NCBI GenBank assembly: GCA_025455865.1
Contig: JALOLS010000014.1
Coordinates: 1-38,863 of the forward strand
DNA from: Thermoleophilia bacterium
GTDB taxonomy: Bacteria; Actinomycetota; Thermoleophilia; Miltoncostaeales; Miltoncostaeaceae
Direction of reading: 5' to 3'
Length of the DNA stretch: 38,863 bases
Shown: positions 1 to 38,863 of the stretch, in pieces
Layout of the letters: each line of letters begins with the position of its first letter
Position numbering within the stretch: position 1 is the first letter of the stretch
Position numbers and translations under genes: made by a program
The notes under the pieces: model-generated
What the model was told of the DNA's origin: nothing
Databases searched by the model: none
Seen by the model: the letters and a program-made list of their open reading frames with translations, nothing else

Positions 1-524
1 CAGGTGCGCGGGAGCGCGCGGATGAGCGCCGCGCCGGCCGCGCCGGCCGCGCCGGCGAAGGCGGTCTCGAGCGCCGCGGCCTTGGCCTGGTCGGCCAGCC
101 ACGCCCCGGTGGGCTGCACCACCAGGCCGTGCCGGCGGCCCCAGCGGTAGCGCGCGAACGCCAGCGGCAGGCCGGCCGCGCGGTGGACCAGCGCGGAGCC
201 CGCCCCGTAGCCCAGGCCCGAGGCCCAGGCCCGGCCCCCCGCGGCCCGCACCAGCGCCGGCCGCCAGGCCGGGGAGGCGCGGTGGACGGCCAGGCCCACG
301 GCCGGCCCCACCGGCGCCCCGGCCAGGGCGAGCGCCCGCACGCCCCGCCGGTAGCGGCGGGCCGGGGCGAGGTCGGCCTCGGCGAAGTGGTCGTGCAGCG
401 GCACCGGCCCCGGGTCGGGCACGCCGGGGGCGATCAGCAGGCGCCGCAGGAGGGCGGTCGCCGCCGCGCCGCCGGCCAGGGCGGCCGCGGCGAGGACCGC
501 GGCTCCGGGAGCGTCGCGCGCCAT
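1..524 (-). CDS. M48 (Ste24-like) peptidase, N-terminal part, truncated by window edge
   Basis: The frame read leftwards from the ATG at 524 stays open to the window edge (174 codons). A hydrophobic N-terminal stretch rich in Ala, Gly and Leu is followed by segments resembling the N-terminal domain of Ste24/CAAX-type M48 proteases: a short DHFAEADLAPARRYRRG stretch, then RYRWGRRHGLVVQPTGAWLA and DQAKAAALE, matching the family pattern of an R-x-H-G-L-S-x-Q loop before a membrane helix. The zinc-binding HExxH region would lie beyond the edge, so activity cannot be judged. A Gly-Ala-Ala run near the edge is encoded by a 9-base tandem repeat. The gene is divergent from the phosphoesterase, and a TACGAT box lies six bases before the ATG. 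Family assignment is by pattern only. Confidence 0.6.
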   Translation of the reverse strand, partial: MARDAPGAAVLAAAALAGGAAATALLRRLLIAPGVPDPGPVPLHDHFAEADLAPARRYRRGVRALALAGAPVGPAVGLAVHRASPAWRPALVRAAGGRAWASGLGYGAGSALVHRAAGLPLAFARYRWGRRHGLVVQPTGAWLADQAKAAALETAFAGAAGAAGAALIRALPRT

Positions 525-530
525 GCGCCT

Positions 531-536
531 ATCGTA
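531..536 (-). promoter_or_regulatory. -10 box of a probable leaderless promoter for the M48 gene
   Basis: On the minus strand TACGAT is followed by six bases and then the ATG at 524. TANNNT at this distance puts the transcription start at or next to the start codon. No Shine-Dalgarno sequence is visible. Confidence 0.5.
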
Positions 537-570
537 CGCCCGGCGTCCCGGGGTTCCGGAAAGGACGGGG

Positions 571-1311
571 GTGGGACGAGCGGGCCTGGTGGCGATCATC
601 AGCGACGTGCACGGCAACCGCCAGGCGCTCGAGGCGGTCATGCGCGCGCGCCGTCAGGCCGGGGCCGGCGCGCTCTGGTGCCTGGGCGACGTCGTGGGCT
701 ACGGCGCCGACCCGGTCTGGTGCCTGGGCACCTGCATCGGCGCCGACCGCTGCCTGGCCGGCAACCACGACCTGGCCGCGGCCGGGAAGGTGCCCCTTTC
801 GATGTTCTCCGACTGGGCCCGGGAGGCCCTGCGGTGGACCCGCCGCGCGCTCGACCGCTCGGGGCTCGCCAAGCTCGAGCGCCTGGAGCCGTCGGATCCG
901 GGCGAGGACGCGAGCCTCTTCCACGCGAGCCCGCTCGACCCGGTCTGGGAGTACCTGGTGACCGAGGAGCAGGCGCGGGCCGGCCTGGAGGCCACCGCGG
1001 CGCCGCTCGTGCTCGTGGGCCACACCCACGTGGCGGCCGCCTGGCGGCTGCTCCCCGACGGGCGGGTGGACGGCGGGTTCATCCGGGGCGAGCGCACGAT
1101 CGCGCTGGAGGGGGCCCGCTGGCTGGTGAACCCGGGCTCGGTGGGCCAGCCCCGCGACCGCGACGCCCGCGCCGCGTGGCTGCTGTACGACCCCGAGGCC
1201 AACACGGTGACGTTCAAGCGCACCCCCTACGACGTGGCCGGGGCCCAGAACGCGATCCTGCAGGCCGGCCTGCCCCCGCCGCTCGCCGCCCGGCTGTCGT
1301 CGGGCCGCTGA
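571..1311 (+). CDS. Calcineurin-like metallophosphoesterase (YfcE/MJ0936-like)
   Basis: A 246-residue cytoplasmic protein with the metallophosphoesterase metal-binding series in order: SDVHGN near the N-terminus, GDVVGYG, GNHD, and GHTH in the C-terminal half, followed by NPGSVGQPRD, which is typical of the MJ0936/YfcE-like branch (phosphodiesterases on small substrates or nucleotides). These motifs provide the ligands for a two-metal centre. The frame is open from 523, but the GTG at 571 is preferred because AAGGA (561-565) lies five bases upstream; the GTG at 589 is a further possibility, directly before the first strand. It is divergent from the M48 gene and 38 bases before ftsH. The substrate cannot be inferred. 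Confidence 0.88.
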   Translation: MGRAGLVAIISDVHGNRQALEAVMRARRQAGAGALWCLGDVVGYGADPVWCLGTCIGADRCLAGNHDLAAAGKVPLSMFSDWAREALRWTRRALDRSGLAKLERLEPSDPGEDASLFHASPLDPVWEYLVTEEQARAGLEATAAPLVLVGHTHVAAAWRLLPDGRVDGGFIRGERTIALEGARWLVNPGSVGQPRDRDARAAWLLYDPEANTVTFKRTPYDVAGAQNAILQAGLPPPLAARLSSGR

Positions 1312-1336
1312 CCGCGGCGGTCCGGCCCGGGGCCTT

Positions 1337-1342
1337 TACCAT
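1337..1342 (+). promoter_or_regulatory. -10 box of a probable leaderless promoter for ftsH
   Basis: TACCAT is followed by seven bases and then GTG at 1350. The upstream in-frame ATG at 1341 overlaps this box, which argues that the GTG is the true start and transcription begins on it. Confidence 0.5.
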
Positions 1343-1349
1343 GGGCGCC

Positions 1350-3368
<2,019 letters not shown>

Positions 3369-3382
3369 CCCCGTCCCGGCCC

Positions 3383-4537
3383 GTGCGCGCCTACCTCGAC
3401 CACGGCGCCGACGCGCCCCTCGACCCGCGGGTGCGGGCCGCGATGCTGCCCTGGCTGGACCGGACCGGGAGCCCGATGGGCCTGCACGATCCGGCCCGGG
3501 CGGCGGCCGACGCGCTGGAGGCGGCCCGGGATCAGGTCGCCAGGCTGGCGGCGTGGCCGCCCGCGGGGGTGGTGTTCACCGCCGGGGCGACCGAGGCCCG
3601 GAGCCTTGCGGTGCGCGGGGCGCTGGCCGCCCGGGGCGGCGGCCGGGTGGTGGCGAGCGCGGTGGAGCACGCGGCCACCCTCGCGGCGTGCCGGTCCGCC
3701 GCACGCGGGTCCGATCCCCCGCTGCTCGTGGGCGTCGACGCCGAGGGCCTCATCGACCCCGCCGCGCTGGCCGCCGCGCTGGAGCCGGAGACCGCCCTGG
3801 TGTGCCTGGTCCACGGGCAGCCCGAGGTCGGCGCGCTCCAGGATCTCGGCGCGCTGATCGCCATCGTGCGCGACCGCGCCCCCGGGGCGGTGGTGGTGGC
3901 CGACTGCGAGGAGACCGCGGGGGTCATCGCCCTGGACGGCGCGGCCGAGGCCGACCTGGTGGTCCTCGGCGGCCGGGCGATGGGCGCCCCGGCCTGGTCC
4001 GGGGCGCTCCTGGTGCGGCCGGGGACGCCCCTCCACCCACTGATCGACGGCGGGCCGGAGGAGGGCGGCAAGCGCGGCGGGCCCCATGCGCTCCCCGGCA
4101 TCGTCGCGCTCGGCGAGGCGGCGCGGCTGGCCCCGGCCGAGATGGCCGCACGGGCGACGCGGATGGCCGCGCTGCGCGACCGGCTGGCCGATCGGGTGCT
4201 CTCGGTGCCCGACGTGCGCCTGAACGGCCCGCCGCCCGGGCCCCGGCGCCTGCCCGGGCATCTGCAGGCCTCCGCCGGGTGGGTGGAGGCCGAGACCCTG
4301 GTGCTCGCCCTGGCCGCCCGCGGGGTGGCCTGCTCGCCCGGGTCGGCCTGCACCGCCGGCGCGGGCAAGGCGAGCCCCGTGCTCGAGGCGATGGGCCTGG
4401 ATGCGCCCTGGACCCATTCGGCCGTGCTCTTCACCCTCGGCCCCCGGAGCACCGAGGCCGAGGTCGACCACGCCGGCGGCGCCTTCGCCGACGCCGTCGC
4501 CGCGCTGCGGCGGATGAGCCCCCTCACCCCACGATGA
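3383..4537 (+). CDS. NifS/IscS-fold protein lacking the PLP-binding lysine
   Basis: A 384-residue protein that aligns along its whole length with class I cysteine desulfurases, which use PLP to move sulfur from cysteine to an acceptor. Retained are YLDHGADAPLDPRV (IscS YLDYSATTPVDPRV), AGATE, the EH of VEHAATL (residues 95-96), D174 and the loop GSACTAG with C323 in place of the catalytic cysteine. Lost are the SGHK motif, here GGRA with A199 (codon 3977-3979, gcg) where the PLP lysine should be, the NNE motif (QPE, 146-148), the Gln of the D-x-x-Q motif (E177) and RSGT (RGGP). Classical PLP chemistry is therefore unlikely. The start is GTG 14 bases after the ftsH stop. Its stop overlaps the tusA-like start (ATGA), so the two are probably co-translated. 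It may be a sulfur-carrier scaffold or a pseudoenzyme; this is inference. Confidence 0.85.
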   Translation: MRAYLDHGADAPLDPRVRAAMLPWLDRTGSPMGLHDPARAAADALEAARDQVARLAAWPPAGVVFTAGATEARSLAVRGALAARGGGRVVASAVEHAATLAACRSAARGSDPPLLVGVDAEGLIDPAALAAALEPETALVCLVHGQPEVGALQDLGALIAIVRDRAPGAVVVADCEETAGVIALDGAAEADLVVLGGRAMGAPAWSGALLVRPGTPLHPLIDGGPEEGGKRGGPHALPGIVALGEAARLAPAEMAARATRMAALRDRLADRVLSVPDVRLNGPPPGPRRLPGHLQASAGWVEAETLVLALAARGVACSPGSACTAGAGKASPVLEAMGLDAPWTHSAVLFTLGPRSTEAEVDHAGGAFADAVAALRRMSPLTPR

Positions 4538-4767
4538 CCGGCGCCCCCGTGCTGGTCGACGCCCTCGGCACCTGGTGCCCGGTCCCGGTGAGCCTGACCG
4601 CCCGGGCCATCACCCGGGTGCCCACCGGGGGCCTGGTGGAGGTGTGGGCCGACGACCCCCTGGTCGCCGTGGACCTCCCGGCCTGGTGCCACCGCACCGG
4701 GCACGCGCTGGAGCGGATGGACGAGGAGGCGGGCCGGTGGCGGGCCCTGGTGCGCCGGACCCGCTGA
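4534..4767 (+). CDS. TusA-like sulfur carrier protein
   Basis: A 77-residue protein with the TusA hallmark close to the N-terminus: VDALGTWCPVPV, where the Cys of CPxP carries a persulfide in TusA proteins. The rest follows the two-layer fold: helix SLTARAITRV, strand GLVEVWADDPLVAVDLPAWC, helix, and a C-terminal strand RWRALVRR. The length is normal for the family (about 80). Its ATG overlaps the stop of the NifS-like gene by four bases, and its last 31 bases overlap the next gene. TusA proteins receive sulfur from cysteine desulfurases, so pairing with a desulfurase-fold protein is meaningful even though that protein has lost its PLP lysine. Confidence 0.88.
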   Translation: MTGAPVLVDALGTWCPVPVSLTARAITRVPTGGLVEVWADDPLVAVDLPAWCHRTGHALERMDEEAGRWRALVRRTR

Positions 4768-5759
4768 GCGCGGGCCGGCTCGCGGCGCAGGGGCTGACCG
4801 ACCGGGCGGCGCGCACCCCGCTTGCGGTGGTGCGGCACCTGCTCGCGGTGCAGGCCCAGGACCTGCGGGCCGCCCGCCTGGCGATCCGGGCCCGGTCCCG
4901 GGGCCTCACCGCCGGCGACGTCGACGACGCCCTGGACCGCGGCGAGATCGTGGTCGACCACCTCATGCGCGGCACGCTGCACCTGGTCGCCGCCGAGGAC
5001 CACGGCTGGCTGCACGCCCTCACCGCCCACCGCCAGGCGGCCATGAGCGCGCATGGGCTCGCCCGCGAGGGGCTCTCCCCCGCCGAGGCCCGGCGGGGCG
5101 TCGGGGTGATCGCCGCCGCCGTGGGCGAGGGCCCCCACACCCGCGCCGAGCTTCGCGCCCGCCTGGAGGCCGAGGGCGTGCACGCCGCCGGCCAGGCCCT
5201 GGCCCATCTGCTCCTCGCCGCCTCGATCGCCGGGGTCGTCGTGCGCGGCCCGCTGCGCGGGCGCGAGCAGGCCCTGGTGGACCGCGCGGCGTGGGTGAGG
5301 CCGCGCGCCGTGCCCACCGGCGACGAGGCCCTGGCCCGCCTCGGCACGCGCTACCTGGCCGGCCACGCGCCCGCGACGCCGGCCGACCTCGCCTGGTGGG
5401 CCGGCATCACCCGCGCCGACGCGGCGCGGGCGCTCGGCCCGGCCCGGCCCGCGCCCGGGGCGCCGGCGCCCGCGCCCCCGGCCCCGGTGCTCCTGGGCGC
5501 GTTCGACCCGGCCCTGCTCGGGTGGACGTCGCGGGAGTGGCTCTGTGGGCCACACTGCGGCGAGGTCGCCGCCGGCGGCATGATCCGGGCGGCGGCCGTC
5601 GTCGACGGCCGGGTCGTCGGCACCTGGACCACGCCGGGCGGGCGGGTCGCCCTGGCCCCGCTGGAGCCGGTCCCCGCGCCGGCCGCCGCCGCCCTGGCGG
5701 CGGACGCGGCCGACGTCGAGCGGTTCCTCGCTACTGGGTCGCGAGCAGGTAGACGATGA
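4737..5759 (+). CDS. Winged-helix DNA-binding domain protein (AlkZ/YcaQ-like, HTH_42)
   Basis: A 340-residue protein of the HTH_42 family. The N-terminal stretch LLAVQAQDLRAARLAIRAR contains a QxQ pair (Q39, Q41), the active-site motif of AlkZ-type glycosylases that remove bulky or crosslinked DNA adducts. Downstream come DDALDRGEIVVDHLMRGTLH, LVAAEDHGW, and a C-terminal region with VLLGAFDPALLGW and a late VVDGRVVGTWTTPGGRV strand pair, as in the family. The GTG at 4737 is chosen because GAGGAGG (4723-4729) sits seven bases upstream; this makes it overlap the tusA-like gene by 31 bases. Its 3' end overlaps the convergent DUF2510 gene by 29 bases. Whether it has glycosylase activity or only binds DNA is open. 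Confidence 0.82.
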   Translation: MAGPGAPDPLSAGRLAAQGLTDRAARTPLAVVRHLLAVQAQDLRAARLAIRARSRGLTAGDVDDALDRGEIVVDHLMRGTLHLVAAEDHGWLHALTAHRQAAMSAHGLAREGLSPAEARRGVGVIAAAVGEGPHTRAELRARLEAEGVHAAGQALAHLLLAASIAGVVVRGPLRGREQALVDRAAWVRPRAVPTGDEALARLGTRYLAGHAPATPADLAWWAGITRADAARALGPARPAPGAPAPAPPAPVLLGAFDPALLGWTSREWLCGPHCGEVAAGGMIRAAAVVDGRVVGTWTTPGGRVALAPLEPVPAPAAAALAADAADVERFLATGSRAGRR

Positions 5760-6162
5760 GGGCGACGCCGCCGAGGAAGCCGATGATCCCGGTGATGAGC
5801 CCGGCCTGCGCCATGCCGCGACCCCCGAGGCCCGGGTCGCGCTTGATGTCGCTCAGGGCCATCACGCCGAAGATGATGGCGAGCGCCCCCATGATCACCC
5901 CGAAGACGATGAGGCCGACGATCCCGAGCACCAGCGACGCGATCGCCTTGCCGCTCCGCCGCGACTGGGGGTAGCCGCCCGCGGCGGGCATCGCGGTGGC
6001 GAGCGGCGGCGCCTCCACCGGGGCCGGGTAGTCGATCTGGAGCGGGTCGGTGGCGGTCTCGCCCCGGTCGCTCACATGCTCCGACCACTGGGTCCCGTCC
6101 CAGTAGCGGAGCTCGTGGCGGCCGGAGGGGTCCGGCATCCAGGCGGCGGAAGCGGGCGTCAC
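5731..6162 (-). CDS. DUF2510/DUF4190 membrane protein
   Basis: A 143-residue protein. The N-terminal 30 residues form a DUF2510 unit (AAWMPDPSGRHELRYWDGTQ then WSEHV), a short aromatic-rich motif common in actinobacterial membrane proteins. After a Pro-rich linker, a DUF4190-type segment contains two membrane helices (ASLVLGIVGLIVFGVIMGAL and AGLITGIIGFLGGVALIVYL) joined by an amphipathic loop. The GTG start at 6162 has GAGGAGG about ten bases upstream, and a TACGAT -10 box lies further upstream, giving a short leader. The function of the family is unknown; a role at the cell envelope is inferred from topology. It converges on and overlaps the winged-helix gene by 29 bases. Confidence 0.85.
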   Translation of the reverse strand: MTPASAAWMPDPSGRHELRYWDGTQWSEHVSDRGETATDPLQIDYPAPVEAPPLATAMPAAGGYPQSRRSGKAIASLVLGIVGLIVFGVIMGALAIIFGVMALSDIKRDPGLGGRGMAQAGLITGIIGFLGGVALIVYLLATQ

Positions 6163-6195
6163 GGGCGGGGGGCCTCCTCGTGGGTCAACCAGCCG

Positions 6196-6201
6196 ATCGT
6201 A
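6196..6201 (-). promoter_or_regulatory. Probable -10 box for the DUF2510 gene
   Basis: TACGAT on the minus strand, 33 bases before the GTG at 6162, with a GAGGAGG ribosome site in between. This is a conventional leadered arrangement, unlike the leaderless genes nearby. Confidence 0.4.
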
Positions 6202-6238
6202 CCGGCCGGGGCGGGTGCGGTCGGCCCGGCGCGGACGG

Positions 6239-6895
6239 TCAGATGATCTCGGTGACGCGCCCGCGGGCGTTCGCGCGGAGCTGCTTGGACTCCCGGGTGC
6301 CGCTCACGTTGACGAAGAAGCGGATCTCGGGTGAGAACGGCAGGAACCGCTTGATGAGCACGCCGCCGGTCTGGGACCCCTCGATCGGGATCTGGTTCCC
6401 CCGCCGCACCAGGCGCGGCACCGCGGCCAGGTTGACGTCGCGCGCGGTGAAGAGGTTGGCCGGCAGGTCGCGGATGTTCCCGGACAGGCGCACCGGCACC
6501 GGGCCGGTGATCTGGCCGTCGCGCCAGGTGTACTGGTCGACGTTGCGCGGGATGCGCTTGTCCTGCACCTCGAAGAACGCGTAGCTGTCGTAGGCCCCGA
6601 TCTCCAGGAAGCTCGGCCGGTAGCCGAGCTGCTTGGTGAGCTGGTTCACGATGCCGGTGAGCCCGCCCGGATCCCAGGGACCCGGCGGGACCACGCGCCC
6701 GCCCGGGCCGGTGGTGCCCTCGATGGGCTGGGTGCGCGGCGACTCGGGGTCGGCGGGCGGCGGGGGCGGGGGCGGTGCCGGCGGCGCCGGGGTGGCCGCG
6801 GTGGTGGCCGGTGCGTCGTCGCCCCCGCCGCACGCGGCGGCACCGAGGGGCAGCAGGGCGATGGCGCCGGCGGCGAGGAGCGTACGGATCCGCAT
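6239..6895 (-). CDS. Proline-rich lipoprotein of unknown function
   Basis: A 218-residue predicted lipoprotein. MRIRTLLAAGAIALLPLGAA followed by ACGGG is a signal peptide with a lipobox cysteine at about residue 22. Next is an Ala/Thr/Pro-rich, probably disordered linker with an eight-proline run, then a globular region of about 150 residues (LGYRPSFLEIGAYDSYAFFE, GNIRDLPANLFTARDVNL, FLPFSPEIRFFVNVSGTRES) that I do not recognise. It lies 35 bases downstream of gpmI on the same strand but has its own TAGGGT box eight bases before the ATG, so it may be transcribed alone. It is probably anchored on the outer face of the membrane. Confidence 0.82.
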   Translation of the reverse strand: MRIRTLLAAGAIALLPLGAAACGGGDDAPATTAATPAPPAPPPPPPPADPESPRTQPIEGTTGPGGRVVPPGPWDPGGLTGIVNQLTKQLGYRPSFLEIGAYDSYAFFEVQDKRIPRNVDQYTWRDGQITGPVPVRLSGNIRDLPANLFTARDVNLAAVPRLVRRGNQIPIEGSQTGGVLIKRFLPFSPEIRFFVNVSGTRESKQLRANARGRVTEII

Positions 6896-6903
6896 GGACC
6901 GGG

Positions 6904-6909
6904 ACCCTA
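6904..6909 (-). promoter_or_regulatory. -10 box of a probable leaderless promoter for the 6239-6895 lipoprotein
   Basis: TAGGGT on the minus strand, eight bases before the ATG at 6895, with no Shine-Dalgarno sequence. It sits in the 35-base gap after gpmI. Confidence 0.45.
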
Positions 6910-6930
6910 CCGGTCGCGCCGGGCGACGGC

Positions 6931-8427
6931 CTACGAGATGAGCACCTCGCCGGTCATCGCCGCCGGCGCGGTCCAGCCCATGAGGGCGCAGGCGGTGGGG
7001 CCGACGTCGCCGAGCTTGCCCTCGCGCAGGGGGAGGCCCGCGCGGTCGATCCACAGCGGCACCGGGTTCGTGGTGTGCGCGGTGTTGGGGCTCCCGTCGG
7101 GCTCCAGCATGACCTCGCTGTTGCCGTGGTCGGCGGTGACCATGAGCAGCCCGCCCGCCGCCCGCACCGCGGCGCGGATGTCGCCCATGCAGCGGTCCAC
7201 CGCCTCGATGCCGCGCACCGCGGCGGGGACGACGCCGGTGTGGCCGACCATGTCGGCGTTGGCGAAGTTCACGACGAGGAAGGCGTTGCGGCCGGCGGCG
7301 AGGCCGGCGACGACCGCGTCGCGGATGCCCGCGGCGCTCATCTCGGGGGCCTCGTCGTAGGTGGCGACGTGCTGCGGGGAGGGCACCAGCACGCGCTCCT
7401 CGCCCGGGAACGGCTCCTCGCGACCTCCGTTGAAGAAGTAGGTCACATGGGCGTACTTCTCGGTCTCGGCCACGTGGAGCTGCGGCACGCCCATGCCGCT
7501 CACCGTCTCGGCCAGGCCCTGGCGCACGTCCTCGGCCTCGAACGCCGCCGGGTACGGCCACTCGGCCCGGTAGCGGGTCATCATCGCGAGATGCGGGAGC
7601 GGCGGCGCCGGCCCGCGGTCGAAGCCGTCGAAGCCCACCTCGGCGAGCGCCTGGGTGAGCTGGCGGGCCCGGTCGGGCCGGAAGTTCCAGTAGATGACCG
7701 CGTCGCCCGCGCGCACCCGGTGCTCGGCCGGGGGCCCGATGACCCACGGCTCGATGAACTCGTCGCTCACCCCGGCCGCGTAGGAGCGGCGGACGGCCTC
7801 CGAGGCCGACGGCGCCTCGTTGCCCACGCCGCTGACCATCGCGTCGTAGCAGCGCTCGGTGCGCTGCCAGCGCCGGTCGCGGTCCATGCCCCAGTAGCGC
7901 CCGCACACCGTCCCGATGACCGCGCCGCGGGCCTCGAGCGCCTCGATGGCCGGCAGGCCCGAGTCCGGGCGGGTGTCCCGGCCGTCGGTCAGGGCGTGGA
8001 CGACCACCCGCTCCAGGCCGCGCGCCCGGGCCACGTCGAGGATCGCCTCCAGGTGGCGCTGGCTCGCGTGCACCCCGCCGTCGCCGACCAGCCCGACCAG
8101 GTGCAGCGTCGCGCCGCGGGCGTGGTCCATCGCCCCGGTGAGCGCCGGGTTGGCCGCGAACGCGCCGCCGGCGATGGCCTCGTCGATGCGCACCAGCATC
8201 TGGGGCACGCGCCGGCCCGCGCCGAGGTTCAGGTGGCCCACCTCGGAGTTGCCCTGCTGGCCGTCCGGCAGGCCCACCGGCAGCCCGGCCGCCTGCAGCC
8301 GGGTGGCCGAGCCCTCCGCGGCGAGCGCGTCGAGCGCCGGGGTGCGGGCCAGGCGCACCGCGTTCCCGGGCCCGGCCGGCGCGATGCCGAAGCCGTCGAT
8401 GACGACCAGCACCAGCGGCCCGGGCAC
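6931..8427 (-). CDS. gpmI: 2,3-bisphosphoglycerate-independent phosphoglycerate mutase
   Basis: A 498-residue cytosolic enzyme that interconverts 3- and 2-phosphoglycerate using two Mn ions and a phosphoserine. Visible motifs are VLVVIDGFGIAPAGPGNAV at the N-terminus (metal-binding Asp), GLPDGQQGNSEVGHLNLGAG with the catalytic Ser, HALTDGRDT, CGRYWGMDRD, YWNFRPDRARQL, VVNFANADMVGHTG and the C-terminal TADHGNSE. Its length is in the usual range of about 510. The GTG start lies four bases after the tpiA stop. It is the last gene of gap-pgk-tpiA-gpmI, so lower glycolysis is encoded as one unit. Confidence 0.96.
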   Translation of the reverse strand: MPGPLVLVVIDGFGIAPAGPGNAVRLARTPALDALAAEGSATRLQAAGLPVGLPDGQQGNSEVGHLNLGAGRRVPQMLVRIDEAIAGGAFAANPALTGAMDHARGATLHLVGLVGDGGVHASQRHLEAILDVARARGLERVVVHALTDGRDTRPDSGLPAIEALEARGAVIGTVCGRYWGMDRDRRWQRTERCYDAMVSGVGNEAPSASEAVRRSYAAGVSDEFIEPWVIGPPAEHRVRAGDAVIYWNFRPDRARQLTQALAEVGFDGFDRGPAPPLPHLAMMTRYRAEWPYPAAFEAEDVRQGLAETVSGMGVPQLHVAETEKYAHVTYFFNGGREEPFPGEERVLVPSPQHVATYDEAPEMSAAGIRDAVVAGLAAGRNAFLVVNFANADMVGHTGVVPAAVRGIEAVDRCMGDIRAAVRAAGGLLMVTADHGNSEVMLEPDGSPNTAHTTNPVPLWIDRAGLPLREGKLGDVGPTACALMGWTAPAAMTGEVLIS

Positions 8428-8431
8428 GACC

Positions 8432-9181
8432 TCAGCCCGCCGCGGCGACGACGGTGGCGAACTTCGCCGGGTCGAGGCTCGCGCCGCCGACCAGGCCGCC
8501 GTCCACGTCGGCCTGCGCGAAGAGCTCGGCCGCGTTGTCGGGGGTCACGCTCCCGCCATAGAGCACCCGCAGGGGCTCGGGGTCGACGAACTCGGCCGCG
8601 ACCGCGCGCACGTGGGCGCAGGCGTCCTGGGCCTGGCCGGGTGACGCGGTGCGGCCGGTGCCGATCGCCCAGATCGGCTCGTAGGCGACCACCAGGCGGT
8701 CCTGCTCCTCGCGGGTGACCACCCCGAGCGCGGCGCGGATCTGCCCGGTGAGCCAGGACTCGGTCTGGCCGGCCTCACGCTGCTCCAGCGACTCGCCGCA
8801 GCAGAGGATGACCACCAGGCCGTGGTCGAGCGCGGCGCGCACCCGGGCGGCGACCATCGCGTCGCTCTCGCCGGCGGCGCGCCGCTCGGAGTGGCCGACG
8901 ATGGCCCCCCGGGCGCCGGTGGCGAGGACCATCGGGGCCGACACCTCGCCGGTGTGGGCGCCCTGGACCTGGTCGTGCACGGTCTGGCTCGCCACCCAGA
9001 CGGGGCTGCCCTCGAGCGCCCGCACGGTGTCGGCGAGCGCGGTGAACGGCGGGCACAGCGCCACCTCGGCCGCGGGGGTCCCGATGAGGGGGGTGAACGC
9101 CTCGCAGTAGGCCACCGCCTCGGCCCCGGTCTTGAACATCTTCCAGTTGCCCGCGACCAGCGGGCGCCGCGCGGCGCTCAT
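8432..9181 (-). CDS. tpiA: Triosephosphate isomerase
   Basis: A 249-residue TIM-barrel enzyme that interconverts dihydroxyacetone phosphate and glyceraldehyde 3-phosphate. The catalytic residues are all present: N12 and K14 in AGNWKMF, His in IVGHSERR, and Glu in VAYEPIWAIGTG; the phosphate-binding YGGSV and GGLVGGASL are near the C-terminus. The length is typical. The ATG overlaps the pgk stop (ATGA), indicating translational coupling. Confidence 0.97.
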   Translation of the reverse strand: MSAARRPLVAGNWKMFKTGAEAVAYCEAFTPLIGTPAAEVALCPPFTALADTVRALEGSPVWVASQTVHDQVQGAHTGEVSAPMVLATGARGAIVGHSERRAAGESDAMVAARVRAALDHGLVVILCCGESLEQREAGQTESWLTGQIRAALGVVTREEQDRLVVAYEPIWAIGTGRTASPGQAQDACAHVRAVAAEFVDPEPLRVLYGGSVTPDNAAELFAQADVDGGLVGGASLDPAKFATVVAAAG

Positions 9182-10383
9182 CGGGTGGGCAGCACCGCGA
9201 CGCCCGGCAGCGTGCGGCCCTCCAGGAGCTCGAGGGCGGCCCCGCCGCCGGTGGACGCCCAGGTCATCTCGTCGGTGAGCCCGAGCTGGGCCACCGCGGC
9301 GCCCGAGTCACCGCCCCCGACCACGGTGATGCCGTCGGAGGCGGCCATGGCCTCGGCCACGGCCTTGGTGCCCGCCGCGAAGGGCGGGATCTCGAACGCG
9401 CCCATGGGCCCGTTCCAGAGCGTGGTGCCGGCCATGGCGATGGCCTCCCGGTAGGCGGCCGCGGTGCGCGGCCCGATGTCGACGCCCATCCACCCGTCGG
9501 GGATGGCGTCCGAGGGGACGACCTGCAGGTCGGCGTCAGCGTCGAAGCGGTCGGCCACCAGCACGTCGACGGGAAGCTGCAGCATGCAGTTGACCCGGCC
9601 GGCGCGCTCGAGCAGGTCCCGGGCCATCTTCTGGGCCTCGGGGCCCTCGTGGCGGGAAGTCCCCACCGGGTCGCCCATGCCGGCGAGGAACGTGAAGCAC
9701 ATCGCGCCGCCGATGAGGATGCGGTCGCAGCGGTCGAGCAGGTTCTGGATGAGCGGGAGCTTGTCGCTCACCTTGGCGCCGCCGAGCACCGCGACGAACG
9801 GGGCCCTGGGGGCATCGAGCAGCCCGCCGAGCACCTCGACCTCCCGGGCCAGCAGGAGCCCCGCGCAGGCGGGCAGGCGCCGGGCGACCGCCTCGGTGGA
9901 GGCGTGGGCGCGGTGGGCCGCGCCGAAGGCGTCGTTGACGTAGTGGGTGAAGCCCGCGGCCAGGCGGTCGGCGAACGCCGGGTCGTTCTTCTCCTCCTGC
10001 GGGTGGAAGCGGAGGTTCTCGAGCATCACGACCTGTCCGGGCGCGAGCGCCTCGACCCGGGCCTGGACCTCGGGGCCCACGCAGTCGGGCAGCAGCTCGA
10101 CCGGCTGCCCCAGGAGCTCGCCCAGGCGCGCGGCGCACGGGCCGAGCGAGAGCTCCGGCCTCGCCTCCCCCTTCGGCCGCCCGAGGTGCGAGCAGACCGC
10201 GACCGCCGCCCCCTGCTCGAGCAGGAGGCGGATGGTCGGGACCGAGGCGGCGATGCGGGCGTCATCGGACACCCGCCGCCCCTCGGGGGTGTCCTCCAGC
10301 GGCGCGTTCAGGTCCGCGCGGACCAGGACGCGCGCGCCCTGCCAGGGGTGGTCGACCGCGTCGACCGCGAGAAGCCGGGCCAC
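9178..10383 (-). CDS. pgk: Phosphoglycerate kinase
   Basis: A 401-residue two-domain kinase that forms ATP from 1,3-bisphosphoglycerate. N-terminal substrate motifs are RADLNAPLED, SHLGRPKGE and LENLRFHPQEEKND; AVLGGAKVSDKLPLI opens the nucleotide domain and VVGGGDSGAAVAQLG is the C-terminal glycine-rich loop. The GTG start is one base after the gap stop. Second gene of the glycolytic operon. Confidence 0.97.
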   Translation of the reverse strand: MARLLAVDAVDHPWQGARVLVRADLNAPLEDTPEGRRVSDDARIAASVPTIRLLLEQGAAVAVCSHLGRPKGEARPELSLGPCAARLGELLGQPVELLPDCVGPEVQARVEALAPGQVVMLENLRFHPQEEKNDPAFADRLAAGFTHYVNDAFGAAHRAHASTEAVARRLPACAGLLLAREVEVLGGLLDAPRAPFVAVLGGAKVSDKLPLIQNLLDRCDRILIGGAMCFTFLAGMGDPVGTSRHEGPEAQKMARDLLERAGRVNCMLQLPVDVLVADRFDADADLQVVPSDAIPDGWMGVDIGPRTAAAYREAIAMAGTTLWNGPMGAFEIPPFAAGTKAVAEAMAASDGITVVGGGDSGAAVAQLGLTDEMTWASTGGGAALELLEGRTLPGVAVLPTR

Positions 10384-10384
10384 C

Positions 10385-11922
<1,538 letters not shown>

Positions 11923-11934
<12 letters not shown>

Positions 11935-13935
11935 GCGGACCACCCGGAAGGTGACGGCCGGGGTCCCGGGCACGCCCTGCAGGCGCAGCCGGTGCCGGCC
12001 GGGGGCCAGGTTCGCCAGGCGCAGGCTGAGCGTCGCGAACCCGGCGCCCACCCGGCGGCGCGGGAACGCCCCGAGGGTGCGCCAGCGCGATCCCTGCCGG
12101 CGCTGCACCACGATCCGCAGCGTCGCCGGCGCCGCGACCTCGAGGGTGAGCGTGGCGCGCCCCCGTGGCGAGGACGCCACGCGGCCGGGGCTGAGCAGAG
12201 CCCCGAGCAGGCCGGGCGCCGGGTCGCCGCCCCCGGCCGGCGGCCCGGGGATCGGCGGCAGCACCGCCCCCCCGGCCACCGCGCCGGTCGCCGGGGACCC
12301 GGCGTTCGGGTTGGCGACCTGGGGCGTGTCGAGGACCAGGTCGATGGGCAGACCCGCCGCCCGGATGATCTCGCCGGCCGACTGGGAGAGCGACAGGTCG
12401 GCGTCGGTCACCTGCCAGATCGCCGACTGCCCGCCCGGCGTGGCCGCGAGCGGCGCGGGCTGGGCCCGGGCGACCGCCTCGGCCACCGCCTGGAGCTGCG
12501 GCAGCCCCAGGTCGCGGGCCGGGCCGGCCACGTCGAAGACGAGGTCCCGGGGCGGGATGCCGAGGGGCAGGTCCATGCAGTAGACGACCAGCCCGTCGGC
12601 CCGGGCGGTCTCCCCCACCCGGGCGAACAGGTCGAACGGCGCGCCCACGACCAGGTTCTGCTTGCCGGGGTCCTTGCTCAGCAGGACGTCCCCCGGGCTC
12701 CCGGTGACCCGGACGCCCGCCCGGGCGACGAACCCGGCCAGGTCCCCGGGCCAGACCACGGAGGTGTCGCTGAGCTCACCCGTGGCCATGATGTCGTTCT
12801 GGTGCCCGGGCAACGGGCGGGGCTCCAGGGTGGTCGGCCCGGTGACGTTGTGGGCCTTGGCCCAGGCGTCGAGCTCGGCCTTGGAGGTGATCTGGCCCAT
12901 CGGCACCGGGTACTCCTTGCCGCCGGCCACGACCACGTCGCGGTAGCGGTCGGGCAGGCCGGCCAGGTGCAGCACCTCGTGGGCGGCCTGGCCGGGGGAG
13001 ATGCCCGTGTACCAGTCGGCCTCGCCGGTCTGGGCGGAGTTCGGCACCGGCACGCTCCCGTCGGGCATGCCCGCCTCGGGGCGCAGGGCCGGGTCGGGGC
13101 TCAGGCTCACCTGGTGCCACCCGCAGGTGGGCGGCTCACCCGGCACGCGCACGCGGGTCTCGATGTCGAAGCGCACCTGGGTGCCCTTGTGGGTCGGGGT
13201 GCCCAGGCGCTTCTCCACCGCGGCGGCCGGGAAGCCGGCCGCGTTCGGGCCCTCGATCTCCAGGCGGATGCGCACCCGGACCGGCCCGGTGGCCGGTTTG
13301 CCGGTGAGGGTGACCGCCACCTGGTCGCCCTGGAACCCGCCCTTGCCCGCGAGGGTGACCAGGCCGCGCTGGGCCGCCTCGGCCAGCGTCAGGTCGCGCG
13401 CCACCTCGGTGGCCGGCCGGGCGGCGGCGCCCCCGGGCTCGCGGTTGACGCAGGTGGCGGCCTGGGACTGGCCCGGCGGGGCGGGGGCCTGCAGACGGCG
13501 CGCCGCGGGCACCGTCAGGTTCACCCGGTCGACCAGGGCCCGCACCGCCGCGGGCGCGGTGTTCAGGCCGATGACCGTGCGGGTGTCCGGCCCGTCGGCG
13601 ACCGTCACGGTCACGAACGCCGCGTCCACCTGGCGGCTTGCGGTCGCCACCCGGGGTGCCGCGAGGACCGCCTTCCACCGGGCCCGGAGCGCGGCCCGGG
13701 CGGCCGCGGACGGCGCGACATTGCCGGTCACCGTCACCGTTGCGTTCGCGCGGGCCGCGCCGGGGGCCACGCGCAGGAGGGTCAGGGTGCCGTCGGGGTT
13801 CAGCCGCGCGCCGGCCACCGGGTCCCAGGGCCCCGCCCCGCCGGCCATCACCGTGCCGGTGACCGCGCCGAGCGCCGCCGGCGCCGGCAGGGCGGCCAGG
13901 GCGATCACGGCGAGGGCGGCGCGGCGCATGGGCAT
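11923..13935 (-). CDS. Large secreted metzincin-like protein (HExxHxxGxxD motif)
   Basis: A 670-residue exported protein with a signal peptide (MRRAALAVIALAALPAPAAL then GA). The middle carries HEVLHLAGLPD (H319, E320, H323, D329), which fits HExxHxxGxxD, the zinc motif of metzincin proteases with Asp as third ligand (as in snapalysin). Then comes NDIMATGE (Met383), a possible Met-turn. Before it are repeated beta-rich stretches (VTVTVADGPDTRTVIGL, RVRIRLEIEG), Cys162 and Cys271. The C-terminus is a Pro/Gly linker and a beta-sandwich-like tail (RATLTLEVAAPATLRIVVQR, LANLAPGRHRLRL) that may bind the cell wall. The ATG at 13935 follows a TAGCGT box by six bases; ATG 13929 is an alternative. I do not recognise the whole protein as a known family. 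Confidence 0.8.
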
Positions 13936-13941
13936 CAGCGG

Positions 13942-13947
13942 ACGCTA
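13942..13947 (-). promoter_or_regulatory. -10 box of a probable leaderless promoter for the metzincin-like gene
   Basis: TAGCGT on the minus strand, exactly six bases before the ATG at 13935; no Shine-Dalgarno sequence. Confidence 0.5.
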
Positions 13948-13973
13948 GCGGCCCGCAGGGGGGCCGGGGGCGC

Positions 13974-14570
13974 TCAGGGTGACGTGGCGACGGTGCCGGT
14001 CGGCGCCGGGAGCGTCTCGGCCGGGGGCGGCGCCGTCTCCGGCGGCAGATCGGCCTGGGGCCCGAGCAGCACGAAGACCTGCCCGCGCGGGAACTGGCCG
14101 GGGAGCGGCGAGTCGGCCGGGAGCGGGCGGGGCGGCAGGGCGTCCAGGTCCCGGGCGGCGAGGGCGCCGGCGGCCTGCCGGCCCTCCAGCACGTAGACCT
14201 GGGAGGTCCCCGAGATCGCCGGGCCGTTGCCCGCCTCGACCTGCCGCCAGCCGGCCATGCGTGCCCGCTCCAGCGACCGCGCGGCCAGGCCGGTGATCGA
14301 GGTCCCGTTCAGCACCACCAGCCGCGTGGTGGTGCGAAGCCGCCGCTCCCGGGCCTCGCGGGCGACGGCCGGGTCGACCGCCGGGCGCGTGGTCGTGGGC
14401 GGAGCGGTGACCGTGGTGGTCCCGCCGCCCCCGCGGACGGCGAACCCGACGATGCCGCCGATCACCAACCCGGTGCCGAGGGCCACCGCGAACGGCACCC
14501 ACGGCGGGCCGCCGCCCCGCCGGCGGCGGGATGGTCGGGCCTCGGTGACGGGATCGAGCGGCATGGCCAC
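13974..14570 (-). CDS. Membrane-anchored LytR_C domain protein
   Basis: A 198-residue single-pass protein. A basic N-terminus (PSRRRRGGG) precedes one membrane helix (VPFAVALGTGLVIGGIVGFAV), a Gly/Thr/Pro linker, and a LytR_C-type domain (TRLVVLNGTSITGLAARSLE, GWRQVEAGNGPAISGTSQVY, VLEGRQAAGALAARDLD). LytR_C domains occur at the end of LytR-CpsA-Psr cell-wall ligases or alone on the cell surface; here there is no catalytic LCP domain. The C-terminal tail is Pro/Ala-rich. The start may be GTG 14570 or ATG 14564; neither has a clear ribosome site. The metzincin-like gene starts 38 bases downstream from its own promoter. Confidence 0.82.
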   Translation of the reverse strand: MAMPLDPVTEARPSRRRRGGGPPWVPFAVALGTGLVIGGIVGFAVRGGGGTTTVTAPPTTTRPAVDPAVAREARERRLRTTTRLVVLNGTSITGLAARSLERARMAGWRQVEAGNGPAISGTSQVYVLEGRQAAGALAARDLDALPPRPLPADSPLPGQFPRGQVFVLLGPQADLPPETAPPPAETLPAPTGTVATSP

Positions 14571-14626
14571 GACCCGTTCGCCCCGGCGCCCCGCGCCCCT
14601 GCCGGGTCAGCGGTCCCGAAAACGCA

Positions 14627-14652
14627 GCCGGGGGGCCCGAAGGCCCCCCGGC
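14627..14652 (-). terminator. Hairpin terminator after the DUF1097-like gene
   Basis: An 11-bp perfect stem (GCCGGGGGGCC pairing with GGCCCCCCGGC) around a CGAA-type loop lies about 25 bases past the stop at 14678. In the minus direction it is followed by CTGCGTTTTCGG, a short T run, as in intrinsic terminators. Confidence 0.65.
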
Positions 14653-14677
14653 GGTCACGCATGGAGCGGTGAAGCGA

Positions 14678-15340
14678 TCAGGCGGCCTCGGCGGCGGCCT
14701 TCGGCTTCGGGGTGAGGGCGCCGGCGATCTTGGCGGACAGGATGCCGAGAACGCAGCCGATCACCAGGGTGACCCAGGTGTCGAACCAGACCCACTGCCA
14801 CGGGGTGGAGATGAGGCCCCCGAAGGCACCGGCACCAGCAGCACCGGCCTCGAGGGAGTTGTTGACGCCACCACCGTTGGGGACCCAGCCGTCGAGGCCG
14901 GTCGCGATCCACCACAGGAAGACTGCGGCGAAGCACGGGAACGTCCCTGCCACGTAGTACCAGTCACCCGCGATGAGGATCATCACGAGGATGAACGCGA
15001 AGACGCCGACCCAGATGGCGATCCCGTAGAAGTCCGGGAAGTCGGCCGTCTTGAAGGCCAGCGGCATGGTGATGAGGGCGGCCACGGAACCGAAGACGGT
15101 GGCCAGGAAGATCTTGCCGAAGGCGGCGTTGTCACCGCCGGCGGCGAAGAACAGACCCCACGCGATGAAGGCGGTGGGGAGGATCAGGTGGAAGTTTTCA
15201 GGCTGATCCACGCCCGCGGCCGCGGGCAGGTCATTCGCGACCCAGTGGAACGTGAAGTTCAGCGAGAACTCAGTCCACGCGAAGGAGAGGATGCCGATGA
15301 CGATCGCCAGAGGGGTGATCGCCTTCGCGCGCGCACTCAT
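14678..15340 (-). CDS. DUF1097-like polytopic membrane protein
   Basis: A 220-residue protein with about six hydrophobic segments (AIVIGILSFAWTEFSLNFTF, LPTAFIAWGLFFAAGG, IFLATVFGSVAALITMPLAF, IAIWVGVFAFILVMILIAG, TFPCFAAVFLWWIATGL, WFDTWVTLVIGCVLGILSA) and a charged AKIAGALTPKPKAAAEAA tail. The AGTFPCFAA segment and overall layout recall DUF1097 (E. coli YcdZ) membrane proteins, of unknown function. The ATG at 15340 has AAAGGAG nine bases upstream. Two 60-base lines inside the gene are 58% and 63% GC by count, well below its neighbours; this could reflect strong expression, membrane-protein composition or transfer. It is monocistronic, with its own promoter, structured leader and terminator. 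Confidence 0.8.
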   Translation of the reverse strand: MSARAKAITPLAIVIGILSFAWTEFSLNFTFHWVANDLPAAAGVDQPENFHLILPTAFIAWGLFFAAGGDNAAFGKIFLATVFGSVAALITMPLAFKTADFPDFYGIAIWVGVFAFILVMILIAGDWYYVAGTFPCFAAVFLWWIATGLDGWVPNGGGVNNSLEAGAAGAGAFGGLISTPWQWVWFDTWVTLVIGCVLGILSAKIAGALTPKPKAAAEAA

Positions 15341-15376
15341 TCGACGAGGCTCCTTTTGACGAGAAGACAGGGTGGC

Positions 15377-15408
15377 CGCAGCCCGGAAGAGATGAAGAGA
15401 GGGCTGCG
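15377..15408 (-). promoter_or_regulatory. Stem-loop in the leader of the DUF1097-like gene
   Basis: A perfect 8-bp inverted repeat (CGCAGCCC / GGGCTGCG) with a 16-base pyrimidine-rich loop on the minus strand lies in the roughly 110-base untranslated leader, 37 bases before the start codon. A second element, CCCCC-N-GGGGG, sits at 15422-15432. The leader may control translation or stability; no known riboswitch class is recognised. Confidence 0.45.
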
Positions 15409-15453
15409 CGGGCGTGACCTTCCCCCTGGGGGTCGGGTCCACGCCTGCGCGGC

Positions 15454-15483
15454 ACTCTACGGCCGGTCCACTGTTCGTGGCAA
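15454..15483 (-). promoter_or_regulatory. Strong sigma70-type promoter for the DUF1097-like gene
   Basis: On the minus strand TTGCCA (15478-15483) and TAGAGT (15454-15459) are spaced by 18 bases. The -35 matches TTGACA at five of six positions. This is the best conventional promoter in the window; transcription should start near 15447. Confidence 0.65.
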
Positions 15484-15543
15484 GTGTTGCTTTTCCCTTC
15501 CCGCTCACGTAATGCGCGACGGGACGTCGGCCGTCCGGGGATC

Positions 15544-16650
15544 ATGAGCGGCGCGGTCCCGCATGGATGGCGGCTGATCGCCCGGGAGGGGGCGGCCCGG
15601 GTGGCGCTGCCGCCCGCGCCGGGCGCCGGGCCGGTGTTGCTGACCCGTGACGTGGTCCACGTCCTGCCGGTCGGCCGCGCCGGGACGGTGACGCTGGTGC
15701 GCCAGGACCGCTGGCCCTGCGGCCGGGACGTCACCGAGGCCCCGGCCGGGGGGATCGAGCCGGGCGAGGACCCGATCACGGCGGCGGCGCGCGAGCTGGC
15801 CGAGGAGACCGGCCTTGCCGCCGGCGGGCTCGCCTGGCTCGGGGGCGCCGCCACCGCGCCGGACCTCACCGACGAGGTCGGGCATCTGGTGGTCGCGACG
15901 CAGGCGACCCCCGCCGGCGGCGGCGGGGAGGGATCGGTCGCGGTGGTCCGGGCCGGACCGGGTTCGCCCGCCCGCGACCGGGCGCCGCTGGATGCCCGCA
16001 CCGTGCTGCTCGGCCTGCTCGCCCGGCGCATGGGGCTGATCGCCGCCCCGCCGCTGGCGGCGGGCGAGCCGGCGCCCGGCGGGGGCGGGCGGACCCCGGT
16101 GCGGGTGGGGGCCCGCACCCTGATCGCCGGCGGCCCGGTGCGCGCCGAGCGGGCCGAGGTCACCCGCGACGGCGTGGGGCGGGCCAAGGTCGTCCTGACC
16201 GCCCCGCCGGTCGCGGTGGTCCTCCCGCTCGCCCCGGGCGGCCGCGTGCCGCTCGTCCCCCGGGATCGCCCGCACCTGGGCGGCGTGCTGCTGGAGGCGC
16301 CGTCGGCGCCGATCGGGCCCGGGGAGCGCCCGCCGGACGCCGCCCGTGCGGCCCTCGACGCGGCGGGCATGGCCGGCGGGCGCCCGCAGGCGATGGGCGC
16401 CGTGCTCGTCGCGCCGGGGATGACCGACCGGGTGGCGCACCTCTTCCTGGCCCCCGGGGCCCGGGCCACCCGGCCCCGCGACGTGCGCGACATGCAGGCC
16501 TCGGACCTCGTCGACTGGGCGCTCGCGGCCGCCCGCCACGGGCGGGTCGACCAGCTCACCCTGCTGCTCGCCCTCCTCGCCGAGGCGCGCGCCGCAGGGC
16601 CCGGGCTACCGGGGGACGGCGGGCGGGACCGGGTCCCCCGCCGCCCGTGA
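15544..16650 (+). CDS. Tandem Nudix protein, second domain degenerate
   Basis: A 368-residue protein with two Nudix-like halves. The first contains a complete Nudix box (GGIEPGEDPITAAARELAEE followed by TGL; G69, E75, R83, E84, E87, E88), which binds Mg and hydrolyses nucleoside diphosphate-X compounds; the context around it (APDLTDEVGHLVV) recalls ADP-ribose pyrophosphatases. The second half (about 205-330) keeps the shell (PLVPRDRPHLGGVLLEAPSA, PGMTDRVAHLFLAPGA) but its box reads ERPPDAARAALDAAGM: the REL-x-EE core has lost its glutamates, so it should not be catalytic. The ATG at 15544 begins the family-like region; there is no clear ribosome site. It overlaps the convergent yvcK tail by 45 bases. 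Confidence 0.85.
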   Translation: MSGAVPHGWRLIAREGAARVALPPAPGAGPVLLTRDVVHVLPVGRAGTVTLVRQDRWPCGRDVTEAPAGGIEPGEDPITAAARELAEETGLAAGGLAWLGGAATAPDLTDEVGHLVVATQATPAGGGGEGSVAVVRAGPGSPARDRAPLDARTVLLGLLARRMGLIAAPPLAAGEPAPGGGGRTPVRVGARTLIAGGPVRAERAEVTRDGVGRAKVVLTAPPVAVVLPLAPGGRVPLVPRDRPHLGGVLLEAPSAPIGPGERPPDAARAALDAAGMAGGRPQAMGAVLVAPGMTDRVAHLFLAPGARATRPRDVRDMQASDLVDWALAAARHGRVDQLTLLLALLAEARAAGPGLPGDGGRDRVPRRP

Positions 16651-17580
16651 CCGGGCCGCCTCCCGGGCCAGGGGGACCAGGGCCGCCGTGAGCCGCGCCG
16701 GGGCGTGGCGCACGACCTGGTCGCTCTCGGCCAGGTCGGCGGCGACCACCCGCACCCCGAGCGCCTCGATCGCGGCCCGGTCGACCCGGACCGGGTCCTG
16801 GCCCTGCGCCGCGTAGCGGGCCACCGCGGCGGGGTCGAGCGGGCCGTCGTGCACCAGGGCCACGTCGACCCCGCCCGGTACCGCCTCGAGCACGCGCTCC
16901 AGGTGCGCGGCGGCGTCCAGGCCGTCGGTCTCGCCGGGCTGGGTCATCACGTTGCACACGTAGGCGCGGATGCCCCGCGCCCCGCGCACCGCGGCGGCGA
17001 GGTCGGCCACCGCCAGATGCGGCAGCACGCTGGTGAAGAGGCTGCCCGGGCCGAGCAGCACCAGGTCGGCCTGCTCCACCGCCCGCACCGCGTCGGGGTG
17101 GGCGGCGGGCTCGGGGTCGAGCCACACGCGCCGGCAGGGCCCCACGCCCGCGGCGATCAGCGTCTCGCCGCAGACGCGCTCGCCGTCGGCCCGCTCGGCC
17201 CACAGGCGCACCTGCTGGAGGGTCGAGGGGACCACCCGGCCGTTCACCTTGAGCACGCGGGAGCTCTCCTCGACCGCCTGGTCGAAGCTCCCGGTCACCT
17301 CGGTGAGCGCGGCCAGGAAGAGGTTGCCGAAGGAGTGCCCGGACAGGTCGCCGTCGGCGAAGCGGTGCTGGAAGAGCCGCCCCATGAGCGACTCGTCGTC
17401 GGCCAGGGCGACCAGGCAGTTGCGGATGTCCCCGGGCGGGAGCACCCCGAGCTCGCGGCGCAGGCGACCCGAGGATCCGCCGTCGTCGGCCACCGTGACG
17501 ATCGCGGTCACGTCCGTGCGCTCGCGCTTGAGGGCGCGCAGGACCGACGAGAGGCCGGTGCCCCCGCCCAGCGCGGTCAC
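16606..17580 (-). CDS. yvcK: YvcK/GlmR-type gluconeogenesis and cell-envelope regulator
   Basis: A 324-residue CofD-like protein. In Gram-positives YvcK (GlmR) binds UDP-GlcNAc and links carbon flux to peptidoglycan synthesis. Motifs: VTALGGGTGLSSVLRALK at the N-terminus, VADDGGSSGRLRRELGVLPP, GDIRNCLVALAD, HSFGNLFLAALTEVTG, LVLLGPGSLFTSVLPHL and VCNVMTQPGETDG. The GTG at 17580 is the only usual start at the family N-terminus, but it lacks a ribosome site. An in-frame CTG at 17595, overlapping the rapZ stop as CTGA and preceded by GGAGGGGG, is a plausible alternative that adds five residues. It is the third gene of uvrC-rapZ-yvcK. The usual next gene, whiA, is not present. Confidence 0.94.
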   Translation of the reverse strand: MTALGGGTGLSSVLRALKRERTDVTAIVTVADDGGSSGRLRRELGVLPPGDIRNCLVALADDESLMGRLFQHRFADGDLSGHSFGNLFLAALTEVTGSFDQAVEESSRVLKVNGRVVPSTLQQVRLWAERADGERVCGETLIAAGVGPCRRVWLDPEPAAHPDAVRAVEQADLVLLGPGSLFTSVLPHLAVADLAAAVRGARGIRAYVCNVMTQPGETDGLDAAAHLERVLEAVPGGVDVALVHDGPLDPAAVARYAAQGQDPVRVDRAAIEALGVRVVAADLAESDQVVRHAPARLTAALVPLAREAARSRAAGDPVPPAVPR

Positions 17581-17591
17581 CCTGGGGCGGC

Positions 17592-18485
17592 TCAGCGAGG
17601 CGCCCCCTCCGCGGCGGGGGCCGGGCGGGCGCCGGCCCGGGTGATGTCGCGGTGGCTCACGCTCACCTCGTGCGCGCCGGTGTAGCGGGCGGCCATGCGC
17701 TCGGCCAGGGCCACGCTGCGGTGGCGGCCGCCCGTGCACCCGAAGGCGATGACCAGATGGCGCTTGCCCTCGCCCTCGTAGGCGGGCAGCAGGAAGTCGA
17801 GCAGGCCCTCCAGGCGGGCGATGAACTCGTCGAAGCCCGGTGCCCGGTCCAGGTAGGCGACCACCCCCTCGTCCAGCCCGGTGAGCGGCGCGAGCTCCGG
17901 GACGTAGTGGGGGTTGCGCAGGAAGCGGACGTCGAACATGAGGTCCACCTCCACCGGCACCCCGTACTTGTAGCCGAACGAGGTGAAGGTGACCCGCATC
18001 CGGGGCCGGGCGCCGGGGACGAGCGCCTCGTTCACCGCATCGCGCAGCTGCCAGACGTTCAGGTCGCTGGTGTCGATGACCAGGTCGGCCCGGTCGCGGA
18101 CCTCCGAGAGCGCCTCGCGCTCGCGCTCGATCCCCTGGAGCACCGCCCCGCCCTCGGCCAGGGGGTGACGGCGGCGGGTCTCGCGGAAGCGCGCGAGCAG
18201 CACGTCGTCACGGGCCTCCAGGAACACCACCTTGGGCCGCACGCCCTCGACCTGCCCCAGGCGGGCCACCTCGCGGCTGAGCTCGTCGAACCAGATCCCG
18301 CCGCGCACGTCGCAGACCACCGCGGCCCGTTCGACCTTGCTCCCCTCCAGCGCGAACAGGTCCGAGAGCGCGGGCAGCAGCCGCGGGGGCAGGTTGTCGA
18401 CGCAGAAGTAGCCGGCGTCCTCGAAGACGCCCATCGCCTCGCTCTTGCCCGCCCCCGAGAGGCCGGTGATGACCGTCAGCTCCAC
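17592..18485 (-). CDS. rapZ: RNase adapter / nucleotide-binding protein RapZ
   Basis: A 297-residue P-loop protein. Walker A is ITGLSGAGKS (K14); VFEDAGYFCVDNLPP, FLEARDDVLLARFRETRRRH and IDTSDLNVWQLR follow, and the C-terminal domain holds FTSFGYKYGVP, DVRFLRNPHYVPEL and HLVIAFGCTGGRHRSVALAE, all RapZ/YvcJ signatures. In E. coli RapZ guides RNase E to a small RNA and binds GlcN6P; in Gram-positives the role is less clear. The GTG start at 18485 lies inside the uvrC 3' end (10-base overlap), with GGAGG seven bases upstream. Confidence 0.96.
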   Translation of the reverse strand: MELTVITGLSGAGKSEAMGVFEDAGYFCVDNLPPRLLPALSDLFALEGSKVERAAVVCDVRGGIWFDELSREVARLGQVEGVRPKVVFLEARDDVLLARFRETRRRHPLAEGGAVLQGIEREREALSEVRDRADLVIDTSDLNVWQLRDAVNEALVPGARPRMRVTFTSFGYKYGVPVEVDLMFDVRFLRNPHYVPELAPLTGLDEGVVAYLDRAPGFDEFIARLEGLLDFLLPAYEGEGKRHLVIAFGCTGGRHRSVALAERMAARYTGAHEVSVSHRDITRAGARPAPAAEGAPR

Positions 18486-20422
18486 GCGCCCGCCTCCACG
18501 CCGGCCCGCGCCCCCACGTCGGCGGCCTCGCCCGGCGCCGCGCTCCGGTGCAGATGGTCCCAGATCTCGCGGGCGAGCTTCGGCGGCAGGCCGGGCACCG
18601 CGGCGAGCTCCTCCCGGGTGGCGTCGAGGAAGCGGTCGGCCGAGCCGAAGTGGCGCAGGATCGCCCGCCGCCGGGCGGGCCCGACGCCCGGCAGCTCGTC
18701 CAGGATGCTCGTGGTCATGCCGCGCCCGCGCCGGCCGCGGTGGTGGCGGAGGGCGAAGCGGTGCGCCTCGTCGCGCACCTGCTGGAGCAGGTGCAGGCCG
18801 GCCGAGCCCTCGGGCAGGAGCACCGGGTCGCGCCGCCCGGGCAGGAACACCTCCTCCAGGCGCTTGGCCAGGCCGACCATCGGCACGTCGACCCCGGCCT
18901 CGCGCATGGCCCGCTGCGCCGCCCCGAGCTGGCCCTTGCCCCCGTCGATGACGACCAGGCCCGGGGTCGCCCCGAGCGACGCGTCGCCGTCGTCGGCCGC
19001 CAGGCGGGCGAACCGGCGCCCGAGCGCCTCCTCCATGCGGGCGAAGTCGTCCGGCCCGCCGTCGTGGCGCATGGTGAAGCTGCGGTAGTGCGCACGCGCC
19101 GGCGCGGCCTGCTGGAACACGACCATCGAGGCGACCGCATACGTCGCCCCCAGGTTGGAGATGTCGAAGCACTCGACCCGCAGCGGCGGCGCCGGGAGCC
19201 CGAGGTGGCGCTGCAGGTCGGCGAGCGCCTCCACCCGGCGCGAGCGCGCCCGGGCGTGGCGACGGCGGTCCTGGTCCAGGGCCAGATCGGCGTTGCGGGC
19301 GGCAAGCTCGGCCAGCCGCCGCTTCTCGCCCCGCTCCGGCGCGCGGACCTCCACCCGTGCGCCCCGCCGGCCGGTCAGCACCCGCTCGACCGCCGCCGGC
19401 TCCACCCCGGGCGGCACCACCACCTGCGGCGGGATCGCGATGCCCACCGCGTAGTACTCCAGCGCGAACTGCTCGACCACCGTGGCCAGGTCGGGTGCGC
19501 CGGGCACGTCGAGGAAGAAGGACTGGCGGTCCTGCATGACCCCGTCGCGCACCTGCAGCACCTGGACGTTGGCCGCCTCGCCGTCCTCGGCGATGGCCAC
19601 CCCGACCACATCGAGGCTGCCCATGGAGTCGCTGCGGGCGAGCTGGCGCTCCATGAGGTGGCGCACCGCCTGCAGGCGGTTGCGCAGGACCGCCGCCCGC
19701 TCGAACTCCCGCCGGGCGGCCGCCCCGCGCATCTCGGCCTCGATCTCGCGCTCCAGCCCCCGGTAGCGCCCCGAGAGGAACGCGATGACCTGCTCCACCA
19801 GGACCGTGTACTCGTCCCGGGTGATGTAGCCGACGCAGGGCGCCAGGCAGCGGTGGATGTGGTAGTCCAGGCACGGGATGCCCGACGGCCGGCCGGGCTC
19901 CGGCCCCTCGCACGGCCGGGTCGGGAAGATCTTCCCCATCAGGTTCAGCGTCTCGCGCACCTTGGAGGCACTGGAGAACGGGCCGAAGTACAGGCGGTCG
20001 CGGCGGTGGCGCTCCCGGGTGAAGTAGACCCGGGGGAAGCCCTCGTCCATCGAGATGCCGATGTAGGGATAGCTCTTGTCGTCGCGCAGCCGCACGTTGA
20101 AGGGCGGCTTGTGCATCTTCACGAGGTTGCCCTCGAGGATGAGCGCCTCGGTCTCGGAGTTGACCACCAGCGCCTCGAGCCGGCGGACCCGCGAGACCAT
20201 CTCCACCGTGCGCGGGTGCAGGCCGGCCTTCGGCCCCGGGTCGGCATCGGCCGATCCGCCGTCGGGCCGTACCGGGGCCTGGAAGTAGGACCGCACGCGC
20301 TTGCGCAGCGACTTGGCCTTGCCCACGTAGAGCACCCGGTCGGCGGCGTCGCGGAACAGGTAGACGCCCGGGCCGTCGGGCAGCCCGGCGAGCTGCTCCC
20401 GGAGTGGGGCCGCGCCGCTCAC
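18476..20422 (-). CDS. uvrC: UvrABC excinuclease subunit C
   Basis: A 648-residue nuclease that makes both incisions in nucleotide excision repair. The order is: GIY-YIG domain (GPGVYLFRDAADRVLYVGKA), Cys-rich region (PCLDYHIHRCLAPCVGY), UVR segment around residues 205-240 for UvrB contact, RNase H-like endonuclease domain (VECFDISNLGATYAVASMVV, LVVIDGGKGQLGAAQRA), and tandem helix-hairpin-helix motifs (ILDELPGVGPARRRAILRHF, ELAAVPGLPPKLAREIW). The length is normal. The GTG start follows a TATACT box by seven bases with no ribosome site, suggesting a leaderless mRNA. It is the first gene of uvrC-rapZ-yvcK. Confidence 0.97.
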   Translation of the reverse strand: MSGAAPLREQLAGLPDGPGVYLFRDAADRVLYVGKAKSLRKRVRSYFQAPVRPDGGSADADPGPKAGLHPRTVEMVSRVRRLEALVVNSETEALILEGNLVKMHKPPFNVRLRDDKSYPYIGISMDEGFPRVYFTRERHRRDRLYFGPFSSASKVRETLNLMGKIFPTRPCEGPEPGRPSGIPCLDYHIHRCLAPCVGYITRDEYTVLVEQVIAFLSGRYRGLEREIEAEMRGAAARREFERAAVLRNRLQAVRHLMERQLARSDSMGSLDVVGVAIAEDGEAANVQVLQVRDGVMQDRQSFFLDVPGAPDLATVVEQFALEYYAVGIAIPPQVVVPPGVEPAAVERVLTGRRGARVEVRAPERGEKRRLAELAARNADLALDQDRRRHARARSRRVEALADLQRHLGLPAPPLRVECFDISNLGATYAVASMVVFQQAAPARAHYRSFTMRHDGGPDDFARMEEALGRRFARLAADDGDASLGATPGLVVIDGGKGQLGAAQRAMREAGVDVPMVGLAKRLEEVFLPGRRDPVLLPEGSAGLHLLQQVRDEAHRFALRHHRGRRGRGMTTSILDELPGVGPARRRAILRHFGSADRFLDATREELAAVPGLPPKLAREIWDHLHRSAAPGEAADVGARAGVEAGAWS

Positions 20423-20429
20423 CCGCCCG

Positions 20430-20435
20430 AGTATA
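20430..20435 (-). promoter_or_regulatory. -10 box of a probable leaderless promoter for uvrC-rapZ-yvcK
   Basis: TATACT (five of six matches to TATAAT) on the minus strand, seven bases before the GTG at 20422. It lies in the 39-base gap after the pseudopilin-hydrolase gene. Confidence 0.6.
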
Positions 20436-20461
20436 GGCCCGGCCCCCCGCGCCCCCGCCGC

Positions 20462-21700
20462 TCACGTGAGCCCCTCCCCCACCCGCACGAGCACGACGCC
20501 GGCCGCACCCGGCGCGCCGGCATCGCCGGCCCACGCCGTCACCCGGGCAACGTAGGCCCGGGTCTCGGGGAAGGGCGGCACCCCGCCGTGGCGCCGCACC
20601 GCCCCGGGGCCTGCGTTGTAGGCGGCCAGGGCGAGCTCGACGCTGCCGAACGCGCGCAGGTGCCCGGCCAGCAGGCGCGCGGCGGCGGGCACGGCCTGGC
20701 CCGGGTCGAACGGGTCGCGCACCCCCAGGCCGGCCGCGGTCGCGGGCATGAGCTGGGCGATGCCCTGCGCGCCGGCGTGGCTCACCACCCCGGGGTCGAA
20801 GCCCGACTCGGCCCGCAGGAGCGCGGCGAGCAGCCCGGGCGCGATGCCCGCCCCCGCCGCGGCGTGGCCGACCAGGTCCCGGTAGGCCGTGGGCACCCAC
20901 GCCGGCACCGCCGCGGCGCCGGCCGCCGGCCCCACGGCCGCCAGCCCCCGCGGCCGGCGCCGCATGGGCCAGTCGCGGGCGAGGACCGACCCCGTGCGGA
21001 CCACCGCCCCGGTGTAGGGCGCCTCGACGATGCGCCCGCCGCCGACGTACATCGCCACGTGGCCGGCGTGGGGGAAGAGCAGGTCGCCGGGCCGGAGCGC
21101 GGAGTCCGGGAGGTGCGAGATGTCCTCCATCAGGGCGAGCTGGTCCCAGGTCGTGCGGCCGATCGGGACCCCGGCGCTCCGCCACGCCTCCGACGTGAGG
21201 CCCGAGCAGTCGTAGCCCGCGTCGGTGGTCCCGCCCCACCGGTAGGGGATCCCGAGCTTGGAGAGGGCCCAGGCCGCCGCCCGCGCCCCGGCCCCGCCGC
21301 CGCCCACGCCCGGCGCGGCCCGGGCCACGGCATGCACCCGCAGCCCGAGCGGCGCCGAGCGGGCCACCCGCACCTCGACCGCCCCGGGCGCCGCGCCGCG
21401 GCCCACCACCCGGATCGACACCAGCTCGGCCCCCGCGCCCCGGGCCGCCGGAGCGGCCGCGGCGGCCAGGTCGGCCGCGGCGGGGCCGGGTGGGGGCGCC
21501 CCGCCGGCGAGCAGGGGCAGCGTGCGCACCAGGTGCCGGGCCGCCGACACCGCGGCCAGGTCGGCCGCCGCCTGCGCGGCGGACCGCGCGAGGAGCACCG
21601 CCCCCATCGCCCCGGCGGCCAGCCCCGCGAGCGCGACGAGCGCCCCCACCGCGAGCACGAGCGGCAGGGACTGCCCGGACTGCCCCCGGCGCGCCCTCAC
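20462..21700 (-). CDS. TadE/TadG-like pseudopilin fused to NlpC/P60 and lytic transglycosylase domains
   Basis: A 412-residue protein of three parts. Residues 1-60 are a TadE/G-like leader: VRARRGQSGQSLPLV, a hydrophobic helix and RSAAQAAADLAAVSAARHL, closely resembling actinobacterial Rv3655c-like pseudopilins. Residues 140-245 are an NlpC/P60 peptidase: YRWGGTTDAGYDCSGL (C165), PGDLLFPHAGHVAMYVGGG (H214) and a following E226. Residues 270-392 are a soluble lytic transglycosylase: LLAALLRAESGFDP (E298), GAQGIAQLMPATA, AAYNAGPGAV. So one polypeptide carries a membrane helix, a peptide-stem hydrolase and a glycan-cutting enzyme, probably facing the wall. The GTG overlaps the upstream pseudopilin stop (GTGA). 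The fifth-position Glu of TadE leaders is missing (Ser). Confidence 0.85.
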   Translation of the reverse strand: MRARRGQSGQSLPLVLAVGALVALAGLAAGAMGAVLLARSAAQAAADLAAVSAARHLVRTLPLLAGGAPPPGPAAADLAAAAAPAARGAGAELVSIRVVGRGAAPGAVEVRVARSAPLGLRVHAVARAAPGVGGGGAGARAAAWALSKLGIPYRWGGTTDAGYDCSGLTSEAWRSAGVPIGRTTWDQLALMEDISHLPDSALRPGDLLFPHAGHVAMYVGGGRIVEAPYTGAVVRTGSVLARDWPMRRRPRGLAAVGPAAGAAAVPAWVPTAYRDLVGHAAAGAGIAPGLLAALLRAESGFDPGVVSHAGAQGIAQLMPATAAGLGVRDPFDPGQAVPAAARLLAGHLRAFGSVELALAAYNAGPGAVRRHGGVPPFPETRAYVARVTAWAGDAGAPGAAGVVLVRVGEGLT

Positions 21701-21957
21701 GGGACCACCACCGCGCGGGCCGGGACCACGAGGCGCGGCCCGAGACCGGGGAGGAGCCCGGGCAGCGTCACCTGCGCCCGGACGGTGAGCGCCCGGCCGG
21801 CCGGGCCGGTGGCGGCGAGCGCGTCGGCCCGGGCGCGGTCCTGGGCCCGGCCGGCGGCGGCGAGCAGGGCGATGAGCTGCCAGGCCAGGAGCACCGCGGC
21901 GACCAGCACCGGGACGAGGGCCAGGAGCTCGACGCCCGCCTGCCCGCGCCGGCTCAC
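21697..21957 (-). CDS. Small TadE-like pseudopilin
   Basis: An 86-residue protein with a TadE-type N-terminus: SRRGQAGVELLALVPVLVAA and continuing hydrophobic residues, where GQ-x-x-x-E resembles the cleavage and +5 Glu region of type IV/Tad prepilins. A short polar tail follows with two beta-like segments (LTVRAQVTLPG, LGPRLVVPARAVVV). It lies between two related genes and overlaps both by four bases (GTGA), so the three should be made together. A prepilin peptidase and the TadA ATPase are not in the window. Confidence 0.78.
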   Translation of the reverse strand: MSRRGQAGVELLALVPVLVAAVLLAWQLIALLAAAGRAQDRARADALAATGPAGRALTVRAQVTLPGLLPGLGPRLVVPARAVVVP

Positions 21958-22313
21958 CGCCCGGCCCCCGCCGCGGCCCGGACCTCGCCGGCGAGCGGGA
22001 GGCCCGGGACCAGGCCGGGCACCGCCAGGCGAACGCGCACGCCACCGTCGGCGTCCACCGCCACGTCGCGCACCCGCCCGGCCCAGCCGCCGGGGAGCAC
22101 CGCGCGCGCGGCGTGCCCCGCGGGGGCGCCGACCTCGGCCGCCCGCGCCCCGGCCCGGGCCGCCTCGCCGGCGAGCTGCCAGGCCGCGATCCAGGCGACG
22201 GCCTGCCACCCGGCCACGAGGAGCAGCGCGAGCGCCGGCAGCAGGGCCACCAGCTCGACGGCGGACTGGCCGCGCTGGGCCGTCAGGCGGGGTGGGGATG
22301 CGGCGGGATCCAC
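21954..22313 (-). CDS. TadE-like pseudopilin, first gene of the pilin-hydrolase operon
   Basis: A 119-residue protein: a 13-residue leader, then QRGQSAVELVALLPALALLL and the rest of a helix, a helical stretch (QLAGEAARAGARAAEVGAPA) and a C-terminal beta-rich part (RVRDVAVDADGGVRVRLAVP). This is the TadE layout. The GTG at 22313 follows a TAGGGT box by seven bases and lacks a ribosome site, so the operon mRNA is probably leaderless. The two later genes each restart on a GTGA overlap. Confidence 0.8.
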   Translation of the reverse strand: MDPAASPPRLTAQRGQSAVELVALLPALALLLVAGWQAVAWIAAWQLAGEAARAGARAAEVGAPAGHAARAVLPGGWAGRVRDVAVDADGGVRVRLAVPGLVPGLPLAGEVRAAAGAGR

Positions 22314-22320
22314 ACATCCG

Positions 22321-22326
22321 ACCCTA
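22321..22326 (-). promoter_or_regulatory. -10 box of a probable leaderless promoter for the TadE operon
   Basis: TAGGGT on the minus strand, seven bases before GTG 22313. Confidence 0.5.
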
Positions 22327-22338
22327 GGCCCCGCCCCT

Positions 22339-22360
22339 CACCCCGGATGCGCGCGGGGTG
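22339..22360 (-). terminator. Weak hairpin downstream of the YdeI-like gene
   Basis: CACCCCG and CGGGGTG form a 7-bp stem with an 8-base loop, lying between the YdeI-like stop and the TadE promoter box. There is no T run, so its role as a terminator is only suggested by position. Confidence 0.3.
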
Positions 22361-22415
22361 TGCCGATCCGCGCGCCGGCGCGTGCCGGCCGCCGTGATCC
22401 GGCCGTGCGCGGGCG

Positions 22416-23015
22416 TCAGCCCCCGGCACCGCCCTTCGGCCGCCACTGGTTGGCCCGCTCACCCCGGGCGGCGAGCCGCGCGGTCTCCTCGACCCGCGCG
22501 GCGCGGGTCCCGGCCCGCCGGGCCTGCACGATCCACTCCAGGATCCCCCGCCGGGCCGAGCGCGGGAAGGCGTCCCACCGCTCCCGCGATCCCGGGTGGC
22601 GCGCGAAGGCCGCCGCGAGGTCGTCGGGCACCACGCCGTCCTCCACCGCGTCGAGCATGGACCACGAGCCGTCGGCCCGGGCGCGCTCGACGACCCGGAG
22701 CCCTGCCTCGGCCATGCGGCCCTCACGCTCCAGGCGGGCGATGCGCTCCTTGTTGGGCCGCGACCACCCGCTGCCGGCGGCGCGCGGGGCGAACCAGAGC
22801 ATCGTGCGCTCATCGTCCAGGGCACGCGACCGGGAGTCGACCCACCCGACGCGGAGCGCCTCGGTCACCGCCTCCTCGTACCCGAACGCCTGGCGGCCGG
22901 TAGCCTTCTTGAAGCTGACCAGCCACACCCCCCGCCCACGGTCATGGTGGCGCGCGAGCCACTCGCCCCACGCCTCCACCGATGCCGGGTGGACCTGATC
23001 GTCTATCCCAGCCAC
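22416..23015 (-). CDS. YdeI/OmpD-associated family protein
   Basis: A 199-residue soluble protein. The segments EAWGEWLARHHDRGRGVWLV, then SFKKATGR, FGYEEAVTEALRVGWVDSRS, MLWFAPRAAGSGWSRPNKER, and the C-terminal DDLAAAFARHPGSRERWDAF and RRGILEWIVQARRAGTRAAR with RVEETARLAA are characteristic of the YdeI (bacteriocin-protection) family. Its biochemical role is unknown. The GTG at 23015 overlaps the upstream cupin gene by 13 bases, which points to one transcript with the cupin gene and the small membrane-protein gene above it. Confidence 0.88.
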   Translation of the reverse strand: MAGIDDQVHPASVEAWGEWLARHHDRGRGVWLVSFKKATGRQAFGYEEAVTEALRVGWVDSRSRALDDERTMLWFAPRAAGSGWSRPNKERIARLEREGRMAEAGLRVVERARADGSWSMLDAVEDGVVPDDLAAAFARHPGSRERWDAFPRSARRGILEWIVQARRAGTRAARVEETARLAARGERANQWRPKGGAGG

Positions 23016-23551
23016 TCCGGCCGGTAGCGCGTGGGGCGGCGGCGGGCGAGGCCCGCGTAGGCGTCCTCGGGGCGGACGGTCGCCTCGGTCACCCCCGCCC
23101 CGTGGCGGAGGGCGGCCTCGTCCACCGTGTAGCCGCCCCAGTCCGGGCCGCCGACGGACCGGTCGCGCACGCCCACCGCGACCACCACGCAGGGCCCCTC
23201 GCCGGCGCCGACGATGACGTGCTCGGTGCCGGGCGGGCAGTGGACCAGGTCCCAGGGCCCGAGCGGGCGCTCCTGCCCCTCCACGATGAGCAGCGCCGCG
23301 CCCGAGAGCACCAGGAAGTCCTCCTGGTCGGCCTCCCAGTGGTACATCGCCATCGGCTGGCCGGGGCCGAGCACGACCACGTGGATCCCGAGCTGCGTGA
23401 ACTCGGTCTCGCCCTCCAGGTCGCTCACCGCCGCCCGGCCCTCGGCGTGGTACCAGCGGGCGTCCCGGGCGTTCAGCACGAACCAGCCCTCCCCCGCGGG
23501 GACCAGTCCCTCGGCGGTCGGCTCGAGCGGCGCCTCGGGCACGTCGCTCAC
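23003..23551 (-). CDS. Cupin-domain protein
   Basis: A 182-residue protein with a single conserved beta-barrel: LGPGQPMAMYHWEADQEDFL (cupin motif 1) and PLGPWDLVHCPPGTEHVIVG (motif 2, with His). The metal-binding pattern is partly altered: the first motif reads H-x-E where H-x-H is usual. The N-terminus contains WFVLNARDARWYH; the C-terminus RRRPTRYRPEWLG is seen in similar actinobacterial cupins. The GTG overlaps the upstream membrane-protein stop (GTGA). The substrate is unknown; a metal-dependent isomerase/oxygenase or a binding role are both possible. Confidence 0.85.
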   Translation of the reverse strand: MSDVPEAPLEPTAEGLVPAGEGWFVLNARDARWYHAEGRAAVSDLEGETEFTQLGIHVVVLGPGQPMAMYHWEADQEDFLVLSGAALLIVEGQERPLGPWDLVHCPPGTEHVIVGAGEGPCVVVAVGVRDRSVGGPDWGGYTVDEAALRHGAGVTEATVRPEDAYAGLARRRPTRYRPEWLG

Positions 23552-23907
23552 GGGAACCTGCGGCTCTCGCGCACGACCCAGATGATCACCAGCACCAGCG
23601 CGGCGAGCAGGGCGAAGTACCCCAGGGGGGTGAGGCGGTCGGCCAGGAGCGGCCACCCGGCGATGAGCAGGAACGCGATGGCGAGCCCGCACACGATGAT
23701 GGTGATCCGCTGCCAGGGCTTGAGCACCAGCCAGGCCAGGCGGTTCTGCCGGAAGTAGGTGTAGCCGAAGCCGATCAGCGCGGCCACGAAGAGCACGGTG
23801 ATGATCTGGCTGGCGCCGATGGCGATGGCGTCGAAGCCGCGCTGCCAGACCACCCCGAGGGCGGCGATCGCCGCGATGATGATCCCGTTGCGGATACCGG
23901 TCTGCAT
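23548..23907 (-). CDS. Small four-helix membrane protein
   Basis: A 119-residue protein that is almost all membrane: NGIIIAAIAALGVVWQRGF, ITVLFVAALIGFGYTYF, ITIIVCGLAIAFLLIAGW and YFALLAALVLVIIWVV, ending in RESRRFP. I do not recognise a family. The frame is open upstream, but the ATG at 23907 starts directly before the first helix; a CATCCT box lies eight bases upstream. It is first in a three-gene set with the cupin and the YdeI-like gene. Confidence 0.72.
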   Translation of the reverse strand: MQTGIRNGIIIAAIAALGVVWQRGFDAIAIGASQIITVLFVAALIGFGYTYFRQNRLAWLVLKPWQRITIIVCGLAIAFLLIAGWPLLADRLTPLGYFALLAALVLVIIWVVRESRRFP

Positions 23908-23973
23908 GCCGGGCAAGGATGGCACGCATGCCGTCCGCTTGCGCCCGCGCGGCCGGGCCGGGAGGATGCGACC

Positions 23974-24492
23974 GTGAGCCGGGTGGACGAGCACGACCAC
24001 CTCGTGGTGGTCCGCGTGGCCGGCGCCCCCGAGCGGGCGTGGGCCGCCTTCGGCGCGCACGGCCCCATCGGGCTGGCCCTCCGCGGCCGCGCCCGCGCCG
24101 CGGGGCGGGCGGTGCTGTCCATCGGCGCCCCCCGGCGCACGCCGGTCGGCACCCGGCGTGAGGTCCGCGACGCGGAGGGCGTGCTGCTCGGTGAGCTGGA
24201 GCACCGCACCCAGCTCTCCCTGGCCCGCTCGCCCTGGGCGGTGGTGGGACCGGGCGACCGCGGCGTGCTGGCCTGGACCCGCGAGCCGTCCGCCGCCCGG
24301 GCGCTCGCGGGTCGCCTGCTGCGGCGCCTCGCCCCCCGGACCGAGCTGATGGTGGGCCAGCGCGCGCAGGCCGAGGTGGTCCCCGCGGGCCCGGGCCGCT
24401 GGGCGCTGGACCTCACGCGCGTGCCGCCCGGCGTGCTCGACCGCCGCCTGGCCCTGGCCCTCCTGGTCGCCCTGGACGGGTGCCGGCGATGA
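23974..24492 (+). CDS. Hypothetical soluble protein
   Basis: A 172-residue protein with no membrane segment or signal peptide. Stretches such as HDHLVVVRVAGAPERAWAAF, REVRDAEGVLLGELEHRTQL and a C-terminal RRLALALLVALDGCRR suggest an alternating beta fold with a final helix; there is a loose resemblance to LURP-one/scramblase-like proteins, not enough to name it. The GTG start has GGAGG (23961-23965) eight bases upstream. Its stop overlaps the next ATG (ATGA). Codon use is like the neighbours. Confidence 0.68.
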   Translation: MSRVDEHDHLVVVRVAGAPERAWAAFGAHGPIGLALRGRARAAGRAVLSIGAPRRTPVGTRREVRDAEGVLLGELEHRTQLSLARSPWAVVGPGDRGVLAWTREPSAARALAGRLLRRLAPRTELMVGQRAQAEVVPAGPGRWALDLTRVPPGVLDRRLALALLVALDGCRR

Positions 24493-24863
24493 GGCGGGGG
24501 CTCCTGGCCGCGCCGGTGCTCGCCCTGGCCCTGCTCGCCGGCTGCGGCGGCGGCGGGGGCGGGGGCGGGGGCGACGGAGGGTCGGGCCCGGACGGGGCCG
24601 CGAGCGCCGAGGTCGCGGGCTGGCTGGCCGACGCCAAGCGCTACTGCCCGGACGCCCGCACCGCGAACGGGGACTTCCGGGCCGCGATCGCCGCGGTGAA
24701 CGGGCTGGTGCGGACGGCCCGCGAGCGTCCCGGCGCCACGGTGGCCATCGCCGGCGGCACGGTCACGCTGCGCCAGGCCCTCACCGACGCCGCCGACGCC
24801 CTGCGCCCGTGCACCCCGACGCTCGCCGGCCTGCTCGACGGGGCCGTCCGCACCCTGCCCTGA
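24489..24863 (+). CDS. Small glycine-rich lipoprotein
   Basis: A 124-residue predicted lipoprotein: RRGLLAAPVLALALLAGC is a signal peptide with lipobox LAGC, followed by a glycine run that acts as a linker. The mature part is mostly helical (EVAGWLADAKRYCPDA, DFRAAIAAVNGLVRTARE, TLRQALTDAADALRPC) with two cysteines that could pair. No family recognised. The ATG overlaps the upstream stop by four bases, so it is likely co-expressed with the hypothetical protein. Confidence 0.75.
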   Translation: MRRGLLAAPVLALALLAGCGGGGGGGGGDGGSGPDGAASAEVAGWLADAKRYCPDARTANGDFRAAIAAVNGLVRTARERPGATVAIAGGTVTLRQALTDAADALRPCTPTLAGLLDGAVRTLP

Positions 24864-24874
24864 GGCCCCTCAGG
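24859..24874. terminator. Shared-stop palindrome between convergent genes
   Basis: CCTGAGG and CCTCAGG are perfect inverted repeats two bases apart. The TGA inside the left arm ends the plus-strand lipoprotein gene and the TCA in the right arm is the minus-strand stop of the zinc-ribbon gene. It could act as a compact two-way terminator; there are no T runs. Confidence 0.35.
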
Positions 24875-25070
24875 CCGGGGGGGCCGGCGGCTCCCGCGGG
24901 GTGAAGCCCACGCAGCGGGCCACCGGGACCGGCGGGTAGCGCGGGAACCGGGGGTCGTCCCGGTGCCGCCCGCACATGGAGAACACCGTGCGCCGGGTCG
25001 GCACCAGGCGCTGGAAGGCGCAGTGGTCGCACAGCCCGGCCGGCGGGCCGGGCCGGGCCGGGCCGCTCAC
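24870..25070 (-). CDS. Small cysteine-rich protein coupled to thrS
   Basis: A 66-residue protein with CDHCAFQRLVPTRRTVFSMC, GRHRDDPRFPRYPPVPVARC and a closing VGF: four cysteines in a CxxC...C...C layout plus His, suggesting a treble-clef or zinc-ribbon binding site. From general knowledge, very similar short proteins occur in Thermoleophilia genomes, but I cannot name a function. The GTG start overlaps the thrS stop (GTGA), so it is probably translated from the thrS message. The open frame upstream is the wrong frame of thrS. Confidence 0.72.
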   Translation of the reverse strand: MSGPARPGPPAGLCDHCAFQRLVPTRRTVFSMCGRHRDDPRFPRYPPVPVARCVGFTPREPPAPPA

Positions 25071-26959
25071 GACCCGCGCAGCGCCTCGGCCAGGCCGGCC
25101 ACCGGCAGCGACCCGAGCGACGCGCCGTGGCGGGCGCGCACCGACACCTCGCCGGCCTCCGCCTCCCGGTCGCCGACCACCAGCAGGTACGGCACCTTCG
25201 CCAGCTCGCCGTCGCGGATGCGCCGGCCGACCGACTCCGAGCGGGCGTCCACCTCGGCCCGCACGCCATCGGCGTCCAGCGCGTCCCGCACCCGTCCCGC
25301 GAACTCGGCGTGCCGGTCGGCGATCGGGAGCACCCGCGCCTGGACCGGGGCGAGCCAGAACGGGAAGTCGCCGCCGCAGTCCTCGATCAGGATGCCGAGG
25401 AAGCGCTCCAGCGACCCGGTGATGGCGCGGTGGAGGATGACCGGCCGCTCCTCGGCGTCCTCCTGGTTGGTGAACGACAGGTCGAACCGCTCGGGCATCG
25501 AGAAGTCGAGCTGGCAGGTGCCGAGCTGCCACGAGCGGCCCATGGTGTCGGTCACGTGGAAGTCGATCTTGGGCCCGTAGAAGGCGCCGTCGCCCTCCTT
25601 GAGCGTGTACTCGCGATCGCCCAGCGCCTCGCGCAGCGCGGCCTCGGCCCGCTCCCACATCTCGTCGGTGCCGGCGGCCTTCTCGGGCTTGGTCGCCAGG
25701 TGCAGGCGCACGCCCGAGAACCCGAACCGCGCGTAGAAGCGGTCGGTGAGGTCAAGGATCGCGTTGACCTCGTCGGTGATCTGGTCCAGGCGGCAGAACA
25801 CGTGCGCGTCGTCCTGGGTGAAGGCCCGCACCCGGAAGAGGCCGTGCAGCACACCCGAGAGCTCGTGCCGGTGCACGTGGCCGAACTCGGCCAGGCGCAG
25901 GGGCAGGTCGCGGTAGCTCCGGCGCCGGGAGCGGAACACCAGGCAGGCGCCGGGGCAGTTCATCGGCTTGACCGCGAAGCCCTGGCCGTCGACCTCGGTG
26001 AAGTACATGTTCTCGCGGTAGTGGTCCCAGTGGCCGCTCTGGTGCCACAGGCGCTCGGAGAGGATGGTGGGCGTGCGGATCTCGTCGTAGCCCATCCGGT
26101 CGAGCTCCGCGCGCAGCTCGCGCTGGATCTCGTTCACCACGACCATGCCCTTGGGCAGGAAGAACGGGAAGCCGGGACCCGCGTCGTCGAAGTGGAAGAG
26201 CTCCAGGTCGCGGCCCACGCGGCGGTGGTCGCGGGCCCGCTGGCGCTCCAGGCGCTCCAGGTGGGCATCGAGCTCGGCCGAGGTCGGGAACGCGGTGGCG
26301 TAGACCCGGGTCAGCATGGGGTTCTTCTCCGAGCCGCGCCAGTAGGCGCCGGCCACCGAGAGCAGCTTGACCGCGCCGATGCGGCCGGTGTCGCGCACGT
26401 GCGGCCCCCGGCAGAGGTCGACGAACTCCCGGTCCCGGTAGATCGACACGTGGGTCTCGCCCTGCCGGGTGAGCTCCTCGACCTGGTCGACCTTGTACGG
26501 CTGGTCGAGCTCGGCGAAGTAGTCGCGCGCGTCGGCGACGCCCATCACGCTGCGCTCGAACGGCGCCCGGGCCTTGACGATGCGCCGCATGAGGGCCTCG
26601 ATGGCCGGGAAGTCGGCCTCGGTGAGCGGCCGGGGCAGGTCGAAGTCGTAGTAGAAGCCGTCGTCGATGGGCGGCCCGAAGCCGAACCGGGCCCCCGGGA
26701 AGAGCTCCATCACGGCCTCGGCCATCACGTGGGCGGCCGAGTGGCGCATGACGTAGAGGAAGTCGTCGCCGCTCTTGTCGGTGACGATGGCGATGGCGTC
26801 CCCGTCGGCGAGCGGGAGGGCCAGGTCGCGCATCTCCCCGTTCACCCGCACCGCGAGGGCGGCCTTGGCCAGCCCCGGCCCGATCGCGGCGGCCGCGTCG
26901 CGCCCGGTGGCCCCCTCGGGCAGCTCGAGGCGGTTCCCGTCGGGCAGGACGACGTGCAT
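25067..26959 (-). CDS. thrS: Threonyl-tRNA synthetase
   Basis: A 630-residue class II synthetase. The order is: TGS domain (HVVLPDGNRLELPEGATGRD), the SAD editing domain with RHSAAHVMAEA and later CRGPHVRDTGRIGAVKLL, the catalytic core with motif 1 region (PKGMVVVNEIQRELR), FAVKPMNCPGAC (zinc-binding Cys), motif 2 region (FRVRAFTQDDAHVFC) and motif 3 (PVILHRAITGSLERFLGILI), and the anticodon-binding domain (PVQARVLPIADRHAEFAGRV). The length is normal. The ATG at 26959 has GGAG eight bases upstream; a TAGGAT box lies about 40 bases before it. It is coupled to the small Cys-rich gene downstream. Confidence 0.97.
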   Translation of the reverse strand: MHVVLPDGNRLELPEGATGRDAAAAIGPGLAKAALAVRVNGEMRDLALPLADGDAIAIVTDKSGDDFLYVMRHSAAHVMAEAVMELFPGARFGFGPPIDDGFYYDFDLPRPLTEADFPAIEALMRRIVKARAPFERSVMGVADARDYFAELDQPYKVDQVEELTRQGETHVSIYRDREFVDLCRGPHVRDTGRIGAVKLLSVAGAYWRGSEKNPMLTRVYATAFPTSAELDAHLERLERQRARDHRRVGRDLELFHFDDAGPGFPFFLPKGMVVVNEIQRELRAELDRMGYDEIRTPTILSERLWHQSGHWDHYRENMYFTEVDGQGFAVKPMNCPGACLVFRSRRRSYRDLPLRLAEFGHVHRHELSGVLHGLFRVRAFTQDDAHVFCRLDQITDEVNAILDLTDRFYARFGFSGVRLHLATKPEKAAGTDEMWERAEAALREALGDREYTLKEGDGAFYGPKIDFHVTDTMGRSWQLGTCQLDFSMPERFDLSFTNQEDAEERPVILHRAITGSLERFLGILIEDCGGDFPFWLAPVQARVLPIADRHAEFAGRVRDALDADGVRAEVDARSESVGRRIRDGELAKVPYLLVVGDREAEAGEVSVRARHGASLGSLPVAGLAEALRGS

Positions 26960-26997
26960 GTGCGGTGCTCCGGGTCGGGGGCGGAAGCGGACGGCCG

Positions 26998-27003
26998 ATC
27001 CTA
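26998..27003 (-). promoter_or_regulatory. Probable -10 box for thrS
   Basis: TAGGAT on the minus strand, 38 bases before the ATG. The expected leader is about 30 bases, too short for a T-box riboswitch, and no T-box element is seen. Confidence 0.4.
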
Positions 27004-27059
27004 GCAACGGCCCCCGGGCCGCCCGGAGCCCCTTGCCGCGGCCGCTGCCGCCGTCGATC

Positions 27060-27545
27060 ATGCCGGGCGTGCTCCGGTGGCTGCTCTGCGGCACGCACCC
27101 GGGCCCCCGGGCCCGGCGGGTCGTCCCCGTGCTGGTGGGGACCGCGGTGCTGGCCGTCTTCGGGACGGTCCTCGTCGCCCTGACCCCGGCGATCACCGGC
27201 AACGGGTCGATGCAGGCGCTGTATGTCCTGTTCGTGGTGATCGTGCTCAAGCTGCCGCTCATCGCCGTGCTGTGGTGGCTCATCGCCCGCAACCCGGAGT
27301 GGCCGGGCACCCGGCCGACGTGGGGGCCGAAGGAGCAGCAGGAGATCCTCGCCTACCTGGAGGGCGAGGCCCGCCGGGTGGCCGACCTGCCCGACGCCGA
27401 GCCCCGGCTGGCCTACCTCTCGGGCGAGGCGTGGCACGTGGCCGACCGCCTGGAGGGCGAGGCCAAGGTCGACGCGCTCACCGTGGCGCTCAGGATCGAC
27501 ACGATCGCGTCCCGCGCCCGCCGCGAGCGCCGGTCGCGCCCGTGA
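27060..27545 (+). CDS. Two-helix membrane protein with an internal repeat
   Basis: A 161-residue protein: two membrane helices (VVPVLVGTAVLAVFGTVLVA and ALYVLFVVIVLKLPLIAVLW) followed by a charged helical tail. The tail holds a repeat, AYLEGEARRVAD then AYLSGEAWHVAD about 20 residues later. No family recognised. The ATG at 27060 is the start just before the first basic segment; no ribosome site is clear. It is divergent from thrS and its stop overlaps the next gene (GTGA). Confidence 0.7.
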   Translation: MPGVLRWLLCGTHPGPRARRVVPVLVGTAVLAVFGTVLVALTPAITGNGSMQALYVLFVVIVLKLPLIAVLWWLIARNPEWPGTRPTWGPKEQQEILAYLEGEARRVADLPDAEPRLAYLSGEAWHVADRLEGEAKVDALTVALRIDTIASRARRERRSRP

Positions 27546-28165
27546 GCCTGCACCGCTGGTCGCCGGCCGACCGCGAGATGCCGGGCCTCGAGGCCGGCGA
27601 GCACGTCGACCTGCTCACGGCCGCCCTGGTCACCGAGGCCGACGCCCAGCGGCGGCTGCTGGAGGGTGACCCGGAGGGGGCCGCGCCGGTCTTCCGCGCG
27701 GCCGCGGCCGCCTACCGGGCGTCGTTCGCCGTGGCGCCGCCGCGGAGCTACGGCCGCCTGGTGGGCATGCTCAAGGCGGCGGTCATCGGCGGGGGCGGCG
27801 AGGACGCGGCCGCCCACGCCCGGGAGCACCTCCCGGCGCCCTGCGACTCCCCCGCCGCCTGCTACGCGCTGGCGCTCGCCGCCGCGGTGCTGGGCGACCG
27901 GGCGGCCCTGGCCGAGGGCGCGGCCGGCATGCGCGGGGCGGGCGACCACTTCGCCCGGGTGGCCGACGCCCTGGAGGCGCTCGCCGACGGCCGGCGGGAG
28001 GCCTACGGCGCGGCCCTGCTCGGCATCGTGGCCGACTTCGAGGGCCGCGAGGAGCACCTGACCGGCGTCGCGATCGCCGACACCGCGGTCATGCTCGAGG
28101 CGCTCGCCGGGCGCGCGGGGATGGCCCTCGGGCCCCGGTCCCGGGTCCTCCCGCCCCGGGGCTGA
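27542..28165 (+). CDS. Hypothetical alpha-helical protein
   Basis: A 207-residue, Ala-rich, largely helical soluble protein (DLLTAALVTEADAQRRLLEG, PVFRAAAAAYRASFAVAPPR, AACYALALAAAVLGDRAALA, GDHFARVADALEALADGRRE). The pattern of helical pairs resembles a short TPR-like solenoid, but no repeat consensus is convincing. Start GTG on the GTGA overlap with the membrane-protein gene. The two are probably functional partners. Confidence 0.7.
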   Translation: MSLHRWSPADREMPGLEAGEHVDLLTAALVTEADAQRRLLEGDPEGAAPVFRAAAAAYRASFAVAPPRSYGRLVGMLKAAVIGGGGEDAAAHAREHLPAPCDSPAACYALALAAAVLGDRAALAEGAAGMRGAGDHFARVADALEALADGRREAYGAALLGIVADFEGREEHLTGVAIADTAVMLEALAGRAGMALGPRSRVLPPRG

Positions 28166-28219
28166 GCCACCGGCTGCCCGGGGGCTCGCCCTCCGCCCCG
28201 GCGCGCCGATAGGCCCGGG

Positions 28220-29467
28220 GTGAGGATCGTGTCCACGTCGCGCCTGCGGTCCGGGATGACCCTGGCCCGGAGCGTCTGGTCGTCCAGCCGCGGCGTCCGG
28301 CAGGCCCTGCTCACCGCCGGCACGCCGCTCACCGAGGGCTACCGGCGCGGGCTGGAGCGTGCCGGGGTGTGGGCGGTCTACGTGGACGACGGCTTCTCCT
28401 CCGGGGTCGAGCCCCCCGAGGTCATCACCCCCGAGACCCGCGAACGGGCCATGCAGGCGGTGGGGTCGGTCTACCACCGGGCCGCGCAGTGCGGCGGCCA
28501 CACCCGGGTGGGCGCCGACGAGGTCGCCGCGCTCGACCGCATGGTCGCCCAGGTCATGCACGAGATCGCCCAGTCCGGGCGGCTGGTCTGGTGCCTGGAC
28601 GACCTCGGCGCCTTCGACCGCTACACCCTGCGCCATTCGGTCAACGTGCTCGTGCTGGGGCTCATGGTCGGCCGCGAGGCGCTCACCACGCTCGGCTGGT
28701 CCGACTGGCGGGGTGACGTACGCTACGACAACGTGGAGGAGCGCCTGCGGCGCATGGGCCTGGGGCTGCTCCTGCACGATGTCGGGAAGATCCTCATACC
28801 GGAGCCGATCCTGAAGAAGCCGGGCCGCCTCAGCGCCGACGAGATGGACATCGTCCGCCAGCACCCGCAGGCCGGCGTGGACATGGTCGACGGGGACGCG
28901 CTGGGCGCGCTCAGCCGGGTGGTCATCGCCGGCCACCACGAGCGGATCGACGGCTCGGGCTACCCGGCCGGCCGCTCCGGCGACGCGGTGCACGTGCACG
29001 CCCAGATCGCCGGGATGGCCGACGTCTACGACGCGGTCTCCTCCACGCGGGTCTACCAGGCCCGCCGCCCCACCCAGGAGGCATGGGAGCTGGTGCTCTC
29101 GATGTCCGGCTCCGGGTTCGGGCAGCCGCTGGTGGAGGCGTTCAAGCGCTCGGTGGCCCCCTATCCGGAGGGGGTGGCGGTGCTCGTGTCGGATGGCCGC
29201 CGCGCCCTGGTGGTGCGCAACGACCGCGAGCACACCAGCCGGCCGCTCATCCGGGTGACCCACGACCGCGAGGGCCGCGCGCTCGCCGACCCCGAGGAGC
29301 TCGCGCTGTTCGACCACCCCTCGATCACGATCCTGGACACCCTGGCCGACCTGGAGGGCGACGCGGGCTGGGCCGGGGACCGGGACGAGCAGCGGGGCTT
29401 CGCCGACGACCTGGCCGGCGAGCTGCGGACCCACGAGGGGATCGAGCGGGCGGAGACCGCCGCGTGA
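28220..29467 (+). CDS. HD-GYP domain protein (c-di-GMP phosphodiesterase-like)
   Basis: A 415-residue cytoplasmic protein. The N-terminal 120 residues are an unassigned helical region. The HD-GYP domain spans about 130-300: H139 in RHSVNVLVLG, the HD pair in LLLHDVGKILIPEPI (H186, D187), KKPGRLSADEMDIVRQHP, GHHERIDGSGYP (GYP 247-249) and AGMADVYDAVSSTRVYQ. These motifs bind the di- or tri-metal centre that degrades c-di-GMP. The C-terminus carries a beta-rich segment (VAVLVSDGRRALVVRNDR) often seen after HD-GYP domains. The GTG start is 54 bases after the preceding gene. Its stop overlaps the NADH dehydrogenase start (GTGA). Confidence 0.9.
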   Translation: MRIVSTSRLRSGMTLARSVWSSSRGVRQALLTAGTPLTEGYRRGLERAGVWAVYVDDGFSSGVEPPEVITPETRERAMQAVGSVYHRAAQCGGHTRVGADEVAALDRMVAQVMHEIAQSGRLVWCLDDLGAFDRYTLRHSVNVLVLGLMVGREALTTLGWSDWRGDVRYDNVEERLRRMGLGLLLHDVGKILIPEPILKKPGRLSADEMDIVRQHPQAGVDMVDGDALGALSRVVIAGHHERIDGSGYPAGRSGDAVHVHAQIAGMADVYDAVSSTRVYQARRPTQEAWELVLSMSGSGFGQPLVEAFKRSVAPYPEGVAVLVSDGRRALVVRNDREHTSRPLIRVTHDREGRALADPEELALFDHPSITILDTLADLEGDAGWAGDRDEQRGFADDLAGELRTHEGIERAETAA

Positions 29468-30789
29468 GCGGCCGCCACCGGGTGGTGGTGATCGGCGGGG
29501 GCTTCGCCGGGCTCCGGTGCGTGCGGGCGCTCCGGCGCGCCCCGGTCGAGGTGACCCTGATCGACCGGCGCAACTTCCACCTGTTCCAGCCGCTGCTCTA
29601 CCAGGTGGCCACCGGGGGGCTCTCCCCGGGCGAGATCGCGGTCCCGCTGCGCGGGGTCCTGCGCCGGCAGCGGAACGCGCGGGTGGTGCTCGGCGAGGTC
29701 ACCGACGTCGATCTCGCCGAACGCCGGGTCCGCTGGCGCTCACCCGGCCGCGAGGGCCTGACCCGGTTCGAGCTCGGCTACGACACCCTGGTGGTCGCCG
29801 CCGGCGCGCGCCACGCCTACTTCGGCCACGACGAGTGGGAGCGCGACGCCCCGGGGCTCAAGACCCTGGAGGACGCGCTGGAGATCCGCCGGCGCATCCT
29901 GCTCGCCTTCGAGGCCGCCGAGGTGGAGTCGGACCTCGCCGAGCGCGACGCGTGGCTCACGTTCGTGGTCGTCGGGGCCGGTCCCACCGGGGTCGAGCTC
30001 GCCGGCCAGGTGGCCGAGATCTCGCGCGACACCCTGCGCGATGACTTCCGCGACATGGACCCCCAGCGGGCGCGCATCCTGCTGGTCGAGGGCGCCGACC
30101 GCGTGCTCACCTCGTTCGTGCCCGCGCTCTCGGCCCGGGCCCGGCGCCAGCTCGAGCGCATGGGCGTGCGGGTCATCGAGCACACCCTGGTCACCGACGT
30201 GCGGCCGGACGGCGTCACGCTCAAGGGCCCGGACGGCGCCGAGGTGCCGCTGCGCACCCACACCGTCATCTGGGCCGCGGGGGTGGCCGCCTCGCCGCTG
30301 GCGGCGATGCTCGGGCAGGCGTCCGGGGCCGAGGTCGACCGCGCCGGCCGCGTGCGCGTGGAGGACGACCTGACCCTGCCGGGCCACCCCGAGGTCTTCG
30401 TGCTCGGCGACATGGCCGCGGCCCACGACCAGCTCGGCCAGCCGCTGCCCGGGGTCGCCCCGGTGGCCATGCAGCAGGGCGAGCACGCCGCCCGGGGGAT
30501 CGTGCGGCGCGTCGGGCGCGCCGGCCCGACCGGCGCCTTCCACTACCGCGACAAGGGCAACATGGCGACCATCGGCCGGGCCGCGGCGGTCGCCGACATC
30601 CACGGCCTGCGCATGTGGGGCGTGCCGGCGTGGCTCGCCTGGCTGCTGGTGCACCTGATGTTCCTGGTCGGCTTCCAGAACCGCCTGCTGGTGGTCACCC
30701 GCTGGATGTTCTGGTACCTGACCCGGGGCCGCGGCGCGCGCCTGATCACCGGGCACGCCCCCACCGACACCGTCCCGCCGCCGGGGTAG
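29464..30789 (+). CDS. ndh: Type II NADH dehydrogenase (NDH-2)
   Basis: A 441-residue flavoenzyme that passes electrons from NADH to quinone without proton pumping. The FAD motif is VVVIGGGFAGLRCVRAL; FHLFQPLLYQVATGGLSPGE is the quinone-site signature; VVVGAGPTGVELAGQVAE is the NADH fold; FVLGDMAAA is the second FAD motif. The C-terminal amphipathic and hydrophobic part (PAWLAWLLVHLMFLVGFQNR, RWMFWYLTRG) anchors it to the membrane. The start is GTG on a GTGA overlap with the HD-GYP gene, so both are made from one message. A GCCCGG-gct-CCGGGC hairpin overlaps the stop codon. Confidence 0.94.
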   Translation: MSGRHRVVVIGGGFAGLRCVRALRRAPVEVTLIDRRNFHLFQPLLYQVATGGLSPGEIAVPLRGVLRRQRNARVVLGEVTDVDLAERRVRWRSPGREGLTRFELGYDTLVVAAGARHAYFGHDEWERDAPGLKTLEDALEIRRRILLAFEAAEVESDLAERDAWLTFVVVGAGPTGVELAGQVAEISRDTLRDDFRDMDPQRARILLVEGADRVLTSFVPALSARARRQLERMGVRVIEHTLVTDVRPDGVTLKGPDGAEVPLRTHTVIWAAGVAASPLAAMLGQASGAEVDRAGRVRVEDDLTLPGHPEVFVLGDMAAAHDQLGQPLPGVAPVAMQQGEHAARGIVRRVGRAGPTGAFHYRDKGNMATIGRAAAVADIHGLRMWGVPAWLAWLLVHLMFLVGFQNRLLVVTRWMFWYLTRGRGARLITGHAPTDTVPPPG

Positions 30790-30803
30790 CCCGGGCTCCG
30801 GGC
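30789..30803 (+). terminator. Short hairpin at the ndh stop
   Basis: GCCCGG and CCGGGC form a 6-bp stem with a 3-base loop beginning on the last base of the stop codon; no T run. A weak terminator candidate. Confidence 0.3.
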
Positions 30804-30835
30804 CTGGCGCGGCGAGGACGCGTGAGAGGCGTGCG

Positions 30836-31110
30836 GTGCCCGACGACCCGCACCCGGACGACCACACCCACGCCCGCTGGTGCGAGGGGGGATTCCGCGA
30901 GCTCCGGCAGATCCTGTTCTGGCGATGGGATGCGCCCGGCCAGGCGGCGTCGTTCCCGGTCAGCGCCGGGGAATGCGACCACGACGCGCGGGAGCGGCTC
31001 CGGTCGCTGCGGACGGGCATGGGCGGCGGGCGGTGGTCGAGTGGCACGAGAACTCGCTCGCCGCGTGGGGCAGCGGCCTCGACGAGGCCCGCCTCGGAGA
31101 CCGGACCGGG
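30836..31110 (+). pseudogene. Probable frame-disrupted small gene
   Basis: Starting at a GTG (30836), PDDPHPDDHTHARWCEGG, FRELRQILFWRWDAPGQAAS and FPVSAGECDHDARERLRSLR look protein-like and resemble short actinobacterial proteins that begin with a W/C/E helix and RWDP-type loop. Near 31020-31035, inside a GC-rich run, the plausible sequence jumps to another frame (VVEWHENSLAAWGSGLDEAR). Neither frame stops before the following hairpin and minus-strand gene. The likely reading is a gene broken by a one- or two-base indel or by loss of its 3' end; a sequencing error is possible. Exact limits are uncertain. Confidence 0.4.
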
Positions 31111-31113
31111 GAG

Positions 31114-31149
31114 CCCGGGGCCCGTGCCCGTCAGGGCGCGGGCCCCGGG
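31114..31149. terminator. Very strong 16-bp hairpin between convergent units
   Basis: CCCGGGGCCCGTGCCC and GGGCGCGGGCCCCGGG pair over 16 positions (one T:G wobble on the plus-strand RNA) around a four-base GTCA loop. It lies ten bases from the stop of the 64-residue minus-strand gene, so it can terminate transcription from both sides. No T run follows, as is common in very GC-rich genomes. Confidence 0.65.
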
Positions 31150-31158
31150 GCGGGGCGG

Positions 31159-31353
31159 CTACGCGGCCGCGCTCAGCATCACCTCGATGCTCGACACCGG
31201 ACCGCGGGCCACCTTGTCGGGGTTGTCGGCCACCCGGAACTCGAACCACTTGGCGGCCGAGCGGGGGGCGGTGGGGTTGGGGATGACCTGGAACGAGCCG
31301 GGCAGCACCTGGATCCAGCTGCCGGCGACGTTCACCTCGACGACGTCACTCAT
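31159..31353 (-). CDS. Small protein of unknown function, strong ribosome site
   Basis: A 64-residue protein (starts SDVVEVNVAGSWIQVLPGSF, ends SIEVMLSAAA) that looks like a compact all-beta fold, with aromatic residues and few charges. AGGAGG lies five bases before the ATG, the clearest ribosome site in the window, and a TACCCT box lies upstream at 31393-31398. It sits alone between a terminator-like hairpin and the divergent methyltransferase gene. No family recognised. The strong signals argue that it is a real, well expressed gene. Confidence 0.72.
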   Translation of the reverse strand: MSDVVEVNVAGSWIQVLPGSFQVIPNPTAPRSAAKWFEFRVADNPDKVARGPVSSIEVMLSAAA

Positions 31354-31432
31354 GTGATCCTCCTGGCCGTGGGGGGCGGCTGCAGGGTAGAGACCCCTCC
31401 GGACACCGTTTCCCGACCGGCATGCCGGATGT

Positions 31433-31438
31433 CAGGAT
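31433..31438 (+). promoter_or_regulatory. -10-like box before the methyltransferase start
   Basis: CAGGAT six bases before GTG 31445, the same layout as at the nuclease gene. Confidence 0.35.
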
Positions 31439-31444
31439 GCGCGG

Positions 31445-32050
31445 GTGGACGCCGCCGACTGGGACGCCCGATACCGCGGTACGGAGCTGGTCTGGACCGC
31501 CCGGCCGAACCGCTTCGTGGTCGCCGAGGCGCTCCCCCTGCGCCCGGGGCGGGCCCTGGACCTGGCCGCCGGGGAGGGCCGGAACGCCGTCTGGCTGGCC
31601 GAGCGGGGATGGCGGGTCGACGCGGTCGACCTCTCCCCGGTGGCCGCCGAGAAGGGCCGGCGCCTGGCCGCCGCCCGCGGGGTCGAGGTGGGCTTCGCGG
31701 TCCGCGACCTCGGGCACTGGTCGCCGGCGGCGGGCGCGTACGACCTCGTCCTGCTCGCCTACCTGCAGGTCCCGGCCCCGCTCCGGCGCACGGTCCACCG
31801 TGCCGCGGGGCGGGCCCTCGCGCCGGGCGGCGCGCTCCTGGTGGTGGCCCACCACGCCGACAACCCGGCCCACGGCGTGGGCGGGCCCCAGCGGCCGGAG
31901 GTGCTCTTCACCGAGCGGGACGTCGCCGCCGACCTGGACGGGCTCGGCCTGCTCGTCGAGCGGGCCGAGCGGGCCCTCCGGCCGACGCCGGCGGGAGACG
32001 CCGTGGACGTCGTGCTCAGGGCGCGGCGCCCGCCCCGTCCGGGATCCTGA
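31445..32050 (+). CDS. Class I SAM-dependent methyltransferase
   Basis: A 201-residue protein with a Rossmann-like methyltransferase fold: motif I ALDLAAGEGRNAVWLAERGW, acidic residue at the end of strand 2 (VDAVDLSPVAAEKG), motif IV YDLVLLAYLQVP and a late RALAPGGALLVVAHH strand. The layout is like TehB-type small-molecule methyltransferases, often acting on thiols, metalloids or other toxicants, but the substrate is not fixed by sequence. The N-terminus DWDARYRGTELVWTARPNRF is typical. Its 3' end overlaps the convergent sensor kinase gene by 35 bases. Confidence 0.88.
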   Translation: MDAADWDARYRGTELVWTARPNRFVVAEALPLRPGRALDLAAGEGRNAVWLAERGWRVDAVDLSPVAAEKGRRLAAARGVEVGFAVRDLGHWSPAAGAYDLVLLAYLQVPAPLRRTVHRAAGRALAPGGALLVVAHHADNPAHGVGGPQRPEVLFTERDVAADLDGLGLLVERAERALRPTPAGDAVDVVLRARRPPRPGS

Positions 32051-33398
32051 CCCAGGCCTCGGCCCCGCCCCCGGGGTGGTTGCGGATGCCCGCGGTGCCG
32101 TCGTGCGCCTCGGCGATCGCCGCGACGATCGCCAGCCCGAGCCCGGCGCCCCCGCCGGTCCGCGCCGCATCCGACCGGGTGAACCGCTCGAAGGCCCGCC
32201 CGATGAACTCCTCGGGGACGCCCGGGCCCTGGTCGCGCACCCACAGCTCGACCGCCGGGGGCTCGCCGTCGGCGGCCCGGGCGCCCACCACCACCCGCCC
32301 GGCCCCGTGACGGAGCGCGTTCTCGACCAGGTTCCCGAGCGCCTGCTCCAGCCGCAGCGGGTCGGCCTGCAGGCGCAGGGCGCCGGGCACCTCGGCCACC
32401 ACCTCGCGGCCCGCGCGCTCGCCGCGCAGGGCGAAGCGCCGCGCCACGCGCTCGACGAGGGCCGCCGCGTCGAGCGGCTCGGGCCGCAACGGCAGCCGTC
32501 CCTGATCGGCGCGGGCGATGACCAGCAGGTCCTCGGCGAGCTGGGCCAGCCGGTCGGCCTCCTCGCCGGCCGACGCGAGCGCGGCCCGGAGCTCGTCCGG
32601 GGAGCGCTCCCGCGCGGTGGCGAGCTCGATCTCCCCGCGCAGGACCGCGAGCGGCGTGCGCAGCTCGTGCGCGGCGTCGGCCACGAACGCCCGCTCCCGG
32701 GCCATGCCCTGCTCGAGCCGCGCGAGCATCGCGTTCAGCGTGTCGCCCAGGCGGCGGATCTCATCCTGGGCCGGCGGCACCGGCAGGCGGTCGCCGGGCC
32801 GCTGGGCGCCGATCCCCGCCGCGCGCCGGCGCATGCGCTCGACCGGCCGCAGCGCCAGGGCGGCGAGCACCCAGCCGCCCGCCGCGGCGAGCACCAGGGC
32901 GATGAGGCCGCCGATCAGCAGCTCCCGGCGCAGGCCCGAGAGCGCGGCGTCGCGCTCGGCGACGCTCGCGGCGGCCACCGCGGCCCCGGTCCCGTCGCGC
33001 AGGGGCACCACCAGCAGCCGCGCGGGCACCCCGCCCACCTCGCGCTCCAGGGTCACCGGCCGGCCCCGTGCGATCACCCGCTCCACCTGCCGGGCGCCCA
33101 CCAGCGGCTCGCCCAGGTCGCTCCCGCCGATCACGGCGCCGGAGGGGTCCACCACCTGGACCACCGCCCCGCCCGGGCCGCGCCGGTCGCGGGGGGGGAA
33201 CCGCTGGAAGCCCGGGTCACGCAGGGCCGCGGCGAGCTCCCGGTCGACCTGGCCGGTCAGCGAGTCGCGGGTGCGCTCGAACACCAGGAGGCCGATCCCG
33301 GTCAGGGCGGCGGCCGTGACCAGGGCGAACGCGACCGCCAGGCGGGCGCGGATGGGGACGCGCGCGATCAGGCCGGCGACCCGGCCGATCGCCCTCAC
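32016..33398 (-). CDS. Membrane sensor histidine kinase
   Basis: A 460-residue kinase: first membrane helix at 15-38, an extracytoplasmic region of about 115 residues, second helix (LLIGGLIALVLAAAGGWVLA, about 160-181), HAMP (RPVERMRRRAAGIGAQR), then dimerisation helix with AFVADAAHELRTPLAVLRGE (H244), and the ATPase domain with NLVENALRHG, VRDQGPGVPEEF and TGGGAGLGLAIV. All catalytic boxes are present. The GTG start overlaps the response-regulator stop (GTGA), so this is a classic two-component pair. The sensed signal is unknown. Confidence 0.94.
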   Translation of the reverse strand: MRAIGRVAGLIARVPIRARLAVAFALVTAAALTGIGLLVFERTRDSLTGQVDRELAAALRDPGFQRFPPRDRRGPGGAVVQVVDPSGAVIGGSDLGEPLVGARQVERVIARGRPVTLEREVGGVPARLLVVPLRDGTGAAVAAASVAERDAALSGLRRELLIGGLIALVLAAAGGWVLAALALRPVERMRRRAAGIGAQRPGDRLPVPPAQDEIRRLGDTLNAMLARLEQGMARERAFVADAAHELRTPLAVLRGEIELATARERSPDELRAALASAGEEADRLAQLAEDLLVIARADQGRLPLRPEPLDAAALVERVARRFALRGERAGREVVAEVPGALRLQADPLRLEQALGNLVENALRHGAGRVVVGARAADGEPPAVELWVRDQGPGVPEEFIGRAFERFTRSDAARTGGGAGLGLAIVAAIAEAHDGTAGIRNHPGGGAEAWVRIPDGAGAAP

Positions 33399-34072
33399 CC
33401 CCCGTCGGCCCGAAGCGAGTAGCCCACCCCGCGCACGGTCTGGATGCCGTGACGGCCGAAGGGCTTGTCGATCTTGGCCCGCAGGTAGCTCACGTACACG
33501 TCGATCACATTCGATCGGGACTCATACGGATCCTCCCAGGCGTGCTCGAGCAGCGCCTGCCGGGTGAGGACCATGCCGGGCCGGCGGATGAACGCCTCGA
33601 GCAGGGCGAACTCGGTGCGCGACAGGGGGATCTCGGCCTCGCCGCGCCAGGCCCGCCGGGCGGCCGGGTCCAGCCGCAGGTCGCCCGCCTCGAGCACCGG
33701 CTGCACCTGGGGCCCGCCGCGGCGGGCCAGCGCCCGCAGCCGGGCCGCCAGCTCGGCCAGGGAGAACGGCTTGACCAGGTAGTCGTCCGCCCCGCTGTCC
33801 AGCCCGCGCACCCGGTCGTCGACCGCGTCGCGGGCGGTCAGCATGAGCACCGGCGCACGCACCCCGGCCGCGCGCATCCGGCGGCAGGCCTCGAACCCGT
33901 CGATGCCCGGCAGCATGACGTCGAGCAGGATCGCGTCGTACTCCCGGGCCCGGGCCATGCCCACCGCCTCCTCGCCGCGCCCGGCGATGTCGGCCACGTG
34001 GCCCTCGTCGGCCAGGCCGCGCCGGATGAGGTCGGCCATCTTGGGAGCATCCTCAACGACCAGCACGCGCAT
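33395..34072 (-). CDS. OmpR-family response regulator
   Basis: A 225-residue regulator. The receiver domain has VLVVEDAPKMADLIRRG, the phospho-acceptor in AILLDVMLPGIDGFEA (D51), LTARDAVDDRV and the Lys of DDYLVKPFS. The winged-helix domain carries LSRTEFALLEAFIRRPGMVL, RSNVIDVYVSYLRAKID and IQTVRGVGYSLRA. The ATG at 34072 has GGAGG nine bases upstream. It is 45 bases downstream of the VIT-type gene and may be on the same message. Confidence 0.95.
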   Translation of the reverse strand: MRVLVVEDAPKMADLIRRGLADEGHVADIAGRGEEAVGMARAREYDAILLDVMLPGIDGFEACRRMRAAGVRAPVLMLTARDAVDDRVRGLDSGADDYLVKPFSLAELAARLRALARRGGPQVQPVLEAGDLRLDPAARRAWRGEAEIPLSRTEFALLEAFIRRPGMVLTRQALLEHAWEDPYESRSNVIDVYVSYLRAKIDKPFGRHGIQTVRGVGYSLRADGG

Positions 34073-34117
34073 CGCCCGGATCCTCCCAGCCGTGCATTGG
34101 CAGAACGTGAGAGCCGC

Positions 34118-34822
34118 TCACACCGCGGTCCCGACCAGGGCGCCGATGGCCATCGTGAGCGCCATGGCCGCCGCGCCCCACACCACCACCCGCCCCGCCG
34201 CGCGCGCGACCCGGGCCCCGCCGAAGCGCGCGCCGACCGCCCCGAGCAGGAGCAGCGCGACCAGGGCGACCACGACGGTGATCGCGATGCGGGCCTGCGA
34301 GGCGGTGACGGCGATCGCCGCCAGCGGCAGCACCGCCCCGGCGGTGAAGGCGAGCCCCGAGGCGACCGCGGCCTGCAGCGGGCGGGCCATCGTCATCTCG
34401 GCCAGCCCGAGCTCGTCCCGGGCGTGCACGGCGAGCGCGTCGCCGGCCGTGAGCTCCACCGCCACCTGCCGGGCGAGCGACGCCGAGAGCCCCCGGGCGA
34501 CGTAGATCTGGGTGAGCTCGTCCAGCTCGAGCTCGGGCTGCTCCTCCAGCTCGCGCCGCTCGCGATCGATGTCGGCCCGCTCGGCGTCGCGCTGGGAGCT
34601 CACCGACACGTATTCGCCGGCGGCCATCGACATCGCCCCCGCGACCAGGCCGGCCACCCCCGCGGTGATCACGGCCCCACGCGAGGACCCCGCCGCAGCC
34701 ACGCCGAGCACCAGGCTCGCGGTCGAGACGATGCCGTCGTTCGCCCCGAGCACCCCGGCCCGCAGCCACCCGGTCCGGTGGACCACGTGCACCTCCGGAT
34801 GCCGGCTCCCATCGAGGCTCAT
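34118..34822 (-). CDS. VIT1/CCC1-family metal transporter
   Basis: A 234-residue membrane protein. HRTGWLRAGVLGANDGIVST is the first-helix signature of the VIT family (iron/manganese transport), and SMAAGEYVSVSSQRDAERAD closes the second helix; the following acidic helix region (ERRELEEQPELELDELTQIY) corresponds to the cytoplasmic metal-binding domain, and three helices end the protein. It may export or store Fe2+ or Mn2+. The ATG overlaps the stop of the large GGDEF/HD-GYP gene (ATGA), which suggests co-translation. Confidence 0.9.
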   Translation of the reverse strand: MSLDGSRHPEVHVVHRTGWLRAGVLGANDGIVSTASLVLGVAAAGSSRGAVITAGVAGLVAGAMSMAAGEYVSVSSQRDAERADIDRERRELEEQPELELDELTQIYVARGLSASLARQVAVELTAGDALAVHARDELGLAEMTMARPLQAAVASGLAFTAGAVLPLAAIAVTASQARIAITVVVALVALLLLGAVGARFGGARVARAAGRVVVWGAAAMALTMAIGALVGTAV

Positions 34823-37800
34823 CGCCCGCCTCCGGTCCCGCGGGGGCCGACCGCCCCGGCCAGCCACAGGCGCCTGAGCGCCCGCACCGCCGCCGGGTCG
34901 AACTGGCCGCCGGCCACCCGCTCGCACTCGGCCAGGGCGTCCTCGATGCTCCGGGCGGCCTTGTAGGTCCGCACGCTGGTCATCACGTCGAAGGCGTCGG
35001 CCAGGGCCAGGATGCGGGCCCCTGCGGGGATCGCATCCCCGGCCGCGCCGTCGGGGTAGCCGGTCCCGTCCCACCGCTCGTGGTGGCCGCGCACCCACGC
35101 CGACTGCTCCTCGTCCAGCACCTCACGGACGATGTCACCGCCGATCTCGGCGTGCCGGCGCACCTGGACGTACTCGGCCGGGGTGAGGCGGCCGGGCTTG
35201 GACAGGATCGCGTCCGGGATGCCGATCTTGCCCACGTCGTGCACGAGCGCCGCCTCCCGCAGGCGCCCGGCCGCCTCGCCGTCCCACCCGAGCGCGCGGG
35301 CGAGGCGCTGCACCAGCGCCGCGACCCGCTCGGAGTGCTCCAGGGTGTCCGGGTCCTTGGCGTCGACCGCGCGGGCCAGGGCACGGAGCGCGGCGAGGTC
35401 GCGCTCACGCTGCATGCGCCGGGCCCGGTCGTCGGGGGTGAGCTCGGAGATCACCCGCGGGTCGAAGGCCACGACCCGGTTACGGCCGCTCGACTTGGCC
35501 CAGTAGAGGGCGCCGTCGGCCAGCCGGGAGAGGTTGCGGGCGTCGCCCCCGGCCTGCGCGAGGGACGCCACGCCGACCGAGATCGTGAGCCGGCCGGCCG
35601 GCGGGAGCGGGGTGGTCATCACCCGCACGCGGGCGCGCTCGACCAGAGCGGCGGCCTCGTCGAGGTCCAGGCCGGGGATGAGCCACGCGAACTCATCACC
35701 GCCCACCCGGGCGACCAGGTCGGCCTCCCGCGCGGTCGCCGCGAGCTCGGCGGCGAGCGTCGCCAGGACCGGATCCGAGTCGGCGTGGCCGTAGATGTCG
35801 TTCACGCGCCGGAAGCCGTCGATGTCGATCAGCGCCAGGCAGAGCGGCGCCCCGCGGCGGCGGGCGGCGACCACGCCCGCCCGCAGGCCCTCATAGAACG
35901 AGCGGTGGTTGGCCAGGCGGGTGAGGAAGTCGGTGCTCGCCCGCGCCGCGAGTTCGGACCGCGCCTCGGCCTGGGCGATCGCCACCCCCATGAGGTCGGC
36001 CAGGCGCAGCAGGCGCTCGACCACGTCGGGCGGCAGCGGCTGGGCGCCCGCCACGCCGACCGCCCCCCAGAGCCGGCCGGCCACGTGCACGGGCACGGCC
36101 GCGTTGGCGCGATGGCCGGCGGCGACCATGCGGCGGGCGACCGGGTCGGACAGGCCGGAGAGGTCGCTGACCAGCGCCGGCCGGCCGGTGCGGGCCACCA
36201 GCGGCACCGCCGCCTCACCCACCAGCGGAAAGCGCGGGACGGCGCGCAGGGCATCGGTCGCCGGGAGCGCGTCGTGCAGGCCCAGGACCAGGGCGGAGCG
36301 GTCCGGCTCGAAGCGGATGACCGCGCCGCCGCCCGTCTCGGCCACCTCGGCCGCCGCCGCGGCGACCTGTCCGTAGACCTCCTCGGGCTCGGCCCCCCGC
36401 GCGATGGCCGTCGCCACCCGGCGAAGCGCCCGCTCGGTGACCTCCGCGCGCCGGCGCTCGGTGATGTCCGTGAGCGTGGCCACGTGGCCCCCGCCGGCGC
36501 CGGCCGGCGCGAACCCGACCACCACCCAGACGCGCCGGCCGTCCGGGCGCACCAGGTCGACCTCCGCCTCCCCCGCCGGACCCCCCGACTGGGCCCGCGC
36601 ATAGATCGCGGCCGCGTCGCACTCCCCGTCGGCCGGCCACCAGGGGTAGGGGGCGCGCTGTCCGACCACCCCCTCCGGCCGCCGGCCGACGATCTCGCAG
36701 AAGCGCGGGTTGGCCTCGACGACCACCCCCTCGGCGTCGACCACCGCGATCCCGTCCTGGGCGGACGCCACCAGCGCCCGGCTGCGGTCGCGCTCCCGTC
36801 GCACCGCCCGCTCGGCGGCCTTGCGCCCGGTGATGTCGCGGAACGTGGCCAGGCGCGCCCCGGGCAGGCCCTCGCGCGGGGGCAGGTCGCCCACCGACAT
36901 GAGCGCCGTGAGCCGGCGGCCGTCGGCGTGGACCAGGGTCACCTCCTGCTCGCCGTCTCGGGGCAGGGGGTCCTCGGCCGGTGCCCGCCAGGGGTGCGGC
37001 GGCCGGGTGCCGATCATCTCCTGGCCGGCCCGGCCGACCAGGCGGCACATCCGCTCGTTCACGTCCAGCACCACACCGTCGGGGTCCTCGACCACCAGCC
37101 CGTCCTGCAGGCTCGCCACCAGCCCGGCCGAGCGGTCCCGCTCGCGGGCGAGGTCCGCGGTGCGGGCGGCGACCTCGCCCTGCACCCGGTCCTCCCGCCG
37201 GCCGGCCTGCGCGAGCAGGAGCCCGACCAGGCCGGCCACCACCATCCCGCCGATCCCCACGGCCAGGGGACCGGCCCAGCCGGCCCGCTCCGGCGCATAC
37301 GCCGACGCCGCCCAGGTCCGGCCCCCCACGCGGAGGCTCGCCTCCCCCGCCCCCTCGGGCAGCGCGCCCCCGGGCAGGAGCAGCCGGCCGCCGTCGCGGA
37401 GCTGCAGGCGGACCCCGGGCGGGAACGACAGCTGCAGGCGCCCCTGGAGGTCGGTGAAGGCGAAGGCTCCCACCACGACCCCGGGGGTGGCCGGGCCCCG
37501 GACTCCCGGCCCGCGCGCGGGGACCACCATGATCGCGCCCGGCGTCCCGTCCGCGCGGAGGGTCCGCGGGCCGGGCGCCCCGACGTCGAAGCCGACCAGG
37601 GCCGCACGCGCGGCCCGCGGGGCCACGAGCAGCGTGGGATAGGCCACGGCCGCCCCGGGCGCACTCCCGGTCACCGGTGCGCCGACCCGGGCCGCGAACG
37701 CGCCCCGGTCGCGCGCGGTGGTCCGCGGGGCCCAGCTCACCGCCCGGACCACCCGGGCCGAGGAGGTCGCCTCCGCGAAGCGCGCGAACGCCTCCGCCTC

Positions 37801-38109
37801 GGGGCCGTCCTGCTCGGCCATGAACCGGGCCGTCGCCCGCAGGCCGCCCTCGGTGAGCGCCATCTCGCGTTCGATCAGCGTGCGCAGGCGCTCCGCCCGC
37901 TCGTCCTGCCGCTCCCGGCGCTCCGATACCAGGGCGTGGCGGTAGGCCGCGGCGCCGGTGACCGCCGCGGCCAGGAGGACGAGCACCAGCGCCGCGCCCG
38001 CCGCGGCCGCGGCACGTCGTCGACCCCTCTGGCCGCTCGCCGCCAGGACAGCCCTCCTGAAGTCACGGCCCGCCTTGATCCTACGGCGATTCCGGCGTCT
38101 GCCGCTCAT
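34819..38109 (-). CDS. CHASE-PAS-PAS-GAF-GGDEF-HD-GYP signalling protein
   Basis: A 1096-residue membrane sensor. A basic N-terminus and helix at 34-57 lead to an extracytoplasmic CHASE-type domain (60-275, VVRAVSWAPRTTARDRGAF), a second helix (280-300), two PAS domains (about 330-440 and 455-570), a GAF domain (about 580-725), a GGDEF domain with intact ARVGGDEFAW (c-di-GMP synthesis), and an HD-GYP domain with HSERVAALVQ, LVHDVGKIGIP, KPGRLTPAEY and GHHERWDGTGYP (c-di-GMP degradation). Both opposing activities are thus in one chain. The ATG at 38109 begins the basic leader. A TACGAT box lies only three bases before it, too close to be read as a normal -10. It is coupled to the VIT gene. Confidence 0.9.
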   Translation of the reverse strand: MSGRRRNRRRIKAGRDFRRAVLAASGQRGRRRAAAAAGAALVLVLLAAAVTGAAAYRHALVSERRERQDERAERLRTLIEREMALTEGGLRATARFMAEQDGPEAEAFARFAEATSSARVVRAVSWAPRTTARDRGAFAARVGAPVTGSAPGAAVAYPTLLVAPRAARAALVGFDVGAPGPRTLRADGTPGAIMVVPARGPGVRGPATPGVVVGAFAFTDLQGRLQLSFPPGVRLQLRDGGRLLLPGGALPEGAGEASLRVGGRTWAASAYAPERAGWAGPLAVGIGGMVVAGLVGLLLAQAGRREDRVQGEVAARTADLARERDRSAGLVASLQDGLVVEDPDGVVLDVNERMCRLVGRAGQEMIGTRPPHPWRAPAEDPLPRDGEQEVTLVHADGRRLTALMSVGDLPPREGLPGARLATFRDITGRKAAERAVRRERDRSRALVASAQDGIAVVDAEGVVVEANPRFCEIVGRRPEGVVGQRAPYPWWPADGECDAAAIYARAQSGGPAGEAEVDLVRPDGRRVWVVVGFAPAGAGGGHVATLTDITERRRAEVTERALRRVATAIARGAEPEEVYGQVAAAAAEVAETGGGAVIRFEPDRSALVLGLHDALPATDALRAVPRFPLVGEAAVPLVARTGRPALVSDLSGLSDPVARRMVAAGHRANAAVPVHVAGRLWGAVGVAGAQPLPPDVVERLLRLADLMGVAIAQAEARSELAARASTDFLTRLANHRSFYEGLRAGVVAARRRGAPLCLALIDIDGFRRVNDIYGHADSDPVLATLAAELAATAREADLVARVGGDEFAWLIPGLDLDEAAALVERARVRVMTTPLPPAGRLTISVGVASLAQAGGDARNLSRLADGALYWAKSSGRNRVVAFDPRVISELTPDDRARRMQRERDLAALRALARAVDAKDPDTLEHSERVAALVQRLARALGWDGEAAGRLREAALVHDVGKIGIPDAILSKPGRLTPAEYVQVRRHAEIGGDIVREVLDEEQSAWVRGHHERWDGTGYPDGAAGDAIPAGARILALADAFDVMTSVRTYKAARSIEDALAECERVAGGQFDPAAVRALRRLWLAGAVGPRGTGGGR

Positions 38110-38123
38110 CCGATCGTATGACG

Positions 38124-38155
38124 GCCGACCCGCCGCGATCGAGCGGCGGGTCGGC
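38124..38155. promoter_or_regulatory. 13-bp hairpin upstream of the GGDEF/HD-GYP gene
   Basis: GCCGACCCGCCGC and GCGGCGGGTCGGC form a perfect 13-bp stem with a GATCGA loop, 15 bases upstream of the start codon. It could terminate readthrough from the CHRD gene or be an operator for the sensor gene. Confidence 0.45.
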
Positions 38156-38230
38156 GGAGGCCTGCGCACGTTCGCGGCCGGGCGGGTGACGGAGGTCGGC
38201 GGGCGGGGGCGTCGCCCGGGCCGTCCGACG

Positions 38231-38275
38231 CGCTTCCCGCCGGCCGGAGCCGGATCCCGGCCGGCGGGCGAAGCG
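38231..38275 (-). terminator. Hairpin terminator after the CHRD gene
   Basis: CCCGCCGGCCGG pairs with CCGGCCGGCGGG over 12 bp with a nine-base loop, extended by CGCTT/AAGCG across a two-base bulge. It begins two bases past the stop at 38277. No T run. Confidence 0.6.
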
Positions 38276-38276
38276 C

Positions 38277-38732
38277 CTAGCGCACGCTGATCTGGCCGCG
38301 GATCTCGCCGGGGGCGTTCCGCTGGGTGTGGACGTTCACGTAGGCCTTCCCGGTGCGGATGGCCGTCGCGACCGCCGGGGTGATCCGGGTGCTGCCCATC
38401 ACGCCGGAGCGGCAGGGGCCGCAGAGCGGAATGAGCACGTTCCCGGCCTGCCCGGGCCGGCCCATGTGGACGTGGGCCTGGACCGCCGGACCGGTGAGAC
38501 CGGCGTAGGTCAGCTTCCACTTCAGCATCGGCCGGGCGGCGGGCGTGAGCGTGCCGGTGAAGGCGCCGCGGGCGCCGGCGGGGACCCCGGTGGGCGGCGG
38601 GACCTCGGCGCGGGCCGAGAGCGTGGCGCTCACGCGCATGGCCTCGCTCTGGGACTGGTGGGCGGCGGCGGCGGCGCCCCCGAGGGCGAGCACGGCGAGA
38701 CCGGCGACCGCGGCACGGGTGACCTTGGGCAT
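38277..38732 (-). CDS. Secreted CHRD-domain protein
   Basis: A 151-residue exported protein: PKVTRAAVAGLAVLALGGAA ending in AAAH is a signal peptide. The remaining 120 residues are a CHRD domain (VSATLSARAEVPPPTGVPAG, GAFTGTLTPAARPMLKWKLT, AHVHMGRPGQAGNVLIPLCG, and AYVNVHTQRNAPGEIRGQIS at the end). CHRD domains are beta-rich modules first seen in chordin; bacterial members are cell-surface or extracellular proteins of unknown role, some with metal-binding His. Two Cys (PLCGPCRSG) may pair. The ATG at 38732 has GAGGAGG five bases upstream. Confidence 0.9.
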   Translation of the reverse strand: MPKVTRAAVAGLAVLALGGAAAAAHQSQSEAMRVSATLSARAEVPPPTGVPAGARGAFTGTLTPAARPMLKWKLTYAGLTGPAVQAHVHMGRPGQAGNVLIPLCGPCRSGVMGSTRITPAVATAIRTGKAYVNVHTQRNAPGEIRGQISVR

Positions 38733-38752
38733 GTCGTCCTCCTCGGGACCGG

Positions 38753-38770
38753 GGGACCCGGCCGGGTCCC
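38753..38770. promoter_or_regulatory. Perfect 18-bp palindrome upstream of the CHRD gene
   Basis: GGGACCCGGCCGGGTCCC reads the same on both strands and lies 21 bases upstream of the ATG, before the ribosome site. It could be an operator or an mRNA hairpin. The remaining bases to the right edge of the window (38771-38863) hold no gene I can support. Confidence 0.35.
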
Positions 38771-38863
38771 GCTGCCCTGGGTACGCGCGGGCGCCGCCGG
38801 CGGTTCACCGGTGACGCGCCGAGGAGCCCCGGAGGCCCTTCCTCAGCCCCCCGCGCCGGCCGG

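Follow-up and report, generated by a model that had tools for sequence, protein, structure and literature searches.

A conserved operon of Tad-type minor pilins whose last gene carries two predicted peptidoglycan-cutting domains: a candidate wall-opening tip for the Tad pilus

The window, that is, the whole stretch of 38,863 nucleotides that was analysed, corresponds to contig C166 (38.9 kb) in an assembly of 3.16 Mb and 186 contigs. ORF calls and their translations place a three-gene operon on its minus strand, at positions 20462-22313. Adjacent ORFs share four bases (GTGA) at each junction, TadE1/TadE2 and TadE2/PSN, which confirms the overlaps described in the original prediction; PSN is the name used here for the 412-residue pilin - NlpC/P60 - SLT protein. 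The analysis draws on sequence and prediction throughout, and the assemblies compared are mostly fragmented. The features of the locus are the following:

21954-22313, minus strand: TadE1, a TadE-like minor pilin of 119 residues (PF07811 above the cut-off)
21697-21957, minus strand: TadE2, a TadE/TadF-like minor pilin of 86 residues (translation; overlaps with both neighbours; conserved second operon gene in relatives)
20462-21700, minus strand: PSN, 412 residues, third gene of the operon (Pfam; alignment; same-locus orthologues in relatives)
21674-21700, minus strand: putative prepilin leader of PSN, VRARRGQSG, with cleavage predicted after G9 (nearly invariant alignment column)
21305-21700, minus strand: pilin-like module of PSN, residues 1-132 (PF13400; AlphaFold model)
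20981-21253, minus strand: NlpC/P60 domain of PSN, residues 150-240 (Pfam; alignment)
20582-20872, minus strand: SLT lytic transglycosylase domain of PSN, residues 277-373 (PF01464; structure match to the Slt family; conserved in relatives)
23548-23907, minus strand: small membrane protein of 119 residues, conserved upstream of the operon in families f1, f5 and f7
18476-20422, minus strand: uvrC, conserved downstream neighbour (context, not a functional part)
17592-18485: rapZ, after uvrC (neighbourhood context)
16606-17580: yvcK, after rapZ (neighbourhood context)

All three genes had been called TadE/TadG-like, an assignment that stands for TadE1 (PF07811, 29.6 bits against a cut-off of 22.9) and for PSN, both above the Pfam cut-off, and that is weaker for TadE2, which has no Pfam match above the cut-off and keeps the GQAGVE leader. 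The leaders of the two small pilins read ...TAQRG/QSAVELVALLP (TadE1) and VSRRG/QAGVELLALVP (TadE2), each with Glu at +5. The small membrane protein has no significant Pfam match, and is retained upstream of the operon in f1, f5 and f7 even where the remaining neighbourhood differs. Just upstream of the operon in the window there is also an OmdA ('bacteriocin-protection, YdeI') gene (22416-23015), which in genome G025 lies inside the operon, between TadE2 and PSN (L041:8592-9149).

The pseudopilin-type leader and helix that had been ascribed to PSN are both present, but this description was too small, as the N-terminal region is predicted to form a whole conserved alpha-plus-three-strand module (residues about 9-130) and not an anchor alone. 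The AlphaFold model predicts, within residues 1-132 (mean pLDDT 89.7 for this module), a long helix (11-63), a second helix (73-88) and three strands (92-128). Pfam places a Tad domain (PF13400) at residues 9-55 with 22.5 bits, marginal against the cut-off of 22.3, and the same domain is above the cut-off in many PSN relatives and below it in several. In CpaL, the Caulobacter counterpart of TadG, a pilin module with a long helix and three strands is combined with a vWA domain (PMC12607857); the predicted PSN module has the same plan, followed by a C-terminal functional domain, with no significant Foldseek match to a pilin in the PDB (best pilin match E 1.7). Nor does the leader prove to be an ordinary signal anchor, the reading that would have spoken against the original proposal. 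Judged from these predicted features, the N-terminus of PSN is a TadG-type minor-pilin module.

Two wall-hydrolase domains follow in the window protein, NLPC_P60 (PF00877, 63.1 bits) and SLT (PF01464, 80.3 bits), and the catalytic residues that had been named, C165 and H214 in the former and E298 in the latter, are present. We take E226, by analogy with RipA, to occupy the third triad position, and the Cys-His-polar triad of NlpC/P60 (C40) peptidases is found in C165, H214 and E226. The SLT domain has the catalytic Glu of its family, Slt-family structures head the fold search, and Foldseek of the full PSN model leads to lytic transglycosylases. The AlphaFold model has low pLDDT over the NlpC/P60 part, as may be expected since the relatives carry another domain, VanY, at this place. 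The domains and active-site residues suggest that PSN could cut both the glycan and the peptide parts of the wall.

The fusion of pilin, NlpC/P60 and SLT is thus real in the window, but its NlpC/P60 part is exceptional: all 28 full-length relatives aligned have a VanY (M15) peptidase-type middle segment instead. Pfam found VanY in every PSN relative submitted, and the motifs of this family, S-x-H...T-E-L-D and W-E-x-W-H, can be followed along the alignment. Since, in a tree built from the pilin and SLT modules that these proteins share, the window protein is nested inside f1 among VanY-bearing proteins (enclosing group of 15, support 90/87), NlpC/P60 is most readily explained as having replaced VanY in a derived state, seen in the window genome only. 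The best match to this NlpC/P60 domain among the sequences compared is a flagellar-type protein of G053 (44%); such a protein was considered as the source of the domain, and a match of 44% is too low for this claim.

Across family f1 the operon is kept between thrS and uvrC, the series of genes being thrS - small membrane protein - TadE1 - TadE2 - PSN - uvrC - rapZ - yvcK - gap - pgk - tpi; some genomes have insertions in this series. The operon is also found in two sister families, f5 and f7. There the trio again comes after the small membrane protein, TadE2 and PSN are usually separated by an additional gene that has no Pfam match (L078:8286-8921; L081:5140-5898; L056:12021-12815), and uvrC is not adjacent to the operon in f5 and in part of f7. 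A family profile searched against 396 genomes across the phylum gave near-full-length PSN matches in f1, f5 and f7, all of one class, and outside these families only its SLT part was matched; the architecture is uncommon and has a relation to Tad. About 30 relatives share the gene order together with the pilin and SLT modules, so that the operon is not a product of chance. The SLT domain seems not always to be needed, since genus g9 (G008, G017) has lost it, G060 has a degenerate copy and the domain of G035 has no catalytic Glu. An apparent decay of PSN to a lone SLT domain in G004 was traced to a contig break, with TadE1, TadE2 and the start of PSN on another contig. In G055 TadE2 and PSN are separated by two further genes of the operon (L056:9770-13596); the product of one is an M23 wall peptidase that also has a FlgD-type Ig domain (FlgD_ig), a third wall-cutting enzyme at this locus.

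A link to Tad pili had been guessed, and tad genes were sought elsewhere in the genome. A separate Tad core is present on contig 172, with CpaB (SAF domain), a TadZ-like protein, TadA, TadB, TadC and a small Flp-like pilin, the Flp and TadZ assignments being based on position and sequence and not on Pfam matches above the cut-off; neither TadE nor TadG is encoded in this cluster. TadE1 is the sole TadE match above the cut-off in the whole genome, PSN is the sole gene with a Tad domain above the cut-off, and the genome also encodes a prepilin peptidase. Several genomes keep a response regulator next to the Tad core (L067:12827-13558; L069:13060-13794), in some together with a histidine kinase (e.g., G016 and G025), which suggests two-component control of the pilus.

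TadE and PSN lie apart from tadA in the operon-bearing families f1, f5 and f7, and most operon-bearing genomes have no other TadE or TadG above the cut-off. In families f3, f4 and f8, which have no PSN, TadE and TadG mostly lie no more than a few kilobases from TadA in the TadA-bearing genomes; direct reading of G049 and G063 gave the order Flp-TadE-TadG-CpaB-TadZ-TadA. Of 81 genomes, 43 have the operon or a recognisable portion of it (sometimes only a piece at a contig end), and 41 of these have evidence of a Tad locus (33 with a TadA match, 8 more with Tad-locus genes at the ends of contigs); neither operon nor Tad is found in 26 genomes, and 12 have Tad without the operon, 11 of these from f3, f4 and f8. 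The co-occurrence gives a Fisher p of 2e-5 with TadA matches only and of 6e-10 with contig-end fragments included, values which overstate the evidence given shared ancestry. Both operon and Tad are absent from genus g2 and from families f2 and f6. G027 and G029 (94-95% complete) have the operon and yielded no Tad gene, the Tad-flanking markers being missing as well. TadA appeared to be lost in many operon genomes, an explanation rejected for G004, G031, G035, G037, G040, G016 and G007, in which contigs break in or beside the Tad cluster, so that its absence there does not count against a Tad link; for G007 and G031 the Tad-locus evidence consists of flanking genes only. Contig ends in or beside the Tad cluster are found in many assemblies (L113-L118, L121, L123), where they mimic gene loss in presence/absence tables. 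A tie between the operon and Tad pili is supported at the level of gene content, because the core encoded elsewhere lacks TadE and TadG and because the operon tracks the presence of Tad loci.

The leaders add a further distinction within the trio. The +5 residue of PSN is L and not E, and E is absent from this position in all 31 PSN leaders compared; of the 42 motif matches in small pilins, 39 have it. A filament has been proposed to begin with a minor pilin that lacks Glu5, with a hydrophobic residue at +5, that is larger than its partners and that is encoded by the last gene of the cluster (PMC5207764), and PSN has no Glu at +5, is larger than TadE1 and TadE2 and is the 3'-most gene. Models of CpaL place it, together with two small pilins, at the tip of the pilus (PMC12607857; PMC13170226), and a backbone role at the tip, with a modular C-terminus, has been described for TadG-type proteins (PMC12075869). 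By this signature of a first subunit, PSN may be located at the tip as well.

We regard it as moderately probable that PSN is a TadG/CpaL-type tip minor pilin that, with TadE1 and TadE2 as partners, opens the cell's own wall to let the Tad pilus through; here the processing of the leaders, the position at the tip, the activity of the enzymes and the own wall as their target are all inferred. The three pilins would be processed by the prepilin peptidase and would form a priming or tip complex on the Tad core encoded at contig 172. As the leading subunit of the filament, PSN would be the first to reach the peptidoglycan. There the glycan strands would be cleaved by SLT and the stem peptides by the peptidase domain (NlpC/P60 in the window, VanY in the relatives), and the Flp filament could then extend through the local hole. 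The M23 peptidase beside PSN in G055, a further wall enzyme in the operon, was counted in favour of wall opening, and the separation of the operon from the tad core and the marginal PF13400 match count against a Tad tip, as do the lack of a significant Foldseek match to pilins, the operon in G027 and G029 where no Tad gene was found, and the loss or degeneration of SLT in some relatives. The wider proposition, that the Tad tip subunit is a two-edged wall cutter, a drill bit with an exchangeable peptidase module and the first peptidoglycan hydrolase dedicated to the Tad pilus, seems to us to have about an even chance of being correct. The original interpretation as a whole is partly supported.

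PSN could also stand at the Tad tip and direct its enzymes at other bacteria, as a contact weapon like the Kil pili of Myxococcus, given that TadG-type tips have modular C-terminal domains and that Tad pili bearing such tips kill prey (PMC12075869). The single exchange of the peptidase domain and the OmdA gene by the operon in the window, and inside it in G025, would suit such a role, but the SLT and VanY modules are conserved over three families and not diversified, no consistent immunity gene adjoins PSN, and OmdA is found in only some relatives and at differing positions, so that we consider a weapon unlikely.

Homologues of RapZ and YvcK influence the supply of cell-wall precursors in other bacteria. 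With the operon adjoining uvrC-rapZ-yvcK in f1, this link could point to a membrane-anchored enzyme that remodels the wall for growth or division, with a borrowed pilin-like N-terminus and no relation to Tad, as could the two operon-bearing genomes in which no Tad gene was found. We find this improbable, since the operon co-occurs with Tad, both are absent in g2, f2 and f6, two TadE genes are its constant company, most such genomes have no further TadE or TadG above the cut-off, and the operon lies away from uvrC in f5 and part of f7.

Membership of the trio in the flagellum or in a type IVa (PilB/PilC) system is very unlikely: the genome does have PilB/PilC matches, a PilM/PilN-like cluster with the prepilin peptidase and a flagellar cluster with an SLT protein, but many g10 genomes have the trio and one T2SSE match only, which is TadA, hence no PilB, no flagellar-type SLT protein is listed for g10, the g2 members except G001 have PilB and no trio, and the TadE and Tad domains are Tad-type families. 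Equally remote is an assembly artefact fusing two genes as the origin of the NlpC/P60 domain in the window genome: this form does occur in one genome only, with a fragmented assembly and no congener to compare, but the frame is continuous through both joints, third-position GC is equal in all three PSN modules (0.97-1.0), the flanking modules are family-typical and the gene order is conserved on the contig at both sides.

If PSN is a wall-opening Tad tip, it would address the open question of the route by which Tad pili pass through the peptidoglycan. No peptidoglycan hydrolase or lytic transglycosylase was reported with the Tad pilus, unlike with other appendages, as of 2025 (PMC12307814). 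Our literature search, which covered open-access papers, likewise found no hydrolase linked to Tad pili. PSN offers a named gene and residues for testing (C165, H214 and E298, and the VanY active site in relatives), and it suggests that modular Tad tips can carry enzymes, with a peptidase module that may be swapped in place.

Among known systems, the mycobacterial Rv3654c/Rv3655c pair, located in a tad locus, are TadE-like actinobacterial minor pilins as are TadE1 and TadE2, and TadE1 gives a sub-threshold match to the Rv3655c model; we know of no hydrolase associated with this pair. The GspK tip pseudopilins of type II secretion, another secretion system, have an inserted helical domain and no hydrolases, unlike PSN. 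The SLT proteins encoded between fliJ and fliK in flagellar loci of the same phylum share the SLT family with PSN and, by gene context, would have a role with an envelope machine, but these SLT and SLT/NlpC-P60 proteins have no pilin module and are encoded in flagellar operons. In these flagellar proteins SLT is fused to NlpC/P60 either way (NlpC-SLT in L002 and SLT-NlpC in G053; L002:5386-6465; L079:6814-7788; L071:7761-8480). With SLT or SLT plus NlpC/P60 proteins encoded in flagellar operons, it is not uncommon in this phylum for a cell-surface machine to have a wall cutter of its own, a point in favour of the wall-opening reading of PSN.

The Kil tip pilins of Myxococcus (KilL/M/N) are, like the complex proposed for the PSN trio, Tad-type minor-pilin tip complexes with a large modular subunit (PMC12075869), but they act in prey killing and exist in four versions, whereas PSN has one conserved version with defined hydrolase domains. 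TadG/CpaL of Caulobacter, Aggregatibacter and Pseudomonas shares with PSN a leader and a pilin-like module, both predicted in PSN, and a large C-terminal functional domain (PMC12607857, PMC13170226, PMC12075869), and both are accompanied by two smaller TadE/TadF-type pilins. TadG/CpaL has been modelled at the pilus tip, where PSN would also lie, its C-terminus is a vWA domain and not a wall peptidase with a lytic transglycosylase, and, unlike TadG/CpaL, PSN is encoded away from the tad core. Since the C-terminal vWA domain is absent and predicted hydrolase domains are found instead, PSN is, as judged from its domain composition, a variant of the TadG-type minor pilin and not a standard TadG.
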